Source: Embleya scabrispora (GTDB lineage: Bacteria > Actinomycetota > Actinomycetes > Streptomycetales > Streptomycetaceae). Taken from it: a DNA stretch of 64,000 nucleotides. A model generated the notes under the pieces. The model was given only the letters and a program-made list of their open reading frames with translations. It searched no databases and had not been told where the DNA came from. The DNA lies in the NCBI RefSeq assembly GCF_002024165.1, contig NZ_MWQN01000001.1, forward strand, positions 4,443,501-4,507,500. The letters run 5' to 3'. Below are positions 1 to 64,000 of this stretch, one piece after another (the stretch's first letter is position 1; every line of letters starts with the position of its first letter). The position numbers and the translations under genes were made by a program.

Positions 1-321
1 GCCGGCCGCGACGTGGTCGCCGCGTCCTGGCTGCCGCACCAGGCCGACCAGGGCTACCGGGTCACCCTGCAACTGGAGGCCCTGGACCGCCCCCGCCTCC
101 TCGCCGACGTCACCGCCGCGATCGACGCGGAGGGCGCCGACATCACCTCGGCCTCGATCGCGCCGCCGCAGCAGATGCGCGTCCGACAGACCTACACGAT
201 CCGCCTGGCCGACCTGGCCACCCTCCCGAAGCTGCTTCGGGCCCTGCGCCGGGTGCAGGGCGTATACGACGTCTACCGGGCGAGGCCGCGCGTACACCCG
301 AGGGTGGCGGACCGACCCTAG
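1..321 (+). CDS. RelA/SpoT-family protein, C-terminal ACT domain (5' truncated by window edge)
   Basis: The frame is open from base 1, so the gene begins before the window. The visible ~106 residues form one ACT domain: a beta strand with YRVTLQLEALDRPRLLADVT, an alpha-beta middle, and a final RRVQGVYDVYRA strand. This pattern is the C-terminal ACT domain of RelA/SpoT (p)ppGpp synthetases/hydrolases, which sense amino-acid starvation signals and tune the catalytic half. The catalytic domains are outside the window, so the synthetase or hydrolase status is unknown; a second, RshA-like homologue is possible because the ACT sequence is divergent. The TAG stop overlaps the stop of the convergent MarR gene. 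Family assignment is inferred from this domain only. Confidence 0.7.
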   Translation, partial: AGRDVVAASWLPHQADQGYRVTLQLEALDRPRLLADVTAAIDAEGADITSASIAPPQQMRVRQTYTIRLADLATLPKLLRALRRVQGVYDVYRARPRVHPRVADRP

Positions 322-331
322 GGTCGGTCCG
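308..331. terminator. Perfect 24-bp palindrome carrying both convergent stop codons
   Basis: Arms CGGACCGACCCT and AGGGTCGGTCCG are exact inverted repeats with no loop bases. The central CTAG holds the TAG stop of the + gene (319-321) and, on the other strand, the TAG stop of the MarR gene (318-320). It can fold in RNA from either side once a small loop is allowed, so it may act as a shared terminator. No U-run follows, which is usual in high-GC actinomycetes. Confidence 0.55.
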
Positions 332-821
332 ATCCGCTCGACCGGCCCTGGCTCGGCCGGGTCCGATCGGGCTCGACGCCGACCTCCGCCACGTCGCCGC
401 GCAGGACGTCGTTGAAGCGGGCCAAGTGGTCCGCGAGCGCGCCCAGTTCCTCCTTGGGCCAGGAGGCGAACCGTTCCGCCATCACCGCGAGGCTGCGCCT
501 GCGCGCGTCGGCGAGCCGCAACCGGCCGGCTTCGGTGACGGTGATCAGGTGCGATCGGCGATTGGTCGGGTCGGTGGTCCGGGCGATCAGCAGGGCCTCC
601 TCCAGGGAGGTCAACTGCCGACTGATCGTGGTCTTGTCCAGGCTCAGCAGGCAGGCGAGTTCCTTGCCGGTCGAGGTGCCGCGCTCCTCCAAAAGGGCGA
701 GCAGGTGAAACTCCGCCTGGGTGATCCCCGCGGCCTGGAGCGGAGGAGCCATCAACAGCCGAATCAACCGGGTGGCGGCACCGACCTCACGGACCACTCG
801 CCGCTCAACGCTGTCCGACAT
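318..821 (-). CDS. MarR-family transcriptional regulator
   Basis: A 167-residue winged-helix regulator. The start ATG at 821 is chosen because GAGGAG lies 7 bases upstream; an in-frame ATG at 836 overlaps that ribosome site and is less likely. The order is an N-terminal dimer helix, recognition region with KELACLLSLDKTTISRQLTSLEE (residues ~50-75), and the wing DPTNRRSHLITVTEAGR, which contains the conserved D-R-R-S signature of MarR wings. MarR proteins usually repress neighbouring genes and release DNA on binding phenolic or other small ligands. Two dyads upstream (841-859, 877-891) may be its own operators. The nearest possible target is the acyl-CoA ligase, but a 3.3-kb repeat lies between them. 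The C-terminal ~20 residues are a basic, disordered extension. Confidence 0.88.
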   Translation of the reverse strand: MSDSVERRVVREVGAATRLIRLLMAPPLQAAGITQAEFHLLALLEERGTSTGKELACLLSLDKTTISRQLTSLEEALLIARTTDPTNRRSHLITVTEAGRLRLADARRRSLAVMAERFASWPKEELGALADHLARFNDVLRGDVAEVGVEPDRTRPSQGRSSGSDRP

Positions 822-840
822 CGCCTTGCTCCTCATCACC

Positions 841-891
841 GCGCACCCTGAATGTGCGCCAAGCGTGCCGGAAACGGTTGCAAAACACAAC
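841..891 (-). promoter_or_regulatory. Two inverted repeats upstream of marR
   Basis: GCGCAC-N7-GTGCGC (841-859) and GTTG-N7-CAAC (877-891) lie 20-70 bases upstream of the chosen marR start. Both have the seven-base spacer, compatible with a dimeric winged-helix protein and with autoregulation. Binding is inferred; no family consensus was matched. Confidence 0.4.
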
Positions 892-894
892 AAG

Positions 895-1340
895 CTGCGC
901 CGGGTGGGGGATGGGGGTATGGGGCGGGGGCGCGGGGAGTCGGGTGGGGGGCGGGGCGGGTGCCGGGGCGTGGGGTGGGTGAGGCGTGGTGCGTGGGTCG
1001 TGGGGTGGGTGAGATGGGGTGGCGGGGTTGTGAGGTGAGCGGGGTCGGGGTTGGGGGTGGGTGAGGCGCGGTGCCGGGGGCGTGGGGTGGGTGAGATGGG
1101 GTGCGGGGGTTGTGGGGTGGGTGGGGCGCGGTGCCGGGGCGTGGGGTGGGTGAGATGAGGTGCCGGGATTGCGGAGTGGGTGAGAGGCGTGGTGCGTGGG
1201 TGGTGGGGGGCAAGGAGGGGTGCTGGGGCTGCGAGGTGAGCGGGGTCGGCGCGGGGGGCGTGAGGTGGGCAAGTGGGGCGCTGGAGCTGCGGGGTGAGCG
1301 GGGGCGTGGGGTGAGTGAGGTGGTGGGCGTGGGGAGGCCA
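895..1340. repeat. G-rich degenerate repeat tract, G-quadruplex-prone
   Basis: The + strand is built of irregular repeats around GTGGGGTGGGTGAGATGG and GCGGTGCCGGGGCGTG, almost free of pyrimidine runs. Many GGGG-N-GGG blocks lie close together, so four-tract G-quadruplex motifs are abundant on the + strand. All frames stay open because of composition, and the predicted products (Gly/Val/Trp-rich, or Pro/His-rich on the other strand) look like no protein family. No gene is supported here. Confidence 0.75.
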
Positions 1341-1800
1341 CGCGCGGTGCCGGAGTCCGCCGCGAGCGGGTGGGTGGGCGTGGTCGCGGCTGCGGGAGCG
1401 AAGGGGTGGGCCGGGGTCGCGGGGTGAGGAGCGGGCTGGGCTGGAGTTGTGACGAGAGCGAAGGGGTGGGCCGGGGTCGCGGCGGGAGCGGGTGGGTGGG
1501 CGCGGTCGCGACGGGAGCAGGACGGCAGGCACAGTCGCGGCGGGAGGGCAGGGGTGGGCCGGAGTCGTGGCGGCGGCGGTGGCTTTTTGTTGGGCGCTTC
1601 GCGCCGGCTCGCGGGGCACCGCTTTTCTGCTCCCCCGCTTCGCTCCTCCGCAGAAAAGCGGCACCCCGCTTGCGGCTGTGCGCCCCTCCGCTTCGCTCCG
1701 GGTCGCCCAGCCTGAAAAAACAAGCGGCGGCTCCGCCGCTCTCCGCGCTTCGCGCGTCGATCACCATCTCGACCAGGGTCGTGGGCGCTGACGCGCCGAC
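1341..1800. repeat. Decayed inverted copy of the ~318-bp repeat unit
   Basis: Read on the minus strand, this stretch carries the same landmarks as the direct array that follows: the (C)GCCGCCGCC run, GCGAAGCGCCCAACAAAAAG, the 12-bp hairpin arms CCGCTTTTCTGC/GCAGAAAAGCGG (~1620-1660), the GGAGCGAAGCGGAGGGG box, and the end box matching GGCGCGTCAGCGCC near 1785-1798. The left part (1341-1580) is more diverged and grades into the G-rich tract. It faces the direct array across a ~110-base spacer (1801-1910), giving a large inverted repeat. Confidence 0.75.
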
Positions 1801-1910
1801 GGGATGCACCAACGACTCGGGTCACCGGGCAAGGCCCACATCGCGACGGTGACCAGGCGGGGTGGGACCCGCGTCATCCCGCGAGCCTGGCCTCCCCACC
1901 TCTCACCCCC

Positions 1911-4215
1911 GTGGCGCGTCAGCGCCCACGACCCGGGCCGCCCACGCGATCGACGCGCGCAGCGCGGAGAGCGGCGGAGCCGCGGTGTTGTGGGTCGGAT
2001 GGCCCGGAGCGAAGCGGAGGGACAGCCGACCCCGAGCGAGGGGCCGCTTTTCTGCGGAGGAGCGAAGCGGGGGAGCAGAAAAGTGGTGCCTCGCGAGCCG
2101 GCGCGGAGCGCCCAACAAGAAGCAACGCGGCGCCCGCGACTTCGCCCGCCCCCGGCTCTCTCCGCGATTCGGCCGTTGCGACCGCCACCCCCGTGGCGCG
2201 TCAGCGCCCACGACCCGGGCCGCCCACGCGATCGACGCGCGCAGCGCGGAGAGCGGCGGAGCCGCCTTGTGTTTTTTTGGGCTGGGCGACCCGGAGCGAA
2301 GCGGAGGGGCGCACAGCCGCGAGCGGGGTGCCGCTTTTCTGCGGAGGAGCGAAGCGGGGGAGCAGAAAAGTGGTGCCTCGCGAGCCGGCGCGAAGCGCCC
2401 AATAAAAAGCCGCCGCCGCCACCACGACTCCGGCCCGCCCCTTCGCTCCCGCCGCGACTTCGCCCGCCCACCGTCTCTCTCCGCGAGTCGGCCGTTGCGA
2501 CCGCCACCCCGTGGCGCGTCAGCGCCCACGCCCCAGGCCGCCCACGCGATCGACGCGCGAAGCGCGGAGAGCGGCGGAGCCGCCGTTTGTTTTTTGGGCT
2601 GGGCGACCCGGAGCGAAGCGGAGGGGCGCACAGCCGCGAGCGGGGTGCCGCTTTTCTGCGGAGGAGCGAAGCGGGGGAGCAGAAAAGCGGTGCCTCGCGA
2701 GCCGGCGCGAAGCGCCCAACAAAAAGCCGCCGCCGCCACCACGACCCCGGCCCGCCCCTTCACTCCCCCCGCGACTTCGCCCGCCCCCGGCTCTCTCCGC
2801 GATTCGGCCGTTGCGACCGCCACCCCCGTGGCGCGTCAGCGCCCACGACCCGGGCCGCCCACGCGATCGACGCGCGCAGCGCGGAGAGCGGCGGAGCCGC
2901 CTTGTGTTTTTTTGGGCTGGGCGACCCGGAGCGAAGCGGAGGGGCGCACAGCCGCGAGCGGGGTGCCGCTTTTCTGCGGAGGAGCGAAGCGGGGGAGCAG
3001 AAAAGTGGTGCCTCGCGAGCCGGCGCGAAGCGCCCAATAAAAAGCCGCCGCCGCCACCACGACTCCGGCCCGCCCCTTCGCTCCCGCCGCGACTTCGCCC
3101 GCCCACCGTCTCTCTCCGCGAGTCGGCCGTTGCGACCGCCACCCCGTGGCGCGTCAGCGCCCACGCCCCAGGCCGCCCACGCGATCGACGCGCGAAGCGC
3201 GGAGAGCGGCGGAGCCGCCGTTTGTTTTTTGGGCTGGGCGACCCGGAGCGAAGCGGAGGGGCGCACAGCCGCGAGCGGGGTGCCGCTTTTCTGCGGAGGA
3301 GCGAAGCGGGGGAGCAGAAAAGCGGTGCCTCGCGAGCCGGCGCGAAGCGCCCAACAAAAAGCCGCCGCCGCCACCACGACCCCGGCCCGCCCCTTCACTC
3401 CCCCCGCGACTTCGCCCGCCCCCGGCTCTCTCCGCGATTCGGCCGTTGCGACCGCCACCCCCGTGGCGCGTCAGCGCCCACGACCCGGGCCGCCCACGCG
3501 ATCGACGCGCGCAGCGCGGAGAGCGGCGGAGCCGCCTTGTGTTTTTTTGGGCTGGGCGACCCGGAGCGAAGCGGAGGGGCGCACAGCCGCGAGCGGGGTG
3601 CCGCTTTTCTGCGGAGGAGCGAAGCGGGGGAGCAGAAAAGTGGTGCCTCGCGAGCCGGCGCGAAGCGCCCAATAAAAAGCCGCCGCCGCCACCACGACTC
3701 CGGCCCGCCCCTTCGCTCCCGCCGCGACTTCGCCCGCCCACCGTCTCTCTCCGCGAGTCGGCCGTTGCGACCGCCACCCCGTGGCGCGTCAGCGCCCACG
3801 CCCCAGGCCGCCCACGCGATCGACGCGCGAAGCGCGGAGAGCGGCGGAGCCGCCGTTTGTTTTTTGGGCTGGGCGACCCGGAGCGAAGCGGAGGGGCGCA
3901 CAGCCGCGAGCGGGGTGCCGCTTTTCTGCGGAGGAGCGAAGCGGGGGAGCAGAAAAGCGGTGCCTCGCGAGCCGGCGCGAAGCGCCCAACAAAAAGCCGC
4001 CGCCGCCACCACGACCCCGGCCCGCCCCTTCACTCCCCCCGCGACTTCGCCCGCCCACCGTCTCTCTCCGCGAGCAAGCCGTTGCGACCGCCACCCCGTG
4101 GCGCGTCAGCGCCCACGCCCCGGGCCGCCCACGCGATCGACGCGCGCAGCGCGGAGAGCGGCGGAGCCGCAGAGAAGTGGTCCCTCGCGAGCCGGCGCGA
4201 AGCGCCCGGCAAAAG
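1911..4215. repeat. Tandem array: alternating 318/317-bp units forming 635-bp higher-order repeats
   Basis: The box GTGGCGCGTCAGCGCCCACG recurs at 1911, 2193, 2511, 2828, 3146, 3463, 3781 and 4098. Spacing is 282 for the first unit and then alternates 318, 317, 318, 317, 318, 317. Two unit types differ by a few bases (CTTGTGTTTTTTTGGGC against GTTTGTTTTTTGGGC), so the true period is 635 bp, in three near-identical copies (2193-2827, 2828-3462, 3463-4097). The last copy differs in its final ~60 bases. The terminal unit (4098-4215) lacks its central hairpin. Each unit contains a 12-bp-stem hairpin (CCGCTTTTCTGC/GCAGAAAAGCGG) and a GGCGC-GTCA-GCGCC hairpin. No spacers, no conserved frame and no protein-coding sense are seen. 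Confidence 0.92.
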
Positions 4216-4307
4216 GTTCCCGCGATGCGATCTCCGCATTAGCGTGGATGCGCTCCCAACCCCCGGTACACCAGTCGCTCGCAGCGTGCAGGAGGTGGAC
4301 CCACCGG

Positions 4308-6023
4308 ATGCTGGATCGGACACAGGCCCTGGCCGAACTGACCGGACCCGAATCGGCCTACGCGATCGAGGAGGTCGTCCACGACGGCATTCCCTGGCGG
4401 GTGCTGAGCAAGGCCCCGCCGACGTTGCGCGCGGTCTTCGAGGGCCTGATCGGCCACGGCGACCGGGACGCGCTGGTCTACCGGGGCGAGCGCATCTCCT
4501 ACGCCGAACAACACCGCCTCGTCGCCCACCTGGCCCGACATCTGGCCGACGAGTACGGCGTGCGGCGCGGCGACCGGGTGGCCGTCGCGATGCGCAACCG
4601 GATCGAATGGCCGCTCGCGTTCTGGGCTACCCAGGTGCTCGGCGCGATCGCGGTACCGCTGAACGCGTGGTGGACCGTCGACGAACTCCGCTACGCCCTG
4701 GAGGACTCCGGCACCACGGTGCTGATCTGCGACGACGAGCGGGCCGACCTGATCCGGGGGCGGGCCGGCGGCGCACTGCCCACCCTGGTGGCCGGTCTCG
4801 ACGAGCCGCCGGCGGCCGGCGAGGCGGACCTGACGGCGCTGCTGCGCGGGTTCACCGGCGAGTGCGCGCTGCCGGACGGCGGCCCGGAGCCGTTCGACGA
4901 CGCGACCATCATCTACACGTCCGGCACCACCGGGCGCCCCAAGGGCGCGGTCGCCACCCACCACAACCACACCACCAACCTGCACACGATGGAGCTGACC
5001 CGGGCGGTCGCACTGGCCCGCGCCGGCCTGCCCATCGCCGAGTTGGCCAAGGGCCCGGCGCTGCCCGACGGGTTCCCGACCGGCGCGGCCGCGCCGGGCA
5101 GCCTGCAGGTCTACCCGTTCTTCCACGTCGCCGGCCTGTCCGGCCTGTACATCGGCGCCGCCCAGGGCGCCAAGCTGTGCCTGATGCACCACTGGGACAC
5201 CGCCACCGCGCTCGAACTGATCGAGACCGAGCGGCTGTCCACCGCCAACATGGTGCCCACGCTGCTGCGCCGGCTGGTCGAGTCGCCGCTGCGCGCCGGG
5301 CGCGACCTGTCCAGCCTGACCAGCCTGGGCATGGGCGGCTCGCCGGTGCCGCCGGACCTGGTCGCCCTGGTGGGCGGCATGTCCGGCAACACGATCGTGC
5401 CGTTGAACGCCTACGGGATGACCGAGACGACCTGCGTGGTGGTGGTCAACTCGGGCGACGACTACTACGAACACCCGGACAGCGTCGGGCACCCGGTGCC
5501 GGTCGCGGATCTGCGGGTGGCCGACCCGCTGACCGGGGAGGAACTGCCGATCGGACGCACGGGCGAGATCCGGGTGCGCGGCCCGCACGTGGTCCGGGGC
5601 TATTGGAATCGGCCCCGGGAGAGCGAGGAGGCATTCCCCGGCGGGTGGTTCCGTACCGGCGACCTCGGCTACGTCGACACCGACGGGCGGCTGTACGTGG
5701 TCGACCGGCTCAAGGACGTGATCATCCGAGGCGGCGAGAACGTCTACTCGGCCGAGGTCGAGGCGATCCTGTTCGAGCACCCGGCGATCTCCGAGGTGGC
5801 CGTGGTCGGGGTGCCGCACCACGACCTGGGCGAGGAGGTCGCGGCGGTGGTCCGGCTGCACGTGCCCGGCGCGGCGAGCGCGGCCGAACTGCGCGGGCAC
5901 GTGGCGCGTCGGCTCGCCGCGTTCAAGGTGCCCACGCTGGTTCGCTTCACCGAACGGGCGCTGCCGCGCAACGCGGTCGGGAAGGTGCTCAAGCGCGAAC
6001 TGCGGGACATGCTCGCGCTGTGA
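4308..6023 (+). CDS. Class I adenylate-forming acyl-CoA synthetase/ligase
   Basis: A 571-residue ANL-superfamily enzyme that activates a carboxylic acid to acyl-AMP and transfers it to CoA. Visible motifs are the P-loop YTSGTTGRPKG (residues ~203-213), YGMTET (~369), the hinge region WFRTGDLGYVD followed by DRLKDVIIRGGENVY (~447-475), and the C-terminal catalytic lysine in NAVGKVLKREL (~559). Length is normal for fatty-acyl-CoA ligases; substrate cannot be read from sequence. ATG 4308 is chosen because GGAGG lies 12 bases upstream and the family N-terminus fits. The frame stays open far upstream into the repeats, but that extension is composed of repeat DNA and is not coding. It is followed by a strong hairpin and a convergent kinase. 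Confidence 0.92.
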   Translation: MLDRTQALAELTGPESAYAIEEVVHDGIPWRVLSKAPPTLRAVFEGLIGHGDRDALVYRGERISYAEQHRLVAHLARHLADEYGVRRGDRVAVAMRNRIEWPLAFWATQVLGAIAVPLNAWWTVDELRYALEDSGTTVLICDDERADLIRGRAGGALPTLVAGLDEPPAAGEADLTALLRGFTGECALPDGGPEPFDDATIIYTSGTTGRPKGAVATHHNHTTNLHTMELTRAVALARAGLPIAELAKGPALPDGFPTGAAAPGSLQVYPFFHVAGLSGLYIGAAQGAKLCLMHHWDTATALELIETERLSTANMVPTLLRRLVESPLRAGRDLSSLTSLGMGGSPVPPDLVALVGGMSGNTIVPLNAYGMTETTCVVVVNSGDDYYEHPDSVGHPVPVADLRVADPLTGEELPIGRTGEIRVRGPHVVRGYWNRPRESEEAFPGGWFRTGDLGYVDTDGRLYVVDRLKDVIIRGGENVYSAEVEAILFEHPAISEVAVVGVPHHDLGEEVAAVVRLHVPGAASAAELRGHVARRLAAFKVPTLVRFTERALPRNAVGKVLKRELRDMLAL

Positions 6024-6056
6024 CGGACGGGACGACCGTGGGCGACGCGGGCCCGC

Positions 6057-6097
6057 GACGGGCGGCCGGCGGCGGGCCCCGCCGCCGGCCGCCCGTC
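6057..6097. terminator. Bidirectional hairpin terminator between ligase and kinase
   Basis: A 17-bp perfect stem (core arm ACGGGCGGCCGGCGGC) closes a 7-base loop GGGCCCC between the two convergent stop codons (6023 and 6101). No T-run follows on either side. Its position and stability support termination in both directions. Confidence 0.8.
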
Positions 6098-6100
6098 CGG

Positions 6101-7884
<1,784 letters not shown>

Positions 7885-8063
7885 CGCCTCGGGGACGGGG
7901 CCCGGGGCCGCCGGGTTTCGCGGGGGCAACGCGACGTCCCCGGTCCACATGGTGTGGCCGGGGACGGGGAGCGCGTCGAGGTCGAGAGCACTGGGTACGG
8001 CGAACTGCCGCGTCGACTGGTCGACGCCGGGATGCCGGCGGCCGTGCCGGCCGCCGGCGAGGA

Positions 8064-8270
8064 TCAGCGGTAGTTGCCGAGACCCGTGCAGGGGGCGTGC
8101 CGCTCGACGAGGCAGACGGTGTCGTCGATCGTCATCAACCGGCCGCCGACGATCTCCGGGGCGCGGAACACCGGAGTCTGCAGGGTGACGAGCGAGCGCG
8201 GGCTGAGCGCCGCGACATACGGCTCGCCGCAACGGGTGCACATGGCGGGGGCGGTGAGGGTCTTCAGCAT
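8064..8270 (-). CDS. Small CxxC protein (68 aa), paralogous to the C-terminal part of the 8755-9303 product
   Basis: ATG 8270 follows GGAGGAAGCACC, a good ribosome site. The protein begins with a CTRCGEPY motif, continues with an SPRSLVTLQTPV segment and ends with DDTVCLVERHAPCTG. The gene product at 8755-9303 carries the same order: CTRCNEPYIA, a YLSRIDAPV segment and TTYIVERHVLC. The pattern of two CxxC-type or Cys/His elements suggests a single metal-binding knuckle, but no ligand set is proven. I do not recognise a named family. It lies 180 bases upstream of the kinase on the same strand and could be cotranscribed with it. Confidence 0.7.
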   Translation of the reverse strand: MLKTLTAPAMCTRCGEPYVAALSPRSLVTLQTPVFRAPEIVGGRLMTIDDTVCLVERHAPCTGLGNYR

Positions 8271-8402
8271 GGTGCTTCCTCCGTGACTGGTGACGTTAAC
8301 CTTCCGTTCACCTTCGGTTCGGTCTCCAGTTTCCTTCTTGGATCGGTAAATGTCAACTGTGTTGGCCTACGGAGGTGGCCGCACATATGGCATCCTGACG
8401 GT

Positions 8403-8627
8403 GTGGATCACAAGGATGTCGGCGGCGCGGATCCCGAAGCCGCCGAAGAAGGCCTGGTCAGGGCCGCGAAGGCCTACCGAAAAACCGAGAAGGCGCACGA
8501 AGAGGCGCGTCAGGAACTCAAGCGGGCGGCGATCCGGGCGATGGGCGCGGGGGTCAAGCAGTCCGAGGTGGTCAAGGTCACCGGCTGGACACGTGAATAC
8601 CTGCGACGTTTGAAGAAGGACCGCTAG
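8403..8627 (+). CDS. Small helix-turn-helix protein (74 aa)
   Basis: A short basic protein: an acidic start (DHKDVGGADPEAAEEGL), a charged amphipathic helix (RAAKAYRKTEKAHEEARQEL), and a C-terminal helix-turn-helix of the form RAMGAGVKQSEVVKVTGWTREYLRRL. This layout is common in streptomycete putative DNA-binding proteins of unknown target. GTG 8403 is chosen because the acidic N-terminus starts here; no clear ribosome site is present, and CATCCT six bases upstream could be a -10 element of a leaderless transcript. It is flanked on both sides by the minus-strand CxxC paralogues, which suggests it may regulate them, although that is inference. Confidence 0.7.
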   Translation: MDHKDVGGADPEAAEEGLVRAAKAYRKTEKAHEEARQELKRAAIRAMGAGVKQSEVVKVTGWTREYLRRLKKDR

Positions 8628-8687
8628 GACCGGCGACGGCCGAGGACCGCGACGGCGACCGGGGACCGCGAGGGACCGCGAAGACGA

Positions 8688-8722
8688 GAGAGGCCGGGGC
8701 CCCGGACGGGGAACCGGCCTCT
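8688..8722. terminator. Hairpin between convergent small genes
   Basis: AGAGGCCGG (8689-8697) pairs with CCGGCCTCT (8714-8722), with a G-U pair adding to the stem and a 16-base GC-rich loop. It lies between the convergent stops at 8627 and 8755. Confidence 0.65.
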
Positions 8723-8754
8723 TCGGTGCGCGCCGGCGTCGGCGTGCCGTGCGG

Positions 8755-9303
8755 TCAGGCGTTGTCGAGGTCGGCCGGGTTCTCGAATTCGGGCAGGCCG
8801 GCCGGGTCGGTCGCACCCCCGAACGCGCACAACACGTGGCGCTCGACGATGTAGGTGGTGCCCGACGCGTTGAACACCTGCCCCGACACGGGGGCGTCGA
8901 TCCGGGACAGGTAGCGCCGCTGAGTGGGGATCAACTGGGCGATGTACGGCTCGTTGCAGCGGGTGCAGGTGGCCGGCGTCGCGGTCGGCGAGGCCGCGGC
9001 GTAGCGGTCCAGGGCGATGACGAGCCGGTCGGCCAGGTGCGCGGCGGTGCGCTGGGTGGCGGCGACCCGCTCCGGATCGCCCGCCTCGCGGGACTCGGCG
9101 CAGGCCCGGAGTGCGTCGCCGATCCGGCGCAGCGCCACCTTGTGGAACGGCGGTGCCTGTGTGGACAGCGCGTCCGCGCGGTCGGCGATCGAACCGGCGG
9201 AACCGGCGAACGCGGGGTGCCGCTGGGCACCCTCGGCGCCGAGGGCCGAGACATCGGCGGCGAGGCCGCGCAGCGCGGTCACGTGCTCGGGCGTCAGGCT
9301 CAT
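8755..9303 (-). CDS. Hypothetical protein with helical N-terminal domain and CxxC C-terminal module (182 aa)
   Basis: ATG 9303 follows AAAGGAAC and is preferred to an upstream ATG at 9399. Residues ~1-120 are predicted to be a helical bundle rich in Ala/Arg (ALRGLAADVSALGAEGAQ and later ADRLVIALDRYAAA). Residues ~125-170 hold the module CTRCNEPYIA - LSRIDAPV - TYIVERHVLC that also makes up the whole 68-residue protein at 8064-8270. It ends with an acidic tail (FENPADLDNA). I do not recognise the family; duplication of the C-terminal module around a small HTH gene suggests a local gene set. Confidence 0.75.
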   Translation of the reverse strand: MSLTPEHVTALRGLAADVSALGAEGAQRHPAFAGSAGSIADRADALSTQAPPFHKVALRRIGDALRACAESREAGDPERVAATQRTAAHLADRLVIALDRYAAASPTATPATCTRCNEPYIAQLIPTQRRYLSRIDAPVSGQVFNASGTTYIVERHVLCAFGGATDPAGLPEFENPADLDNA

Positions 9304-9585
9304 GGTGTGCCGTTCCTTTCTGCCGTCCGACGGGGAGGCAACTCCGTTCGATGGGAGGCAACCCGTCCATAGTGGACAGACTCGACCGCTAAACGCCATG
9401 GAATGTGACGATCGGCACGTTCATGGACGGTTTGTCGGAGTTTGTCGAGCGGTAAACCCGGCCGGCGGCGGCGTGCGATGTGGCGATCCGAAGACGAAAC
9501 CGTTATGCAATGGCCGAAAAGTTCCCCTTGTCGGGGGCAGAGCGAGGGGAGGAGAGTCACGATCACGTCGTTTTAGGGGGAATAC

Positions 9586-10068
9586 ATGCGCACTGTGAAA
9601 GTCGGACTGCTCGCGGTGATGCTGACGTGCGCCGTCGGCGCCTGCGGGAGCAGCGGGGACGACGGTTTCGGGGGCCTGGGGGCGAAGAAGACGCAGAGCG
9701 CGAGCGGCCCAAGCCCGTCGGAGGAGGAGAGCTCCACCACGCGCGCCACGGACGACACCTCGCCGACGCCCACCGCCGGCCGACCCACCACGACGCGTCC
9801 GCGCACGAGCGCGCCGGGCACCCCGACTTCGCCGGGCACCTCCGCGGGGACCGGCGGCGACTGGTCGTCCTCGTATTCGACGAGCTTCCTCAACGGCTGC
9901 CTCGGCACCTCGAACAACAACACCCGCTACTGCCAGTGCACGCTGACCGAGCTACAGGGCAAGTACAGCCAGGCGCAGATGAACGCGTTCGACCAGGAGT
10001 ACGCGCGCACCAACAAGCTGCCCGACGAGTTGCAGAGCACCGTGCAGAAGTGCCTGAACACCGGATGA
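9586..10068 (+). CDS. Predicted lipoprotein with C-terminal cysteine-containing domain
   Basis: ATG 9586 follows AGGGGG at a good distance. The first 20 residues are a lipoprotein signal peptide with lipobox VGAC (Cys20), so the mature protein should be lipid-anchored outside the membrane. Residues ~25-90 are a Ser/Thr/Pro-rich linker typical of exported actinobacterial proteins. The C-terminal ~65 residues form a small compact domain with four cysteines (NGCLG, YCQC, QKCLN), probably making two disulfides, and helix-forming sequence SQAQMNAFDQEYAR. Function is unknown. A strong hairpin follows at 10082. Confidence 0.85.
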   Translation: MRTVKVGLLAVMLTCAVGACGSSGDDGFGGLGAKKTQSASGPSPSEEESSTTRATDDTSPTPTAGRPTTTRPRTSAPGTPTSPGTSAGTGGDWSSSYSTSFLNGCLGTSNNNTRYCQCTLTELQGKYSQAQMNAFDQEYARTNKLPDELQSTVQKCLNTG

Positions 10069-10081
10069 CGGGGTCGGCCCG

Positions 10082-10119
10082 GTCCGTCACCGCCGCCCGC
10101 CGGGGCGGCGGTGACGGAC
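10082..10119. terminator. Strong bidirectional hairpin terminator
   Basis: A 17-bp perfect stem, GTCCGTCACCGCCGCCC with its complement, closes a GCCG tetraloop. It fills the 54-base gap between the convergent lipoprotein and hemC genes. Confidence 0.85.
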
Positions 10120-10122
10120 TCG

Positions 10123-11022
10123 TCAGTGCGGGATCTCGTCGATGAGGGTGCGGGCACCCTTGGCGAGCAGTTCGCCGGCGACCGCGACGCCGAGCTTGTC
10201 CGGCTCCGAGCCGTGGTCGGTGGCCTCCAGGAGGTCCGCGCCGTCGGCGGAGTACACCGCGGCGTGCAGCGTCAGGCCGGTGTCGGAGTCGGTGCAGTGG
10301 GCCGCGATCGGGCTGTGGCAGTGGCCGCGCAGCTCGCGCAGCAGGGCCCGTTCGGCGGTGACGCAGGCCCGGGTGGACGCGTCGTCCAGGGCCCGCGCGG
10401 CGGCCAGGGTCGCCGCGTCGTCGACCCGGCACTGCAGCGCCAACACCCCCGCGCCGATCGCCGGCAACATCTGAGTGGTAGTCAGGATCTGGGCCACGCG
10501 CCGCTGTTCGCCGATCCGCTCCAGGCCGGCGACGGCCAGGATCAGCGCGTCGAAATCGCCCGCGTCCAGCTTGGCCAGCCGACCGTTGGCCGAGCCGCGG
10601 ATGGGTACCGGCGTCAGCCCGGGGTGCCGGCGCCGCAGCTGCGCCGCGCGGCGCACCGAACTGGTGCCCACCCGGGCGCCGGCCGGCAGGTCGGCCAGGC
10701 GTGCGCCGACCACGCAGTCGTGGACGTCGTCGCGGGGCAGGTAGGCGGCGATGGTGAGCCCGTCGGGCAGCGGCACGTCGCCCGGGATGTCCTTGAGGCA
10801 GTGCACGACCAGGTCCACCTCCCCGTCGAGTTGGGCGCGGTCGAGTTCCTTGACGAACGCGCCCTTGCCGCCGAGACGGGCCAGGCTGCCGCCCCAGCGG
10901 TCGCCGCTCGTGGACAGCGGGACGATCGTGGGTTCGAGCGGTTGTCCGGACAGCAGGGCGGCGACGAGCCGAGCCTGTGCGAGGGCCATGGGGGAGGACC
11001 GGGTTCCGATGCGGAGCTGCAT
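10123..11022 (-). CDS. hemC: Hydroxymethylbilane synthase (porphobilinogen deaminase), second streptomycete type
   Basis: A 299-residue enzyme of the HemC family, which joins four porphobilinogen units into hydroxymethylbilane in tetrapyrrole synthesis. Motifs: RIGTRSSPMALAQ at the N-terminus, STSGDRW, GGKGAFVKELD, a VHCLKDIP version of the usual HSLKDVP, GTSSVRR, PIRGSANGRLAKLD, and the cofactor cysteine in GHCHSPIAAH (~residue 236). The HCLKD and GHCxSPIA forms match the additional HemC copy found in streptomycetes rather than the canonical hemACBL copy; no other haem genes are adjacent. ATG 11022 is preceded by TAGCGT seven bases upstream, which fits a leaderless transcript; the long upstream frame is not used. 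Confidence 0.88.
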   Translation of the reverse strand: MQLRIGTRSSPMALAQARLVAALLSGQPLEPTIVPLSTSGDRWGGSLARLGGKGAFVKELDRAQLDGEVDLVVHCLKDIPGDVPLPDGLTIAAYLPRDDVHDCVVGARLADLPAGARVGTSSVRRAAQLRRRHPGLTPVPIRGSANGRLAKLDAGDFDALILAVAGLERIGEQRRVAQILTTTQMLPAIGAGVLALQCRVDDAATLAAARALDDASTRACVTAERALLRELRGHCHSPIAAHCTDSDTGLTLHAAVYSADGADLLEATDHGSEPDKLGVAVAGELLAKGARTLIDEIPH

Positions 11023-11223
11023 ACGCGACACGCTAGGGCCGCGGCGCCCGCGGGGCCGAATTTCGGCGAAGTCCGGTACCTCGCGGGGGATGTCGGATCG
11101 GGGCGGGTCGGCCGCCAGTCGTTCGGCCCAGCCGCCGTGTCCTTCGGGCGGGGTGCGGCGTTGGGCAGGCACGGCTCGTCGGCGTTCGACGGACACCGGA
11201 CCTGGAGACAAGGAAACCGCCCC

Positions 11224-11427
11224 ATGCAGCGCATCGTTCGCGGCCTTCTGGTCAGCACTGCCGTCATCGCGGCCCCCGTCGTCGGCGCGACGGTGGCGGT
11301 GGCCGTGCCGGCCGGTCCCGAGACGCACACGGTTCGGGCCGACACGATCGAAACGGTGAGCGGGGTCTGTGGCAACGAGGCCGGCGTGCTCGCGTTCATC
11401 AACCCGGCCTTCGGCCAGCGCTGCTGA
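11224..11427 (+). CDS. Small secreted peptide (67 aa precursor) with two cysteines
   Basis: ATG 11224 follows AAGGA. The first ~28 residues are a signal peptide: basic MQRIVRG start, hydrophobic core, and AVAVPA cleavage region. The mature part is only ~38 residues and contains two cysteines: one in SGVCGNE and one as the very last residue (GQRC). A single intramolecular or intermolecular disulfide is likely outside the cell. It has its own terminator at 11462. I know no named family; chaplins and other hydrophobic developmental peptides are longer in conserved core and do not match. A signalling or surface peptide is possible but not shown. Confidence 0.65.
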   Translation: MQRIVRGLLVSTAVIAAPVVGATVAVAVPAGPETHTVRADTIETVSGVCGNEAGVLAFINPAFGQRC

Positions 11428-11461
11428 GGCGGGGGCCGGCCCCCGCCCGCGCGGCGCCGGC

Positions 11462-11499
11462 GGTGTCCCGATCCGGTCCGGGGGTCGGATCGGGACACC
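11462..11499. terminator. Hairpin terminator between the small peptide gene and the GH3 gene
   Basis: GGTGTCCCGATCCG (11462-11475) pairs perfectly with 11486-11499 around a 10-base loop. It lies between convergent stops at 11427 and 11513. Confidence 0.85.
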
Positions 11500-11512
11500 C
11501 CCGTGCCCCGGG

Positions 11513-13969
11513 TCAGAGGCCGATGTCGGTGCTCAGGCGCAGGTCGCCGAGGGAGCGGCCGACGCGCAGGGTGTAGGTGCCGGGCGCGGTGGCCCAGGCC
11601 GCGTCCCGCTCGTTCCAGCGGGCCAGGGTGCGGGCGTCGATGTCGATCGTGGCGGTCGTCCGCGCGCCGGGCTCGACGTCGAGCGCGGCGAAGCCGACCA
11701 GGCGGATCGGCTCCGGGCGGCCCCACAGCGTGCCGTCGGCGGTCTCCAGGTACACCTGCACCACCTCGCGGCCGGGACGGTCGCCGGTGTTGGCGACGGT
11801 GACCTCGACGGTGACGCCGGCCGCGTCGCCCTTGGCCGCGACCTCCTCGTAGGCCCAGTTCGTGTAGCCCAGGCCGTGGCCGAACGGGTAGGCGGGGGCG
11901 GCCTCGCCCAGGGCCCAGGCGCGGTAGCCGATGTTGCTGGACCGCTCCGCGTAGTGGTGCTCGCCGTCGACCCGGGCGGTGGAGTACACCGGGACGTCGG
12001 TGTCGGCGGCCGGGTAGGTCGTGGGCAGCCGGCCGCCCGGTTCGACCGCGCCGGTCAGCACGTCGCCGAGGGCCGCGCCGCCCTCCTGCCCGGGCAGCCA
12101 GGCCCACACCACGGCGGCGACCTCGTCGCGCCAGGGCATCAGCACCGGCGAGCCCGCGTTGACCACCACGACGGTCCTCGGGTTGGCCGCGGCGACCCGG
12201 CGCACCAGTTCGTCGGAGCGCCCCGGGAGGGCCAGGTTCGCCCGGTCGAAGCCCTCCGACTCGATGTCGTCGGTGGTGCCGACCACGACCACGGCCACGT
12301 CCGCCGCCCGGGCGGCCTCGACCGCGGCGGTCAGTTCGTCCTCCTCGGAGCGGCGCGGGTTCGCCCAGCCCAGGCCGAGCGCGGCCATGAAGAACCGCTC
12401 GCCCTGGCTGAAGTCGACCCGGATCGCCACCTCCGTACCGGCCGTCGCCTCGATTTCGATGCGGGTGGCCTCCGGGCGCATGATCGTCTCGATCACGTCG
12501 GTGCCCTCGGGGGCGCTCATGTCGATCGTCCGGGTCGTGCCGTCGATGTCGACCTCGAACCGGCCCGCGCCGCGGACGTCCAGGATGTTCGTGCCGGACA
12601 CGGTCGGGGTGACGTTGGCCCGCAGTCGGATCAAGGTCGCTCCGGCCGGGATGTTGTCCGGCCAGAACATCAGGCTCGACCCCAGGCGGTGTTCGGAGGA
12701 GAGCAGGTTCCCGTCGGCGTCCAGGAACTCCGCCCGCAGGCCCGGCTCGCCGGTCTCCGGGTCGACGGCCGTGTCCAGGGACAGGTCGGCCAGCGCGCGG
12801 TGGGTGAACGCGCCCTCGGTGAGCGTCAGTTCGATGTCGTCGCCGAGAGCGGCGCGCAGGCCCTCGGGGATCGAGACCACGTGTGCGGGGTTCACGTGCG
12901 CGCTGCCGCCGCCCTGAGCGGACAGGCGCAGGGCGTTCGGGCCGATCAGCGCGACGCGGGAGAGCGTGCTCGGGTCGAGCGGGAGGGTGCCGTCGTTGGC
13001 CAGCAGCACCATGGCCCGGGCGGCGATCTCGCGCAGCGTGGCGATCGCGTCGTCGGGGGTGGTGGTCGCGGCCGGAGCGCGGTCGCCGAGCACACCGACG
13101 CGGGCGGCCAGGCGCAGGACCCGGACCACCCGCTCGTCGATCAGCGACTCCGCGACCCGGCCCTCGCGCACGGCGGCGAGCAGTGGTTCGCCCCACACCT
13201 CGGACGGGCCCGGCATCGCGACGTCGGTGCCGCCCGCGGCCGCGGCCTCGGTGGAGCGGACCGCCATCCAGTCGGAGATCACCACGCCGTCGAAGCCCCA
13301 CTCGTCCTTGAGGACGTCGTTCACCAGGCGCGAGTTCTCGGTCATCGTCTCGCCGTTGACCCGGTTGTACGCGCTCATCACCAGCCACACCCGGCCGGTG
13401 CGCACGGCCTCCTCGAACGGCAGCAGGTAGACCTCGCGCAGCGAGCGCTCGTCGATCCGCGAGTCGTAGGACATGCGGTCGTCCTCCGTCTCGTTGCCGA
13501 CGAAGTGCTTGATCGTGGCACCGACCCCGGCGGACTGCACCCCCTCGATGAAGGCGGTCGCGATCCGCGCGGTGAGCAGCGGGTCCTCGGAGTAGCACTC
13601 GAAGTGCCGGCCGCCGAGCGGGCTGCGGTGCAGGTTCACCGTCGGCGCGAGCAGGACGTGGATGTCCTTGTCGCGGGTCTGCGCGCCCATCACGAAACCG
13701 GCCCGGCGGGTGACCTCCGGGTCCCACGCGGCGGCAAGCGCGGTGGGGCTGGGGAACAGCAGCGAGGTGTCCCGCTCGTCCCAGGTGACGCCGCGGACGC
13801 CGACCGGGCCGTCGGAGACGCGCAGCTTGCGCAGGCCGATGCGCGGAATCTCGGGCAGGGACCAGAAGTCCTCGCCGACGATCAGGGACAACTTCTCCTC
13901 GAGGGTGAGGCGGGTCACCAGCTCGCGCAGCTCGCCGTCCGTGGCTTCGGTGGGGGTGGGGTCGGACAT
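11513..13969 (-). CDS. Glycoside hydrolase family 3 (beta-glucosidase-like), cytoplasmic
   Basis: An 818-residue GH3 enzyme without signal peptide. The (beta/alpha)8 domain carries GPVGVRG, the KHFVGNE substrate region and the nucleophile aspartate in VISDWMA (~residue 231). The alpha/beta sandwich has the acid/base region ESEGFDRANLALP (~571). Between them, residues ~400-540 (LRAEFLDADGNLLSS ... VDIDGTTRTID) resemble a PA14 insertion, common in bacterial beta-glucosidases. The C-terminus is a fibronectin-III-like domain (NTGDRPGREVVQVY). It probably hydrolyses imported oligosaccharides from the non-reducing end. The divergent TetR gene at 14137 is the likely regulator. ATG 13969 has AAGG upstream. 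Confidence 0.92.
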   Translation of the reverse strand: MSDPTPTEATDGELRELVTRLTLEEKLSLIVGEDFWSLPEIPRIGLRKLRVSDGPVGVRGVTWDERDTSLLFPSPTALAAAWDPEVTRRAGFVMGAQTRDKDIHVLLAPTVNLHRSPLGGRHFECYSEDPLLTARIATAFIEGVQSAGVGATIKHFVGNETEDDRMSYDSRIDERSLREVYLLPFEEAVRTGRVWLVMSAYNRVNGETMTENSRLVNDVLKDEWGFDGVVISDWMAVRSTEAAAAGGTDVAMPGPSEVWGEPLLAAVREGRVAESLIDERVVRVLRLAARVGVLGDRAPAATTTPDDAIATLREIAARAMVLLANDGTLPLDPSTLSRVALIGPNALRLSAQGGGSAHVNPAHVVSIPEGLRAALGDDIELTLTEGAFTHRALADLSLDTAVDPETGEPGLRAEFLDADGNLLSSEHRLGSSLMFWPDNIPAGATLIRLRANVTPTVSGTNILDVRGAGRFEVDIDGTTRTIDMSAPEGTDVIETIMRPEATRIEIEATAGTEVAIRVDFSQGERFFMAALGLGWANPRRSEEDELTAAVEAARAADVAVVVVGTTDDIESEGFDRANLALPGRSDELVRRVAAANPRTVVVVNAGSPVLMPWRDEVAAVVWAWLPGQEGGAALGDVLTGAVEPGGRLPTTYPAADTDVPVYSTARVDGEHHYAERSSNIGYRAWALGEAAPAYPFGHGLGYTNWAYEEVAAKGDAAGVTVEVTVANTGDRPGREVVQVYLETADGTLWGRPEPIRLVGFAALDVEPGARTTATIDIDARTLARWNERDAAWATAPGTYTLRVGRSLGDLRLSTDIGL

Positions 13970-14053
13970 CGTCGTCTGCCTTCCGCTCGCGTTCCCGATC
14001 GATCCGGATTCCGCCGGACGAGTCGGTGGGGGACCTCCTCGTACCGTAATCGG

Positions 14054-14076
14054 AAAACTTTATAGTCGGTAGTTTT
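14054..14076. promoter_or_regulatory. AT-rich dyad in the GH3/TetR intergenic region
   Basis: AAAACT (14054-14059) and AGTTTT (14071-14076) form an inverted repeat with an 11-base spacer, in an AT-rich patch that stands out from GC-rich surroundings. It lies between two divergent genes, 85 bases from the GH3 start and 61 from the TetR start, so a shared TetR operator is plausible. Confidence 0.45.
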
Positions 14077-14136
14077 GTTATCTCTGCGTGACCTGCTCTT
14101 CGACGGGCCTTCGCCGGGACACGGCAGGATGGGGCC

Positions 14137-14796
14137 ATGGACGTACGACCCGACGATCTCTCCGACTCCCCGCCGACCCGGTCCGGGCGGGCCAGACCGC
14201 GCGGACGGGGGTACGCGTCGGGGGACGCGCGGCGTACGCGCATCCTCAACATCGCGCTTCAGGAATTCGCCGAGAACGGCTACCGGGGAACCTCGCTCGC
14301 GCGCATCGCCGAGCGCGCCGAACTCACCCAGGCGGGGCTGCTGCACCACTTCCGCAGCAAGCAGGAACTGCTCGTCGCGGTGCTCGACCTGCGCGACCGG
14401 ATGGACATGGCGCACCTGGACCTGGCGGAACTTCCGCTCGGCGGCGCGGCGGTCCTGGCCAAGTTCACCGAACTCGCCGGGCACAACCAGGCCATCCCCG
14501 GCCTGGTCCAGCTCTTCACCGTGCTCACCGGCGAGGCGGTCACCACCGACCACCCCGCGCACGGGTGGGCCCGGGACCGCTACGCGCGCCTTCGGGCGAG
14601 CGTCACCGCGTCCCTGGAGGCCGGTGTGGCGTCGGGCGAACTGCGCGCGGACGTGGACCCGGCCGCGGTCGCCGCGCAGATCTTCGCGATGATGGACGGG
14701 CTCCAGCTGCAATGGCTGCTGGACCCCGAACACGTGGACATGGCGGCGCTGTTCGGCGACTACGCCGAGCACCTGCTGCGCCGCATCCGGGCCTGA
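14137..14796 (+). CDS. TetR-family regulator divergent from GH3 gene
   Basis: A 219-residue regulator. Residues ~30-80 form the TetR DNA-binding domain: RILNIALQEFAENGYRG, then SLARIAERAELTQAGLLHHF and the SKQELLVAVL helix. The C-terminal ligand domain is helical. It is divergent from the GH3 beta-glucosidase gene and shares a 167-base intergenic region holding an AT-rich dyad, so it probably represses that gene and is relieved by a sugar or glycoside; the ligand is not evident. ATG 14137 is used, with AGGATGGGG upstream. The first ~25 residues are a basic, disordered extension. Confidence 0.9.
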   Translation: MDVRPDDLSDSPPTRSGRARPRGRGYASGDARRTRILNIALQEFAENGYRGTSLARIAERAELTQAGLLHHFRSKQELLVAVLDLRDRMDMAHLDLAELPLGGAAVLAKFTELAGHNQAIPGLVQLFTVLTGEAVTTDHPAHGWARDRYARLRASVTASLEAGVASGELRADVDPAAVAAQIFAMMDGLQLQWLLDPEHVDMAALFGDYAEHLLRRIRA

Positions 14797-14809
14797 CCCC
14801 GGACCGCTC

Positions 14810-16015
14810 CTACGCCTTGTCCGGCGCGCCCTCGCCCGCGGTCAGCTCGCGCAGCACCGCGCCCAGGTCCCAGTTGGACAACCCCGCCAGCGCCTCGCGG
14901 AAGACGGTGAGCCCGAACAGGTCGCCCCGGGCGGTCATCCGGCCGGCGGCCAGCGCCTCACGCGGTGCGTGCCGGTCGTTGAGCAGGATCACCCGGCGGG
15001 CGGTGTCGTAGTCCATGTGCACGATCAGGTCCGGCCCCGGCAGCAGGCCCGGGCGGACCAGGACGCGGCCCTGGAAGACGTCCAGATGCAGCTCGGCCGG
15101 GTCCTCGCGGTCCGGGACGTCGCTGACCACGATGTCCACGATCGCCGGATGCGGCGTGCGCTTCTCCGGATCCGGGGTGATCAACCGGCTCAGCCGGGAC
15201 ACCGCCGCGATCCACGCGTCGGACATGAACGCGTGCCGATCCAGGGCCGGCTCCGCGGCGTCGTCGGCCGGCACCGGCTCGGTCCGGGTGCGCTCGGGCT
15301 CCTCGCGCAGCACCTTCCCCAGCTCCTCGCCGAGCCGGCGGGCGGCCGTACGGCGCATCGCCCGGGCCAGTTCGGCCTCCACCGCGCGCAGCGCCAGCGG
15401 ACGCATCCGACGGATCATCTCCGCCGTCTCGTCCGCGTCGCCGTCGGCGGGCAGCAGGTGCGTTTCCATCAACCGCCCGAAGCCCTCGGCCACGTGCTCC
15501 ATCGCGGCGCGCAACATCCGCAACTGCTCGGTGACCGCGCCCACCGGGACGCCGGCCGCGTGCAGCTCGGCGCCGACCGCCAGCTCGCGCGGACTGGGCA
15601 CCCGGAACACGGTCAGCGAGTCGTCCTCGGGTTCGAGCAGGCCCAGGCGCACCGCCCCGGCGAGCGCGACCGGATCGGACAGTCCGCCGAACATCGCGAT
15701 CAACTCGGCGCGGGTCATCCGCTCCGGGGTCTCCTCGCTCCACGGACCGCTCGCCTCGGCGACCAGGCCGAGCACGCCGCCGAGGCTGCGCCCGCCGTCC
15801 CAGGCGTCGAGCAGTTCCTTGATGCTGACCAGGCTGTAGCCGCGCTCCAGGAGTTGGCCGATCAGGCGCAGCCGGCCCAGATGGGCGTCCTCGTACAGCG
15901 ACACCCGGCCCTGGCGCCTGGGCCGCGGCAACAGTCCGCGATCCTGGTATGCCCGTACGTTGCGTACGGTGGTGCCCCCCTCGCGGGCGAGGTCTTCGAT
16001 CCGATAATCCGCCAA
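14810..16015 (-). CDS. MerR-family regulator with SCP2-like C-terminal domain
   Basis: The start is taken as TTG 16015 because GAGG lies 7 bases upstream and the MerR fold begins at once (ADYRIEDLAREGGTTVRNVRAY); the longer frame is low-quality. This gives 401 residues. Residues 1-75 form the winged HTH with RGLLPRPRRQGRVSLYEDAHL and RLRLIGQLLERGYSL. The middle is helical. The last ~110 residues (VDIVVSDVP ... DLIVHMDYDTARRVILLND ... ALAAGRMTARGDL) resemble the SCP2 sterol-carrier fold, which binds lipids, so a hydrophobic ligand is possible. That reading is inference from pattern, not a search. It lies downstream of the universal stress gene on the same strand. Confidence 0.82.
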   Translation of the reverse strand: MADYRIEDLAREGGTTVRNVRAYQDRGLLPRPRRQGRVSLYEDAHLGRLRLIGQLLERGYSLVSIKELLDAWDGGRSLGGVLGLVAEASGPWSEETPERMTRAELIAMFGGLSDPVALAGAVRLGLLEPEDDSLTVFRVPSPRELAVGAELHAAGVPVGAVTEQLRMLRAAMEHVAEGFGRLMETHLLPADGDADETAEMIRRMRPLALRAVEAELARAMRRTAARRLGEELGKVLREEPERTRTEPVPADDAAEPALDRHAFMSDAWIAAVSRLSRLITPDPEKRTPHPAIVDIVVSDVPDREDPAELHLDVFQGRVLVRPGLLPGPDLIVHMDYDTARRVILLNDRHAPREALAAGRMTARGDLFGLTVFREALAGLSNWDLGAVLRELTAGEGAPDKA

Positions 16016-16080
16016 CCTCGTGCCTCGCGATCCTCGTGCCCCGTGTCCGCGGCCAACGTAATGCAGATGCGTTCGAGGTT

Positions 16081-16097
16081 CGATCACGCGGTGATCG
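16081..16097 (-). promoter_or_regulatory. Perfect 17-bp dyad upstream of the MerR gene
   Basis: CGATCAC-GCG-GTGATCG is an exact inverted repeat with a three-base centre. It lies 66 bases upstream of the TTG start of the MerR gene, in the gap behind the universal stress gene. An operator for autoregulation is the simplest reading. Confidence 0.5.
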
Positions 16098-16170
16098 CAA
16101 ATGGGCGCGGGAATGGTCCCGGAGCACGGGCCCGGGGATCCCGGTAAGGAAAAAAGCGCGGGTGCGGGGC

Positions 16171-16668
16171 TCAGGGAATGACCACGACCGGGCGTTTGGC
16201 GTGTTTGACCAGACGGCACGCGACCGATCCGAAGATCCGACTGGCCAGCCCGGTGGATCCGCCGACCACGATCGCGTCGGCGGTGAACTCGCGCGCGACG
16301 TCCTCGATCTCGTGGCAGATGTCACCCCCGCGCTCGACCAGGATCCACGGCACGTCGCTGAGGTGGTCCGCGCAGGCCAACTCCAGGCCCAAAGCCTCGG
16401 AACGACTGTCCGGCACGTCGATGAAGACCGGCGGTTCGCAGCCGGCCCACACGGTGGCCGGAATCCGGTTGGCCACGTGCACGATCACCAGCCCGCCGCC
16501 GAGTCTGCGCGCCATGCCCGACGCGTACGCGAGGGCTCGCTCGCTGGACTCGGACCCGTCGAAACCGACCACGACGGGATGCTGGAACGCGGGATCGCGC
16601 TGTTGGGGGGAATCGGGACGGAGCAACGGAGTGCCGTCCGGGAAGTCACTGAACTCGAAAGCAGCCAT
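16171..16668 (-). CDS. Universal stress protein (UspA family)
   Basis: A 165-residue single-domain Usp. It starts HPVVVGFDGSESSERAL and ends with the nucleotide-binding signature G-x2-G-x9-G-S (GSTGLASRIFGSVACRL) followed by RPVVVIP, so ATP binding is expected. ATG 16668 begins a short acidic N-terminal extension; upstream frame to 16872 is not coding-like. No strong ribosome site is visible. In actinomycetes such genes often respond to hypoxia or redox dormancy regulators; I found no clear GGGAC-GTCCC type box upstream. The MerR gene follows on the same strand. Confidence 0.88.
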   Translation of the reverse strand: MAAFEFSDFPDGTPLLRPDSPQQRDPAFQHPVVVGFDGSESSERALAYASGMARRLGGGLVIVHVANRIPATVWAGCEPPVFIDVPDSRSEALGLELACADHLSDVPWILVERGGDICHEIEDVAREFTADAIVVGGSTGLASRIFGSVACRLVKHAKRPVVVIP

Positions 16669-17190
16669 GGGAATCGGGCGTCTTTGCTGTGGAGGGGCGC
16701 CTCGGGGCTTTCTGTACCAGATTACTGCGCCGACCCGCACATTCGACAGGGTCGGCCGGGGTTCTCCCGGACAAAAAAGACTCTGGGCCGTGTACCGGTC
16801 TGGGCATGGTGCGGTCCGCCGAACCACGCGCGGGGATGGATCCCCCGGGCAAAGCCTCGGCGAGACACGCACATTAGCCGGACAAGGCCGTGAATGGGGA
16901 GACCCGGGCGGCCGTGTGGGTGATTGCGTTGCGGACGCGGCCGTCTAGGACCCGGTCGAAAGGGCGCCGCACGGGCCGCGGCGGGCCGGTTCGAGCCGGC
17001 CCCGGAGGCCCGTTCGGGGGTGCCGACCGACGCCGCAGGGGGAACGGGCGTTACCCCGGACCCCGCCCGAGCGTTGGTCAGGGCGACACCGTGCGTCCGG
17101 GCGACCGCGTCGTCACGGGCGGCGATCCGCTGGTCGGACGCCGACCCACCCGCACGCCCACCCGCGCCGCGGCGCCGACGTCGAACCTGT
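16669..17190. other. Intergenic region, no supported gene
   Basis: About 520 bases between the universal stress gene and the terminator of the YeiH gene. Reading frames here are open only by composition and show no conserved motifs. The part nearest the stress gene (16700-16800) is less GC-rich, as expected for its promoter, but no box can be named with confidence. Confidence 0.6.
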
Positions 17191-17220
17191 CCGACGGCCC
17201 GACACGCGCCGGGCCGTCGG
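17191..17220 (-). terminator. Hairpin terminator downstream of the YeiH-type gene
   Basis: CCGACGGCCCG (17191-17201) pairs with CGGGCCGTCGG (17210-17220) around an 8-base loop; GAACC/GGTTC outside it extend the fold. It lies 48-77 bases past the stop of the minus-strand gene. Confidence 0.75.
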
Positions 17221-17267
17221 CGGGTTCGACGCTTTCGCGGACCCGGCGACGTCGGTCCCGCGCGGGT

Positions 17268-18320
17268 TCACATCGTGAGCAGCACCCCGCCGTAGGCCGC
17301 GCCGGCGATCAGCACCCAGGAGGCGAAGCCGAGCAGCAGCGCGCGCCACCCCGTGCGAATCAGCCGGCCGAGCCGAACCATGGCGCCCAGTCCGAACAGC
17401 GCCGCGGCGAGCAGCAGATCCTGCGCGGTGCCGGCCGCCTCCAGTGCGTCGGCGGACAGCAGGCCGGTGCTGCGGACGGCGACCATGGCCAGGAAGCCGA
17501 GCACGAACAGCGGGATCAGCGGCGGCCGACGGGACCCGGCCCGCCCGTTGTCACCGGCCCGCGCGGCCCGACGGCGCAGCGTGTACGCGGTGCCCGCCAC
17601 GATCGGCGCGAGCAGCAGCACCCGCATCAGCTTGACCACGACCGCGGTGTGCAGCGCGACCGGACCGGCCACCCCGCCCGCCGCCACCACCTGGCCGACG
17701 TCGTGCACGCTCGCGCCGACCCAGCCGCCGTAGGAGGTCGGGTCCAGGCCGAGCGGCGCCCGCAGCAGCGGCAGCACCCCGATCGCCAGGCTCCCGCACA
17801 GGGTGACCAGCGCGACCGAGGTGACCACGTCCTCCTCGTCGCTGTCGCTGACCCCGTTCATCGCGGCGACGGCGGAGGCGCCACAGATCGAGAAGCCCGT
17901 CGCGATCAGCAGCGGCTGGTCGCCGGGCAGCCCCATGCGCCGGCCGAGCCACCGGGTGGCGAAGAAGGTGACCATCACCACGACGATCACCATCGCCACG
18001 GTCGGCAGCCCGAGACCGGCGATGTCGCCGAGGGCGAGCTTGAGCCCGAGCAGCACCACGCCGGCGCGCATCAGCCGCCGCCCCGCGAAGCCGAGCCCCG
18101 GCGCGGTGGCGGCGGGCAGCGCCCGCACGTTGGCGGCGAGCACACCCAGGGCCACCGCGACCGTGAGCATCGGTACGTGCGGCCAGATCCGGTGCGCGCC
18201 CCAACTCGCGGCCACCGCGAGCGCCGCCGCGAGCAGCCCCGGCCACAGTCGGGCCGTCGCCGTCCCGGCCGGAGCCGGGGACTGCCGGTGGTGGGCGCGC
18301 CGCGCGATCGTCAGGGTCAT
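17268..18320 (-). CDS. YeiH-family (UPF0324) putative sulfate-exporter-like membrane protein
   Basis: A 350-residue integral membrane protein with about ten hydrophobic segments. Family landmarks are the AGVVLLGLKLAL, GFSICGASAVAAMNGVS and GASVHDVGQVVAAGG motifs of the UPF0324/PSE family, to which E. coli YeiH belongs; transport substrate in actinomycetes is not established. ATG 18320 follows GAGGG. A LysR regulator of the YeiE type is divergent, only 71 bases away, the same arrangement as yeiE/yeiH in enterobacteria. Confidence 0.88.
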   Translation of the reverse strand: MTLTIARRAHHRQSPAPAGTATARLWPGLLAAALAVAASWGAHRIWPHVPMLTVAVALGVLAANVRALPAATAPGLGFAGRRLMRAGVVLLGLKLALGDIAGLGLPTVAMVIVVVMVTFFATRWLGRRMGLPGDQPLLIATGFSICGASAVAAMNGVSDSDEEDVVTSVALVTLCGSLAIGVLPLLRAPLGLDPTSYGGWVGASVHDVGQVVAAGGVAGPVALHTAVVVKLMRVLLLAPIVAGTAYTLRRRAARAGDNGRAGSRRPPLIPLFVLGFLAMVAVRSTGLLSADALEAAGTAQDLLLAAALFGLGAMVRLGRLIRTGWRALLLGFASWVLIAGAAYGGVLLTM

Positions 18321-18377
18321 GATCACCACCCTCGGCCCGCCGTCCCCGCGCGGGTAGCGGTCGATTGCCTGGCAGGT

Positions 18378-18394
18378 CATAGGGTTTGGCTATG
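18378..18394. promoter_or_regulatory. LysR-type box (T-N11-A) overlapping the regulator start codon
   Basis: CATAG-N7-CTATG is a perfect 17-base dyad containing the T-N11-A core (T18380, A18392). It overlaps the ATG of the LysR gene and lies 58 bases upstream of the divergent yeiH-type start, the usual place for a LysR autoregulatory site. TAGGGT within it also lies six bases before ATG 18392 and could be a -10 element. Confidence 0.55.
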
Positions 18395-19318
18395 ACCTCG
18401 AACGCGCGCCCGGCGGACCGGTTGCCGGATCTGTACACGCTGGAACTGCTCGTGGCGGTGACCGAGAACGGCAGCCTGGGTGCCGCGGCCCGCCGGTTCG
18501 GGATCAGCCAGCCCTCGGCCAGCGCGCGGATGCGCACCCTGGAGCGACGGCTCGGCGTACGGCTCCTGGAGCGCAGCACCACCGGCTCGGTGCCCACCGC
18601 GGCGGGCCTGGTGATCACCGACTGGGCGCGTGGGGTGCTCGACCAGGCGCACGCGCTGGTGGAGGGCGCCGCCGCGCTCAAGGCCCGGCAGGAGGACCGC
18701 CTGCGGGTGGCGGCGAGCCTGACCGTGGCCGAGCACCTGGTGCCCGGCTGGCTGACCGTGCTGCGCGAGGCGGTGCCCGGGCTGCACGTCGGCCTCCAGG
18801 TCACCAACAGCCTGCACGTGATCGAGGCGCTGCGGGCGGGCGAGGCCGACATCGGCTTCGTCGAGGGGCCCTGGATCCCGCGCGACCTGCAGTCGGCGGC
18901 GGTGGGCCGGGACCGGCTCGTGGTGGTGGTCGCGCCGACCCACCCGTGGGCCCGGCGGCGGCGCCCGATCGCGGCGGCCGAGTTGGCGAACACGCCGCTG
19001 CTGCTGCGCGAGGCGGGCTCGGGCACCCGGGAGACGCTGGAGCGGGCGCTGGCGGCCTACGACGGAGTGGCCGTGCCCGCCCTGGAGTTGGGGGCGACGG
19101 CGCCGCTGCGCTCGGCCGCGATCGCCGGATCCGCGCCCGCCGTGCTGTCCGATCTGGCGGTGCGCGAGGACCTGGCCGAGGGGCGTCTGGTGGCCGTCCC
19201 GGTGGCCGATCTGCCCGCCCTGGATCGCATCCTGCGCGCGGTGTGGCCGCGCGGTCGGGAACTGCCCGAGGGCGCCCTGCACCTGCTGCACGCCGCCCGG
19301 CGGCGTCCCGGGGCCTGA
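18392..19318 (+). CDS. LysR-family regulator (YeiE-like)
   Basis: A 308-residue regulator. The N-terminal HTH runs LYTLELLVAVTENGSLGAAARRFGISQPSASARMRTLERRLG (about residues 15-55, seen as the normal LysR helix pattern), followed by the linker helix and a two-lobed substrate-binding domain (RVAASLTVAEHLVPG, ADIGFVEGP, LLLREAGSGTRETLE). GSGTRE is typical of anion-sensing LysR members. Divergence from a YeiH-type gene supports a YeiE-like role. ATG 18392 has AGGG upstream and also TAGGGT six bases before it, so the mRNA could be leaderless. Confidence 0.88.
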   Translation: MTSNARPADRLPDLYTLELLVAVTENGSLGAAARRFGISQPSASARMRTLERRLGVRLLERSTTGSVPTAAGLVITDWARGVLDQAHALVEGAAALKARQEDRLRVAASLTVAEHLVPGWLTVLREAVPGLHVGLQVTNSLHVIEALRAGEADIGFVEGPWIPRDLQSAAVGRDRLVVVVAPTHPWARRRRPIAAAELANTPLLLREAGSGTRETLERALAAYDGVAVPALELGATAPLRSAAIAGSAPAVLSDLAVREDLAEGRLVAVPVADLPALDRILRAVWPRGRELPEGALHLLHAARRRPGA

Positions 19319-19349
19319 CAGCCCGCGCAATTGTCGATAAGTTCCGCGA

Positions 19350-19365
19350 TGTGACCACCGTCACA
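19350..19365. promoter_or_regulatory. Crp-like binding site upstream of adpA
   Basis: TGTGACCACCGTCACA is a perfect dyad matching the TGTGA-N6-TCACA consensus of Crp-family proteins. It lies 191 bases upstream of the adpA start, in a relatively AT-rich intergenic stretch, and 32 bases after the preceding stop codon. The match is exact in both half sites; binding by the streptomycete Crp is inference. Confidence 0.6.
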
Positions 19366-19555
19366 AACACGCATATCTACATAACGTCACGTAGAGAACA
19401 CCATGCATAGACAAGGTAAGAGAGAGTAAGTTCCGATCTTGGGTTACGCGAGTGACGCCTGTGAACTACTGGGGCGGGACCGCCTGCGCGATCCGGACCG
19501 CCGGCACGACCGGGGCCGTGCAGGTCACAGAGGGGTGAAGGGGGCGATCGGGGCC

Positions 19556-20869
19556 ATGAGCAGGATCGACAGCCGCAAGGACCGGCGACGGGGCCGAGCA
19601 CGCGTGGTCGATGCCGATCATCCGGCCGAGTCCGGCGCGATCGACGCGACGGGCACGACGGGCGCGATCGACGTCGATCCGGGCGGCGACGAGGACGCGG
19701 CGGTGATCGTCGCGGCGTCCACCGTGCTCTCCGAGGCCCCGCCCGAACACGACTCGGTCGACGACGAAGGCGAGTACGCCGACGACATCGACCTCGACGG
19801 CGAGTACGACCCCGACGGCGAGGGGGTCCTGGCCCCGGGGCGGGAGCGCCCGCTGCTCGGCCGGCGGCGGCCGGACACCATCGCGGTGCTGCTGTTCGCC
19901 AACTCGCCGATCCTGGAGAGTTCGATCCCGATATCGGTGTTCGGGGTCGATCGACGCGACGCCGGCGTGCCGAACTACCGATTACTGGTATGCGCGGCCG
20001 AACCCGGACCGCTCCGCACCACCGGCGGCGTCGAACTGATCGCCCCGTACGGCCTCGACGCGCTCGCCCGGGCCGGCACCGTGATCGTGCCCGCGTGGCA
20101 CTCCCCGTCGCGGATGCCGCCGCCGCCCGTCCTGGAGGCGCTGCGTCGGGCGCACCGCGAGGGGGCCCGGATCGTCGGCCTGTGCGGCGGCGCCTTCGTG
20201 CTGGCCGCGGCCGGTCTGCTCGACGACCGTCCGGCGACCACGCACTGGATGTACGCGCCCGCGCTGGCCAAGCGCTATCCGAAGGTCCGGGTGGACCCGC
20301 GCGAGTTGTACGTGGACGACGGCGACATCCTCACCAGCGCCGGCACCGCGGCCGGGATCGACCTGTGTCTGCACCTGGTCCGGCTCGACCACGGTCCGGA
20401 CGCGGCCAACGCGCTCGCCCGGCGCCTGGTCGTGCCCGCGCACCGGATCGGCGGCCAGGCCCAGTACATGGACCTGACCCTGCCCGAGGAGATCAGCGGC
20501 GACCCGCTGGCCACGGTGATCTCGTGGGCGCTGGAGAACCTCGCGGATCGCTTCGACATCGAGCAGTTGGCGACCCGCGCGTACATGAGTCGGCGCACCT
20601 TCGACCGGCGCTTTCGCACGCTCACCGGCAGCGCCCCGCTGCAGTGGCTGCTGACCCAGCGGGTGCTCCAGGCGCAACGGCTCCTGGAGACCACCGATCT
20701 CCAGGTCGAGGAGATCGCCCGGCGCTGCGGATTCCGCTCGCCGGTGGCGCTGCGCGGGCACTTCCGCAAACAACTGGGCGTGCCGCCGGCCTCGTATCGC
20801 GAGACGTTCCGCACCCGAGGCCCGGAGGAGACCGGGGACGAGGAGGTGTGTGCCCGGGCCGTAGGGTGA
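19556..20869 (+). CDS. adpA: AdpA, AraC-family master regulator of development (contains a TTA codon)
   Basis: The product has the two AdpA domains: a DJ-1/PfpI glutamine-amidotransferase-like dimer domain ([24 protein letters not shown] ... [20 protein letters not shown], residues ~105-280) and an AraC/XylS DNA-binding domain with two HTH motifs ([40 protein letters not shown], ~330-425). The adjacent orn and tRNA-His genes repeat the known adpA neighbourhood. Codon 143 (19982-19984) is TTA, a bldA-dependent leucine codon; it lies early in the first domain rather than in the interdomain linker described for Streptomyces. ATG 19556 is used, with AAGGGGG upstream; it gives 437 residues and an unusual ~100-residue acidic N-terminal extension. 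A GTG at 19535 is an alternative. Confidence 0.93.
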
Positions 20870-20873
20870 CCCC

Positions 20874-21485
20874 ATGAACGACCGCTTGGTCTGGATCGAC
20901 TGTGAGATGACCGGACTCGACCTGTCCCGGGACGCGTTGGTGGAGGTGGCGGCTCTCGTCACCGATTCCGAGCTCAAGATTCTGGGCGACGGGGTCGATG
21001 TCGTGATCCGCCCGCCCGCCGAGGCGCTGGCCGGCATGCCCGATGTGGTGCGCAGGATGCACACCGCTTCAGGTCTGCTGGACGAGCTGGAGGCGGGCGT
21101 GAGCCTGGCCGAGGCCGAGGCCGAGGTGCTGCGCTACATCAAGGCGCACGTGCCCGACGGCCGCAAGGCGCCGCTGTGCGGGAACTCGATCGGCACCGAC
21201 CGGGGCTTTTTGGCCCGGGACATGCTCGACCTCGACGCCTACCTGCACTACCGGGTGATCGACGTCTCCTCGATCAAGGAGTTGGCCCGCCGCTGGTATC
21301 CGAGGGTCTACTTCCAGAGCCCCCCGAAGGCCGGCAACCACCGCGCGCTGGCCGACATCCACGAGAGCATCGAGGAACTGCGCTACTACCGCGAGGCGAT
21401 CTTCGTCCCGGAGCCGGGACCGGACAGCGACACCGCCAAGGCGATCGCCGCCCGGTACGGCCACAAGCCGGCCGAACGCGCCTGA
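20874..21485 (+). CDS. orn: Oligoribonuclease (DEDDh 3'-5' exoribonuclease)
   Basis: A 203-residue enzyme that degrades di- to penta-nucleotides left by RNA decay, including pGpG from c-di-GMP. Motifs: [10 protein letters not shown] (D and E of ExoI, residues 9 and 11), [13 protein letters not shown] and the ExoII aspartate near DLDAYLHYR, and HRALADI with the catalytic histidine and aspartate of ExoIII. The ATG is four bases after the adpA stop. TAGGGT lies six bases before ATG, so an internal leaderless promoter is possible in addition to cotranscription with adpA. In streptomycetes loss of this gene slows growth and development (established knowledge). Confidence 0.96.
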
Positions 21486-21532
21486 ACTCGGGCTCGCGCG
21501 CGCTTCGCGTCGGGCCGGCGCGTCCCCGGAAA

Positions 21533-21584
21533 CCACCGCGCGCGCCTCTCGAATCCATCGCGCGCGCCTCTTGAATCCACCGCG
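21533..21584. repeat. Short tandem repeat, 22-bp unit, 2.4 copies
   Basis: CCACCGCGCGCGCCTCTCGAAT is followed directly by a copy with two changes and then by the first eight bases of a third. It lies in the gap between orn and tRNA-His and has no coding meaning. Confidence 0.7.
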
Positions 21585-21657
21585 TGGAAACCCTGCGGCG
21601 AGCAGCCTCCGCGAGCCTGTACACTTTTCCTCGCCGGGACGGAAACGCCACGGCGAT

Positions 21658-21731
21658 GGTGGGTGTAGCTCAGCTGGTAGAGCACCTGGTTGTGGTCCAG
21701 GAAGTCGCGGGTTCAAGTCCCGTCACTCACC
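21658..21731 (+). tRNA. tRNA-His (GTG anticodon)
   Basis: All four stems fold: acceptor GTGGGTG/CACTCAC with one G-U pair, D stem GCTC/GAGC, anticodon stem CCTGG/CCAGG with loop TTGTGGT, and T stem GCGGG/CCCGT. The anticodon is GTG. G at 21658 can pair with C at 21731, giving the extra G-1:C73 pair typical of tRNA-His. CCA is not encoded. TACACT 33 bases upstream may be the -10 element. Confidence 0.97.
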
Positions 21732-21737
21732 CCGAGA

Positions 21738-21769
21738 AGGCCCCGAGACGTGCAAGTGTCTCGGGGCCT
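21738..21769 (+). terminator. Rho-independent terminator after tRNA-His
   Basis: AGGCCCCGAGAC and its exact complement (21758-21769) close an 8-base loop, followed by CGTGCGTTTTC with a short T-run. Confidence 0.9.
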
Positions 21770-21897
21770 CGTGCGTTTTCGGATGATCGCCGCCGGATCG
21801 CGCCCGATGTCGGCGTTCGCGTTGTGTGTGGCGGCGGGCGCGGCGTAGCGTGCGGTCACCAGAGGGTTACGTACGTGTCATCGGGAGGGTTTCGATC

Positions 21898-22200
21898 ATG
21901 AGCATCGGCGAGTCGGGGCAGCCTTCGCGGCAACAGCTCGACGACGAGAAGGCCGCGCTGTACGCCATGGACATCAGCGGTGTCACGTGGATCGGCTACG
22001 GCGAGGACACCACCGGCGAGGGGATCGTGGAGACCGCCGAACTGCCCGGCGGGGGCATGGCGATGCGCAACTCGATCCACCCCGAGGGGCCGATCCTGCG
22101 GTTCACCGAGGGCGAGTGGACCGCGTTCGTACTCGGCGTGCGCGACGGCGAGTTCGACCTGGACCGGCTGGCCGAGCCGCTGCCGGAGCAGCGGGGCTGA
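21898..22200 (+). CDS. DUF397-domain protein
   Basis: A 100-residue protein. The core MAMRNSIHPEGPILRFTEGEWTAFVLGVRDGEFD matches the DUF397 signature (VAVRDSKxPxGPxLxFTxxEWxAFxxGVRDGEF). DUF397 proteins are abundant in streptomycetes and usually sit next to an XRE-type regulator, some pairs acting in developmental control (established for the WhiJ-like systems). Here no XRE gene is adjacent, so this is a lone copy. ATG 21898 follows GGGAGGG. The N-terminal half (DDEKAALYAMDISGVTWIGYGEDT) is a variable region. Confidence 0.88.
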   Translation: MSIGESGQPSRQQLDDEKAALYAMDISGVTWIGYGEDTTGEGIVETAELPGGGMAMRNSIHPEGPILRFTEGEWTAFVLGVRDGEFDLDRLAEPLPEQRG

Positions 22201-22317
22201 CACCGCGTCGGATGGACCGGTCGGCTCGACCCGACGGGTCAATCATCCATTTCGCCCGTTTGGCGAATCCTGTACGGGTTACTCCTCGGTGGACGTGCCA
22301 CCGACGGAGGGAAATCC

Positions 22318-22977
22318 GTGTCCACAGCCACCTCCGGGGTGGAGATCAGTGCGGTCGGCCTGGCGGCGGAGGGCCCGGACGGCGTCATCTTTCGCGACGT
22401 GCGCCTGACCGCGCCCGCGGCCGGCCTGACCGTGCTCGTCGGACCCGCCGGCGCCGGCCGGACCTCGTTGCTGCTCGCGCTCGGCGGCCGATTCCGGACC
22501 GTCGCCGGCACCGTGACCGTGGCCGGCAGCCGCCGCGCCGCCGACGCCCGCGCCCACACCGCGCTGGCCCGGGCCCGCCCGGGCCTGGATCTGGAACCGC
22601 ACCTGTTCGTCGCCGAGACGGTCGCCGAACGACAGGCCGTCGACGGCGGCCGGCCCACCGGGACCGCGCTCGCTCGGATGTACGACCTGATGCGGATCGA
22701 CCCGCCGGGCCACGTCCTGGTCGAGCACCTGTCCGCGGTCGAACACCTGCTCTTCGCGGTCGCGCTGGCCGCCGCCGGCCGACCCGGCGCGGTCCTGGTC
22801 GACGACGTGGACAGCGGCATCGCGGGCGCCGATCTCTCCCGCGCCTGGCGGGCGTTGCGCGACCTCGCCGACACCGGCACCACCGTGGTGGCCACCGCGA
22901 CCGCGGCACCGCGCGGCGCCGACGTGGTGGTCGATCTGCCCGGACACCACCTGTACCCGAGAGGCGGTACCGCCTGA
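22318..22977 (+). CDS. ABC-type ATP-binding protein with degenerate nucleotide site
   Basis: A 219-residue ABC ATPase-like protein. Walker A reads GPAGAGRTS, with Arg in place of the invariant Lys; the signature is LSAVEHLL instead of LSGGQ; Walker B is AVLVDDVDSG, with Asp where the catalytic Glu would be. These changes suggest weak or absent hydrolysis. It ends in a TGATG overlap with the next gene, a YhgE-like membrane protein, so the two are translationally coupled and probably form one complex. GTG 22318 follows GGAGGG. Confidence 0.85.
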   Translation: MSTATSGVEISAVGLAAEGPDGVIFRDVRLTAPAAGLTVLVGPAGAGRTSLLLALGGRFRTVAGTVTVAGSRRAADARAHTALARARPGLDLEPHLFVAETVAERQAVDGGRPTGTALARMYDLMRIDPPGHVLVEHLSAVEHLLFAVALAAAGRPGAVLVDDVDSGIAGADLSRAWRALRDLADTGTTVVATATAAPRGADVVVDLPGHHLYPRGGTA

Positions 22978-24338
22978 TGGGCGTGCTGCGCCTGGCCTGG
23001 TTCGAACTGCGGCGCTTCCGCGGCCCGTTGCCCCGGTTGGTCCCGGTCATGCTGATGCTGGTGCCGACGCTGTACGGGGCCCTGTACCTGTGGTCCAACT
23101 GGGATCCGTACGGCCGACTGCACCAGGTGCCGGTCGCGTTCGTGAACGAGGACCGGCCGGTGGACGCGCGCGGACAGCACATCGACGCGGGTGCTCGGCT
23201 GACCGAGGCGATCCGCCACGACAAGAACTTCAAGTGGAAGGTCACCGACGCGAAGGCCGCCCGCGACGGTCTGGACGACGGCGACTACCACTTCGTGGTC
23301 ACCGTGCCGCCCGACTTCAGCGCCACGCTGGCCACCACCGCGTCGGCCGAGCCGCGTCAGGCCAAGCTGCTGATGACGCTCGACGACGCCAACGGCTTCA
23401 TCATCGGCAAGATGGCCGAGATCGCCAAGACGCAGCTCCAGCAGCAGATCTCGGCGACTACGCAGAGCACGCTGGTCCAGCAGTTGTACGGGGAGACCGG
23501 CACGCTCAAGGCGCAGTTGGCCCAGTCGGCCGACGGCGCGCGGCAACTCGCGGCGAACGCGGGCGGCGCGCCCCCGGAGCAGACCCGTCAGGGTGCCGCG
23601 CAACTGGCCGACGGGCTGGCGAAACTGGACGCGGCGGTACCGGCGCCGCCGCCGGCGCAGGCCGCCGGGGCGGACGCGCGGGTGCTCGGCGCGCCGGTGG
23701 CGATCGAGGTGCGCAACCTGCATCCGGCGGGGCTGTACGGGCGCGGACTCGCGCCGTTCTTCTTCGGGATCGCGCTGTGGGTGTTCGGCCTGGTCGGCTA
23801 TCTGCTGCTGCGGCCGTACAACCCGCGCGCGCTTGCCGGGCGGGCCGGCGCGGTCAAGGTGGCGCTCGCGGGGTGGCTGCCCGCCGCCGCGCTCGGCGTG
23901 CTGGGCGCGTTCGTCCTGTACGCGGTGGTCCAGCTGGGGCTGAGCCTGGACGCCGACGATCCGGGTCTGAGTCTGCTGCTGATCGCGCTGGGGGCGGTGA
24001 CCTTCGTGGCCATCGCGCAGTTCCTGCGGGCCGCGCTCGGCGCGGTGGGCGACGTGCTGATCCTGGTCCTGCTGATGCTCCAGCTCACCTCGTGCGGCGG
24101 GCTGTATCCGGTCACCACCACCCCCGCGCCGTTCCAGGCGCTGCATCCGGTGATGCCGATGACCTACCTGGTGAACGGGTTGCGCATCACCCTCACGGGT
24201 GGTCAGGGCGAGCGTTTGGGGGTCGCTTTCGCGGTGCTCGGCGCGTACCTCGTGGTGGCGCTGATCGCGACCGTTTTCGTGGTCCGACACAAGCGGATGT
24301 GGACCATGGCCGGGCTGAAACCGTCCGTGGAGTTGTGA
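22977..24338 (+). CDS. YhgE/Pip-family membrane protein (short form)
   Basis: A 453-residue membrane protein. One transmembrane segment near the N-terminus (VMLMLVPTLYGALYLW) leads into an extracellular domain with the family motif VAFVNEDRPV and PPDFSATLA (residues ~45-150), a helical stretch rich in Gln/Ala, then five or six C-terminal membrane segments (FFFGIALWVFGLVGYLLL onward) with LMPMTYLVNGLR-like MPMTYLVNGLRITL. The order is that of YhgE/Pip proteins, related to phage infection protein and ABC-2 permeases, but it is shorter than usual because the helical middle is reduced. It overlaps the ABC ATPase gene by one base (TGATG). An export or envelope role is inferred. Confidence 0.85.
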   Translation: MGVLRLAWFELRRFRGPLPRLVPVMLMLVPTLYGALYLWSNWDPYGRLHQVPVAFVNEDRPVDARGQHIDAGARLTEAIRHDKNFKWKVTDAKAARDGLDDGDYHFVVTVPPDFSATLATTASAEPRQAKLLMTLDDANGFIIGKMAEIAKTQLQQQISATTQSTLVQQLYGETGTLKAQLAQSADGARQLAANAGGAPPEQTRQGAAQLADGLAKLDAAVPAPPPAQAAGADARVLGAPVAIEVRNLHPAGLYGRGLAPFFFGIALWVFGLVGYLLLRPYNPRALAGRAGAVKVALAGWLPAAALGVLGAFVLYAVVQLGLSLDADDPGLSLLLIALGAVTFVAIAQFLRAALGAVGDVLILVLLMLQLTSCGGLYPVTTTPAPFQALHPVMPMTYLVNGLRITLTGGQGERLGVAFAVLGAYLVVALIATVFVVRHKRMWTMAGLKPSVEL

Positions 24339-24364
24339 TCACCCGGATTCCCATGGGGCGACCC

Positions 24365-24394
24365 GCTCCCCCGTACGGTTGTACTCGGGGGAGC
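24365..24394 (+). terminator. Hairpin after the ABC/YhgE operon
   Basis: GCTCCCCCG (24365-24373) pairs with CGGGGGAGC (24386-24394) around a 12-base loop, 27 bases past the stop at 24338. Confidence 0.65.
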
Positions 24395-24482
24395 GCAACC
24401 ACGTCCGCTCCGGACACGTCGCCCACAATCAGGGGGTACCGCGGGTTTGCGACCTGTGGTGGAGGAGGGAGAATCAGCGGCG

Positions 24483-26021
24483 ATGAACGAGCAGGAGATA
24501 CAGAAACTGAGGGCCGAGGCCGAGACCCGGATGCGGGAACTCGGACCCGATCACCCCGGTTCGCTCGACGCGCGCGCCGCGTGGGCCCGGGTCGTCGGCG
24601 ACGAGGGCCGACCCGCGGAGGCCGCCCGGATGTTCGGGGAGCTGGCGGGCGACTACGCGCGCGTGCTCGGCCCGCAACATCCCGACACGCTCCTGGCCCG
24701 GCACAACCACGCCTACTGCCTGGGTCTGTCCGGCAACGCGGTCACCGCCGAGTCGCTGGCGCGCGACGTCGCCGCCGACTGTGTTTTGGTGCTCGGTCAG
24801 GACGACCCCGAGACGTTGAACGTGCGTGCCGGGTGGGCTCGTTGGATCGGCGAGGCGGGTGACGCCGCGGGCGCGGCCCGGATGTTGCGACCGATCGTCG
24901 AGGAGGCGACCGACGCGCTGGGGCCGGTACACCCCGACACGCTCACCATCCGGCACCAGCACGCGCACTGGGTGGGCCGGTCGGGCGAGACGATCCAGGC
25001 GGCCCGGTTGATGGCGTCCATCGCGGACGAGCGCGGCGAGGTGCACGAGCCGGACGACCCGGCGGCGCTGACCGCCCGGCACGACTGCGCGATGTGGGCG
25101 GGCGAGGCGGGCGACGTCTCGGTGGCCCGCGACGCGATGATGCGGCTGGTGGAGGACGCCGCGCGCGTGCTCGGCCCGGACCACCACGACACGCTGGTGA
25201 TCCGGCACAACCACGCGCACTGGACCGGCGAGTCCGGTGATCCGCTGGGCGCGCGCACGCTGCTCACCCAGTTGGTCTCGGACTGCTCGCGCGTGCTCGG
25301 CGAGCAGCACCCGGACACCGAGAACGCCCGACGCGGGTTGATGTGGTGGACGTACGGGCCCAAGGCCACCGGTCCGGCGCCGGTGTTCGCCACCCCGGTG
25401 GGGAACAGCTCGGTGGAGGCGGGCAAGCCGGCGAAGGAGCCGAAGCCGGCCAAGCCCGCGCGGGTGAAGCAGCCGAAGGCGCCGAAACCGCCTCGGGAGT
25501 CGCGGAAGGCGGCGGCTCGTCCGGCGGAGGTCGAGGCGGCCGCACCGGCGGCTGCCTTGCCGGTTGCCTCGGCCGTCGCCGCGGCGGGTGCTCCGGCGGC
25601 GCCCACCGAGGAGGTGTCGGTCGGCGCCGCGGACTCGGAGTCGCGGCCGGTCGCCCCGGACGGGGATGTCACCGAGTTCGCCCCGATCGCCGGGCTCACC
25701 CCCGACACCGAGCAGAACGCGGCGGTGTCCGCCGAGCCGGCGGCGCGGGTCGGCCTGGACAAGGAGGCGGAGCCGGCGGCCGAGCCCGAGGCCGTTGCCG
25801 TACCGGGCCGGGACGAGGCGCCGGAGGACATGGCGACCCGGGTGACGAGCGTGGCGCCCGACGACGAGCCGGCCCACGTGAACGTGCCGCCGCGCCCGGC
25901 CGTACCGCCGGTGAAGGGCAAGCCGAAGGCCGACGAGCCGGCCGACGGCTTCGACGCGGTCGATGTCGCCGACGCACCGGATGGCTCCGATATATCCGAT
26001 ACGTCCGACGCGAAGAAGTAG
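24483..26021 (+). CDS. TPR-repeat protein with long low-complexity tail
   Basis: A 512-residue protein. Residues ~10-285 hold six tetratricopeptide repeats of about 43 residues, each built on LGPxHPDTLxxRxxxAxWxGExGDxxxA, the kinesin-light-chain-like TPR type. Residues ~300-512 are a Pro/Ala/Glu/Lys-rich tail without predicted fold, ending GSDISDTSDAKK. No signal peptide or membrane segment is seen, so it is likely a cytoplasmic scaffold. The same repeat type forms the C-terminus of the kinase at 6101-7884. ATG 24483 follows GGAGGAGGG. Confidence 0.85.
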   Translation: MNEQEIQKLRAEAETRMRELGPDHPGSLDARAAWARVVGDEGRPAEAARMFGELAGDYARVLGPQHPDTLLARHNHAYCLGLSGNAVTAESLARDVAADCVLVLGQDDPETLNVRAGWARWIGEAGDAAGAARMLRPIVEEATDALGPVHPDTLTIRHQHAHWVGRSGETIQAARLMASIADERGEVHEPDDPAALTARHDCAMWAGEAGDVSVARDAMMRLVEDAARVLGPDHHDTLVIRHNHAHWTGESGDPLGARTLLTQLVSDCSRVLGEQHPDTENARRGLMWWTYGPKATGPAPVFATPVGNSSVEAGKPAKEPKPAKPARVKQPKAPKPPRESRKAAARPAEVEAAAPAAALPVASAVAAAGAPAAPTEEVSVGAADSESRPVAPDGDVTEFAPIAGLTPDTEQNAAVSAEPAARVGLDKEAEPAAEPEAVAVPGRDEAPEDMATRVTSVAPDDEPAHVNVPPRPAVPPVKGKPKADEPADGFDAVDVADAPDGSDISDTSDAKK

Positions 26022-26027
26022 GCACAC

Positions 26028-26071
26028 CACGAGCGGGGCGTCGTCGGGCATCCGATGGCGTCCCGCTCGTG
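26028..26071 (+). terminator. Hairpin after the TPR gene
   Basis: CACGAGCGGG (26028-26037) pairs with CCCGCTCGTG (26062-26071); the intervening GGCG/GGCG region can add inner structure. It begins 7 bases after the stop codon. Confidence 0.7.
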
Positions 26072-26179
26072 CGTTCGGTGCCCGGCGGTGCCCGGGCACG
26101 TGGTGTCGTTATATGTACGCAACATGCGCGAAACGGGAAAGGTTCAGGATTCACGACAGGTCGATGAAGGAGGTGTCGC

Positions 26180-26848
26180 GTGTTGTACCGACTGAGGGTG
26201 TCGCTGCCCGATCGACCGGGGTCGCTCGCGCGGGTCACGCAGCTGCTCGGCGCGGCGGGGGCCGATGTGATGCAGATGACCGTGCTCGAACAGCTCGGCG
26301 GCCGGGCGGTGGACGAGTTCACCGTCTCCTGGGCCGGTGAGCGGGACGTCGCCGGGCTGGTCGCCGCCCTGGAGCGGTCGGCCGGCGTCCGGGTGGAGGG
26401 TTGCTGGGCGGCCGGTGAGGTGCCCGGTTCCGCACCCGAGCTGGATGTGCTGGGCCAGGTGGCGCGCGACCCCGGCCGGGCGGTGGCCACGCTGGTCGAC
26501 GCGGCGCCGACGCTCTTTCACGCCGACTGGGCGGTGGCCACGCGCGGCGGACGTGGCCGACAGCGGGTGTACGCGAGCTGGCGGGCCCCGCAGACGCCGG
26601 TGTTGCCCGCGCTCACCCCGATGCGGCCGCTGGGCTTCGCCTACGAGGGTGAGGCCACCGGCCACGGCGCGGCGGCGCCGATCGGGGCGTCCTGGCTGAC
26701 GATGTACGTGGTCCGGCACGAGGGCCCCGCGTTCCATCGCACCGAACTGGACCGCCTGGGCCGCATCGTCGACGTGGCGCTCGGCGTCCTGGGCGAGCGC
26801 GGCGCGGCCAAGGCGACGGGCGCCGGCGTGCGCCCGGGGCCGGCCTGA
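26180..26848 (+). CDS. ACT-domain protein
   Basis: A 222-residue protein. The N-terminal ~80 residues are an ACT domain (YRLRVSLPDRPGSLARVTQLLGAAGADV), the ligand-binding fold that commonly senses amino acids. The rest (PELDVLGQVARDPGRAVATLVDAAPTLFHADWAV ...) is a GAF-like or uncharacterised domain without catalytic motifs I can name. GTG 26180 follows AAGGAGGTG at five bases, a near-perfect Shine-Dalgarno, which fixes the start. A sensor or regulatory role is likely; the ligand is unknown. Confidence 0.82.
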   Translation: MLYRLRVSLPDRPGSLARVTQLLGAAGADVMQMTVLEQLGGRAVDEFTVSWAGERDVAGLVAALERSAGVRVEGCWAAGEVPGSAPELDVLGQVARDPGRAVATLVDAAPTLFHADWAVATRGGRGRQRVYASWRAPQTPVLPALTPMRPLGFAYEGEATGHGAAAPIGASWLTMYVVRHEGPAFHRTELDRLGRIVDVALGVLGERGAAKATGAGVRPGPA

Positions 26849-27040
26849 TCGGGGCGCCGGCACCGGCGGCGTACCCCGATGTGCCCGATCCACGATTCGG
26901 TTTCGACCGGGACGGGAACCATTTGGCGCTATTCGGCGTGTAACGATCGGAACAACGTATGATTGCGTAATTGTGCGCGCACTTCGGGCCGTGAGCCGAG
27001 CGCACATCGAGCGCGGGGGCCCGACGAAGGCGACGACGAC

Positions 27041-28267
27041 GTGCAGGACAGGGATGAGACGTCCCCGGGGGCCGAGGCCGTTCCGGGGGCGTCGGCCGAG
27101 GAGCCGGGGCCGGAGAGCCCCAGCCGCATAGAACGGCGCGCGCACGACCGCCGGCGTCGCCGGCGGCGCATCCTCACGTGGATCGGTGGCGGTCTCGTCG
27201 CCGTCCTGATCGCCGCGGGCGGCTTCGGCTGGTGGTTGTACGACCGCCTGAACGGCAACATCCGCACCCAGGACTTCGCCGACCAGTTGACCGATCGCCC
27301 GCCGCCCACGGGCGCGCTGAACGTGCTGTTGGTGGGGTCCGACTCGCGGGCCGGCGACAACTCCGAGTACGGCCGCGACGACGGCGGCAGTCAGCGCTCG
27401 GACACCACGATCCTGCTGCACGTGCCGCAGGGCCGAAAGAGCGCGACCGCGGTCAGCTTCCCGCGCGACCTGATGGTCGACGTGCCGTCGTGCCGGACCA
27501 CCTCCGGCGGCACCCAGCGGGCCTACTTCGGCCAGTTCAACAGCGCGATGGAGGTCGGCGGCGTGCCGTGTGTGGCGGCCACCGTCGAGCGGCTGACCGG
27601 CGCCCGGATCGACCACCAGATCACCATCGACTTCATCGGCTTCAAGAAGGTCGTGGACGCGCTCGGCGGCGTGCCGATGCACATCGCCCAGCCGATCGAC
27701 GACAAGGCCGCGCACCTGCAACTGCCCGCCGGCGACATCACCCTCGACGGCGAGCAGGCGCTCGGCTTCGTCCGGGTGCGCAAGAGCCTGGGCGACGGCA
27801 GCGACATCCAGCGCATCGAACGGCAGCAGGAGTTCCTCAAGGCGCTGATCAAGAAGGTGCAGGGGGAGAACCTGCTGACCAACCCGGCGAAGGCGTACAA
27901 CGTGATGGACGCCGCGACCAAGGCGATCACCACCGACTCCGGGATCAACACGCTGGTCGGCCTGTACGACTTCGCGAGCGGCCTGCGCGGGATCCCGCTG
28001 GAGAAGATCGACTTCGTCACCACGCCGCTGATCGACTACGCCCCCGACCCGAACCGGGTGGCGCTCAAACAGCCCGACGCGGCGCAACTGTTCACCGCGC
28101 TGCGCGACGGGGCGCCGGCGCCCACGCCGACCGGGACGGCGCGTGCGACCGACGGCACGGGGTCGACCGGAACCGGACGCTCCGGTGCGGGTTCGACCGG
28201 ATCCGGTCGAAGCGGGTCGTCCGGCGGTACGGGTGCGGGCACGAATCAGGGCACTGCGGGACGTTAA
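27041..28267 (+). CDS. LytR-CpsA-Psr (LCP) family cell-wall glycopolymer ligase
   Basis: A 408-residue protein with a disordered acidic/basic cytoplasmic start, one transmembrane segment (ILTWIGGGLVAVLIAAGGFGWW, residues ~45-67) and an extracellular LCP domain. Catalytic landmarks are VGSDSRAG, RSDTTILLHV, SFPRDLMVDVP and the phosphate-binding arginines in FVRVRK and QRIERQQEF. LCP enzymes transfer teichoic-acid-like or other polymers from undecaprenyl phosphate to peptidoglycan (family knowledge). The last ~50 residues are a Thr/Gly/Ser-rich tail. GTG 27041 is chosen with AAGG upstream; a longer frame exists but lacks a good site. TATGAT at 26957 could be the -10 region. Confidence 0.9.
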   Translation: MQDRDETSPGAEAVPGASAEEPGPESPSRIERRAHDRRRRRRRILTWIGGGLVAVLIAAGGFGWWLYDRLNGNIRTQDFADQLTDRPPPTGALNVLLVGSDSRAGDNSEYGRDDGGSQRSDTTILLHVPQGRKSATAVSFPRDLMVDVPSCRTTSGGTQRAYFGQFNSAMEVGGVPCVAATVERLTGARIDHQITIDFIGFKKVVDALGGVPMHIAQPIDDKAAHLQLPAGDITLDGEQALGFVRVRKSLGDGSDIQRIERQQEFLKALIKKVQGENLLTNPAKAYNVMDAATKAITTDSGINTLVGLYDFASGLRGIPLEKIDFVTTPLIDYAPDPNRVALKQPDAAQLFTALRDGAPAPTPTGTARATDGTGSTGTGRSGAGSTGSGRSGSSGGTGAGTNQGTAGR

Positions 28268-28437
28268 CCGTCGTCGGTCCGTGACCCGTGGTCGTTGAAC
28301 TGTACGGTGCAGGGGTTCGCCGACGACGCGGCCGACCGGCGCCCGGGGCAGACCCGGTCATGGGGTCGCCCGCGACGCTTTACGGTGGACTCGCGAGGGT
28401 GCTGGGTGCGGACCGAGGGGCTGGTGGCAGGGGCGCC

Positions 28438-31086
28438 ATGACGGGTCGGGTTCTTCAGGTGGTGCAGGGCACTCGTTGGCGACGCCGCGCGGGCGAATAC
28501 GCCTCGATCGGGGCCGCGGTGGGCGCGGCGGCGGCGGGCGACTCGATCATGGTCGCGGCGGGGACGTATCGCGAGGACGTGGCGATCTCCGTGCCGGTGA
28601 CGGTGGTCGGCTCGGACGGGCCGGGGACGGTGGTCCTGAGCGCGGCCGACGGGGTCGCGCTCACCATCACCGCCGACGCGGCGGTACACGGCCTGGTCGT
28701 CGACGGCGGCGCGGGCGTGTTGTCGCCGGCCATCGTGATCGAGGGCTGCGCGCCGATACTGGAGGAGTGTGTGGTCCGGGCCGCCTCGGTGGTCGCGGTC
28801 GAACTGCGCGCGGGCGCCGACCCGATGGTGCGCCGCTGCCGGGTGGGCAACCCGAAGGGCGTGGGCATCGGGGTGACCGGGCGCTCGCGCGGCACGTTCG
28901 AGGACTGCGAGATCGGCGACACCGGGCGCGAGGGCTTCGACGTGCGCGAGGGCAGCGCGCCGATCCTGCGCCGGGGCCGGGTGCGCGACGCCTCCGGGCA
29001 CGGACTGCGCTTCACCGGACCCGGCACCACCGGCAGTGTCCAGGAGTGCGAGATCCAGGACGGCTCGGACGCGGAACCCGCGGTGTTCGTCGGCGACCAG
29101 GCCTCGCCGCATTTGACCGGCCTGCACATCCACGACGTGGGCGGCGGCGGGATCTGCGTCGCCGGCGGCGCCGCGCCGATCATCGCAGACTCGCGGATCG
29201 AGCGGGTCGGCTGGGCGGGCATCTCGGTCGGCGGCCAGGGCAGCGCCGGGTCGTTGTCGCGGACGGAGATCACCGCGGTCAAGGGCACCGGCGTCCAGGC
29301 CGACGACCTGGCCACGTTCTCGCTCGACGACTGCACGATCCGCGACGCCGAGGGCAACGGCGTCTCGGTCGACCGGGGCGCCAACCTGACCCTGGTCGGT
29401 TGCCGACTGCGCGACATGGGCCGCAACGGCGTCGACGTGCACGGCCACTCCGAGGTCACCCTCAGCGGTTGTACGATCCGCAGTTTCGGTCGCAACGGGC
29501 TCGCGCTGGCCGACCACGGGGCCCGCGCGTCCGCGATCGACTGCGAATTCCACGACTCCACCGGCGGCAAGCCGGCCGTGTGGGTGGCCGACGGCGCGGA
29601 CGCCGCGCTCGGCGAGTGCCGCATCCACGACGTGCTCGACGGGGTCAAGGTGGCCGGCTCCGGCACCGGCCTGTCGATGCACGACTGCGAGATCCACGAT
29701 GTGGACGAGACCGGCATCGGGGTGGGCGCGGGCGCCGTGGTCTCGGTCAAGTCCTGCAAGGTGCGCAAGGCCACCACCGGCGTGTGGTTCATGGAGTCGG
29801 ACTGCGGCGGCATCATCGCCGACTGCACGATCGAGGACACCACCGACGGCGTCTCGGTCACCGGCGCGGCCGGGCCCACGGTGCGCCGGGTCCGGGTGGA
29901 CCGGGCCACCGGCGAGGGCATCCGGATCGCCGGGGGCGGGCGCGGCGACTTCGAGGACTGCGAGGTGCTCGGCGGGCGCGGCTACGGGGTGCACGTGCGC
30001 GAGGGCTGCCATCCGGTGTTCACCCGCTGCACCACGCGCGACAACGCCAAGGGCGGCTTCGAGTTCGCCGGTCCGGGGCCGGTCGCGGTCGAGTGCACCT
30101 CGCAGGGCGACGGGACGAGCGGCACGGAGCCGGCGGCGGGCGGGATCCTGGGTACGCCGAGCCCGATCGCGGCGGCCGGCGCACAGCCGCAGGGGGTGGC
30201 CCGGCTGACCGCCACGCTGCCCATCCCCGGCGCGCGCGACGGCGCGGCCGTGGACGAGGCGGCGGCCACGTCGGGGCGCGGAGTGGACGAACTGCTGGCC
30301 GAGTTGGACGGTCTGGTCGGCCTCGCCGGGGTCAAGGCCGAGGTGCGCAACCTGATCGACCTGATCTCGGTGGGCCGGCGGCGCGAGGAGGCCGGCCTCA
30401 AGGCGCCCACGCTGCGCCGGCACCTGGTCTTCACCGGCTCCCCGGGCACCGGCAAGACCACCGTGGCCCGGCTGTACGGGGAGATCGCCCAGGCACTCGG
30501 GGTGTTGCGGATGGGGCACCTGGTGGAGGTCTCCCGGGTCGACCTGGTCGGCGAGCACATCGGTTCCACCGCGCCGCGCACCAAGGAGGTCTTCGACCGG
30601 GCCCGGGGCGGGGTGTTGTTCATCGACGAGGCGTACAGCCTGGCCCCGCCGGACCCCTCGCGCGACTTCGGCCGCGAGGCGATCGACACGCTCGTGAAGA
30701 TGATGGAGGACCACCGCGACGACGTGGTGGTGATCGTGGCCGGCTACACCGACGAGATGGAGCGTTTCCTCGGCGCGAACCCCGGCTTCGGATCCCGGTT
30801 CTCCCGCACCATCACCTTCCAGGACTACTCGGCCGACGACCTCGTCGAGATCACCCTCATGCAGGTGCGCGAACACGAGTACGTGCTCACCGACGAGGCG
30901 TGCGAGGCGCTGCTCGGCTATTTCCGCCGACTGCCGCGCGGTGCCGCGTTCGGCAACGCGCGCGAGGCGCGGCGCACCTTCGAGGCGATGATCGAGCGGC
31001 ACGCGACCCGGTTGGCCCAGCTGCCGGGGGCGGGCATGGAGGAGTTGCGGACGCTGCATCCGGAGGATCTGCCCGACCTGCGGTGA
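28438..31086 (+). CDS. Right-handed parallel beta-helix / AAA+ ATPase fusion (CbxX/CfxQ type)
   Basis: An 882-residue two-part protein. Residues ~20-575 are a long solenoid of ~23-residue PbH1 repeats (CEIxDxxxxGIxVxxGAxPxxxxC pattern; for example LDDCTIRDAEGNGVSVD), the fold seen in pectate lyases and NosD-like proteins. After a ~35-residue linker, residues ~605-880 are an AAA+ module of the CbxX/CfxQ/SpoVK class: Walker A GSPGTGKTT (~667), Walker B VLFIDEAY, sensor-type VIVAGY, and arginine finger region NPGFGSRF. There is no signal peptide, so the beta-helix is cytoplasmic and may be substrate- or partner-binding. ATG 28438 has AGGGG upstream. Target unknown. Confidence 0.9.
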   Translation: MTGRVLQVVQGTRWRRRAGEYASIGAAVGAAAAGDSIMVAAGTYREDVAISVPVTVVGSDGPGTVVLSAADGVALTITADAAVHGLVVDGGAGVLSPAIVIEGCAPILEECVVRAASVVAVELRAGADPMVRRCRVGNPKGVGIGVTGRSRGTFEDCEIGDTGREGFDVREGSAPILRRGRVRDASGHGLRFTGPGTTGSVQECEIQDGSDAEPAVFVGDQASPHLTGLHIHDVGGGGICVAGGAAPIIADSRIERVGWAGISVGGQGSAGSLSRTEITAVKGTGVQADDLATFSLDDCTIRDAEGNGVSVDRGANLTLVGCRLRDMGRNGVDVHGHSEVTLSGCTIRSFGRNGLALADHGARASAIDCEFHDSTGGKPAVWVADGADAALGECRIHDVLDGVKVAGSGTGLSMHDCEIHDVDETGIGVGAGAVVSVKSCKVRKATTGVWFMESDCGGIIADCTIEDTTDGVSVTGAAGPTVRRVRVDRATGEGIRIAGGGRGDFEDCEVLGGRGYGVHVREGCHPVFTRCTTRDNAKGGFEFAGPGPVAVECTSQGDGTSGTEPAAGGILGTPSPIAAAGAQPQGVARLTATLPIPGARDGAAVDEAAATSGRGVDELLAELDGLVGLAGVKAEVRNLIDLISVGRRREEAGLKAPTLRRHLVFTGSPGTGKTTVARLYGEIAQALGVLRMGHLVEVSRVDLVGEHIGSTAPRTKEVFDRARGGVLFIDEAYSLAPPDPSRDFGREAIDTLVKMMEDHRDDVVVIVAGYTDEMERFLGANPGFGSRFSRTITFQDYSADDLVEITLMQVREHEYVLTDEACEALLGYFRRLPRGAAFGNAREARRTFEAMIERHATRLAQLPGAGMEELRTLHPEDLPDLR

Positions 31087-31209
31087 ATCGGTCCGCGCCG
31101 GCGGGGTAACGGCCGGGGTACGCGGGCCGCTTGCCGGATGCCGGCCGGGTGGCGCGCGGGTGGTTCGAGGGCTGTTTCGAGGGCTGATTCGAGGGTTAAG
31201 GAGCCGTAC

Positions 31210-31947
31210 GTGCCGGTCATGGGCATCGACATCGGCGGGACCGGGATCAAGGGCGCGCCGGTGGACACCGACGCCGGGCGGCTGACCCGGGAGCGGGTCC
31301 GGCTGCTCACTCCCGAACCGTCCGAACCGCAGGCGGTGATCGCCGTGGTCCGCGACGTGCTCGCGGAGTTCGCGGACACCGAGGGGCCGGTGGGAATCAC
31401 CTTCCCCGGCGTGATCCGCGACGGCATCGTGCGCACCGCGGCGAACGTGGACAAGTCGTGGATCGACCTGGACGCCGACGCGCTGTTCACCGCGACGCTC
31501 GGCCGGCCGGTGACGATGGTCAACGACGCGGACGCGGCGGGAGTGGCCGAGATGCGCTTCGGCGCGGGCGCCGGGCAGCGCGGCACGGTGCTGATGCTGA
31601 CCTTCGGTACGGGCATCGGCAGCGCGCTGTTCGTGGACGGCCGGCTGGTGCCGAACACCGAGCTGGGCCACCTGGAGCTGGACGGGCACGAGGCCGAGCG
31701 GCGGGCCTCGGCGGTGGCGCGCGAGACGCACGATCTGTCCTGGGAGAAGTGGGCCGCGCGGGTGCAGGACTACCTGCGGCACGTGGAGATGTTGTTCTCG
31801 CCGTCGCTGATCATCATCGGGGGCGGGATCAGCAAGAAGCCGGAGAAGTTCCTGCCGTTCATCAAGATCCGGGCCGATCTGGTGCCGGCGAGGCTGCACA
31901 ACGACGCGGGGATCGTGGGCGCGGCGATGCTGGTGACGGGCGACTGA
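31210..31947 (+). CDS. ppgK: Polyphosphate glucokinase (ROK family)
   Basis: A 245-residue sugar kinase that phosphorylates glucose using polyphosphate (or ATP). Motifs: phosphate-1 GIDIGGTGIKGAPVD, the family-specific VRTAANVDKSWIDLDA, catalytic aspartate in VNDADAAG, and phosphate-2 LTFGTGIGSALFVDG followed by PNTELGHLEL. These lengths and motifs fit actinobacterial PpgK rather than the longer ROK glucokinases. GTG 31210 is chosen because AAGGAG lies six bases upstream; ATG 31219 is possible. It is convergent with the following exonuclease gene, only 13 bases away. Confidence 0.93.
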   Translation: MPVMGIDIGGTGIKGAPVDTDAGRLTRERVRLLTPEPSEPQAVIAVVRDVLAEFADTEGPVGITFPGVIRDGIVRTAANVDKSWIDLDADALFTATLGRPVTMVNDADAAGVAEMRFGAGAGQRGTVLMLTFGTGIGSALFVDGRLVPNTELGHLELDGHEAERRASAVARETHDLSWEKWAARVQDYLRHVEMLFSPSLIIIGGGISKKPEKFLPFIKIRADLVPARLHNDAGIVGAAMLVTGD

Positions 31948-31960
31948 GGCCGAGCGCTGC

Positions 31961-32539
31961 TCAGCCGGATGTCCGGGCGGTGTTCGGGCGGGACGCGCGC
32001 AGGACGCCGCCGAGCAGGGCGGCGATGTTCCACGCGTCGTCGACGCCCCGGTGGTGGGTGCCGTCGAGGGGGAGGCCGGCGTGGGCCAGGGCGCCGGCCA
32101 TGCCGAGTTCGCGGTCCAGGCCGTGGGCGAGCGAGTACAGCGTCTTGGCGTTGAGGTGGCGGGCGCCGAACGGGTAGGGCACGCCCTCGGCCGCGCACTG
32201 CCGCTCGAACGCCTGGCGGTCGTATTCGCCCCAGCTCGCCCACACCCGCTGGTGCGCCTTGAACTCGGTGCGCAGAAGCGCGCAGGCGTCGGCGAAGGTG
32301 TGGCCGCTGTCGACGTCGGCCTGGGTGAGGGTGGTCAGTTCGGTGCAGAACGCGCTCACCGTGGAGGACGTGGGGCGGACCAGGAGGCCGTGTCGGTCGA
32401 TGCGCTCGCCGGTGGTGACGTCGAGGGTGGCGATGCCGATCTCGATGATCTCCGAGCGTTGGCCGTCGGGGATCGGACCGTTCCAGCAGGTGGCCTCGAC
32501 GTCGACGACCAGGAGCAGATCCAGGAGTCGTTTCGCCAT
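31961..32539 (-). CDS. DEDDh 3'-5' exonuclease (DnaQ-like, KapD/ERI-1 type)
   Basis: A 192-residue nuclease. ExoI motif LLLVVDVEATCW contains the D and E ligands; ExoII lies in QRVWASWGEYDRQAF; ExoIII is THHRGVDDAWN with the catalytic His and Asp. The VEATCW form and total length match the ERI-1/KapD group of RNA/DNA exonucleases. Substrate is unknown. ATG 32539 lacks a clear ribosome site. It is convergent with ppgK. Confidence 0.88.
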   Translation of the reverse strand: MAKRLLDLLLVVDVEATCWNGPIPDGQRSEIIEIGIATLDVTTGERIDRHGLLVRPTSSTVSAFCTELTTLTQADVDSGHTFADACALLRTEFKAHQRVWASWGEYDRQAFERQCAAEGVPYPFGARHLNAKTLYSLAHGLDRELGMAGALAHAGLPLDGTHHRGVDDAWNIAALLGGVLRASRPNTARTSG

Positions 32540-32586
32540 GCCGGTGAGTAGACCACCGTGGCCGGCGTGCTACCACTGGTTTTGTT

Positions 32587-32601
32587 CTGACGGTACGTCA
32601 G
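32587..32601 (+). promoter_or_regulatory. Operator-like dyad upstream of the SDR gene
   Basis: CTGACG-GTA-CGTCAG is an exact inverted repeat with a three-base centre, 34 bases before the SDR start and just upstream of its ribosome site. The shape is that of TetR- or FadR/GntR-type operators, but the cognate regulator is not adjacent. Confidence 0.55.
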
Positions 32602-32635
32602 ATGCTTGGTCCGCCCGTCCACGGAGGAGTACGAA

Positions 32636-33403
32636 ATGGGTACGCACAAGACATCACCCGGCACCGGCGTCGTGATCACCGGCGGTGCCTCCGGAATCGG
32701 TCGGGCGACCGCGCGGGCGCTGGCCGCGACGGGTCGGCCGGTCGCGCTGTGGGACATCGCGGCGGGCCCGGTGGAGGAGGCCGCGAAGGAGATCGCGGCC
32801 GAGCACGGGGTGCCGGCACTCGGGCTGGCCCTGGATGTGACCGACACCGAGGCGTATCCGGACACGATCCGCGCCTCGGTCGAGGCACTGGGCACGATCG
32901 GCGGCTTCGTGCACGCGGCGGGCGTCGTCGACTCGACCCCGATCACCGAGGTCACGGCGGAGACCTGGGACCGGGTCCTGGACGTCAACCTGCGCTCGTT
33001 CGCACTCCTGGTCCAGGCGCTGACCCCGCACCTGCGCGAACACGCCGGCTCCGCGATCGTGGGCATCGCCTCGCTGAACGCGATCGTCGGCAACGCGCTC
33101 AACCCGTCCTACTGCGCGTCGAAGTCGGGCATGCTCGGGCTGAACCGCTCGATCGCCGCCAAGCTCGCCGAACACGGCATCCGCAGCAACGTGGTCTGCC
33201 CCGGCTACATCGAAACCCCGATGCTGGCCGCCTCCTTCGCCCGCCCGGGCACGAGGGAGCGCATGGAGAACAGCTCCCCGCTGCGCCGACTGGGCCGCCC
33301 GGAGGAAATCGCCGCCGCGGTCCGCTTCCTCCTCGGCGACGACGCCTCGTTCGTGACGGGCACACACTTGATGGTGGACGGCGGCATGACGGAGACGGTC
33401 TGA
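32636..33403 (+). CDS. Short-chain dehydrogenase/reductase (SDR)
   Basis: A 255-residue classical SDR using NAD(P)(H). Cofactor motif TGGASGIGRA (TGxxxGxG) near residue 15, HAAGVVD in place of NNAG, catalytic serine in VGIASLN, active-site YCASK (Y-x3-K), and CPGYIETPM. The C-terminal GTHLMVDGGM is typical. Substrate cannot be told from sequence. ATG 32636 follows GGAGGA. A dyad at 32587-32601 lies at the expected operator place and a hairpin follows the stop. Confidence 0.92.
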   Translation: MGTHKTSPGTGVVITGGASGIGRATARALAATGRPVALWDIAAGPVEEAAKEIAAEHGVPALGLALDVTDTEAYPDTIRASVEALGTIGGFVHAAGVVDSTPITEVTAETWDRVLDVNLRSFALLVQALTPHLREHAGSAIVGIASLNAIVGNALNPSYCASKSGMLGLNRSIAAKLAEHGIRSNVVCPGYIETPMLAASFARPGTRERMENSSPLRRLGRPEEIAAAVRFLLGDDASFVTGTHLMVDGGMTETV

Positions 33404-33413
33404 CGCACTCCAG

Positions 33414-33460
33414 GCGGTTGCGGCTCGGCCCGGCCCGGCCCGAAACCGGCCCGCAACCGC
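33414..33460 (+). terminator. Hairpin after the SDR gene
   Basis: GCGGTTGCGG (33414-33423) pairs with CCGCAACCGC (33451-33460); the 27-base interior holds further GGCC/GGCC pairing. Confidence 0.65.
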
Positions 33461-33539
33461 GCATCGCCTGCGGTGACGTCGGCAACGCCGGCACAATCAC
33501 GGCAAGTCCGGACGTGGCCGACATCTTTGGAGCATCCGC

Positions 33540-34112
33540 ATGCAGGTTGGCTTCGATCGCGAATGGACCGCCGACGATGTGCTCGCCGCCCAGGAGACCT
33601 CCCCGTTCAGGATCGAACTCCTGGGTGGCATCCCGCTGATGTCGCCGTTGCCGACCTTGCGCCATCAGCACGTGTCCGGTGTGCTGGCCGACATCCTGCG
33701 CTCGGCGGTGGACGGCTCCGGCGTCGGTGCCGTGACGTTCAAGAGTGTGAACGTGCGTCGTGGACACCGGGACGTCCTGCGTCCGGACATCGTGGTGGTC
33801 ACGTCGACGGCGGCGATCAGCGGACTGGAATCGGACGACGTTGCCTTCGCCCCCGAAGACGTGCTCTTGGCGGTGGAGACCCTGTCACCCGGCCACGAAG
33901 GCGCCGATCGCATCGACAAGCTCGCCCGCTACGCCGAGTGGGAGATCGCTTCCTACTGGATCGTCGACCCGAAGGCCCTCACCATCGAGACCTACACCCT
34001 CGACGGCAACGTGTACGAGCCCTCGGCCTCCGCGAAGCCGGGCATCGAAACCACATTGCTCGCGTTCGCACCGGTCACCCTGGACCCGGGCACGCTGCTG
34101 CGGATGCGGTGA
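33540..34112 (+). CDS. Uma2-family (DUF820) putative endonuclease
   Basis: A 190-residue protein of the Uma2/DUF820 family, which has a PD-(D/E)XK nuclease fold. Landmarks are the start WTADDVLAAQ, FRIELLGGIPLMSP (conserved Glu), RDVLRPDIVVV (RPD, the conserved Asp), LAVETLSPGHEGADRIDKLARYAEW (E ... K), and YWIVDPKALTIETYTL. Biological role is not known; such genes are numerous in streptomycetes. ATG 33540 follows GGAG. No toxin or antitoxin partner is visible beside it. Confidence 0.9.
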   Translation: MQVGFDREWTADDVLAAQETSPFRIELLGGIPLMSPLPTLRHQHVSGVLADILRSAVDGSGVGAVTFKSVNVRRGHRDVLRPDIVVVTSTAAISGLESDDVAFAPEDVLLAVETLSPGHEGADRIDKLARYAEWEIASYWIVDPKALTIETYTLDGNVYEPSASAKPGIETTLLAFAPVTLDPGTLLRMR

Positions 34113-34125
34113 CGCGGGGTCGGCG

Positions 34126-34302
34126 CTACGCGTCGGTCGGGTTGTCGTGGGGTGGCGGTGATCCTCCGTCCGGCGTGTCCGTGTGAAGGGACATCGCGCG
34201 TTCCCGTCTGCGGAGTGCCCGTCGCTCGGTCTCGATGCGCTCCTCCTCGGCCGGTGTGAACGCGAACTTGCGCTCCATGTCCTCCCACGGCGTGCCGCTC
34301 AT
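34126..34302 (-). CDS. Small charged hypothetical protein (58 aa)
   Basis: ATG 34302 with GAGGAG upstream; the gene starts 30 bases after the stop of the metallophosphoesterase on the same strand, so an operon is likely. The product is rich in Glu and Arg (ERKFAFTPAEEERIETERRALRRRERAM) and probably one helix, with a Pro-rich end. No family recognised. The long antisense and upstream frames across it are shadows. Confidence 0.6.
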   Translation of the reverse strand: MSGTPWEDMERKFAFTPAEEERIETERRALRRRERAMSLHTDTPDGGSPPPHDNPTDA

Positions 34303-34331
34303 GGTGTTGCGCTCCTCGGAGGTCGGGTTTG

Positions 34332-35642
34332 TTACATCGGGTGTAGCTCCACGAGCGTTACTTCCGGGGGTGCGCCCACTCGGACCGGGGGGCCCCAGAA
34401 GCCGGCGCCTCTGGTGACGTAGAGCATCGTGTCGTCGACCTTGTGGAGGCCGGCTACCGCCGGTTGGTCGAGTTTTACCAGGAGTTGGACCGGGAACATC
34501 TGGCCGCCGTGGGTGTGGCCGGAGAGTTGTACGTCCACGTCGTAGCGGGAGGCGTCCTTCACCTGGACCGGCTGATGGGCCAGGAGGACGACCGGGCGGG
34601 ACGGGTCGCGGTTGCCGAGGGTCTTGGCGAAGTCGGGGCCGTCGTGGTGGGACTTGCCGGTGACGTCGTTGACGCCCGCCAGGTCGAAGGCGGCGCCGCC
34701 CCGGGCGATTTCGAGGCGGTCGTTGGCCAGGGTGCGCACGTTGAGCTCGGCCAACTCGGCGATCCAGTCGGTCGCGCCGGACATGTAGTCGTGGTTGCCG
34801 GTGACGAAGAACGCGCCGTGCCGGGCGGACAGTCGGCGCAACGGGGCCGCGTCGCCGCCGAGTTGGGCGGCCGTGCCGTCGGCGAGGTCGCCGACGATGG
34901 CGACCAGGTCGGGGTTGGTGCGGTTGATCGTCTCCACGACCCGCGTGGTGTGCGCGCGGCCGAGCAGCGGGCCGAGGTGGATGTCGCCCACCACCGCGAT
35001 CCGAAAGCCCGCCAGGCGCGGGTCGAGCCGGGCCACCGGTATCCGCACCCGCACCGTGCGCGGTGCGCCTAATGCCTGGCTCATCCCATAGCCGACGGTG
35101 CCCAGCGAGGTGCCGGCCGCAAGCAGCGCAACCGAGCGGGTCAGCACAAGCCGCCGATCCGGGCCGAGCGGCGTGCCGGAGGCGCCGGCCGCCGGCTCCG
35201 GATCGGGCCCGGTCGTCCCCGTCGCCTGCGCCCCCACGGGCACCGGCACCGGCGCGGCCGTGTGCGACACCTCGCCCCCGCGCCGGCGCAGCGCCCGCAA
35301 CGCGAACAGGCGCGGCAACTCCAACACCCCGAGCGCGAGCACCACATACAGCAGCAGGGCCATCCACACGAAGCCCGGCCACGCGATCCACTCCGTGCCG
35401 CGTGGGCCGAACACCTTCGGCACCACCAGCGCGCCCACCATCGACACCCCGAGCGCGACCACCACCCCCGCGCCGACCCGCCGCACCACCCCCGGCCGCG
35501 TGGTGTCGCGCACCAGCCGCCGCCACACGTAAAGGTGCACGCCGATCAGCAGCGCGAGCGCGGCGACGGCCGCGACGATTCCCAGGGCAACGGTCAAGGC
35601 GGGGCTCCCGGACGCAGGAATGTTTCCCGGGAAGCGTGTCAC
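34332..35642 (-). CDS. Membrane-anchored metallophosphoesterase (YkuE-like)
   Basis: A 436-residue protein. The N-terminal ~200 residues hold about four or five membrane segments (ALTVALGIVAAVAALALLIGVHLYV; VVVALGVSMVGALVV; GFVWMALLLYVVLALGVLEL; and one near SVALLAAGTSLGTVGY). The C-terminal ~260 residues are a calcineurin-type phosphoesterase with all metal motifs: VGDIHLG, VGDLADG, GNHDY, LLAHQP and SGHTHGGQ. It probably acts at the outer face of the membrane on a phospholipid or phosphodiester. GTG 35642 is chosen with AGG upstream; TTG 35597 would remove the first 15 residues. The 58-residue gene follows. Confidence 0.88.
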   Translation of the reverse strand: MTRFPGNIPASGSPALTVALGIVAAVAALALLIGVHLYVWRRLVRDTTRPGVVRRVGAGVVVALGVSMVGALVVPKVFGPRGTEWIAWPGFVWMALLLYVVLALGVLELPRLFALRALRRRGGEVSHTAAPVPVPVGAQATGTTGPDPEPAAGASGTPLGPDRRLVLTRSVALLAAGTSLGTVGYGMSQALGAPRTVRVRIPVARLDPRLAGFRIAVVGDIHLGPLLGRAHTTRVVETINRTNPDLVAIVGDLADGTAAQLGGDAAPLRRLSARHGAFFVTGNHDYMSGATDWIAELAELNVRTLANDRLEIARGGAAFDLAGVNDVTGKSHHDGPDFAKTLGNRDPSRPVVLLAHQPVQVKDASRYDVDVQLSGHTHGGQMFPVQLLVKLDQPAVAGLHKVDDTMLYVTRGAGFWGPPVRVGAPPEVTLVELHPM

Positions 35643-35830
35643 GCCCGCCTCGGCACCGGCATCCGGCTCGCGGAGTATCCGAGCCTGCTCCCGGGAGCGA
35701 TACCGGCCGACCCCCGGTGCATCCCCCGGCAGTACGCACCCCGACGACGCCTCTGCCCGCCCCCGTGCGGTACCTCGCACCGTGCCGATGCCCCGGCCGG
35801 GCCGCCGGCCGGCCCCATATGCTCGATGCC

Positions 35831-37294
35831 ATGGTGCGTGTACGGACGTCGCTGGGTGAGCTGATCGGTGCGGAGTCGGACGGGGTGCGGGTCTTCCGAG
35901 GCGTACCCTTCGCCGCGCCGCCGGTGGGCCCCGCGCGGTTTCGCCCGGCCCGCCCCGCGCCCGCCTGGCACGGAGTGCGTGACGCCCGCGAGTTCGCCCG
36001 GGCCGCGCCGCAGCCGATCGGGCAGTACGGCGCCGCGCCGGTGGATATCGACGAGGACTGCCTGTACCTGAACGTCTTCGCCCCCGCCGAGCCCGGCCCG
36101 CACCCGGTGCTGGTCTGGGTGCACGGCGGCGGCTACACGAGCGGCGCGTCGTTCGAGGCGGTGTACGACGGCTCCGCGTTGGCCCGGCACGGCGTCGTCG
36201 TGGTCACCGTCGCCTACCGACTCGGTGTCCTCGGGCTGCTGCACCTGCGGCACCTGCTCGGCGACGCCTACGCCGACTCCTCGGCCAACTCCCTCCTGGA
36301 CGTGGTGCGGGCGCTGCGCTGGGTGCGCGAGCACATCGCCGCGTTCGACGGCGACCCCGGCCGGGTCACCCTCGGCGGGGTCTCGGCGGGCGGCAAGGTC
36401 ACCGCGAACCTGCTCGCGCTGCCCGCCGCCCGCGGCCTCTTCCACCGCGCGATCGTGCAGAGCGGCGGGGCGCAGACCGTGCGCACCGTGCCCGAGGCCG
36501 AGGAGGCGACCGGGCACGTGCTGGCCGCGCTCGGTCTGGGACCGGACCGGGCCGCGGAACTGGTCGACGTGCCCGTGCCCGACCTGCTCGCCGCCCAGGC
36601 CGAGGCGATCGGGCGCGGTACCGCGAGGTTCGTGTTCCGCCCGGTGGTCGATCCCGACGGGCCGCTGCCGGCGGTGCCGCTGCACACGATTCGGGGTGAT
36701 GTACCGCTCCTGCTCGGGTCGAATCAGGACGAGGAGGAGATGTTCGTCGTGACCGAGCGGTCGGGCGGGCGCGAACCCGTGGCCGCCGACCTGGCCAACC
36801 TGCGCCGACCGGACCGACTGGCCGAGCTGGTGCGCGGATACGCGGAGCTGTACCCCGAACTGAACGGACGTTCGCGGCGGATCCGGCTGCTCACCGCCGA
36901 GTCCTACGGCATACCGACCGTGCGGCTCGCCGAGGCGCAGCACGCGGCCGGCGGGCAGGCGTACATGTACCGCTTCCGCTGGGCGCCCAAGGCGCATCCG
37001 CAGCGCCTGGGCTCGCCGCACGCGATCGACATCCCGTTCGTGTTCGGCACCCTGGACACCCCGCTCGGCCGCTGGCTGACCGGCGGCGTGCCGGCCGAGG
37101 CGCGGGCGTTGTCCGGCCGGATCCGGCAGGCGTGGGCGGCGTTCGTCGCGGGTGGGCCGCCGGTCGCCGACGGGCTGCCCGACTGGCCCTTGTACGACCC
37201 GACCGAGCGGCGCACGATGCTGCTCGACGTGCCGGCGACGGTGGTCGGTGACCCGGACCGGGAGGAGCGGCGGGTGTGGGACCACGCGATGTGA
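35831..37294 (+). CDS. Carboxylesterase type B (alpha/beta hydrolase)
   Basis: A 487-residue esterase. Family motifs: FRGVPFAAPPVGPARF, EDCLYLNV, oxyanion hole VHGGGY, nucleophile elbow GGVSAGG (serine near residue 194), the acidic residue region NQDEEEMF and the catalytic histidine in GSPHAIDIPFVFG. It lacks a signal peptide, so it is probably intracellular. ATG 35831 is chosen because TATGCT lies seven bases upstream, fitting a leaderless transcript; ATG 35819 in the same frame is possible. The next gene starts 19 bases before its stop. Confidence 0.9.
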   Translation: MVRVRTSLGELIGAESDGVRVFRGVPFAAPPVGPARFRPARPAPAWHGVRDAREFARAAPQPIGQYGAAPVDIDEDCLYLNVFAPAEPGPHPVLVWVHGGGYTSGASFEAVYDGSALARHGVVVVTVAYRLGVLGLLHLRHLLGDAYADSSANSLLDVVRALRWVREHIAAFDGDPGRVTLGGVSAGGKVTANLLALPAARGLFHRAIVQSGGAQTVRTVPEAEEATGHVLAALGLGPDRAAELVDVPVPDLLAAQAEAIGRGTARFVFRPVVDPDGPLPAVPLHTIRGDVPLLLGSNQDEEEMFVVTERSGGREPVAADLANLRRPDRLAELVRGYAELYPELNGRSRRIRLLTAESYGIPTVRLAEAQHAAGGQAYMYRFRWAPKAHPQRLGSPHAIDIPFVFGTLDTPLGRWLTGGVPAEARALSGRIRQAWAAFVAGGPPVADGLPDWPLYDPTERRTMLLDVPATVVGDPDREERRVWDHAM

Positions 37295-38448
37295 GCCGGG
37301 GCGGGTCGATCGCGCTGACCGACCTGATGCCGTGGGGCACGGCCGGGATCGCCACCGGACGCGGTTGGGTGTACGCACCCGAGCGGGAGACGCTGCGTCG
37401 GCGCTGGGCCCGGCTGGCCGCGGCGGAGGATCGTGATGCCCTGCTGCGGCCCACCCGTTCGCGGACGGCGATGTCGTTTCCCGCGCCGCTGCCCGGGTGT
37501 GACGCCCCGTCCGGTCCGCTGGCGCGCGAGGTGGGGCCGACGCCCCGGCTGGTGCGGATCGCGCGGCAGCCGTTCGATCGGCAGTGGCTGGTCGCGGACC
37601 ACCGGGTGCTGGATGCCGCCCGGCCCGAGTTGTGGCGGGTGCGCGGAGACCGGCAGGTATACCTGTCGATCCGCCAGGCGGGGGATCCCTGGCCGCTGTT
37701 GTGCAGCGCGCTGGTCCCGGACGGGACGCACCACGGTGGGCGCGGCGGGCGGGTCGCGCCGCTGTACCGGGACCCGGCGGGGTTGGCCGCGAACCTGGCG
37801 CCCGGCCTGGTCGACCTGCTCGCGGCCCGGCTCGGCGTCCCGGTCGACGCGGAGGACGTGTTCGCCTGGATCGTCGCGGTGACGGTGGACCCGCAGCGGG
37901 TGCCGCTCACCGCCGACCCGGACGTCTGGGCGACGGGCGTCGACCTCGGTCGCCGCCTGGTCGGGCTGCACACGTTCGGCGCGCGGTTCGGCCGGCCCGG
38001 CGACGGCAAGCCCCGACTGCCGGGCGGGCGCCGCCCGTTCGTGCGCGAGCCGGTGCCGGCGCGGCCGGCGGGCGCGCACTACGACGACGAGTCCCGATCG
38101 CTCCTGCTCGGCTCCGGCCGGATCGGCCCGGTGGCACGCGAGGCGTGGGAGTCGGGCGTCCTCGAACCGTGGATCGCGGCCCGCACCGAACCCCCCGGCG
38201 AGGGCCTGGAGCGGATCCGCGAACGCACCTGGTCCACCGACCTGACCAGCGAACTGATCGACCTGCTGCACGTCCTGGGCCTGCTCGCCGATCTGGCCGA
38301 ACCCCGCGCCAAGCTGCACGCGCGCACCGCCGAGGCCCCCACACTCGACCCGACCCCGGTCCTGCCCCCGCCCCCGTCCAGCCGCCGCCCGCCGACGGTC
38401 CTCGACATCACGGAGGAGGGCCCGGGCGGCCAGGCCGTGCTGCTTTGA
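37276..38448 (+). CDS. Protein resembling the C-terminal specificity domain of type ISP restriction-modification enzymes (orphan)
   Basis: A 390-residue protein. The body (WVYAPERETLRRRWARL; ALLRPTRSRT; RQPFDRQWLVADHRVLDAARPELWRV; LCSALVPDG; GRGGRVAPLYRDP; EDVFAWIVAV) follows the pattern of the DNA-recognition domain of type ISP (LlaGI-like) enzymes, which in streptomycetes also occurs as a separate protein. No helicase, methylase (no NPPY) or nuclease domain is present here or nearby. The last ~60 residues are Pro-rich. GTG 37276 has GGAGGAG upstream and overlaps the esterase end; GTG 37291, overlapping the TGA, is an alternative. Function outside restriction is unknown. Confidence 0.6.
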   Translation: MGPRDVSRGGSIALTDLMPWGTAGIATGRGWVYAPERETLRRRWARLAAAEDRDALLRPTRSRTAMSFPAPLPGCDAPSGPLAREVGPTPRLVRIARQPFDRQWLVADHRVLDAARPELWRVRGDRQVYLSIRQAGDPWPLLCSALVPDGTHHGGRGGRVAPLYRDPAGLAANLAPGLVDLLAARLGVPVDAEDVFAWIVAVTVDPQRVPLTADPDVWATGVDLGRRLVGLHTFGARFGRPGDGKPRLPGGRRPFVREPVPARPAGAHYDDESRSLLLGSGRIGPVAREAWESGVLEPWIAARTEPPGEGLERIRERTWSTDLTSELIDLLHVLGLLADLAEPRAKLHARTAEAPTLDPTPVLPPPPSSRRPPTVLDITEEGPGGQAVLL

Positions 38449-38570
38449 GCACGGACCGGGAGGAGGGAGCCCTGTTGCGGCGGATCGGTCCGATGGGGAC
38501 GTTGGGCCGAACGGGGGAATCGTATGCGCGGTGCTCGGAGAGTGATTGTCCGGTGACTTAGCGTGGTCTG

Positions 38571-39404
38571 GTGCGCAGAGGCGGAAACGATCGGGTGAGG
38601 CGGGCGGTGGTCGTCGTCGGCGCGGTCGTGCTGGGCTCAATCGCCGTTCCGGTCGCCGTCGCGACGCCGCGGGTCGGGCCGGGATCAGGGCCCGGCGACG
38701 CTTCGGCCGTGGTCGTACGCCCGCCGCTCTCCGCCGTGCGCCATCCGCTTTCGCCGCTGCCGAGCCCTCCCGGCGGCGCCGCCCCGCGCCCCGGCGTCCG
38801 CCCCCCGGACGCCGGGGCGCCCGCCGTGGATCCGTGTCCGGACGAGACTCCCCGAGCGGTCGGCGCCACCGCTCCGGACCCGACGCGGGACGCCGCGCGC
38901 TGTTGCCGGGATCGCCTGCGGGACCGTGCGCACGGCGTCGACCCGGCCCGCTTCGACTGTCGGGGGCTCCTCGGCCCGGGGCGGCGGCACCAGCCCGCCC
39001 CCGGCGCGCGCACCGGATCGGCCGCGACCCCGCCCGTCCCGGCTCCGGTTTCGGCGGGCCCCGAGGCCGACCCGACCGGCGGCCTCCCGCCCGGGCGCCC
39101 GGCGTCGCGGCGCGGCGCGGTGCCGCAGGTCGCGCCCCCGCGTCGGGCCAAGCCCCCGGGCGCCCGGGACGGTGACGACAGGGAGCGCGGCGAGGCTGCC
39201 AAGCGGGCCGTGCACGACGGCCCGGCCGTATTGGCCCGCCGGGCCATCACCGACCACGTCGCGGGCACCGGATCCGGGGCGGTGCTCCCGCTGGGCGTGG
39301 CCGCCGGCGCGCTGCTCGTGGTCGGCGGCGCGCTGGTCGCCGGCGCCCGCCGCCGAGGCGACCGCCCGCCCCGCCGCGCCGGGGCCCGCCGCCCCGGCGA
39401 CTGA
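38571..39404 (+). CDS. Pro/Arg/Gly-rich exported protein with C-terminal membrane segment
   Basis: A 277-residue protein of biased composition. The first ~30 residues are a signal peptide (VRRAVVVVGAVVLGSIAVPVAVATP). The middle is Pro/Arg/Ala-rich with four or five cysteines (DPCPDE, RCCRDR, FDCRG). Near the C-terminus there is a membrane segment (AVLPLGVAAGALLVVGGALVAGA) followed by a basic tail, an anchor-like end, but no LPxTG or LAxTG motif precedes it. GTG 38571 lies six bases after TAGCGT, so a leaderless message is likely. Biased composition lowers certainty that the whole frame is translated. Confidence 0.55.
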   Translation: MRRGGNDRVRRAVVVVGAVVLGSIAVPVAVATPRVGPGSGPGDASAVVVRPPLSAVRHPLSPLPSPPGGAAPRPGVRPPDAGAPAVDPCPDETPRAVGATAPDPTRDAARCCRDRLRDRAHGVDPARFDCRGLLGPGRRHQPAPGARTGSAATPPVPAPVSAGPEADPTGGLPPGRPASRRGAVPQVAPPRRAKPPGARDGDDRERGEAAKRAVHDGPAVLARRAITDHVAGTGSGAVLPLGVAAGALLVVGGALVAGARRRGDRPPRRAGARRPGD

Positions 39405-39408
39405 CGCC

Positions 39409-40545
39409 CTACCGCTCCAGGCACTCCCGGACCGCCTTGATCAGGCCGAGGGCCCGGACGTCCGAGTTCAGTGGGGACTGACCGTTCGTCACATATGCGA
39501 ACGCGAGGCCCGTGGCCGGGTCGGCGAAGGCCAGGGGGCCGCCGCTGCCCGGGTGTCCGAACGCGGCGGGGTCGGGGGAGACCGCGAAGAACGTGGTCTC
39601 CGGCTTCATGAACCCGAGGCTGAACGCGGTGTGGTCGCCCAGGATCCGGTCCGGCCCCGCGACCACCGTCGAGGTCACGTCGGCGACCGTTTCGGCGGAG
39701 AGCAGACGCACCCCGTCGAGCGTGCCGCCCGCGCCGAGCATCGCGTACACCCGGGCCAGCGCGCGGGCGTTGGTGACGCCGAGACCCGAGGGCACCTCCC
39801 AGGTGAGCACGCTCGGGTCGTGATCCGCGCCGGGCGCGGCCAGTTCGGGCAGCGCCAGCATCGTCCGGCCCAACTCGGAGCCGAGGTCGAGCAGGCCCGG
39901 ATCGCTCGGGGCGATCGTGGTCAGATGCGCGAGCCGGGGCAACTCCGCGGCGGGCAGGCCGATATGCGCGTCCAGGCCCAGCGGTCCGGCCACCTCCTCG
40001 GCCAGGAACGCGCCGACCGTGCGCCCGTCCACCCGCCGGATCAGCTCGCTCGCGTAGAAGCCCCAGGTCACCGCGTGATAGCCGTGCGCCGTGCCCGGCT
40101 CCCAGACGGGACGCTGTGCGGCGAGCGCGTCGGCCAGCGCGTCGGGCATGGCCACCTGGTCGAGCGTGATCGGCTCGTCGAGGAAGGGCAATCCGGCCTG
40201 GTGGGACAGCAGTTGGGCCACCGTCACGGTCTGCTTGCCGGCCGCCGCGAACTCGGGCCAGTAGCGACACACCGGCAGCGCGGGGTCGAGCCGATCCCGG
40301 TCGATCAGGATCGCCAGACAGGTGGCGACCAGGCCCTTGGTGACCGACCAGACCACCTGTACGGTGTCGTGCTCCCAGCTTCGGCCCGAGACCGGTTCGG
40401 CCAATCCGCCCCACAGGTCCACCACGGGCGCGCCGCGCAGTCGTACCGCGAGCGCCGCGCCGACCTCGCCGTGAATCGCGAAGTTCTCCTCGAACGCGGC
40501 CTGTACGGGCGCGAATCCGGGCGCGATGAAACCGTCGACGTGCAT
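39409..40545 (-). CDS. Serine hydrolase of the class C beta-lactamase / EstB family
   Basis: A 378-residue enzyme. Catalytic motifs: SxxK as WSVTKG (serine near residue 70), the Tyr motif in HGYHAVTWG, and the C-terminal GHPGSGG in the place of KTG. In this group (EstB-type, DD-peptidase relatives) the reaction is usually ester hydrolysis rather than beta-lactam resistance. ATG 40545 has AAAGGA six bases upstream. It lies 69 bases downstream of a KstR2-like TetR gene on the same strand, so it may be regulated with it. Confidence 0.9.
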   Translation of the reverse strand: MHVDGFIAPGFAPVQAAFEENFAIHGEVGAALAVRLRGAPVVDLWGGLAEPVSGRSWEHDTVQVVWSVTKGLVATCLAILIDRDRLDPALPVCRYWPEFAAAGKQTVTVAQLLSHQAGLPFLDEPITLDQVAMPDALADALAAQRPVWEPGTAHGYHAVTWGFYASELIRRVDGRTVGAFLAEEVAGPLGLDAHIGLPAAELPRLAHLTTIAPSDPGLLDLGSELGRTMLALPELAAPGADHDPSVLTWEVPSGLGVTNARALARVYAMLGAGGTLDGVRLLSAETVADVTSTVVAGPDRILGDHTAFSLGFMKPETTFFAVSPDPAAFGHPGSGGPLAFADPATGLAFAYVTNGQSPLNSDVRALGLIKAVRECLER

Positions 40546-40614
40546 GGTGTGTCCTTTCGCGAACGCTCGGGACACCTCACCGGCGCCGGCGCGGTCGGTG
40601 ACCGGGACGCTTCG

Positions 40615-41217
40615 TCAGTTCCTCGGGGTGACGCCTTCGAGCACCAGCGCCGTGAATTGGGTTTCCAGTTCGGACAGGGTCCGATCGATGGTCGACTTCC
40701 ACCCGGCCGTGAGCCACAGCGGGTAGGCGAGGTAGCGGTAGGCCAGCTCCGGGTCCAGGTCCGCGCGGAACTCCCCGGAATCGATGCCCTCCTGAAGGGT
40801 GTTCAGCCACAGATCGCGGACCCGCATGCCGTCCGCCGCCAAATGCGCGAAGCGTGGCAGCGTGGCCAGGTACGCGTAGTCGCGGACGTACATCACGGCC
40901 GCGTCGGGGTGGTGCTCGATGGTGCGGAACGCGGCGTGCACGAGTCCGCGCAGCCGGTCGGACGAGGTGCGCGCGTCGGCGAACGCCTCGTCGTACCACG
41001 CCGCGAGGTCGCGCATCGCGGCGGTGAGGATCTCGTCGATCAAGTCCTCTTTCGAACCGAACCAGTGGTAGATGCTGCCCGCGAGAATGCCCGACGCGTC
41101 GGCTATCTCACGAACCGTTGACGCGACGACGCCCTTGCGGGCGAACAGTGCGGCGGCCTCGGACAGGATCACCTCCCGGCGCGGAAGTGCTTCGGGTTCC
41201 GTCTTCCTGCGTGCCAT
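40615..41217 (-). CDS. TetR-family regulator, KstR2-like
   Basis: A 200-residue regulator. The DNA-binding domain is EVILSEAAALFARKGVVAS - TVREIADASGILAGSIYHWF - GSKEDLIDEIL. The remaining sequence, with YLATLPRFAHLAADGMRVRDLWLN and YRYLAYPLWLTAGW, follows KstR2, the repressor of cholesterol-ring degradation genes in mycobacteria that responds to a CoA thioester; whether the ligand is the same here is unknown. A perfect 18-bp dyad lies 129 bases upstream. The serine hydrolase gene follows on the same strand. ATG 41217 is used. Confidence 0.88.
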   Translation of the reverse strand: MARRKTEPEALPRREVILSEAAALFARKGVVASTVREIADASGILAGSIYHWFGSKEDLIDEILTAAMRDLAAWYDEAFADARTSSDRLRGLVHAAFRTIEHHPDAAVMYVRDYAYLATLPRFAHLAADGMRVRDLWLNTLQEGIDSGEFRADLDPELAYRYLAYPLWLTAGWKSTIDRTLSELETQFTALVLEGVTPRN

Positions 41218-41345
41218 GAGCGCCCGTTCTCGGTCCGGCGGGTTGACTGCTGCCGCGTACTGCCAGGTGCCGTGCAGCCTAACCGCAGGTGGAGCGGTTG
41301 CCGTTGATTCAGTGGGGGATGCCTTCAGGGAGATCCGAACTACCT

Positions 41346-41363
41346 ATCTAACATTTGTTAGAT
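41346..41363. promoter_or_regulatory. Perfect AT-rich TetR-type operator
   Basis: ATCTAACATTTGTTAGAT has eight-base perfect arms around TT, standing out in GC-rich DNA. It lies 129 bases upstream of the TetR start and on the edge of the region leading to the + strand ABC gene. The TAAC-GTTA core resembles TetR operators of fatty-acid and sterol regulators. Confidence 0.65.
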
Positions 41364-41439
41364 TGTGCTGAACCTTCTACGCCAGATCCCGATTGCCTGT
41401 CAAGGGCCTTGCGGGGCGCGGGGGTTGCGGTCTAGCTTG

Positions 41440-42169
41440 TGCCGCATCCGGGAGTCCGTGGGGGATGGCCGGGCGGGGAGACGACGCGAGAGGCGTTGGC
41501 TCCCATGGCTCGTACGACGGCACCGCACAGAGCACACATCGCAACCCAAGTCGCACCACCGGCCCGCGGCACAGACTCGACGCGAGCGGTGACACCACGT
41601 CCGGGTCCGGCCTGGGGATCGTCCTCGGCGGACGGCGGCGGCATACCCGCGCAGACCGAGCTGGTGGCCACCGGCTGGGCCGGTTGGATCGGCGACTCCC
41701 GTCCCGTTCCCGCACCCCGCACGGGTGCGTCCTGACCATGGGCACCTCAGTAGCGCCGTCCCGCGCCGGCGAGTCCGGCCGAACGGTCGTGGCCGTGGGC
41801 GAGTTCGGCGATCTCGCGGGCGCGGCGTCCGGCCGTGTCGCGGCGCGGGCGAGCCAACTCCCGTTCGAAGCAGACCGGTTACCGAGGCAGGTGGGCGTAC
41901 TCCCGTACCCCACACGGCTGTCGGCGATCGTGCCGCGCCCGAGCGGGGTGCATGGAGCCGGTAGGTATGAAACCGGTACCGAATACGTGCCGTGGCCGGG
42001 AGGTGACGCCGAGCCAGGAGGGGAGTCGGCGTACCCCGGCCGGGGCGCGGGAGCCGTCCCGGGTGTCCCCGGGTCGGGGCCGGACGGGGCGGGGGAGCCC
42101 TGTTCGACCGTCGACCCGAGCTCGGGTGCGGCTTCCGATACGGGTGGTGCGCGGGTGGGGGGTGACGCC
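41440..42169 (+). other. Region with open frame but no supported gene
   Basis: The frame of the ABC ATPase is open back to 41393, with possible starts at 41738 and 42170, and a separate short frame 41505-41735 could encode 76 residues. Codon quality is poor: third positions are less GC-biased, the product is Gly/Pro/Ser-rich and unlike any family, and it includes a TTA codon near 41880 (DRLPRQ). I therefore treat it as upstream DNA or an unconserved N-terminal extension. Confidence 0.45.
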
Positions 42170-43159
42170 GTGTCAGGTATGGCGTTCGATCCCGCGCGCC
42201 GCCCGTGGCGAGGGCCCGATGCCGAGGCGCGTAGACCGACGCGCCTCGGCTCGGGCCCGGGATGTGCTCGGCGGGCGCGGTCGGCCCGGGGCCGGGTTCG
42301 GGCGCTGCGCTCGCCGGCCGACGGCGAGATCCCGGATCCCGTACCGCTGTTCGCCTCGGGACCCGAACCGATTCCGGCGATCGGCGTCGATCGGGTCCGG
42401 CGACCCGTGCTGCGGGCCCGGGACCTGCGGGTGGAGTTCGCCGGGGTGCCCGCCGTGGACGGGGTGTCCATGTGGGTCGAGCGCGGTGAGGTGGTCGGCG
42501 TGGTCGGTCCCGCCGGCAGCGGCAAGACCACGCTGCTGAACGCGCTCACCGGGGTGGTGCCGGCCACCGGCGCGCTGTTCGTGGACGGCCTCCCGGTGCG
42601 GCTGGGCAGCCCCGAACGCTCGCGCCGCGCCGGTCTGGTCCGGATGTTCCAGACCCCGCAACCGGTTCGCGCGCTCTCCGGCGCGGACAACTTCGTGCTC
42701 ACCCGCTCCGACACCCGACACCGGGGTCTGCTCGCCGCGTGGTTGTTGCACCCGCTGCTGGCGCGGGTGGACCTGGAACGGGGCATCGGGACGGACCGGG
42801 TCGGGCCGGGGGGACGGCCGCAGCGGGGCGCGGACGTGCTGACGTACGGGGAGCGTCGGCTGCTCGACATCGCCCGGAGCATCGCGGCGGTGCCCCGGGT
42901 GCTGATGCTGGACGAGCCGAGCGCGGGGCTGAGCGCACGCGAGACGGACGCGCTGCTGGTACTGCTGCGGGGGGTCGCGGCGGACGGCGTGGGCCTGATC
43001 GTGGTGGATCGAAGGATCGAGTTCATCGAGGCGCTGTGCGATCGCGTCACCGTCCTGGACTCCGGCCGCGTGGTTGCGGAGGGCACGCCGGCCGAGATCC
43101 GACGCAATCGTCGCGCGATGGACGCCTGCCTGGGGGCGGGGGCCGGGTACGACGCCTGA
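42170..43159 (+). CDS. ABC transporter ATP-binding protein, branched-chain amino-acid (LivG/LivF) type
   Basis: Conserved sequence starts near residue 75: RDLRVEFAGVPAVDGVSMWV, Walker A GPAGSGKTT, a Q-loop in RMFQTPQP, the signature LTYGERRLLDIAR (LSYGxQR-like form of the Liv family), Walker B VLMLDEPSAGL and the H-loop region replaced by VVDRR (no histidine in the usual VEHD). No permease or binding-protein genes are adjacent, so it is an isolated ATPase. GTG 42170 has GGGGTGA upstream; the start is uncertain because the frame stays open to 41393. A hairpin follows at 43277. Confidence 0.75.
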   Translation: MSGMAFDPARRPWRGPDAEARRPTRLGSGPGCARRARSARGRVRALRSPADGEIPDPVPLFASGPEPIPAIGVDRVRRPVLRARDLRVEFAGVPAVDGVSMWVERGEVVGVVGPAGSGKTTLLNALTGVVPATGALFVDGLPVRLGSPERSRRAGLVRMFQTPQPVRALSGADNFVLTRSDTRHRGLLAAWLLHPLLARVDLERGIGTDRVGPGGRPQRGADVLTYGERRLLDIARSIAAVPRVLMLDEPSAGLSARETDALLVLLRGVAADGVGLIVVDRRIEFIEALCDRVTVLDSGRVVAEGTPAEIRRNRRAMDACLGAGAGYDA

Positions 43160-43276
43160 GCCCCGGCGTCGACGGTCCACCGTTCCCGGGGCGGGGTCGG
43201 CGGGCGCGTTCGGGGGCGCCCGACCCGGGGTCACCGGCTCGTCCGGCGACCCCGGCGACCCGCCCACCACAATCCC

Positions 43277-43308
43277 CCGCCGGCCCGAAACGCTCCCCGG
43301 GCCGGCGG
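43277..43308. terminator. Bidirectional hairpin between ABC and MazG-like genes
   Basis: CCGCCGGCCCG pairs with CGGGCCGGCGG around a 10-base loop, followed by TTTCACC. It lies between convergent stops at 43159 and 43388. Confidence 0.75.
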
Positions 43309-43387
43309 TTTCACCCCCTCGCGCGCAGGCTGCCGCCCGGGGGCCGATCCACCGGGATCCGCCGGACGGGGCCTTTGGGGCGACGCC

Positions 43388-43738
43388 CTAAAGGCCCGGC
43401 GCGCCCGCCGGATACTTGATCGCGTTCTTCACCATCTTGTCGCGCAGGGCCTGGGCCGGGTCGATGCCGAGGCGGTTCGCCAGGCTCAGCAGATAGGACA
43501 GGACGTCGGCGATCTCCTCGCGGACGTGTTCGCCCCGGTCCGGATCCGACATCACGTCGTCGGCCTGTTCGGGGGTCAGCCACTGGAAGATCTCCACCAG
43601 TTCCGAGGCCTCCACGCTGAGCGCCATCACCAGGTTCTTCGGGGTGTGGAAGGGCTGCCAGTGCCGCTCGGCGGAGAACGCGGCGATCGCGGCGGTCAGT
43701 TCGGCAAGGTCGGAGCCGGCCGGGGGAGTGGTGTCCAT
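43388..43738 (-). CDS. MazG-like nucleotide pyrophosphohydrolase
   Basis: A 116-residue all-alpha NTP pyrophosphatase that would remove aberrant or excess nucleotides. The metal-binding EExxE pair is visible as EASELVEIFQW and REEIADVLSYLLSLA, with the conserved LVMALSVEASE and the C-terminal KMVKNAIKYP ending of the small MazG/RS21-C6 (DCTPP1-like) group. ATG 43738 is used; a weak GGGGAT lies upstream. It is transcribed away from exonuclease III, with 139 bases between the starts. Confidence 0.9.
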   Translation of the reverse strand: MDTTPPAGSDLAELTAAIAAFSAERHWQPFHTPKNLVMALSVEASELVEIFQWLTPEQADDVMSDPDRGEHVREEIADVLSYLLSLANRLGIDPAQALRDKMVKNAIKYPAGAPGL

Positions 43739-43877
43739 ATCCCCATGCCTACCGCACCGGCCGCGCCGCGGGCGGCCCGGCCCTGTCACCCCGGCGAGGG
43801 ACAATGGCCGAGGGCAGGCCCGGACTCGTCCGGGCGGCCCCGATCGCCGTCGTCCGCCCTGGAAGGTTCACGTTCAC

Positions 43878-44669
43878 ATGAGGGTCGCCACCTGGAACAT
43901 CAACTCGATCGGGGCCCGGCTGCCCAAGCTGCTCGAGTGGCTGGAGCGGGCCGCACCCGACGCGGTGTGCCTGCAGGAGCTGAAGTCCACCCCCGAGGCG
44001 TATCCGCTGAAGGAGCTTGAGGAGGCCGGCTACACCTCGGCCGTCAACGCGGGCGGGCGCTGGAACGGCGTCGCGATCCTGTCGAAGGTCGGCCTCGACG
44101 ACGTCACCGTCGGCCTGACGCCGGGCCCGGGCTTCCCCGAGGCCGACGGCCCGCACGAGGCCCGGGCGATCTCCGCGACGTGCGGCGGCGTGCGGCTCTG
44201 GTCGGTGTACGTGCCCAACGGCCGCGAGGTGGACAACCCGCACTACGCCTACAAGCTGGAATGGCTGGGCGCGCTGCGTGCCGCGGTCGCCGCCGACGCG
44301 GCCGGCCCGCGGCCGTTCGCCGTGCTCGGCGACTTCAACGTCGCGCCCACCGACAAGGACGTCTGGGACATCTCGCTGTTCGGCGAGAACTCGACGCACG
44401 TGACGCAGGCGGAGCGGGACGCGGTCACCGCGCTGGAGGGTGTGGGGCTGCGCGAGGTGATGCCCCGGGCGCTCAAGTACGACGTGCCGTTCACCTACTG
44501 GGACTACCGCGAGCTGGGGTTCCCGAAGAACAAGGGCATGCGGATCGACCTCGTCTACGGCAACGCGCCGTTCGCCGCCGCGGTCTCCGACTCGTACGTC
44601 GACCGCGAGGCCCGCAAGGGCAAGGGCACCAGCGACCACGCACCGGTCGTGGTGGACCTCGACGTGTAG
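43878..44669 (+). CDS. xth: Exodeoxyribonuclease III / AP endonuclease
   Basis: A 263-residue Mg-dependent nuclease of base-excision repair. Motifs: ATWNINSI (Asn), LQELKS (catalytic Glu), VPNGREVDNPHYAYKLEW, LGDFNVAPTDKDVWD, YWDYR, RIDLVYGN and the terminal SDHAPVVVDL (Asp/His pair). Length and order are complete for the XthA family. ATG 43878 has GGAAGG at 11 bases. A strong convergent hairpin follows. Confidence 0.95.
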   Translation: MRVATWNINSIGARLPKLLEWLERAAPDAVCLQELKSTPEAYPLKELEEAGYTSAVNAGGRWNGVAILSKVGLDDVTVGLTPGPGFPEADGPHEARAISATCGGVRLWSVYVPNGREVDNPHYAYKLEWLGALRAAVAADAAGPRPFAVLGDFNVAPTDKDVWDISLFGENSTHVTQAERDAVTALEGVGLREVMPRALKYDVPFTYWDYRELGFPKNKGMRIDLVYGNAPFAAAVSDSYVDREARKGKGTSDHAPVVVDLDV

Positions 44670-44754
44670 CCGGTCGCCCCCGCACGGGCCTCCGCGCCGG
44701 CCCTCCTCGCACGGCCTTCTTGTACGGCCTTCTTCGCACGGCCCTCCTCACACG

Positions 44755-44788
44755 CGGTCCCCGAGCCGACCGACCGGCTCGGGGACCG
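44755..44788. terminator. Strong bidirectional terminator between xth and the AAA+ gene
   Basis: CGGTCCCCGAGCCG pairs exactly with 44775-44788 around ACCGAC; ACAC/TGTG outside extend it after one wobble. The stretch before it (44690-44750) carries short repeats of GCACGGCC(T)TCTT with no gene. Confidence 0.85.
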
Positions 44789-44797
44789 TGTGCGGCG

Positions 44798-45961
44798 CTA
44801 CAGATACAGCCCTTCGCCCCCGTGCCGGGGCCGTTCGATCTCCACCGGCGCCGCCCCGTTGCGCAGCGCGTACAACTCGGCCAGCGTCGCGTGTGTACCG
44901 ATGCCGTCGGCGGTGCCCAGCCATTCGCGCGCCTCGGCGAATTCCAGCGGGCCGACGTCGATCTGGGCCAGACAACGACCGGGGCGGACCACCGCCGGGT
45001 GCAGCCGGCCCAGGCTCTCGTTGGTGGTGATCGCGACCATCACGTTGCGCCCCTGGCCGAGCAGGCCGTCGGTGAGGTTGAGCAGCCGGGACAGCGCCTG
45101 ACCCGCCGAGCGTTTGGCCTCGCCCCGGATCAACTCGTCGCAGTCCTCCAGGACCAGCAGCCGCCACTTCTGCTTCTTCGACTTGTCGTGCGACTCCTCG
45201 TCCTCGTCGCCGCGCCCGATCGCGACGTCCATCAGGTAGCCGGTGTCGCCGAACAGCGCCTCGGGGTCCAGGACGCAGTCCATCCGACACCAGTCCTGCC
45301 ACGCGCGGGCCAGCGCGCGCAGCGCCGTGGTCTTGCCGGTGCCGGGCGGCCCGTGCAGCAGGATCAACCGCCCCGACACGTCGTCGGGCGTGACCTTCAT
45401 CAGCCGGTCGAACGCGCCGGCGGTGGGCCCCGTGTAGTTGCGGCGGATGTCCTCCCAGGGCGCGGCGGTGATCGCCCGGGTGGTGCGGTACGGGCCGCGC
45501 CGGGCGGAGAAGTACCAAAAGCCCATCGCCACGGCCTCGTCCTTGGGCGGCGGGTCGGCCGCCGCGCCCTTGACCGCCTTCTTCAACACCGCGCGGCCGA
45601 CCTTCTCGTCGACGGCGGTCACGGTCACCTCGCCGCCGCCGCTGCGCCAGCGCACCGACCGCAGGGTCCAGCCGTCGCCGACGGCGAGTTGGGAGGAACG
45701 GTCGTCCTCCTCCACGGCGCGGACCACTCTGGCGCCGCGCGGGACGAGTCGGGCGCCGGGCTTGACCCGATCCAGGCGGGTGGTCCTGGCCCAGGGCTGG
45801 GCGCCGGTCAGGAAGGCGGCGAGGGCGAGTCCGTCCACGGCGTCGTACGGGGTGTCCGCGTCGTCGAGTCCGAACACGAAGGGCAACAGCGTTGATGGGT
45901 CGTCACCGGCTGAATTCGGCGCCCCATCCGGTGGGCGGGGCGTCTGGCGAGGCATCGACAT
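44798..45961 (-). CDS. AAA+ ATPase with N-terminal DUF5925-like domain
   Basis: A 387-residue protein. The first ~175 residues (LPFVFGLDDADTPYDAVDGLALAAFLTG onward) form a beta-rich domain of the kind labelled DUF5925 in streptomycetes. Then comes an AAA+ module of the AAA/BCS1 class: Walker A HGPPGTGKTT (~205), Walker B LLVLEDCDEL, sensor MVAITTNE and HPAVVRPGR with the arginine-finger position. It probably remodels an unknown protein partner. ATG 45961 is used; ATG 45955 is also possible. No clear ribosome site is seen. Confidence 0.85.
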   Translation of the reverse strand: MSMPRQTPRPPDGAPNSAGDDPSTLLPFVFGLDDADTPYDAVDGLALAAFLTGAQPWARTTRLDRVKPGARLVPRGARVVRAVEEDDRSSQLAVGDGWTLRSVRWRSGGGEVTVTAVDEKVGRAVLKKAVKGAAADPPPKDEAVAMGFWYFSARRGPYRTTRAITAAPWEDIRRNYTGPTAGAFDRLMKVTPDDVSGRLILLHGPPGTGKTTALRALARAWQDWCRMDCVLDPEALFGDTGYLMDVAIGRGDEDEESHDKSKKQKWRLLVLEDCDELIRGEAKRSAGQALSRLLNLTDGLLGQGRNVMVAITTNESLGRLHPAVVRPGRCLAQIDVGPLEFAEAREWLGTADGIGTHATLAELYALRNGAAPVEIERPRHGGEGLYL

Positions 45962-46068
45962 GATTTCGATGATCCGGTGCCCCGGGCCGTCCGTACAGGG
46001 GTTTACACATAGCGGTTTCCGGGCCGGACAAGGGCTCGGGAGCCCCGCCGGGGGATCGGGGGCACGCC

Positions 46069-46437
46069 TCAGCGCGGATAGGCCGCCTCGACCGCGCCCA
46101 GTGCGGCGCCGATCGCCTCGTCGCGGGTCAGGCCGAGCCGGTGTGCGCGGTGCGCGTATTCGAGCGCGGCCTCGCTCGCCGCCCGGTGGGCGTGGTCCCC
46201 GACCGCGGCGACGAAGCTGCCCGAGCGGCCCCGGGTCTCGATCACGCCGTCCGCCTCCAACTCGCGATAGGCGCGCGCGACCGTGTTGGGTGCCAGGCCG
46301 AGTTCGCCGGCCAACCCGCGTACGGTCGGCAGTCTGGTGCCGGCGGGCAGCGTGCCGGCCCGGGCCTGATCGGCGAGCTGCCCCCGAATCTGCTCGAACG
46401 GTGCGACGGACGAGGCCGGATCGATGGTGATCACCAT
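46069..46437 (-). CDS. GntR-family regulator, YtrA subgroup
   Basis: A 122-residue regulator: GntR winged HTH (PFEQIRGQLADQARAGTLPAGTRLPTVRGLAGELGLAPNTVARAYRELEADGVIETR, seen as the standard pattern over residues 13-70) and a short ~45-residue helical tail, the layout of YtrA-type members that usually control ABC transporter operons. No such operon follows; AAA+ gene 44798-45961 lies downstream on the same strand. TAGGCT lies seven bases before ATG 46437, so the mRNA is probably leaderless. Confidence 0.88.
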   Translation of the reverse strand: MVITIDPASSVAPFEQIRGQLADQARAGTLPAGTRLPTVRGLAGELGLAPNTVARAYRELEADGVIETRGRSGSFVAAVGDHAHRAASEAALEYAHRAHRLGLTRDEAIGAALGAVEAAYPR

Positions 46438-46681
46438 GCGGGCGAGCCTAGACCCGCCGGGGTCGCGGGCCGGGCAACCGGGTGCGATTCGGCGGTGGCG
46501 GGCGGTGAGGGACGGGGCTTCCCCGCCGGTGGGGATTCGTCAGTGAAGATGGCGAATTGCTCGGTCGCGATGCCATGAACCGTCGTGCCGAATTCGAACG
46601 GAGCCCGCGAGAACGCCGCGGCTGCGGCACGGTGGACCCGACGAACCCAGCGTGGCCACACGCTCACCGAAGGGGGAATCC

Positions 46682-46843
46682 GTGTCCGACCTGCCGCCGA
46701 TCCGGTCGTCGTCCGCCGTGGACGCCGAGCCGCTCGACTCCCACCGGCGCGCGCCCGCGTCCGCGGTGGCCCCGCACTCGGCCCGCGACGACCGGGATCC
46801 GGACGACGATCCGCACGTCGCCGCCCCGGCCCGGGGCGTCTGA
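46682..46843 (+). CDS. Short acidic ORF (53 aa) leading the unassigned cassette
   Basis: GTG 46682 follows AAGGGGG at a good distance, and the next gene starts one base after its stop, which suggests translational coupling. The product (SDLPPIRSSSAVDAEPLDS ... DDRDPDDDPHVAAPARGV) is disordered and acidic, with no known family. The coding claim rests on the ribosome site and tight spacing only. Confidence 0.45.
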   Translation: MSDLPPIRSSSAVDAEPLDSHRRAPASAVAPHSARDDRDPDDDPHVAAPARGV

Positions 46844-46844
46844 G

Positions 46845-48281
46845 ATGACCCACCCCGAGGAGCGACCGCTCGACCCGGTCGACTCGCTCGATCCGTTCGC
46901 CTCCGAGGACGTCGACGCACCGCGCGAACCCGGCGGCGGGGCCCGCACGCCGGTGTCGCCGACCGTCCCCGGACCGGCCGACGGGGCGTGGGCCGGCGAG
47001 GCTTGGCCCGACGAGGAGTTCGGGCCCGCGGAGTCGGCCGCGACGGTGATCGTCACCCACGACGGAACCGGCCGGCACCACTTCGGCGCGGGCTCGCCCC
47101 CGGCCGCGCCGCATCGGCCGCGCCAGGCCCGTGAGGGACCGATCTGGGCGGAGGAGAGCGACCTGGTCCGGCGTACGTTCGTGCCGCCCAAGGGCTACTT
47201 GCGCGCCCAGGGCATGATGTCCCGGCAGTTGATCCTGCTCACCGGCGAGGCCCGGTCCGGAAAACGCACGCTGGCCCTGCATCTGATGCAGGATCAGCAC
47301 GTGGAGAGCGTGATCGCGCTCGATCCCGACGAAGACCTGACCACCCGTCGGATCCAGCGCGGTCGGGGTTACGTGGTCGACTCCGTCGGCGCCGACGCGC
47401 TCGCCGGCTACACCCGCGGCGACCTGGAACTGCTGCGCCGCCGCCTGGTCGAGCGCGGCAGCGTCCTGGTCGCCACGGCGGTCGTCGGCGCACCGATGCT
47501 CGGCGTGTGGGCGCCCTGGCACGTACCGTGCGCCCGACCCGATCCGGTCCAGGTGCTGCACAGCCACCTCACCGACCGCCTGGGTCCGGGCTGGCAGCGC
47601 CGGCACCTGGACCTGGTGGACGAGGACATCGCCGAACTGGTGCGCGCCGACGGCGGCCGGCCCGCACGGGCCGCGAGGATCGCCGCCGAGCTGGCCGGCT
47701 TCGCCGACGGCGGGTTTCCCAGGACCCAGGTGCTGAACGCGCTGCGCGATCGTGAGCACGCGGCGGTGGCCGGCTGGCTGCGGGCCCATCCGGCCTGTGC
47801 CGACTGGGCGCTGATGATCGCCGCCGCGGTGTTCGAGGGGCACGACTACGGCATCGTCGCCGAGCGGGCCGCGGCGCTGCGCGCGATGCTCGCCGAGCAC
47901 CTGCCGGCCTCGGCCGGCGCGTCGGCCGACGGGTGGCCGCCGCAGCCCCGGTCCGCGCGCCTGGACCTGATCGACGCGACCGCGGTCGCCGCCGACGCCA
48001 CCCGGGACGGGGCCCGCTACCGGCTGGACGTGGTGCGCTTCAACCGGCCGCGCTGGGCGGCGTCGGTCCGCGAGCACGTCTGGGACGTCTACCCCGATCT
48101 GCGCGACCCGCTGGTCGAGTGGTTGGCCGCGACCCCCCGCCGGCCGGCCGACGTCCACCGGGTCGCGGCCCGGGCCGCGGGCGCGTTCATGGCCGGGGGC
48201 GGGGGCATCGGCCGCTGGGCCCGATCCACCGGTGGGCCGCGGCCGGTGGTGCGCGGCGCGCCATGGCGGTCCCGGCGCTGA
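46845..48281 (+). CDS. P-loop protein of unknown function, first part (probable frameshift near 48197-48206)
   Basis: The 478-residue frame begins one base after the short ORF. An acidic N-terminal ~100 residues precede TFVPPKGYLRAQGMMSRQLILLTGEARSGKRTLAL, where GEARSGKRT is a Walker-A-like loop (Arg between Lys and Thr is non-standard), then VIALDPDEDLTTRRIQRGRGYVVDS and a long helical region. The last ~25 residues (IGRWARSTGGPRPVVRGAPW) look out of frame. Adding one G in the run GGGGGCGGGGG at 48195-48206 would continue the protein into the next frame (LGPIHRWAAAGGARRAMAVPALRAAAQD), giving ~698 residues ending at 48940. I do not recognise a family. Confidence 0.65.
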   Translation: MTHPEERPLDPVDSLDPFASEDVDAPREPGGGARTPVSPTVPGPADGAWAGEAWPDEEFGPAESAATVIVTHDGTGRHHFGAGSPPAAPHRPRQAREGPIWAEESDLVRRTFVPPKGYLRAQGMMSRQLILLTGEARSGKRTLALHLMQDQHVESVIALDPDEDLTTRRIQRGRGYVVDSVGADALAGYTRGDLELLRRRLVERGSVLVATAVVGAPMLGVWAPWHVPCARPDPVQVLHSHLTDRLGPGWQRRHLDLVDEDIAELVRADGGRPARAARIAAELAGFADGGFPRTQVLNALRDREHAAVAGWLRAHPACADWALMIAAAVFEGHDYGIVAERAAALRAMLAEHLPASAGASADGWPPQPRSARLDLIDATAVAADATRDGARYRLDVVRFNRPRWAASVREHVWDVYPDLRDPLVEWLAATPRRPADVHRVAARAAGAFMAGGGGIGRWARSTGGPRPVVRGAPWRSRR

Positions 48282-48940
48282 GGGCGGCGGCCCAGGACGC
48301 GGTGGTGGCCACGCAGGTACGGCACCTGGTGGAGGCGTGGAGCCGGGACACCACCCACCCGGGGCTGCGCCTGATGGCCGCCCGCGCCTACCCCGGTCTC
48401 GCCTCCGTCTATCCCGGCCCGACGCTGACCGGCCTGCTGCGCCTGGCCCGGACCGGGGATCGTGCGGTGGCGGAGGCGGCCCGGGACGGTATCGCGACGC
48501 TGTGTCGGGAGGGCATCCGCGCCGAATCGGTCCTGGAGCGGGTGGAGGACTGGGAAGAGGCCGCCGCCGCGGCCGAGTTGGCCGCACACCTCGTGCTCGA
48601 CGAGGGGGCCGGCGGGTCGCCGGCCGACGACCGGTTCCTGGCGGTGGTCCGGAACGCGGTCACCGATCGGGACGGATATGCCGTCGTGGCGCGGCTGTTC
48701 ACCCGACTGCTCGGGGCCGGTGCGGGTGATCCGACCCGCGCCTCGGCGCTGCGGGAGGGCCTGACGCGGCTGTTCGGTCCGGGGCGCGACCACGGGCTGG
48801 AACGACTCGCCTTCGACCTGACCCGGCTCGCCTACGAGGGGCTGCCGAACGGCGAGGTGATCGACATCGGGGTGCTCGAACCGGCGATCCGGGCGTTCGA
48901 GGCGCCGATCCTCGGGCCGAACGAGGGTGCCGGCGCATGA
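48263..48940 (+). CDS. Helical continuation of the P-loop protein, or separate 225-aa protein
   Basis: The frame is open upstream of ATG 48263 and the sequence just before it (RWAAAGGARRA) reads as protein, so it is most likely the C-terminal part of the preceding gene after a one-base frameshift. If separate, it starts at ATG 48263, overlapping the previous frame by 19 bases, without a good ribosome site. The sequence is all-helical, HEAT- or TPR-like (GLRLMAARAYPGLASVYPG; AVAEAARDGIATLCREG; AAAAAELAAHLVLDE). Its stop overlaps the next ATG by four bases (ATGA). Confidence 0.55.
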   Translation: MAVPALRAAAQDAVVATQVRHLVEAWSRDTTHPGLRLMAARAYPGLASVYPGPTLTGLLRLARTGDRAVAEAARDGIATLCREGIRAESVLERVEDWEEAAAAAELAAHLVLDEGAGGSPADDRFLAVVRNAVTDRDGYAVVARLFTRLLGAGAGDPTRASALREGLTRLFGPGRDHGLERLAFDLTRLAYEGLPNGEVIDIGVLEPAIRAFEAPILGPNEGAGA

Positions 48941-49941
48941 TCGACGAACCCCTGTCCCTGGTCCGCCCCGTCGGCGGATCGCGCCTGGTCGCCTACCTGC
49001 GGTACCGCCTGGGCCGGCGTGCGCGGCGGGTGCTCGCGGTGCCGTCGAGCGCGGGGCCGATGCCGACCTTCGCGGAGATCCGCGGGGCGGGCGAGCTGTG
49101 GTGGGTCACCGTCCGCGAGTTCGCCGAGGTGCGTACGTTCGAGGTGCGGGTCGACGCGGCGGGGGAACGGTCCGGCCGGGTCGAGGTGCAGCTGCGGTGG
49201 TGGGTGCACGATCCGAGGGTGGTCGCCCGGCATCGGGCGGTGGACGCCGCGGCCTTCGTCTATCGCGATGTGGCCAACCGGATGCGTGCGGTGTTGGCGG
49301 GTGCGGGGGGTGCGGATGGTGCCGGTGGCGCGGATGGTGCCGCCGATGTCGACGACGGACGGTTGCAGCGTGCGCTCGATATCGCGTTGTCGGACACGAT
49401 CGTGCTCGCGGAATACGGGCTCGGTTATCGCCTGGTGGGGGCGTTTCTGCGTGCGGAGCCGATATCGGCCGATGATCGCGGGGAGTTGGACCGGGCGCGG
49501 GCGGCGATTCCGCTGGAAAAGGAGCGGCAGCGGCTGACCCTGATGCGGATGGAGTTTCACCGGGGGCTGATTCGGGAGGGACCGGAGGCGCTGATCGCCT
49601 ACTGGTTGACCCGATTTCCCGATCAGATCAAGGCCGTGGTGGATCACTTGGACGACCGGGGAATGACGCGGGGCGTCGATGGTGCACCCGGTGCACCCGG
49701 TGTGCCCGGTGCGGCTGGTACGCCTGCCGCTTCGGTCGCGCCCGGCACGCCGGCCGGGGAACTGCTCGCGCTGCTCGGGGACGCCGACGACTTCGAGCGG
49801 AATCAGCTGCGCAAGGCGCTGGTATCCGGCCTGGCCGCGTCCGGGCCGCGCGGGATGGCGGTGCTGCGCGAACTCGGCTGGTGGCACGACCTGGTGGGCG
49901 ACGACGCGTGGGCGGACGAGGCGGGCGAGTCGTCGGCGTAG
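48937..49941 (+). CDS. Uncharacterised protein, last gene of the cassette (334 aa)
   Basis: ATG 48937 overlaps the preceding stop in ATGA, so translation is coupled. The N-terminal ~120 residues (PTFAEIRGAGELWWVTVREFAEVRTFEVRVDAAGERS - VEVQLRWWVHDPRVVARHRA - YRDVANRMRAVLA) are beta-rich and then helical, faintly like a band-7/SPFH domain, but this is not secure. Two low-complexity Gly/Ala/Asp and Gly/Pro/Ala stretches (near residues 125-140 and 245-270) interrupt it. The C-terminus is helical. No membrane segment is present. Family not recognised. Confidence 0.75.
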   Translation: MIDEPLSLVRPVGGSRLVAYLRYRLGRRARRVLAVPSSAGPMPTFAEIRGAGELWWVTVREFAEVRTFEVRVDAAGERSGRVEVQLRWWVHDPRVVARHRAVDAAAFVYRDVANRMRAVLAGAGGADGAGGADGAADVDDGRLQRALDIALSDTIVLAEYGLGYRLVGAFLRAEPISADDRGELDRARAAIPLEKERQRLTLMRMEFHRGLIREGPEALIAYWLTRFPDQIKAVVDHLDDRGMTRGVDGAPGAPGVPGAAGTPAASVAPGTPAGELLALLGDADDFERNQLRKALVSGLAASGPRGMAVLRELGWWHDLVGDDAWADEAGESSA

Positions 49942-49949
49942 GGGGCGGC

Positions 49950-49988
49950 GAAAGGGCCACCCGCTCGATGCGAGCGGGTGGCCCTTTC
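49950..49988 (+). terminator. Strong terminator of the unassigned cassette
   Basis: An 18-bp perfect stem (GAAAGGGCCACCCGCTCG with its complement) closes an ATG loop, 9 bases after the stop at 49941, with A/T at the stem base (AAAGGG/CCCTTT). It may also serve the convergent rpmG gene. Confidence 0.9.
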
Positions 49989-50050
49989 GATTTCGGCCCG
50001 AAATCCGAGTGCTTCCGGCTGCCTACGGTTGCGTGTCCGCTTCCGGTTGC

Positions 50051-50215
50051 CTATCGCTCTTCGCGGAACAGCACGTGCTTTCCGGCGGCCGGGTCGTACT
50101 TGCGCAGCGTCATCCGGTCCGGATCGTTGCGCCGGTTCTTTCGGGTCACGTAGGTGAATCCGGTCCCGGCGGTGGACCGAAGCTTTACGATCGGACGAAG
50201 CTCACTGCGAGCCAT
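50051..50215 (-). CDS. rpmG: Ribosomal protein L33, zinc-independent (cysteine-free) form
   Basis: A 54-residue protein reading [19 protein letters not shown], then [15 protein letters not shown] and [16 protein letters not shown]: a complete bacterial L33 (50S subunit). It has none of the four zinc-binding cysteines, so it is the C-minus paralogue, which in streptomycetes replaces the zinc form under zinc limitation and is often Zur-controlled. No Zur-like AT-rich dyad is visible upstream and no other C-minus ribosomal genes are adjacent. ATG 50215 follows GGGAGG. Confidence 0.93.
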
Positions 50216-50397
50216 GGACGCCTCCCGGAGTTTTCGAAGTCTGTCCCGACGGGTGCTTCAAGGCGGATGGGCACCCCGTTATTCCACGACGCCATTCGCG
50301 GGAGCGAGAGGGCGCCGGGCGCGCCCCGGCGGACGGGTGCGGCGGGGGGTTCGGAAACCACGGGCGCGCCGGGTGTCGCCGGTGCGATGCTTGCCCG

Positions 50398-51135
50398 GTG
50401 AACCGATCGGACGTGCTGCTTCAGATCCCCGCCGAACTGCAACAGTTCCTGCCGCCGCGCCTGCGCGGGCTGCCGGTGACCGCCCCCGCCGACGGGGATT
50501 CGACGCTCGGACACCTGGTCGAATCGGTCGGCCCGCCGCTGCCCGAGGTGGGCGGACTGCTCGTCGACGGCCGCGAGGTGGCGTCGGGATATCGACCGGT
50601 GGGCGGCGAGGTGGTCGACGTGCTGCCGATCCGGCGCCCGCAGGCGATTCCGGAGTTCGCCGACGCGGCACCGCGCTTCCTGCTCGACGTGCACCTGGGC
50701 GCGCTGGCCCGCCGGATGCGGCTGGTCGGGATCGACACCGCGTATCACAACGACTGCGACGACCCGACCCTGGTGATCCAGGCCAACGCCGAACGCCGGG
50801 TGCTGCTCACCCAGGACCGGGGGCTGCTGCGGCGCAAGAACCTGTGGTTCGGGGCGTACGTGTACGGGATCCGCGCCGACGCCCAACTCGACGACCTGCT
50901 CCGCCGGTTCGCGCTGCCGCTCGCGCCCTGGACGCGCTGTACGGCGTGCAACGGCGAGCTGCGTGCGGCCACCCGCGAGGAGGTCGAGTCCGAGGTCGAG
51001 GCGGGCACGCTGGACAGGGTGGACGCGTTCGCCCGGTGCCGGGCCTGCGACCGGGTGTACTGGCACGGGGCGCACGGCGGCCACCTGGACGAGATCGTGG
51101 AGGCGGCGCGGCGGACGGCGGCGGGCATCCGCTGA
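50398..51135 (+). CDS. Mut7-C RNase-domain protein with ubiquitin-like N-terminus and zinc ribbon
   Basis: A 245-residue protein. Residues ~1-85 resemble a ThiS/MoaD-like ubiquitin fold (GLPVTAPADGDSTLGHLVESVG ... VDVLPI). Residues ~95-180 are the Mut7-C PIN-like nuclease domain with aspartates in FLLDVHLGALARRMRLVGIDTAY, DDPTLVIQA and LLTQDRGLLRR. Residues ~181-225 hold two CxxC pairs (RCTACNG; RCRACDRVYW), a zinc ribbon. This three-part order is the usual Mut7-C/UPF form and suggests an RNA-processing nuclease. GTG 50398 has no strong ribosome site. Confidence 0.9.
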   Translation: MNRSDVLLQIPAELQQFLPPRLRGLPVTAPADGDSTLGHLVESVGPPLPEVGGLLVDGREVASGYRPVGGEVVDVLPIRRPQAIPEFADAAPRFLLDVHLGALARRMRLVGIDTAYHNDCDDPTLVIQANAERRVLLTQDRGLLRRKNLWFGAYVYGIRADAQLDDLLRRFALPLAPWTRCTACNGELRAATREEVESEVEAGTLDRVDAFARCRACDRVYWHGAHGGHLDEIVEAARRTAAGIR

Positions 51136-51159
51136 GTCCGCGCGGCGTGGCACCGGGGT

Positions 51160-51194
51160 CGCCGACCGGGCCGCACGCGGCGGCCCGGTCGGCG
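51160..51194. terminator. Bidirectional hairpin between the Mut7-C and pirin genes
   Basis: CGCCGACCGGGCCG pairs with CGGCCCGGTCGGCG, 14 bp around a 7-base loop, between convergent stops at 51135 and 51205. Confidence 0.8.
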
Positions 51195-51204
51195 GACGGG
51201 GCCA

Positions 51205-52170
51205 CTAACGCACGCGGCCCCGGGCCCGCAGCGGGACCGCCGGCAGCTCCGGTGCGGTCATTCGGGGCGCCGCGTAGCCGGTGACGGTGCCGAAGTCCGA
51301 CCCGTCCTCCCAAGCCGTGCGCGCGGTCGCGATCTCCTCGCCGGTCCGCGCCACGAAGTTCCACCACATCACGATCTCCTCGGCGAACGGCTCGCCGCCG
51401 ATGAGCATCAGGTCCGCGCCGTCGGCGGACCGTACGGACAACGAGGTCCGGCCGCAACCGAGGTACAGCAGCCCGCCTCGGGTCAGCGGCACGCCGTCCA
51501 CCTCGGCCTCGCCCGACATCGACATCACCGCGTACTCGAAGTCCGGCTCCAGCGGCGGCCTTACGTCGGTGCCCGGGGCCAGGGTCAGATCCGCGCCGAC
51601 CAGCGGGGTGTACGCGGTGCCCGGTGAGGTCGCGCCGTCGAGCGTACCCATGATCACCGTGGCGGTCAGGCCGCCGCCGGTGACGATCGGGAGTTCGGTG
51701 TGGTGCTCGAAGTGCGGGTCCACATGCCGGTGCTCGTTCGGCAGCGCGACCCACAGCTGCGCCCCGTGCAGCAGCCGGGCGTGCTCCTTCGGCGACTCCT
51801 CGGAGTGCGAGATGGCCCGCCCGGACGTCATCAGCCCCAGTTCGCCGGGCCGCACGGTGGCCAGACTGCCCAGGCTGTCCCGGTGCAGCACGGTGCCCTC
51901 GCGCAGCCAGCTCACCGTCTGCAGGCCCAGGTGCGGGTGCGGCGGAACCTGCATGCCGGGCCGATCGGCGATGTCGTCCGGCCCGTAGTGGTCCACGAAG
52001 CACCAGGCGCCGATCATCCGCCGACCCAGGCTGGGCAGCAGCCGACGGACCATGTGGCTCTCGCCCAGCAGTACATCGCGCGACTTCAGCAGCTCGCGCA
52101 CGGGTTCGCCCGACACGTCGGCCCGGCCACCGCACGTGGTCAGGGTCGGTCGGGTATCGAGGTTGCTCAT
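51205..52170 (-). CDS. Pirin-family bicupin protein
   Basis: A 321-residue pirin. The N-terminal cupin has the metal-binding set in PHPHLGLQTVSWL (two His), HRDSLGS and the Glu of ISHSEES; further PNEHRHVDPHFEHH follows. The C-terminal half is the second cupin (VMSMSGEAEVDG; LMLIGGEPFAEEIVMWWNFVARTGEEI, the pirin signature). Bacterial pirins bind Fe and some act as quercetinases; the role here is unknown. ATG 52170 is preceded by TACCGT six bases upstream, so a leaderless message is likely, and the longer upstream frame is rejected. Confidence 0.93.
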   Translation of the reverse strand: MSNLDTRPTLTTCGGRADVSGEPVRELLKSRDVLLGESHMVRRLLPSLGRRMIGAWCFVDHYGPDDIADRPGMQVPPHPHLGLQTVSWLREGTVLHRDSLGSLATVRPGELGLMTSGRAISHSEESPKEHARLLHGAQLWVALPNEHRHVDPHFEHHTELPIVTGGGLTATVIMGTLDGATSPGTAYTPLVGADLTLAPGTDVRPPLEPDFEYAVMSMSGEAEVDGVPLTRGGLLYLGCGRTSLSVRSADGADLMLIGGEPFAEEIVMWWNFVARTGEEIATARTAWEDGSDFGTVTGYAAPRMTAPELPAVPLRARGRVR

Positions 52171-52455
52171 GCCGTCACGGTACGCGGCGGAGCGAGGGCG
52201 CGGGGCGCGCGGGCAACCGTACGGTCCGGGGCCGGCGGGAAACGGATGATCCGGCGGCCTTGGCGATCTTCGCGGCCCGAAGGCCCTCATCGGGCACCCG
52301 GCTCCGTGATATGCCCGGGCCCGCGCGTGGAACCGCCTCCCCGCCGATTTCACGCCGGCCGACCACCTGGCAATCGGCAACATGTACACGGGTAACCCGC
52401 CCACCGCGGCCCGAGCCCTCCGCGCCGACCCGGCCTACCGAAGCCGCGGGGATCG

Positions 52456-52809
52456 TCAGGCGGCCGGGCCGTTTTGGCAGAGGAGGAAGCCGGTGGCCTG
52501 GAGGGTGACGGCCAGCAGGGCCACCGGGATTCCCACCGCGTAGCGGCGGCGGGGGTGGGGTGGGAGGACCAGGGCGAGGAAGGCGACGATGAAGGACAGT
52601 ACGAACATGCCGAAGACCCAGGGCAGCCTGGTGTCGTACCAGTCGCGGCAGGCCTGGTCGGCGCAGGATTCGGTGCCGCCGCCGAGTCCGAGCAGCACGA
52701 ACAGGTCGGTCATCGCGACCACGACGAACGCGAACAGGCCACCGACGAACGTCATCGCGCGAGCGAATCCGTGCTCGCCGGCGTCGGGGGTGGGAGGCGT
52801 GTAGGTCAT
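52456..52809 (-). CDS. Small membrane protein (117 aa, three transmembrane segments)
   Basis: Three hydrophobic segments are visible: AMTFVGGLFAFVVVAMTDLFVLL, WVFGMFVLSFIVAFLALVL and VGIPVALLAVTLQATGFLL. A loop between the first two holds two cysteines (ESCADQACRDW), likely outside the membrane and able to form a disulfide; one more cysteine is near the end. Family not recognised. TAGCGT lies seven bases before ATG 52809, consistent with a leaderless transcript; the frame above it is not used. Confidence 0.8.
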   Translation of the reverse strand: MTYTPPTPDAGEHGFARAMTFVGGLFAFVVVAMTDLFVLLGLGGGTESCADQACRDWYDTRLPWVFGMFVLSFIVAFLALVLPPHPRRRYAVGIPVALLAVTLQATGFLLCQNGPAA

Positions 52810-52989
52810 GCGGCTCACGCTAGGTGGCGGGGTCGGGCCGGACATCCGTACAGGTACTCACTTCGGCGAGGGCCGCACGGACGACACATCGGCCGTACGG
52901 GCGAGGGCCGAGAGGGAAAACGCCCGTCACGGAAGCGAGTTGCCGAAGCGCCGCACCCGCCGCGTTCGCCGAAGCGCCGCACCCGCCCC

Positions 52990-53802
52990 CTACTCCGCCA
53001 CCAGGATCTCCAGCCCCGCGTCCCGCAGCGCGTCGAGTGCGTCCGGATCCGCCGGGCCGCTCGTGATCAGCAGGTCGATGTCCGCCAGCGGGCACACCTC
53101 GGCGAGTTCGGTCCGGCCGAGCTTCGAGCCGTCGGCGACCACGACCCGGCGCCCGGCCGCTCGCAACATCGCACGTTTCGCCTCGGCTTCGGGCAGGTTC
53201 ACGTTGGTGATGCCGCCCGTCGGGTGCACGCCGTTGCAGCCGAGGAAGACCGTGTCGGCGTGGATCCGCTCCAGGATGTGGCCGCCGAGCGGGTTGATCA
53301 GCGAGTGCTGGAGCGGTCGCAGCGTGCCGCCGGTGACCACGACGGAGAACCGCGGGATCGCCCGCTCCAACTCCAGCGCGATGGTCAGCCCGTTGGTGAA
53401 GACCACCAGGTCGCGCAGGTCCTCGCGGTCCACCAGGGCGCGCGCCACGAAGGTGGTGGTGGTGCCGACGTCCAGGACCACGCTCTCCGACGGCGACACC
53501 AGCGCCGCCGCGGCCCGTCCGATCAGCGTCTTCGCGGGCGAGGCCGAGGTCAGCGCCTCCTCGAAGGACGGCTCGACGCGCGGATCGCGACCGGTGAACA
53601 TCGCCCCGCCGCGGACCCGGCGCACCCGACCCTGCCGCTCCAGTACCTCCAGGTCGGCGCGGACCGTGACGCGTGAGATGCCGAACGCCTCGGCCAGGTC
53701 GGTGACCTTGGCGAAGCCGCGATCCGCGATCGTGGCGGCCATCCGGGCACGGCGGCCTTCGGCGGGCAGACCGTCGGTGTCGTCGTCAGGCATGGGCAGC
53801 AT
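52990..53802 (-). CDS. DeoR-family regulator, likely repressor of the gal operon
   Basis: A 270-residue DeoR protein. HTH residues ~15-70: RRARMAATIADRGFAKVTDLAEAF - GISRVTVRADLEVLERQGRVRRVRGGA, the family signature. The C-terminal sugar-phosphate sensor domain has VVLDVGTTTTFVARAL, TNGLTIALEL, VVTGGTLRP and VFLGCNGVHPTGGITN, with KRAMLRAAGRRVVVADGSKLGR at the end. It is divergent from galT with 127 bases between; repeated AAGCTT sites in the gap are candidate operators. A sugar phosphate from galactose metabolism is the expected effector (inference). ATG 53802 follows GAAGG. Confidence 0.93.
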   Translation of the reverse strand: MLPMPDDDTDGLPAEGRRARMAATIADRGFAKVTDLAEAFGISRVTVRADLEVLERQGRVRRVRGGAMFTGRDPRVEPSFEEALTSASPAKTLIGRAAAALVSPSESVVLDVGTTTTFVARALVDREDLRDLVVFTNGLTIALELERAIPRFSVVVTGGTLRPLQHSLINPLGGHILERIHADTVFLGCNGVHPTGGITNVNLPEAEAKRAMLRAAGRRVVVADGSKLGRTELAEVCPLADIDLLITSGPADPDALDALRDAGLEILVAE

Positions 53803-53865
53803 CTTGCGGACACCTTCCGAAACTTGTCAAACCGCAGGTGGGGACGGGTCCAGCCCTTCGTTGGC

Positions 53866-53914
53866 AAGCTTCATACCTACCAAAGCTTTCTGATTGACAA
53901 GATTTGGAAAGCTT
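53866..53914. promoter_or_regulatory. Three AAGCTT repeats between the DeoR gene and galT
   Basis: AAGCTT occurs at 53866-53871, 53883-53888 (as AAAGCTTT) and 53909-53914 (as GGAAAGCTTC), in an unusually AT-rich gap. HindIII-like hexamers are rare in this DNA. One copy lies between the galT -35 and -10 elements, where a repressor would block transcription. Candidate DeoR operators. Confidence 0.55.
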
Positions 53915-53922
53915 CGCAAAAT
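53894..53922 (+). promoter_or_regulatory. galT promoter, leaderless type
   Basis: TTGACA (53894-53899) and CAAAAT (53917-53922) are separated by 17 bases. The -10 box is seven bases upstream of ATG 53930, so transcription would start at or beside the start codon. Confidence 0.65.
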
Positions 53923-53929
53923 GAAAGAC

Positions 53930-55027
53930 ATGAAGAAGACGCAGGCCGTCCTGGCCGACGGTCGCGAGATCGTCTACTACGACTCGCGGGACGAGGGGGT
54001 GCGCGCCGCCGTCGACACGCGCGACCTCGCCCCCGTGGTCAGCGGCTCCGAGATGCGCTACGACCGACTCCTCGACGAGTGGGTCGTGGTCGCCTCGCAC
54101 CGGCAGACCCGGACCCACCTGCCCGCCGCCGACGCGTGTCCGCTGTGCCCGTCCACGCCCGAGCGGGCCACCGAGGTGCCCGAGGCCGACTACGAGGTCG
54201 TGGTCTTCGAGAATCGCTTCCCGTCGATGTCCGGCGGCGGCGCCTCCGACCGGGAACCGCTCGCACCCGGATGGGCCGACGACCCGTTCCCGCGCCGGCC
54301 GTCCGGCGGGCGCTGCGAGGTGATGTGCTTCACCCCCGAACACGACGCCTCGTTCAAGGACCTCACCCCCGAGCGGGCCCGCCTGGTGCTCGACGCGTGG
54401 ACCGACCGCACCGCCGAGTTGTCCGCGCTGCCCGGCGTGGAGCAGGTGTACTGCTTCGAGAACCGGGGCCGGGAGATCGGCGTGACGCTGCCGCACTCGC
54501 ACGGGCAGATCTACGCCTACCCGTTCGTCACCCCGCGTACGGCCGCCATGATCGCCTCCACCGCCGCCCACCGGCACCGCACCGGACGCAACCTCTTCGA
54601 GGACGTGGTCGCCGCCGAGCGCGCCGACGGGGCCCGGATCGTCGCGGAGAACGCGCACTGGACGGCATTCGTCCCGGCCGCCGCGCGCTGGCCCTACGAG
54701 GTGCACCTGTACCCGAACCGCCGCGTGCCCGACCTGCTCGCCCTGGACGAGGACGCGCGCGCCGCGTTCGGCGGGATGTACCTGGACCTGCTGCGCCGCT
54801 TCGACCGCCTCTTCGACGGCGAGCCCGCGCCGTACATCGCCGCCTGGCAGCAGGCGCCGGTGCGCTCCGGGCGGGTCGACTTCGCGCTGCACCTGGAGCT
54901 TTTCTCGATCCGCCGGGCGCCGGGCAAGCTGAAGTACCTTGCCGGAAGCGAATCGGGGATGGGCGTGTTCATCAGCGACGTACCGCCGGAGACGGCGGCG
55001 GCGCGACTGCGGGAGGTCGGCGAATGA
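53930..55027 (+). CDS. galT: Galactose-1-phosphate uridylyltransferase
   Basis: A 365-residue Leloir-pathway enzyme that exchanges UMP between UDP-glucose and galactose-1-phosphate. Zinc site CPLCPS, RYDRLLDEWVVVA near the N-terminus, ENRFPSMSG, the active-site HSHGQ (H-x-H-x-Q; Ser replaces the common Pro), and YEVHLYPNR. ATG 53930 is chosen because a -35/-10 pair lies directly upstream for leaderless expression; ATG 53921 is possible but overlaps the -10 box. The stop overlaps the galE ATG by four bases (ATGA). Divergent DeoR regulator. Confidence 0.95.
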   Translation: MKKTQAVLADGREIVYYDSRDEGVRAAVDTRDLAPVVSGSEMRYDRLLDEWVVVASHRQTRTHLPAADACPLCPSTPERATEVPEADYEVVVFENRFPSMSGGGASDREPLAPGWADDPFPRRPSGGRCEVMCFTPEHDASFKDLTPERARLVLDAWTDRTAELSALPGVEQVYCFENRGREIGVTLPHSHGQIYAYPFVTPRTAAMIASTAAHRHRTGRNLFEDVVAAERADGARIVAENAHWTAFVPAAARWPYEVHLYPNRRVPDLLALDEDARAAFGGMYLDLLRRFDRLFDGEPAPYIAAWQQAPVRSGRVDFALHLELFSIRRAPGKLKYLAGSESGMGVFISDVPPETAAARLREVGE

Positions 55028-55998
55028 GGCTCATGGTCACCGGCGGCGCGGGCTACGTGGGCAGCGTGGTCGCGGCCCACCTGGTCGAGGCCGGGCACGA
55101 CGTGGTGGTGCTCGACGACCTGTCCACGGGGCATCGCGACGCGGTGCCGGAGAAGGCGGAGTTCGTCCGGGGCCGGGTCCAGGACGCCGCCGGGCACCTC
55201 GACGCCTCCTTCGACGCGGTGCTGCACTTCGCCGCCTCGTCCCTGGTCGGCGAGTCGGTCACGCACCCGGGGAAGTACTGGCACAACAACGTCGGCGGCT
55301 CGCTCGCGCTGCTCGACGCGCTGCGCACGCACGGGATCGACCGCTTCGTGTTCTCCTCCACCGCGGCGGTCTACGGCGCCCCGGAGGTCTCGCCCATTCC
55401 CGAGGACGCGCCGAGTGCGCCGACGAACCCCTACGGCGCCTCGAAGGCGGCGGTGGATCAGCTGATCGCGTCGTACTGCGCCGCCTACGGCCTGCGGGCG
55501 GTGAGCCTGCGCTACTTCAACGTGGCGGGCGCGTACGGGCGTTACGGCGAGCGGCACACGACCGAGACGCACCTGATCCCGCTGGCGCTCCAGGTTCCGC
55601 ACGGCACCCGCGGCTCGGTCGCGCTGTACGGCACCGACTACCCGACGCCCGACGGGACGTGTGTGCGCGACTACATCCACGTCGCCGACCTGGCCGACGC
55701 GCACCTGCTCGCGTTGGACGCCACCGCCGAGGGCGGCGCGGCGACCGGACACCTGGTGTGCAACCTCGGGAACGGGACCGGCTTCTCGGTCCGCGACGTG
55801 GTGGACGCGGTACGGGCGGTCACCGGCTGCGCGGTGCCCACGCACGAGGCGCCGCGCCGGGCGGGCGATCCGCCGGTACTGGTCGCCTCCGCCGACCGGG
55901 CACGCGAACTGCTCGGCTGGCGGCCCTCGCGCACGTCCCTGGAGGACATCGTGGCGGACGCGTGGTCCTTCCTGCGCGAGGGTGAGGCCGGTCGGTGA
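55024..55998 (+). CDS. galE: UDP-glucose 4-epimerase
   Basis: A 324-residue extended SDR. NAD motif TGGAGYVGS at the N-terminus, VLDDLSTGHRDA, the catalytic SSTAAVYG and YGASK (Y-x3-K), RYFNVAGA and CVRDYIHVADLADAH. It interconverts UDP-galactose and UDP-glucose, closing the Leloir pathway. ATG overlaps the galT stop, and its own stop overlaps the galK GTG, so the three genes are translationally coupled. Confidence 0.96.
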   Translation: MRLMVTGGAGYVGSVVAAHLVEAGHDVVVLDDLSTGHRDAVPEKAEFVRGRVQDAAGHLDASFDAVLHFAASSLVGESVTHPGKYWHNNVGGSLALLDALRTHGIDRFVFSSTAAVYGAPEVSPIPEDAPSAPTNPYGASKAAVDQLIASYCAAYGLRAVSLRYFNVAGAYGRYGERHTTETHLIPLALQVPHGTRGSVALYGTDYPTPDGTCVRDYIHVADLADAHLLALDATAEGGAATGHLVCNLGNGTGFSVRDVVDAVRAVTGCAVPTHEAPRRAGDPPVLVASADRARELLGWRPSRTSLEDIVADAWSFLREGEAGR

Positions 55999-57104
55999 GC
56001 GAGTTCGTCGTCGAGGGGGTCTGGGCGGCCCCGGGCCGGGTCAATGTGATCGGCGAACACACCGACTACAACAACGGGTTCGTGCTGCCGATCGCCATCC
56101 CGCACACCGCGCGCGCGTTCGTCGGCCGGCGTACCGACGGTCGGCTGCGGCTCGCGTCCACGCACGCCGGGAGCGAATCGGTCGACCTCGCGGCCGCCGA
56201 CCTGGCGCCCGGCGCGCTGTCCGGGTGGGCGGCGTATCCGGCGGGCGTGGTGTGGGCGCTGCGGGCGGCCGGGTACGACATCGGCGGCGCGGACATCCGG
56301 ATCGACAGCGACGTGCCGGTGGGCGCGGGCCTGTCCTCGTCGGCGGCGCTGTCCTGCGCGGTCGTGCTCGCCTTCGGCGACCTGTACGAACTGGGCTTGG
56401 ACCGCATCGAGTCGGCCCGGATCGCGCAGCGCGTGGAGACCGACTTCGTCGGCGTACCGGTCGGCATGCTGGACCAGATGGCCTCGCTCGGCTGCGTCGA
56501 GGGCCACGCGTACTTCCTGGACTGCCGTGACCTGACGGGCACTCACGTCCCGTTCGACTGCGCGGGCGCGGGCCTGCGCCTGCTCGTCGTCGACACCCGG
56601 GCCCGGCACGCGCTGGTGGACGGCGGGTACGCGGAGCGCCGCGCCTCGTGCGAGGAGGCGGCGGCGCTGCTCGGCGTGCCGTCGCTGCGCGAGGTGGCCG
56701 ACCCGGACGCGGCCCTCGCCGCGCTGCCCGACGGCCCGCTGCGCCGCCGGGTACGCCACGTACTCACCGAGAACGAGCGCGTGCTGCGCGTGGTCGACGC
56801 CCTGCGCAACGGCGATGTCCGGGCGATCGGCCCGGAGTTGACCGCGTCGCACGCGTCGATGCGCGACGACTACACGATCTCGTGCCCCGAACTGGACACG
56901 GCGGTCGACACCGCGCTCGCCGAAGGCGCCCTCGGTGCCAGGCTGGTCGGCGGCGGCTTCGGCGGCTCGGCGATCGCCCTGGTCGACGAGGCCCGCTGCG
57001 AGGCGGTGACGGCGGCGGTCGAAAAGGCCTTCGCGGCCCACTCCTTCACCCCGCCCCGCTTCTTCCAGGCCGTCCCCTCGGCGGGAGCCCGCCGGGAGGG
57101 CTGA
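55995..57104 (+). CDS. galK: Galactokinase
   Basis: A 369-residue GHMP kinase that phosphorylates galactose at C1. The galactokinase signature GRVNVIGEHTDYNNGFVLP, ATP motif PVGAGLSSSAAL, catalytic Asp region VGMLDQMASL, and the C-terminal GARLVGGGFGGSAIAL are all present. GTG 55995 overlaps the galE stop in GTGA. A strong terminator follows at 57122. Confidence 0.96.
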   Translation: MSEFVVEGVWAAPGRVNVIGEHTDYNNGFVLPIAIPHTARAFVGRRTDGRLRLASTHAGSESVDLAAADLAPGALSGWAAYPAGVVWALRAAGYDIGGADIRIDSDVPVGAGLSSSAALSCAVVLAFGDLYELGLDRIESARIAQRVETDFVGVPVGMLDQMASLGCVEGHAYFLDCRDLTGTHVPFDCAGAGLRLLVVDTRARHALVDGGYAERRASCEEAAALLGVPSLREVADPDAALAALPDGPLRRRVRHVLTENERVLRVVDALRNGDVRAIGPELTASHASMRDDYTISCPELDTAVDTALAEGALGARLVGGGFGGSAIALVDEARCEAVTAAVEKAFAAHSFTPPRFFQAVPSAGARREG

Positions 57105-57121
57105 GCGGCGGGTGCACCGGG

Positions 57122-57153
57122 GCGCGGCCGCTCGACCTCGGTCGAGCGGCCGC
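57122..57153 (+). terminator. Terminator of the gal operon
   Basis: CGCGGCCGCTCGACC pairs with GGTCGAGCGGCCGCG, 15 bp, followed by GCCGTTTTC. Confidence 0.88.
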
Positions 57154-57300
57154 GGCCGTTTTCGGCACGGGTATCACCGCCGCCCCGGTCCGCGTCGGAT
57201 CGCAGCGGCGACGATTTTGCGGGTTGTGATCCGACCCCGTCGGAAGGGCGTCGTCGTTCCGCTCGCCGTTTACGCTCCGTGCATCTTCGGCCACGAAGCA

Positions 57301-57318
57301 GATTCACATAAGTGAATC
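57301..57318. promoter_or_regulatory. AT-rich dyad in the gap behind galK
   Basis: GATTCAC-ATAA-GTGAATC is a perfect inverted repeat. It lies in a gene-free stretch (57154-57520) between the gal terminator and tRNA-Arg. No start codon with coding sequence follows it, so its target, if any, is unclear. The rest of the gap holds nothing I can support. Confidence 0.4.
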
Positions 57319-57520
57319 GAGTCGGCGCTCGCGCCGCCCTGACGGACTTCACCGCGTATTCGCCGTGGCTATCCGTGGAAAACCGGTGACAGTCGGAGAG
57401 GGCCGGACTCCCGCCGATTCACCCGGTGGGCGTCCGGCGCTTCGTCGTGTCCGCACGAGACCCGCGCCGACCTGCGCGGACGCCGCCCGGGGGTGCGGGC
57501 GGCGGACGGCGGCGTGGCTG

Positions 57521-57593
57521 TGCCCCCGGCAGGACTCGAACCTGCGACCAAGTGCTTAGAAGGCACCTGCTCTGTCCACTGAGCTACGAGGGC
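57521..57593 (-). tRNA. tRNA-Arg (TCT anticodon)
   Basis: On the minus strand the stems fold as acceptor GCCCTCG/CGGGGGC, D stem GCTC/GAGC, anticodon stem GGTGC/GCACT (one mismatch-type end pair) with loop CTTCTAA, and T stem GCAGG/CCTGC. The anticodon is TCT, reading AGA/AGG. The discriminator base is A; CCA is not encoded. Confidence 0.96.
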
Positions 57594-57753
57594 TGGGCGA
57601 ATCAGGATCTTGCACCGGATCCGGTCGCGGCACAACAGAATAGGGCCGTGTGCATGCCTCACCGGCGTTCCGGCGGCCACCGTTACCTGATCAGACGCAG
57701 TTGGCGGCCAGAATGTGATCAGCGAAGGGCCGAAACGGACAGCGGGAGGCGCA

Positions 57754-58818
57754 GTGGGTCCCATCAGGACTGTACTTGTCGGATACGGCGTGGGGGGTTC
57801 GGCCTTCCACGCGCCGGTGCTGACGGCCGTCGAGGGGCTGGAACTCGCCGCCGTGGTGACCGGGAATCCGGCTCGGCAGGACGAGGTGCGGGCGCGGTAT
57901 CCGCGGGCCGAGGTGATCGGCACGACCGACGAGATGTTCGCTCGCACGGGTGACTTCGACCTCGTGGTGATCACCGTGCCGAACCGGTTCCACGTGCCGC
58001 TCGCCACCCGGGCGCTGGAGGCCGGGCTGCACGTGGTCGTCGACAAGCCGTTCGCGGGCACCTTCGCGCAGGGGCGGGCGCTGTGCGAGACGGCGGCGCG
58101 GTGCGAGCGGAGGCTCGGGGTGTACCAGAACCGGCGGTTCGACGGTGACTTCCGGACCGTGCGGCGCCTCGTCGAGGAAGGGCGGCTCGGCGACGTGTAC
58201 CGGTTCGAGTCGCGGTTCGAGCGGTGGCGACCGCAGGTGCGCACGGCGGGCTGGAAGGAGCAGGCCGACCCGGCGGCGCTCGGCGGGATCCTGTACGACC
58301 TCGGCACCCACCTGATCGACCAGGCGGTGTCGTTGTTCGGGCGGCCCACGCACGTATACGCCGAACTGGACACGCGGCGGGACGCGGCGCTCGTGGACGA
58401 CGACAGCTTCGTGGCGCTCACCCACGAGGGTGGGGTGCGCTCGCACCTGTGGATGAGCGCGGCGGCGGCCGATCTCGGGCCGCGTTTTCGGGTGCTCGGG
58501 TCGAAGGCGTCGTACGTGAAGTTCGGCATGGATCCGCAGGAGGAGCTGTTGCGGGCCGGGAGTACGGCGGTCGGTACGCCCGCGTGGGGGACCGAGCCGG
58601 AGAGTGCGTGGGGCAGGCTCGGTACGCCCGGTGACACCGTGGCGGTGGAGACCGAACCGGGGGCCTACCAGGACTACTACGCCGGGTTCGCGGCGGCGGT
58701 GCGCGAGGAGAGCGGGCCGCCGGTGCCGCTGTCGGAGGCGCTGACCGTGATCGAGGTGATCGAGGCGGCGCAGCGGTCCTTTGCCGACGGGGCGACGGTG
58801 GTATTGCCCACCGGGTGA
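57754..58818 (+). CDS. Gfo/Idh/MocA-family oxidoreductase
   Basis: A 354-residue NAD(P)-dependent sugar or inositol dehydrogenase-like protein. The Rossmann start TVLVGYGVGGSAFHAPVL, ITVPNRFHVPLATRALEAGLHVVVDKPFAGT (the EKP-like DKP lysine), YQNRRFDGDF and GGILYDLGTHLIDQ with the conserved Asp/His are all family landmarks of the YdgJ/YhhX group. Substrate unknown. GTG 57754 follows GGGAGG; GTG 57715 in the same frame has no site. Confidence 0.93.
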   Translation: MGPIRTVLVGYGVGGSAFHAPVLTAVEGLELAAVVTGNPARQDEVRARYPRAEVIGTTDEMFARTGDFDLVVITVPNRFHVPLATRALEAGLHVVVDKPFAGTFAQGRALCETAARCERRLGVYQNRRFDGDFRTVRRLVEEGRLGDVYRFESRFERWRPQVRTAGWKEQADPAALGGILYDLGTHLIDQAVSLFGRPTHVYAELDTRRDAALVDDDSFVALTHEGGVRSHLWMSAAAADLGPRFRVLGSKASYVKFGMDPQEELLRAGSTAVGTPAWGTEPESAWGRLGTPGDTVAVETEPGAYQDYYAGFAAAVREESGPPVPLSEALTVIEVIEAAQRSFADGATVVLPTG

Positions 58819-58975
58819 GCGGTTCGATGCGGATGGGCGGCGGGTGTGCGGCCGGCCGGCCCGTGTGACGCCGTCGGCCGGCCGGGCGGGATGCCGAGCG
58901 GGTGACCGCTGTGGTGTGGCGTCGGCTGCACGTTGAGAATGCGGACAATTCGGGCATTGGTCGCCCGTGGTGATC

Positions 58976-60355
58976 ATGGGAAGCGACACCCTGTCCGCAG
59001 CCCTCGCCGACCTGCGTGATCGGGTCGCGGCGACGTGCTTCCCGCTCGACCTGCCCGGTGCCGTGCAGGCGCGGTTGGCCCGCCGCGAGTTGATCGAACA
59101 GCTCGACGACTACGTGCTGCCGCGCCTGGCGGTACCGCGTGCGCCGTTGCTCGCGGTGGTCGGCGGCTCCACCGGGGCGGGTCGGTCCACCCTGCTGAAC
59201 GCGCTGGTCGGGCGGGCGGTCACGGCGGTCGGCTCGGTACGGCCGACCACGCGCGTGCCGGTCCTGGTCTGCCGATCCGGGGACCGGCACTGGTTCGCCG
59301 CGGACACCGCCATCGCACTGCGCCTGGACGAGCGGGTGCCGCCCGGATTGGCGCTGCTCGACGTGCCCGACATCGACTCGGTGTCCGCCGACAACCGCCG
59401 GGTCGCGGTGCGTCTGCTCGGGGCCGCCGACCTGTGGGTGTTCGTCGTGTCCGCGGCGCGGTACGCGGACGCCGCGCCGTGGCATCTGCTCCGGCTCGCG
59501 CGGGATCGGAACACGCGGTTGGCGATCGTGCTGAGCCGGGTGCCGGCGGAGTCGGCGGACCCGGTCCGGGCCGACTTCGTGCGGTTGTTGCGGCAGGCCG
59601 GGCTCGGCGATGTACCCCTGTACCCGATCGTCGAGGTCGAGCCGGGGGCCGGGCTGCCCGAGCGCAATGTGGTGCCGATTCGTACCTGGCTCGCCGAGCG
59701 CGGGGCCGATCCGGACGCGCGGGCCGCGGTGGTGCGGCGCACGCTCGGCGGGTTGTTGCACAGCCTGGACCGGCGGGTGCCGCCGTTGGCGCAGGCGGTG
59801 GAGCGGCAGTACGAGGCGGCGGGGCATACGCGCGACTGCGTGGATCGGGCCTATGCGGTGGCGGCGCGGTGGGCGTCGCGGGCGCTGGGCGACGGCTCGT
59901 TGCTGCGCGGCGCGGCGGCCGGCCGGTGGCGCGAGGGGGATGCGGACGGGGCGGCGCGGGGGGTTCGGGAGAGCTTGGACGCGCTGTTGGCGGACGCGTT
60001 CGCGCGGGGGGCGGAGCGTTCGTGGGGGTGTGCGCCGTACGACGGGGCGCCTCGGCTTCGGCCCGCTCCCGTGGTCTGGCCCGACGCGGGGGAACCGCTC
60101 GCGCTGATCGCGGCGGTGGGCGGCCTCGGGACGGAGCCGGGCGTCGGGCGCGACGCGGCGGGGCTGCTCGGGACCCGGATCGGCGTGGAGTCGGCGGCGC
60201 GGTTGATCCTGGGCGTCCGTCGGGGCCTGCGTGCCGAACTCGCGGCGGCGCTCGACGCGGAACGGGGCCGGCGCGCGGCGGCGGTGGCGGTGGTGCCGGG
60301 GCGGGCCGACGTCGGGTTGATCGAGGCGCTGGACCTGGTGCGGAGGAGCGCGTGA
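58976..60355 (+). CDS. Dynamin-like / YfjP-type GTPase, first of a pair
   Basis: A 459-residue protein with an N-terminal helix region and a G domain. The P-loop reads GGSTGAGRSTLLNAL (~residues 63-77), with Arg replacing the usual Lys; switch I threonines lie in RPTTRVPV; G3 is LLDVPDID in place of DxPG; a G4-like ILSRVP replaces NKxD. These changes suggest altered nucleotide handling. The second half is helical. Streptomycetes often carry two such genes in tandem, and the next gene is the partner. ATG 58976 is preferred over GTG 58967. Confidence 0.85.
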   Translation: MGSDTLSAALADLRDRVAATCFPLDLPGAVQARLARRELIEQLDDYVLPRLAVPRAPLLAVVGGSTGAGRSTLLNALVGRAVTAVGSVRPTTRVPVLVCRSGDRHWFAADTAIALRLDERVPPGLALLDVPDIDSVSADNRRVAVRLLGAADLWVFVVSAARYADAAPWHLLRLARDRNTRLAIVLSRVPAESADPVRADFVRLLRQAGLGDVPLYPIVEVEPGAGLPERNVVPIRTWLAERGADPDARAAVVRRTLGGLLHSLDRRVPPLAQAVERQYEAAGHTRDCVDRAYAVAARWASRALGDGSLLRGAAAGRWREGDADGAARGVRESLDALLADAFARGAERSWGCAPYDGAPRLRPAPVVWPDAGEPLALIAAVGGLGTEPGVGRDAAGLLGTRIGVESAARLILGVRRGLRAELAAALDAERGRRAAAVAVVPGRADVGLIEALDLVRRSA

Positions 60356-60431
60356 GGGGCGGTGGCGGGCTGCCGGTCGGGGCGGGTGGGCGTCGGGGCG
60401 GGCGAATCGGTGGCGTGGTTCGGCGGCGTCG

Positions 60432-62239
60432 ATGACGGCGGGCGGGGAGTACCTCGATCGGTTCGCCGTGCGCCGGGCCCGGCAGGTGATCGAGACGGAG
60501 GGATCGGCGCGGCTGACGGCGCGGTCGGCCGCCTTGCACCGGGTGGTGCGGTTGGCCCGGGATCGACTTCCCGGGGCCGAACTCGCCGCCGCCGAGGACC
60601 TGCTCGGGCATGCCGAGACGCGGCTCGCCACGGCCGGCCGGCACACCGTGGTGGCGCTCGCGGGGGCCACCGGTGGGGGGAAGTCGTCGCTGTTCAATGT
60701 GCTCACGGGGTTGCGTCTGGCGGATACCGGGATGCGTCGGCCGACGACGCGGACCACGCTCGCGTGCGCGTGGGATCCCGACGGGGCGGCGCCGTTGCTT
60801 GATCTGCTCGGGATCGAGCCGACGTGTCGGGTGGCGCGGCACGGGGTGTTGGACGGGTGGCACGGGGGCGTTCGGCAGGGTGGGCCCGACGCTTGGCACG
60901 GTGGCGGCGCGGGCGCTCGGCGCGATGGCGGGTCGGGCGCCCGATACGGCGCCGGTTCGGACGTCCGGTACGGCGCCGGTTCGAACGCCTCGCCTCGCGC
61001 CGGTTCGGATGCCTGGCTCGCCTCGCCGCACGCCCGATACGGCTCGCGGGGCGCTCGGCGCGGTGGCGGGATGCCCGCCGGATTGATTCTGCTGGACCTG
61101 CCCGATCACGACTCGATCGACCTCGCGCACCGGACGGAGGTGGACGCGTTGGTGGCGGTCGCGGATTACATCGTGTGGGTGCTCGATCCGCAGAAGTACG
61201 CCGACGCGCTTCTGCACGACCGGTATCTCCGGGTGTTCCGGCACCACGCGCGCTGCATGACGGTCGTGCTCAACCACGCGGACCGGCTGCCCGTCGGGGA
61301 CCTGGCGGCGTGTCTGACCGATGTACGGGCGTTGCTCGCGGCCGACGGGCTCGCCGAGGCGCGGGTGTTGGCGACCTCGCCGGAGACCGGGCTCGGGATC
61401 GCCGAGTTGCGCCGCGTGGTGGCCGGTGTGTCCGGGAGCGGCGAGGCGTCGGTGGTTCGGCTGGGCGCGGATCTGGACGCGTTGGCCGAGCGGCTGGAGC
61501 CGTACTTCGCCGGCGTGGTGCCGGGTGTGGAGGTGTTCGCCGCGGCGGATCGGGACGCGCTGGTGGGCGAGTTGTGCGACGCGGTCGGGGTGGGCGTGGT
61601 GGCGGCGGCCGAGGGGCGGCGGGTGCGGACTGCGCGGGCGTCGTGGTGGCGTCGGGCCCGGCGGCCGGTGGTGCGGGTCGAGCCGGTGCAGGTACATCGG
61701 GCCGAGCAGGCGATTCGGCGGGCCGGGGCGACGCTGAGCCGGGGGATGCCGGCGGTGTGGGTGGGCGGGGTGCGTCGGGCGTTGGCCGAGGGGTTGCGGG
61801 TGTTGCCGGACGAGGTGGACGCGGCGCTGGTCGGGGCCGTGCCGGAGGCGCCGCCGCCGACGCGGGGGGCGCGGGCGGCGGCGGGTGCGCGGTGGGTCGG
61901 CGTGGTCGCGGTGATCACGGGGTTGCTCGGGGTCGGGTTGGCCGCGACGGGGGTGCCGGTGGCGCGGTGGCTCGGGCTGCCGGTGGCGGCGTGGGTGGCG
62001 TTCGCGGGGCTGGTGGCGGGGTCTCGGGCGCGTGGTGTGGCTGGCGGGCGGCGGTGGGTGCGGCCGGGCGGCGGGTTGTGGCGGTGGAGGCCGCGTTGCG
62101 GGCGCGGGTGGCGGATGTGGCGGACCGGGTGGTGGTGGAGCCGGGGGAGGCGGAGGTGGCGCGGTATCGGGAGGCGTGCGCGGAATTCGGGGCGGTGCTG
62201 GAGGGGGGCGGGCGGTCGGATTGTCACCCACGTGAGTGA
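60432..62239 (+). CDS. Dynamin-like / YfjP-type GTPase, second of a pair (frameshift near 62060-62075)
   Basis: The P-loop GATGGGKSSLFNVL (~residue 77) is canonical, as are switch I RRPTTRTT, G3 LLDLPDHDS and G4-like LNHADRL. Two C-terminal membrane segments (GVVAVITGLLGVGLAA; WVAFAGLVAGS) suggest membrane anchoring. The frame then turns into Trp/Arg-rich nonsense to 62387, while another frame continues sensibly as VAVEALRARVADVADRVV-like sequence and stops at 62239. One added G in GGGCGGCGGG near 62065 restores it to a protein of ~602 residues. A Gly/Ala/Arg-rich insertion with internal repeats (residues ~140-215) separates switch I from G3 and is absent from the partner. Confidence 0.82.
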
Positions 62240-62371
62240 CGCGGTCGTTGTCCACAGGCGCGGAGTTGTCCACACCTCGTCCCGGTTCCCGACCTTCCCA
62301 CCGCCGCATGCCGCATCGTCGAGTGCGGACGGCGATGCCGCGGTGCACGCCGGTGACACAGGGAGGCAAGC

Positions 62372-62842
62372 GTGGACACGTACGTGACGGTGGTCGGCAA
62401 TGCCGCGAGCGAGGTCCGGGTGCAGATGACCCAGGCCGGTGTGCCGCTCGCGCGGTTTCGGATGGCGGTGTCGCCGCGGCGCTTCGACCGGGACAGCGGC
62501 CAGTGGGTGTCGGGGGACGCGTCCTTCTACACGATCGTGTGCTTTCGCGGGCTGGCCGAGAACGTGACGAGTTCGATCGACAAGGGCGACCCGCTCGTGG
62601 TCACCGGACGGCTGCGGGTGCGCGAGTGGGAGCGGGAGGGACGGTGGTTGACGATCACCGAGATCGACGCCTCCTCGGTGGGACACGACCTCGCCCGAGG
62701 GGTCGCGGAGTTCCGACGGGTGGCTCGACCGGCCCGACTGGCGCTCGTGGCGGACGACGTCGCCGCCGGAGCGACGGCCGACCAGGGCGTCCTCGCGATC
62801 GGGACGGGGAACAGTCCCGAACGCGAAGAGGAGGCGGCATGA
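62372..62842 (+). CDS. ssb: Single-stranded DNA-binding protein (SSB paralogue)
   Basis: A 156-residue OB-fold protein: VTVVGNAASEVRV, ARFRMAVSPRRFDRDSGQWV, FYTIVCFRGLAENV, KGDPLVVTGRLRVREWEREGR. These are the SSB core strands. It lacks the acidic DDxPF-type C-terminal tip of the main replicative SSB; the end is GNSPEREEEAA, so it is probably a secondary SSB, as found in sporulating streptomycetes. GTG 62372 follows GGGAGG. Confidence 0.9.
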   Translation: MDTYVTVVGNAASEVRVQMTQAGVPLARFRMAVSPRRFDRDSGQWVSGDASFYTIVCFRGLAENVTSSIDKGDPLVVTGRLRVREWEREGRWLTITEIDASSVGHDLARGVAEFRRVARPARLALVADDVAAGATADQGVLAIGTGNSPEREEEAA

Positions 62843-63385
62843 ATTGATGCACGACATGGCCGCGTGTTCGGGAAAGCCATTCATTGGCGATAGCCGAGAT
62901 AATTCCGGTCGGTTTTCGGGACGAATCTGAAACAGAATTGTGACGACACTGCCACCGCCACGATGTGTATCGAAACGGGCCAATCGTCACAACCGAGGCA
63001 ACCGTCGTGGTGGCGGGGTCGGAAAGCGTCGGATCACGGGGGTGAATACACCCGGGGCAAGGTATTGATCACGGAAGACCGTTTCGTACGGTTGTGCACC
63101 TTGAAAAATCAATAGTGAGCCAGATCGCCCTGATCGGCGGCTATGCGGCTCGACGACCGCAATGAGCCGCTATTTCCGTCGAGGACTTGTCGACTCGACG
63201 ATATTCGAATTACCTTCCTCGAGTCGGATCCTCTCCCGAGGTAAAGAACGTGAAACAAATTGCTACCCCGGGTCGCGGGGGGTGGCCCATCGGCTCATAC
63301 CATTCGACCGTTCTTTACTCGCGCCGTGCTCGGGGGAACGATGCGCCGCGCGAGATTCGGCATACATTTTCGAGGGGACCACCAC
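62843..63385 (+). other. Long AT-richer leader region upstream of the thioester-domain gene
   Basis: About 540 bases without a supported gene and with clearly lower GC than the surroundings. It contains the dyad ACCGT-TTCGT-ACGGT at 63078-63092 and several AT-rich patches (for example 63110-63120 and 63200-63215). This layout fits a regulated promoter with a long untranslated leader for the surface protein gene that follows. Confidence 0.55.
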
Positions 63386-64000
63386 ATGTTCCGTACACCG
63401 GGACGGACGGCCACCCGCCTGTCGGCCATGGTCGTGGCGACGGGCCTGGCGGCGGCCGGCGTGATCGGTTTCGCGGGTGCGGCCGGCGCGGAGGGCGCCA
63501 AGGGCGTCTATCAGGGCGGCGATGTCGGTGCGGACATCTACCTGCAGGGCAAGACCGACTCGCAGCGCGCGTCGATCCTGAAGCTCCAGGTGGACGGAAA
63601 GATCCTCCGCACCTACTGCATCGACTTCCACACCAAGGTGTACGACAAGGCCAAGTACGACGAGGCGAACTGGAAGGAGACCTCCTTCGGGACCAAGGCC
63701 GACAAGGCCAAGGTCAAGTGGGTCCTGCTCAACTCCTTCCCGACCGTCGACCTGGCCAACGTTCGTACGACGATCAAGAGCGAGAAGCTGAGCGAAGGTG
63801 ACGCCGCGGCTGCCACGCAGGCCGCGATCTGGCACTTCACCGACGGCCAGAACCTGGACGAGGGCAAGAACAACGCCGACATCGTCAAGCTGTACAAGTA
63901 CCTGATCGGCGACGCCAACAAGGGCGACGTCTCCGAACCGCCCGTCTCGCTCTCGCTCAACCCCGGCGAGAAGACCGGCAAGATCACCGACAAGCCCGGC
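63386..64000 (+). CDS. Secreted thioester-domain (TQXA) surface protein, 3' truncated by window edge
   Basis: The frame is open to the window end. ATG 63386 follows GAGGGG. Residues 1-35 are a signal peptide ending AGAAGA. Next comes a thioester domain: Cys78 in the TYCIDF motif and Gln145 in TQAAIWHFTDG, the pair that forms an internal Cys-Gln thioester in the TED/TQXA family, by which Gram-positive bacteria attach covalently to surfaces. The sequence then enters a Pro-containing beta-rich region (SEPPVSLSLNPGEKTGKITD). The expected C-terminal sorting signal lies beyond the window. Codons use many Lys/Asp, typical of exported adhesins. Confidence 0.85.
   Translation, partial: MFRTPGRTATRLSAMVVATGLAAAGVIGFAGAAGAEGAKGVYQGGDVGADIYLQGKTDSQRASILKLQVDGKILRTYCIDFHTKVYDKAKYDEANWKETSFGTKADKAKVKWVLLNSFPTVDLANVRTTIKSEKLSEGDAAAATQAAIWHFTDGQNLDEGKNNADIVKLYKYLIGDANKGDVSEPPVSLSLNPGEKTGKITDKPG

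Follow-up and report, generated by a model that had tools for sequence, protein, structure and literature searches.

The window, by which we mean the whole stretch of 64,000 nucleotides analysed, lies on the 7.0-Mb contig of the studied genome of Embleya scabrispora (10.96 Mb, 8 contigs). Between two flanking genes, it carries a repeat array whose parts are listed in Table 1. The 5' motif of the repeat unit, GGCGCGTCAGCGCC, was found on the + strand at eight positions (1913, 2195, 2513, 2830, 3148, 3465, 3783, and 4100), the last seven of which followed one another at 318/317-bp intervals, and TRF reported a period of 317 across 2133-4170. Eight regular starts and 318/317-bp units in 635-bp super-units, as described in the first-pass annotation, were thus confirmed, and so was the alternation of two unit types, here called A and B, which shared 96.0% identity in an alignment with a single gap column. 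The three 635-bp copies, described there as near-identical, showed 100% mutual identity, which supports the view that the 635-bp pair, not the monomer, was amplified recently.

On the left, the array is faced by an inverted unit with about 90-92% identity to the A and B units and an inverted start at 1784-1797. The inverted copies noticed earlier were therefore present, although as one complete unit plus a minisatellite rather than as a decayed half of the array, and the spacer put at about 110 bases measured 115 (1798-1912) between the two GGCGCG ends of the inverted pair, of which about 100 form a conserved core. The first direct unit was 88-90% identical to the A and B units, and the two pieces of the terminal unit (4100-4215) each matched the unit separately. 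In the minisatellite, TRF detected a period of 30 at 927-1208 and 1364-1573, and the GC skew was +0.61 (900-1581). Extra short inverted matches appeared in the window because this minisatellite resembles the inter-unit linkers. The array is real: the genome contains at least 64 matches to a 635-bp query, the best at E = 0, so that chance is ruled out. These matches also exclude a repeat unique to one locus.

Table 1. Features of the repeat array and its flanks, in window coordinates.
Feature	Positions	Strand	Basis
MarR-family regulator, left flank, outside the element	321..821	-	Pfam PF01047, E 1.1e-13
G-rich ~30-bp degenerate minisatellite, outer tail of the inverted unit	900..1581		TRF, GC skew
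Inverted unit (left doublet arm, six hairpins)	1582..1797	-	Full-length match, L045:7083-7298
Asymmetric conserved core between the doublet arms	1798..1912	+	Kept at other doublets
First direct unit (right doublet arm), divergent subtype	1913..2123	+	L045:7414-7624 in alignment A1
Super-copy 1, 635 bp	2133..2767	+	Holds units 2195-2410 and 2513-2727 plus linkers; same sequence as copies 2 and 3 (100%)
Super-copy 2, 635 bp	2768..3402	+	Units 2830-3045 and 3148-3362; 100% identical
Super-copy 3, 635 bp	3403..4037	+	Units 3465-3680 and 3783-3997; 100% identical
Terminal unit with internal deletion (5' part joined to 3' part)	4100..4215	+	5' motif at 4100, 3' motif at 4191
AMP-binding (acyl-CoA ligase type) enzyme, right flank, outside the element	4308..6023	+	Pfam PF00501, E 4.7e-82

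The flanking genes allowed the locus to be compared with that of relatives. The MarR gene occupies the same position in E. scabrispora DSM 41855 and SID3343, and the AMP-binding enzyme shares 96% identity with its E. hyalina counterpart, 84% with that of E. scabrispora DSM 41855, and 78% with that of Streptomyces sp. SID3343. The interval between the two genes holds an enoyl-CoA hydratase gene (PF00378) and no array in E. scabrispora DSM 41855 (L069), at the place taken by the array at 898-4215 of the window; in SID3343 it also lacks the array and apparently retains just a remnant of the hydratase gene. E. hyalina also has an inverted pair at the locus; its spacer is longer, and contigs C51 and C43 break inside the pair. 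The doublet therefore existed before E. hyalina diverged, and the identical 635-bp copies are of later date.

Alignment of 80 copies defined a unit of about 216 nt with sharp ends. Its 5' end reads CCCCNN|GGCGCGTCAGCGCC, and the sequence upstream is locus-specific apart from the C-tract (C in 86% at -4 and 81% at -3); no conserved upstream promoter was found in the aligned copies. The 3' end reads GGCGC-GAA-GCGCCCAACAA, beyond which conservation fades across about 25 nt into locus-specific repeats of about 30 bp, and similar locus-specific 3' tails follow most other units in the genome. Hairpins of the form GGCGC..GCGCC stand at both unit ends in the studied species, and in E. scabrispora DSM 41855 and NBC_00888 the one at the 3' end has changed on its own (GGCGAC-GAA-GTCGCC). 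A T-run follows a G+C-rich hairpin in some A-type units and is missing from many copies. At L228 (E. hyalina C68, 1-920), the unit is represented by its initial ~71 nt alone, as inverted copies around long CTCGCGC repeats and adjoining a stretch of Ns; the 5' module may be able to spread, or to decay, by itself.

Six conserved hairpins (S1-S6) were found on the + strand of the unit, instead of the two per unit proposed earlier, and RNAalifold recovered the same helices unprompted. Across 61 copies, stem covariation was far above that of slid controls. In alignment A1, 98.9% of paired cells were complementary compared with 36-54% when partners were slid, both partners had changed in 13 pairs and 184 cells, and the score for covariation was 0.199 against a slid maximum of 0.061. 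S1-S3 are invariant in A1 and hence uninformative, and the covariation evidence comes from S4, S5, and S6; for these stems, addition of the SID3343 copies gave 16 doubly changed pairs and a score of 0.339, the slid maximum being 0.099. Mismatches on the + strand in S4 and S5 numbered 71 G.T and 5 A.C when counted over distinct stem haplotypes (about 14:1), or 160 and 5 when counted over copies; the copies share ancestry, so neither count represents independent events. Since strand-symmetric mutation would equalise G.T and A.C, this excess indicates that selection acts on the + strand in single-stranded form.

The S2 loop was GCA or GAA in all 80 copies, the S3 loop GGA in 77/80 and GAA in 2/80, and the S6 loop GAA or GGA in most copies, the remainder being partly parsing failures. 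The loops of these three hairpins are nearly all GNA, with a free middle base; the loop of S1 is GTNA, and S4 contains conserved purine-purine mismatches. Mean pair probabilities with DNA and RNA energies were 0.59 and 0.31 for S1, 0.84 and 0.62 for S4, and 0.68 and 0.20 for S6, whereas S2 folded better with RNA energies; overall, for five of the six hairpins, recovery with DNA energies was similar to or better than that with RNA energies. Fold z-scores for one unit were modest (RNA -2.6, DNA -1.4). From the loops and energies, we have a mild preference for single-stranded DNA over RNA as the probable folded form. At L176 (E. scabrispora DSM 41855 C158, 391-603), the apical loop of S5 is swapped for its reverse complement, TCCTCCGCTTCGCTCCTCC, which suggests hairpin processing at the DNA level.

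The unit is dispersed in the studied genome, with at least ~50 copies at ~34 intergenic places; copy numbers in all genomes searched are lower bounds. The 20-nt 3'-end motif, with at most one mismatch, gave at least 56 matches in the studied genome and at least 21 in E. hyalina, and its reversed-pattern control gave 0 in either genome. Thirty loci lie on the 7.0-Mb contig and 4 elsewhere (p 0.002), and 26 of the 30 chromosomal loci fall in the central 4 Mb of that contig (binomial p 7e-4). All 33 loci where genes could be called are intergenic. Genes were called with a simple script based on codon positions rather than with a trained gene finder; on these calls, the neighbours of the loci were convergent at 11, divergent at 9, and co-directional at 13, and the strand of the unit showed no clear bias relative to them.

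Full-length copies were present in 4/4 Embleya genomes (the studied genome, E. hyalina, E. scabrispora DSM 41855, and SID3343), the relatives being fragmented drafts, and also in Embleya sp. NBC_00888. They were found in 0/294 other Streptomycetaceae genomes sampled, which gave just short G+C-rich matches. A covariance model of the 3' part, run on 148 genomes of the order, gave strong matches only in Embleya and two borderline matches elsewhere. Rfam yielded no match above the gathering score for window positions 1-10000 or for four loci, which excludes a known RNA family, and in plasmid and phage collections the sole match over most of the unit was another Embleya replicon, on which ground a plasmid or phage origin was rejected. 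These searches agree with the first-pass statement that no named streptomycete element has such a form, and the search of genome and relatives suggested there showed that the unit is neither confined to one place nor a known insertion sequence. Palindromes, hairpins, and intergenic repeats are unmentioned in the Embleya genome paper (PMC13152386), and the papers found on Embleya do not describe the unit. The 5.73-Mb replicon of NBC_00888 (NZ_CP108785.1; ends L123/L124) has a telomere whose two copies, one at each end, match exactly for at least 5 kb, with GNA loops (GTA, GGA) on the 3' strand and a sequence unrelated to the unit.

Three forms of the repeat were observed: solo units, inverted doublets, and direct tandems (L035, L040, and the window). 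Thirteen inverted doublets and two remnants in the studied genome share the asymmetric core of about 100 bp, whose orientation is reversed at three doublet loci. At least 15 core copies were found in the studied genome, compared with at least 2, diverged, in the E. hyalina assembly, one of them at the window locus. A doublet burst confined to the studied genome was considered and set aside, because the doublet loci fall at contig ends in E. hyalina (9/13 orthologous loci, against 0/20 for solos), where doublets may be unassembled.

Units, doublets above all, coincide with contig ends in the assemblies of both E. hyalina and E. scabrispora DSM 41855; the family is therefore one cause of the fragmentation of Embleya genomes and accounts for part of it. 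Many contig ends of E. scabrispora DSM 41855 (e.g., C49, C162, C140, C187, and C90) lie inside units. E. hyalina C57 and C58 (L155, L157; ~33 kb) both align to one L040 flank up to the unit, at the same coordinate. Beyond the unit they differ, and C58 runs into the L022 flank, which represents either a rearrangement at the unit or an assembly chimera.

To assess mobility, the E. hyalina counterparts of the 33 loci were compared for presence of the unit. It was also present at, for example, L013, L023, L024, L030, L035, L036, and L040, and other loci were empty. At L042, L015, L016, L034, and L039 the unit occurred in the studied genome only; E. hyalina, E. scabrispora DSM 41855, and SID3343 had the same gene neighbours there without it. 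Recent insertion in the studied lineage is therefore the simplest account of these five loci, four of which (L042, L015, L034, and L039) gained solo units. At L033, E. scabrispora DSM 41855 has the unit and the other two relatives are empty. These genome comparisons show movement of the unit. The inserted segments, shown for seven sites, are ~0.4-1.5 kb long, larger than the unit, with C-rich filler on either side, and their ends do not match the unit ends. The target-site duplications for which a check had been advised were not visible by eye at these seven sites against E. hyalina. At L015 (~2750-3050), tandem repeats of ~88 bp with GTCCTCAAGCGCCGGACGGGCT adjoin the solo unit, in a segment absent from E. 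hyalina. The first-pass suggestion of a non-coding mobile or structural element is supported by the dispersed copies, lineage-specific insertions, and covarying hairpins.

The usual mobilising enzymes were searched for with protein family models. The Y1 transposase model (PF01797) had no match in the studied genome, whereas the positive control matched in 5/14 genomes, and an IS200/IS605 or RAYT system was ruled out on this basis. The reverse transcriptase model RVT_1 (PF00078) matched nothing in the studied genome or SID3343 and was present in two others; a reverse transcriptase was rejected as mobiliser, none being found in the studied genome. The Y2/HUH transposase model (PF04986), as expected for a rolling-circle element of the IS91/Helitron type, gave nothing in the four Embleya genomes, and its controls likewise gave nothing.

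Taken together, the array is probably one copy, amplified in place, of a mobile element that is specific to Embleya, non-coding, and non-autonomous, with a REPIN-like layout. The + strand of the ~216-nt unit folds into its six hairpins, and this folded single strand, more likely single-stranded DNA than RNA, would be recognised by a putative host or element enzyme as the element enters a new intergenic site by copying or capture. The window holds an inverted doublet around the ~100-bp core; its right side was then extended by direct tandem copies, and copying of the A+B dimer produced the three identical repeats. This tandem part probably arose later by ordinary processes, direct units recombining unequally or slipping during replication. 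Against this explanation stand the absence of Y1 and RVT_1 from the studied genome, the better folding of S2 with RNA energies, the modest fold z-scores, and the inserts, whose ends lie off the unit ends and which show no target-site duplication by eye, unlike classical transposition. A further reading, offered tentatively and rather improbable in our estimate, is a new class of mobile element with no Y1, Y2, or reverse-transcriptase partner, in which a telomere-like six-hairpin strand is copied or captured into intergenic sites. Capture might occur, for example, at breaks or via the telomere-replication proteins of linear actinomycete chromosomes, and would yield solos, inverted doublets, and tandem arrays.

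Selection at the RNA level would equally yield the G.T excess, which is a classic sign of RNA pairing and weighs against the single-stranded DNA reading. The + strand could accordingly be a structured non-coding RNA, either a SINE-like retroposon or a trans-acting RNA, whose transcript is the active or transposing form and keeps the hairpins and G.U pairs. The variable tandem-repeat 3' tails and the sharp 5' end resemble retroposons, and RNA energies favour S2. However, the studied genome and SID3343 lack RVT_1, no conserved promoter or consistent gene orientation was seen, the loops are nearly all GNA rather than GNRA or UNCG, and the element is absent from Rfam; we regard an RNA element as possible but doubtful. 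An origin as intergenic terminators or mRNA 3'-end stabilisers, duplicated and kept by selection on the neighbours, would fit the wholly intergenic placement, the very stable hairpins, and the T-run of some A-type units. Such a cis-acting role is unlikely, as many copies lack the T-run and presence or absence varies freely among species, and a terminator or UTR function was rejected on the unbiased orientation of neighbours.

The units could also be interstitial telomere-like DNA, that is, relics of, or substrates for, linear-replicon machinery of the Tap/Tpg type that recognises clustered GNA-loop palindromes. Streptomyces telomeres share palindromes, GNA loops, and compensatory changes (PMC7205883) with the unit, whose six hairpins carry GNA loops and whose S4 has purine-purine mismatches. 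Nevertheless, the loci concentrate away from the chromosome ends, and the 3' ends of the doublets face outward, opposite to the arrangement in fused telomeres, which makes this origin very unlikely. A telomere or its relic was ruled out by sequence, with no meaningful similarity to the unit in the telomere of the NBC_00888 replicon or in the contig ends of the studied genome, which are possibly not true ends. Finally, three identical 635-bp copies are what mis-assembly can produce. Assembler error in tandem copy number is nonetheless highly improbable: the contig is 7.0 Mb long in an 8-contig assembly, which resolved alternating A and B units, the divergence of the first unit, and the deletion in the last; E. 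hyalina has the inverted pair at the same locus, where its contigs break; and the dispersed family is independent of tandem copy number.

The repeat belongs to a so far undescribed family of mobile, structured repeats that extends across the genus, within a group of bacteria that matters for antibiotics. Strand selection and stem covariation show that the folded single strand is important to this family, and since the usual mobilising enzymes were not found, the identity of the mobiliser becomes a direct, answerable question.

Among known systems, the CGTC-tagged REPs (PMC3733652) are likewise palindromic repeats with no associated transposase, but they are single hairpins with 8-9-bp stems, mostly in alphaproteobacteria, and the Embleya unit greatly exceeds them in size and has a different architecture. 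MITEs and ERIC-type repeats (PMC10969869) are also short, non-coding, dispersed, intergenic, and strongly folding. Unlike them, the Embleya unit is G+C-rich, apparently has no terminal inverted repeats beyond its self-paired end hairpins, and has no parent IS that we could find, and because no target-site duplication was seen it is not a classical MITE. The telomeres of Streptomyces contain 5-8 palindromes with GNA loops, sheared purine pairs, and compensatory changes (PMC7205883). The unit resembles them in its clustered short palindromes, GNA (GCA/GGA) loops, purine-purine pairs, and compensatory changes, and differs in being interstitial, central in the chromosome, multi-copy, and unrelated in sequence to the Embleya telomere.

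In REPINs, RAYT tyrosine transposases mobilise doublets of inverted REPs (PMC3116915). The Embleya element is not classed among them. A REPIN arm is one short palindrome, whereas the Embleya arms are ~216 nt long with six hairpins; Y1/RAYT is absent from the studied Embleya genome, and solo units were inserted alone, so that the doublet is not the sole mobile unit. In other respects the likeness is close: both are intergenic and non-autonomous, form inverted doublets with a conserved spacer alongside singlets, build tandem arrays of alternating units, and combine single-strand hairpins with recent mobility.
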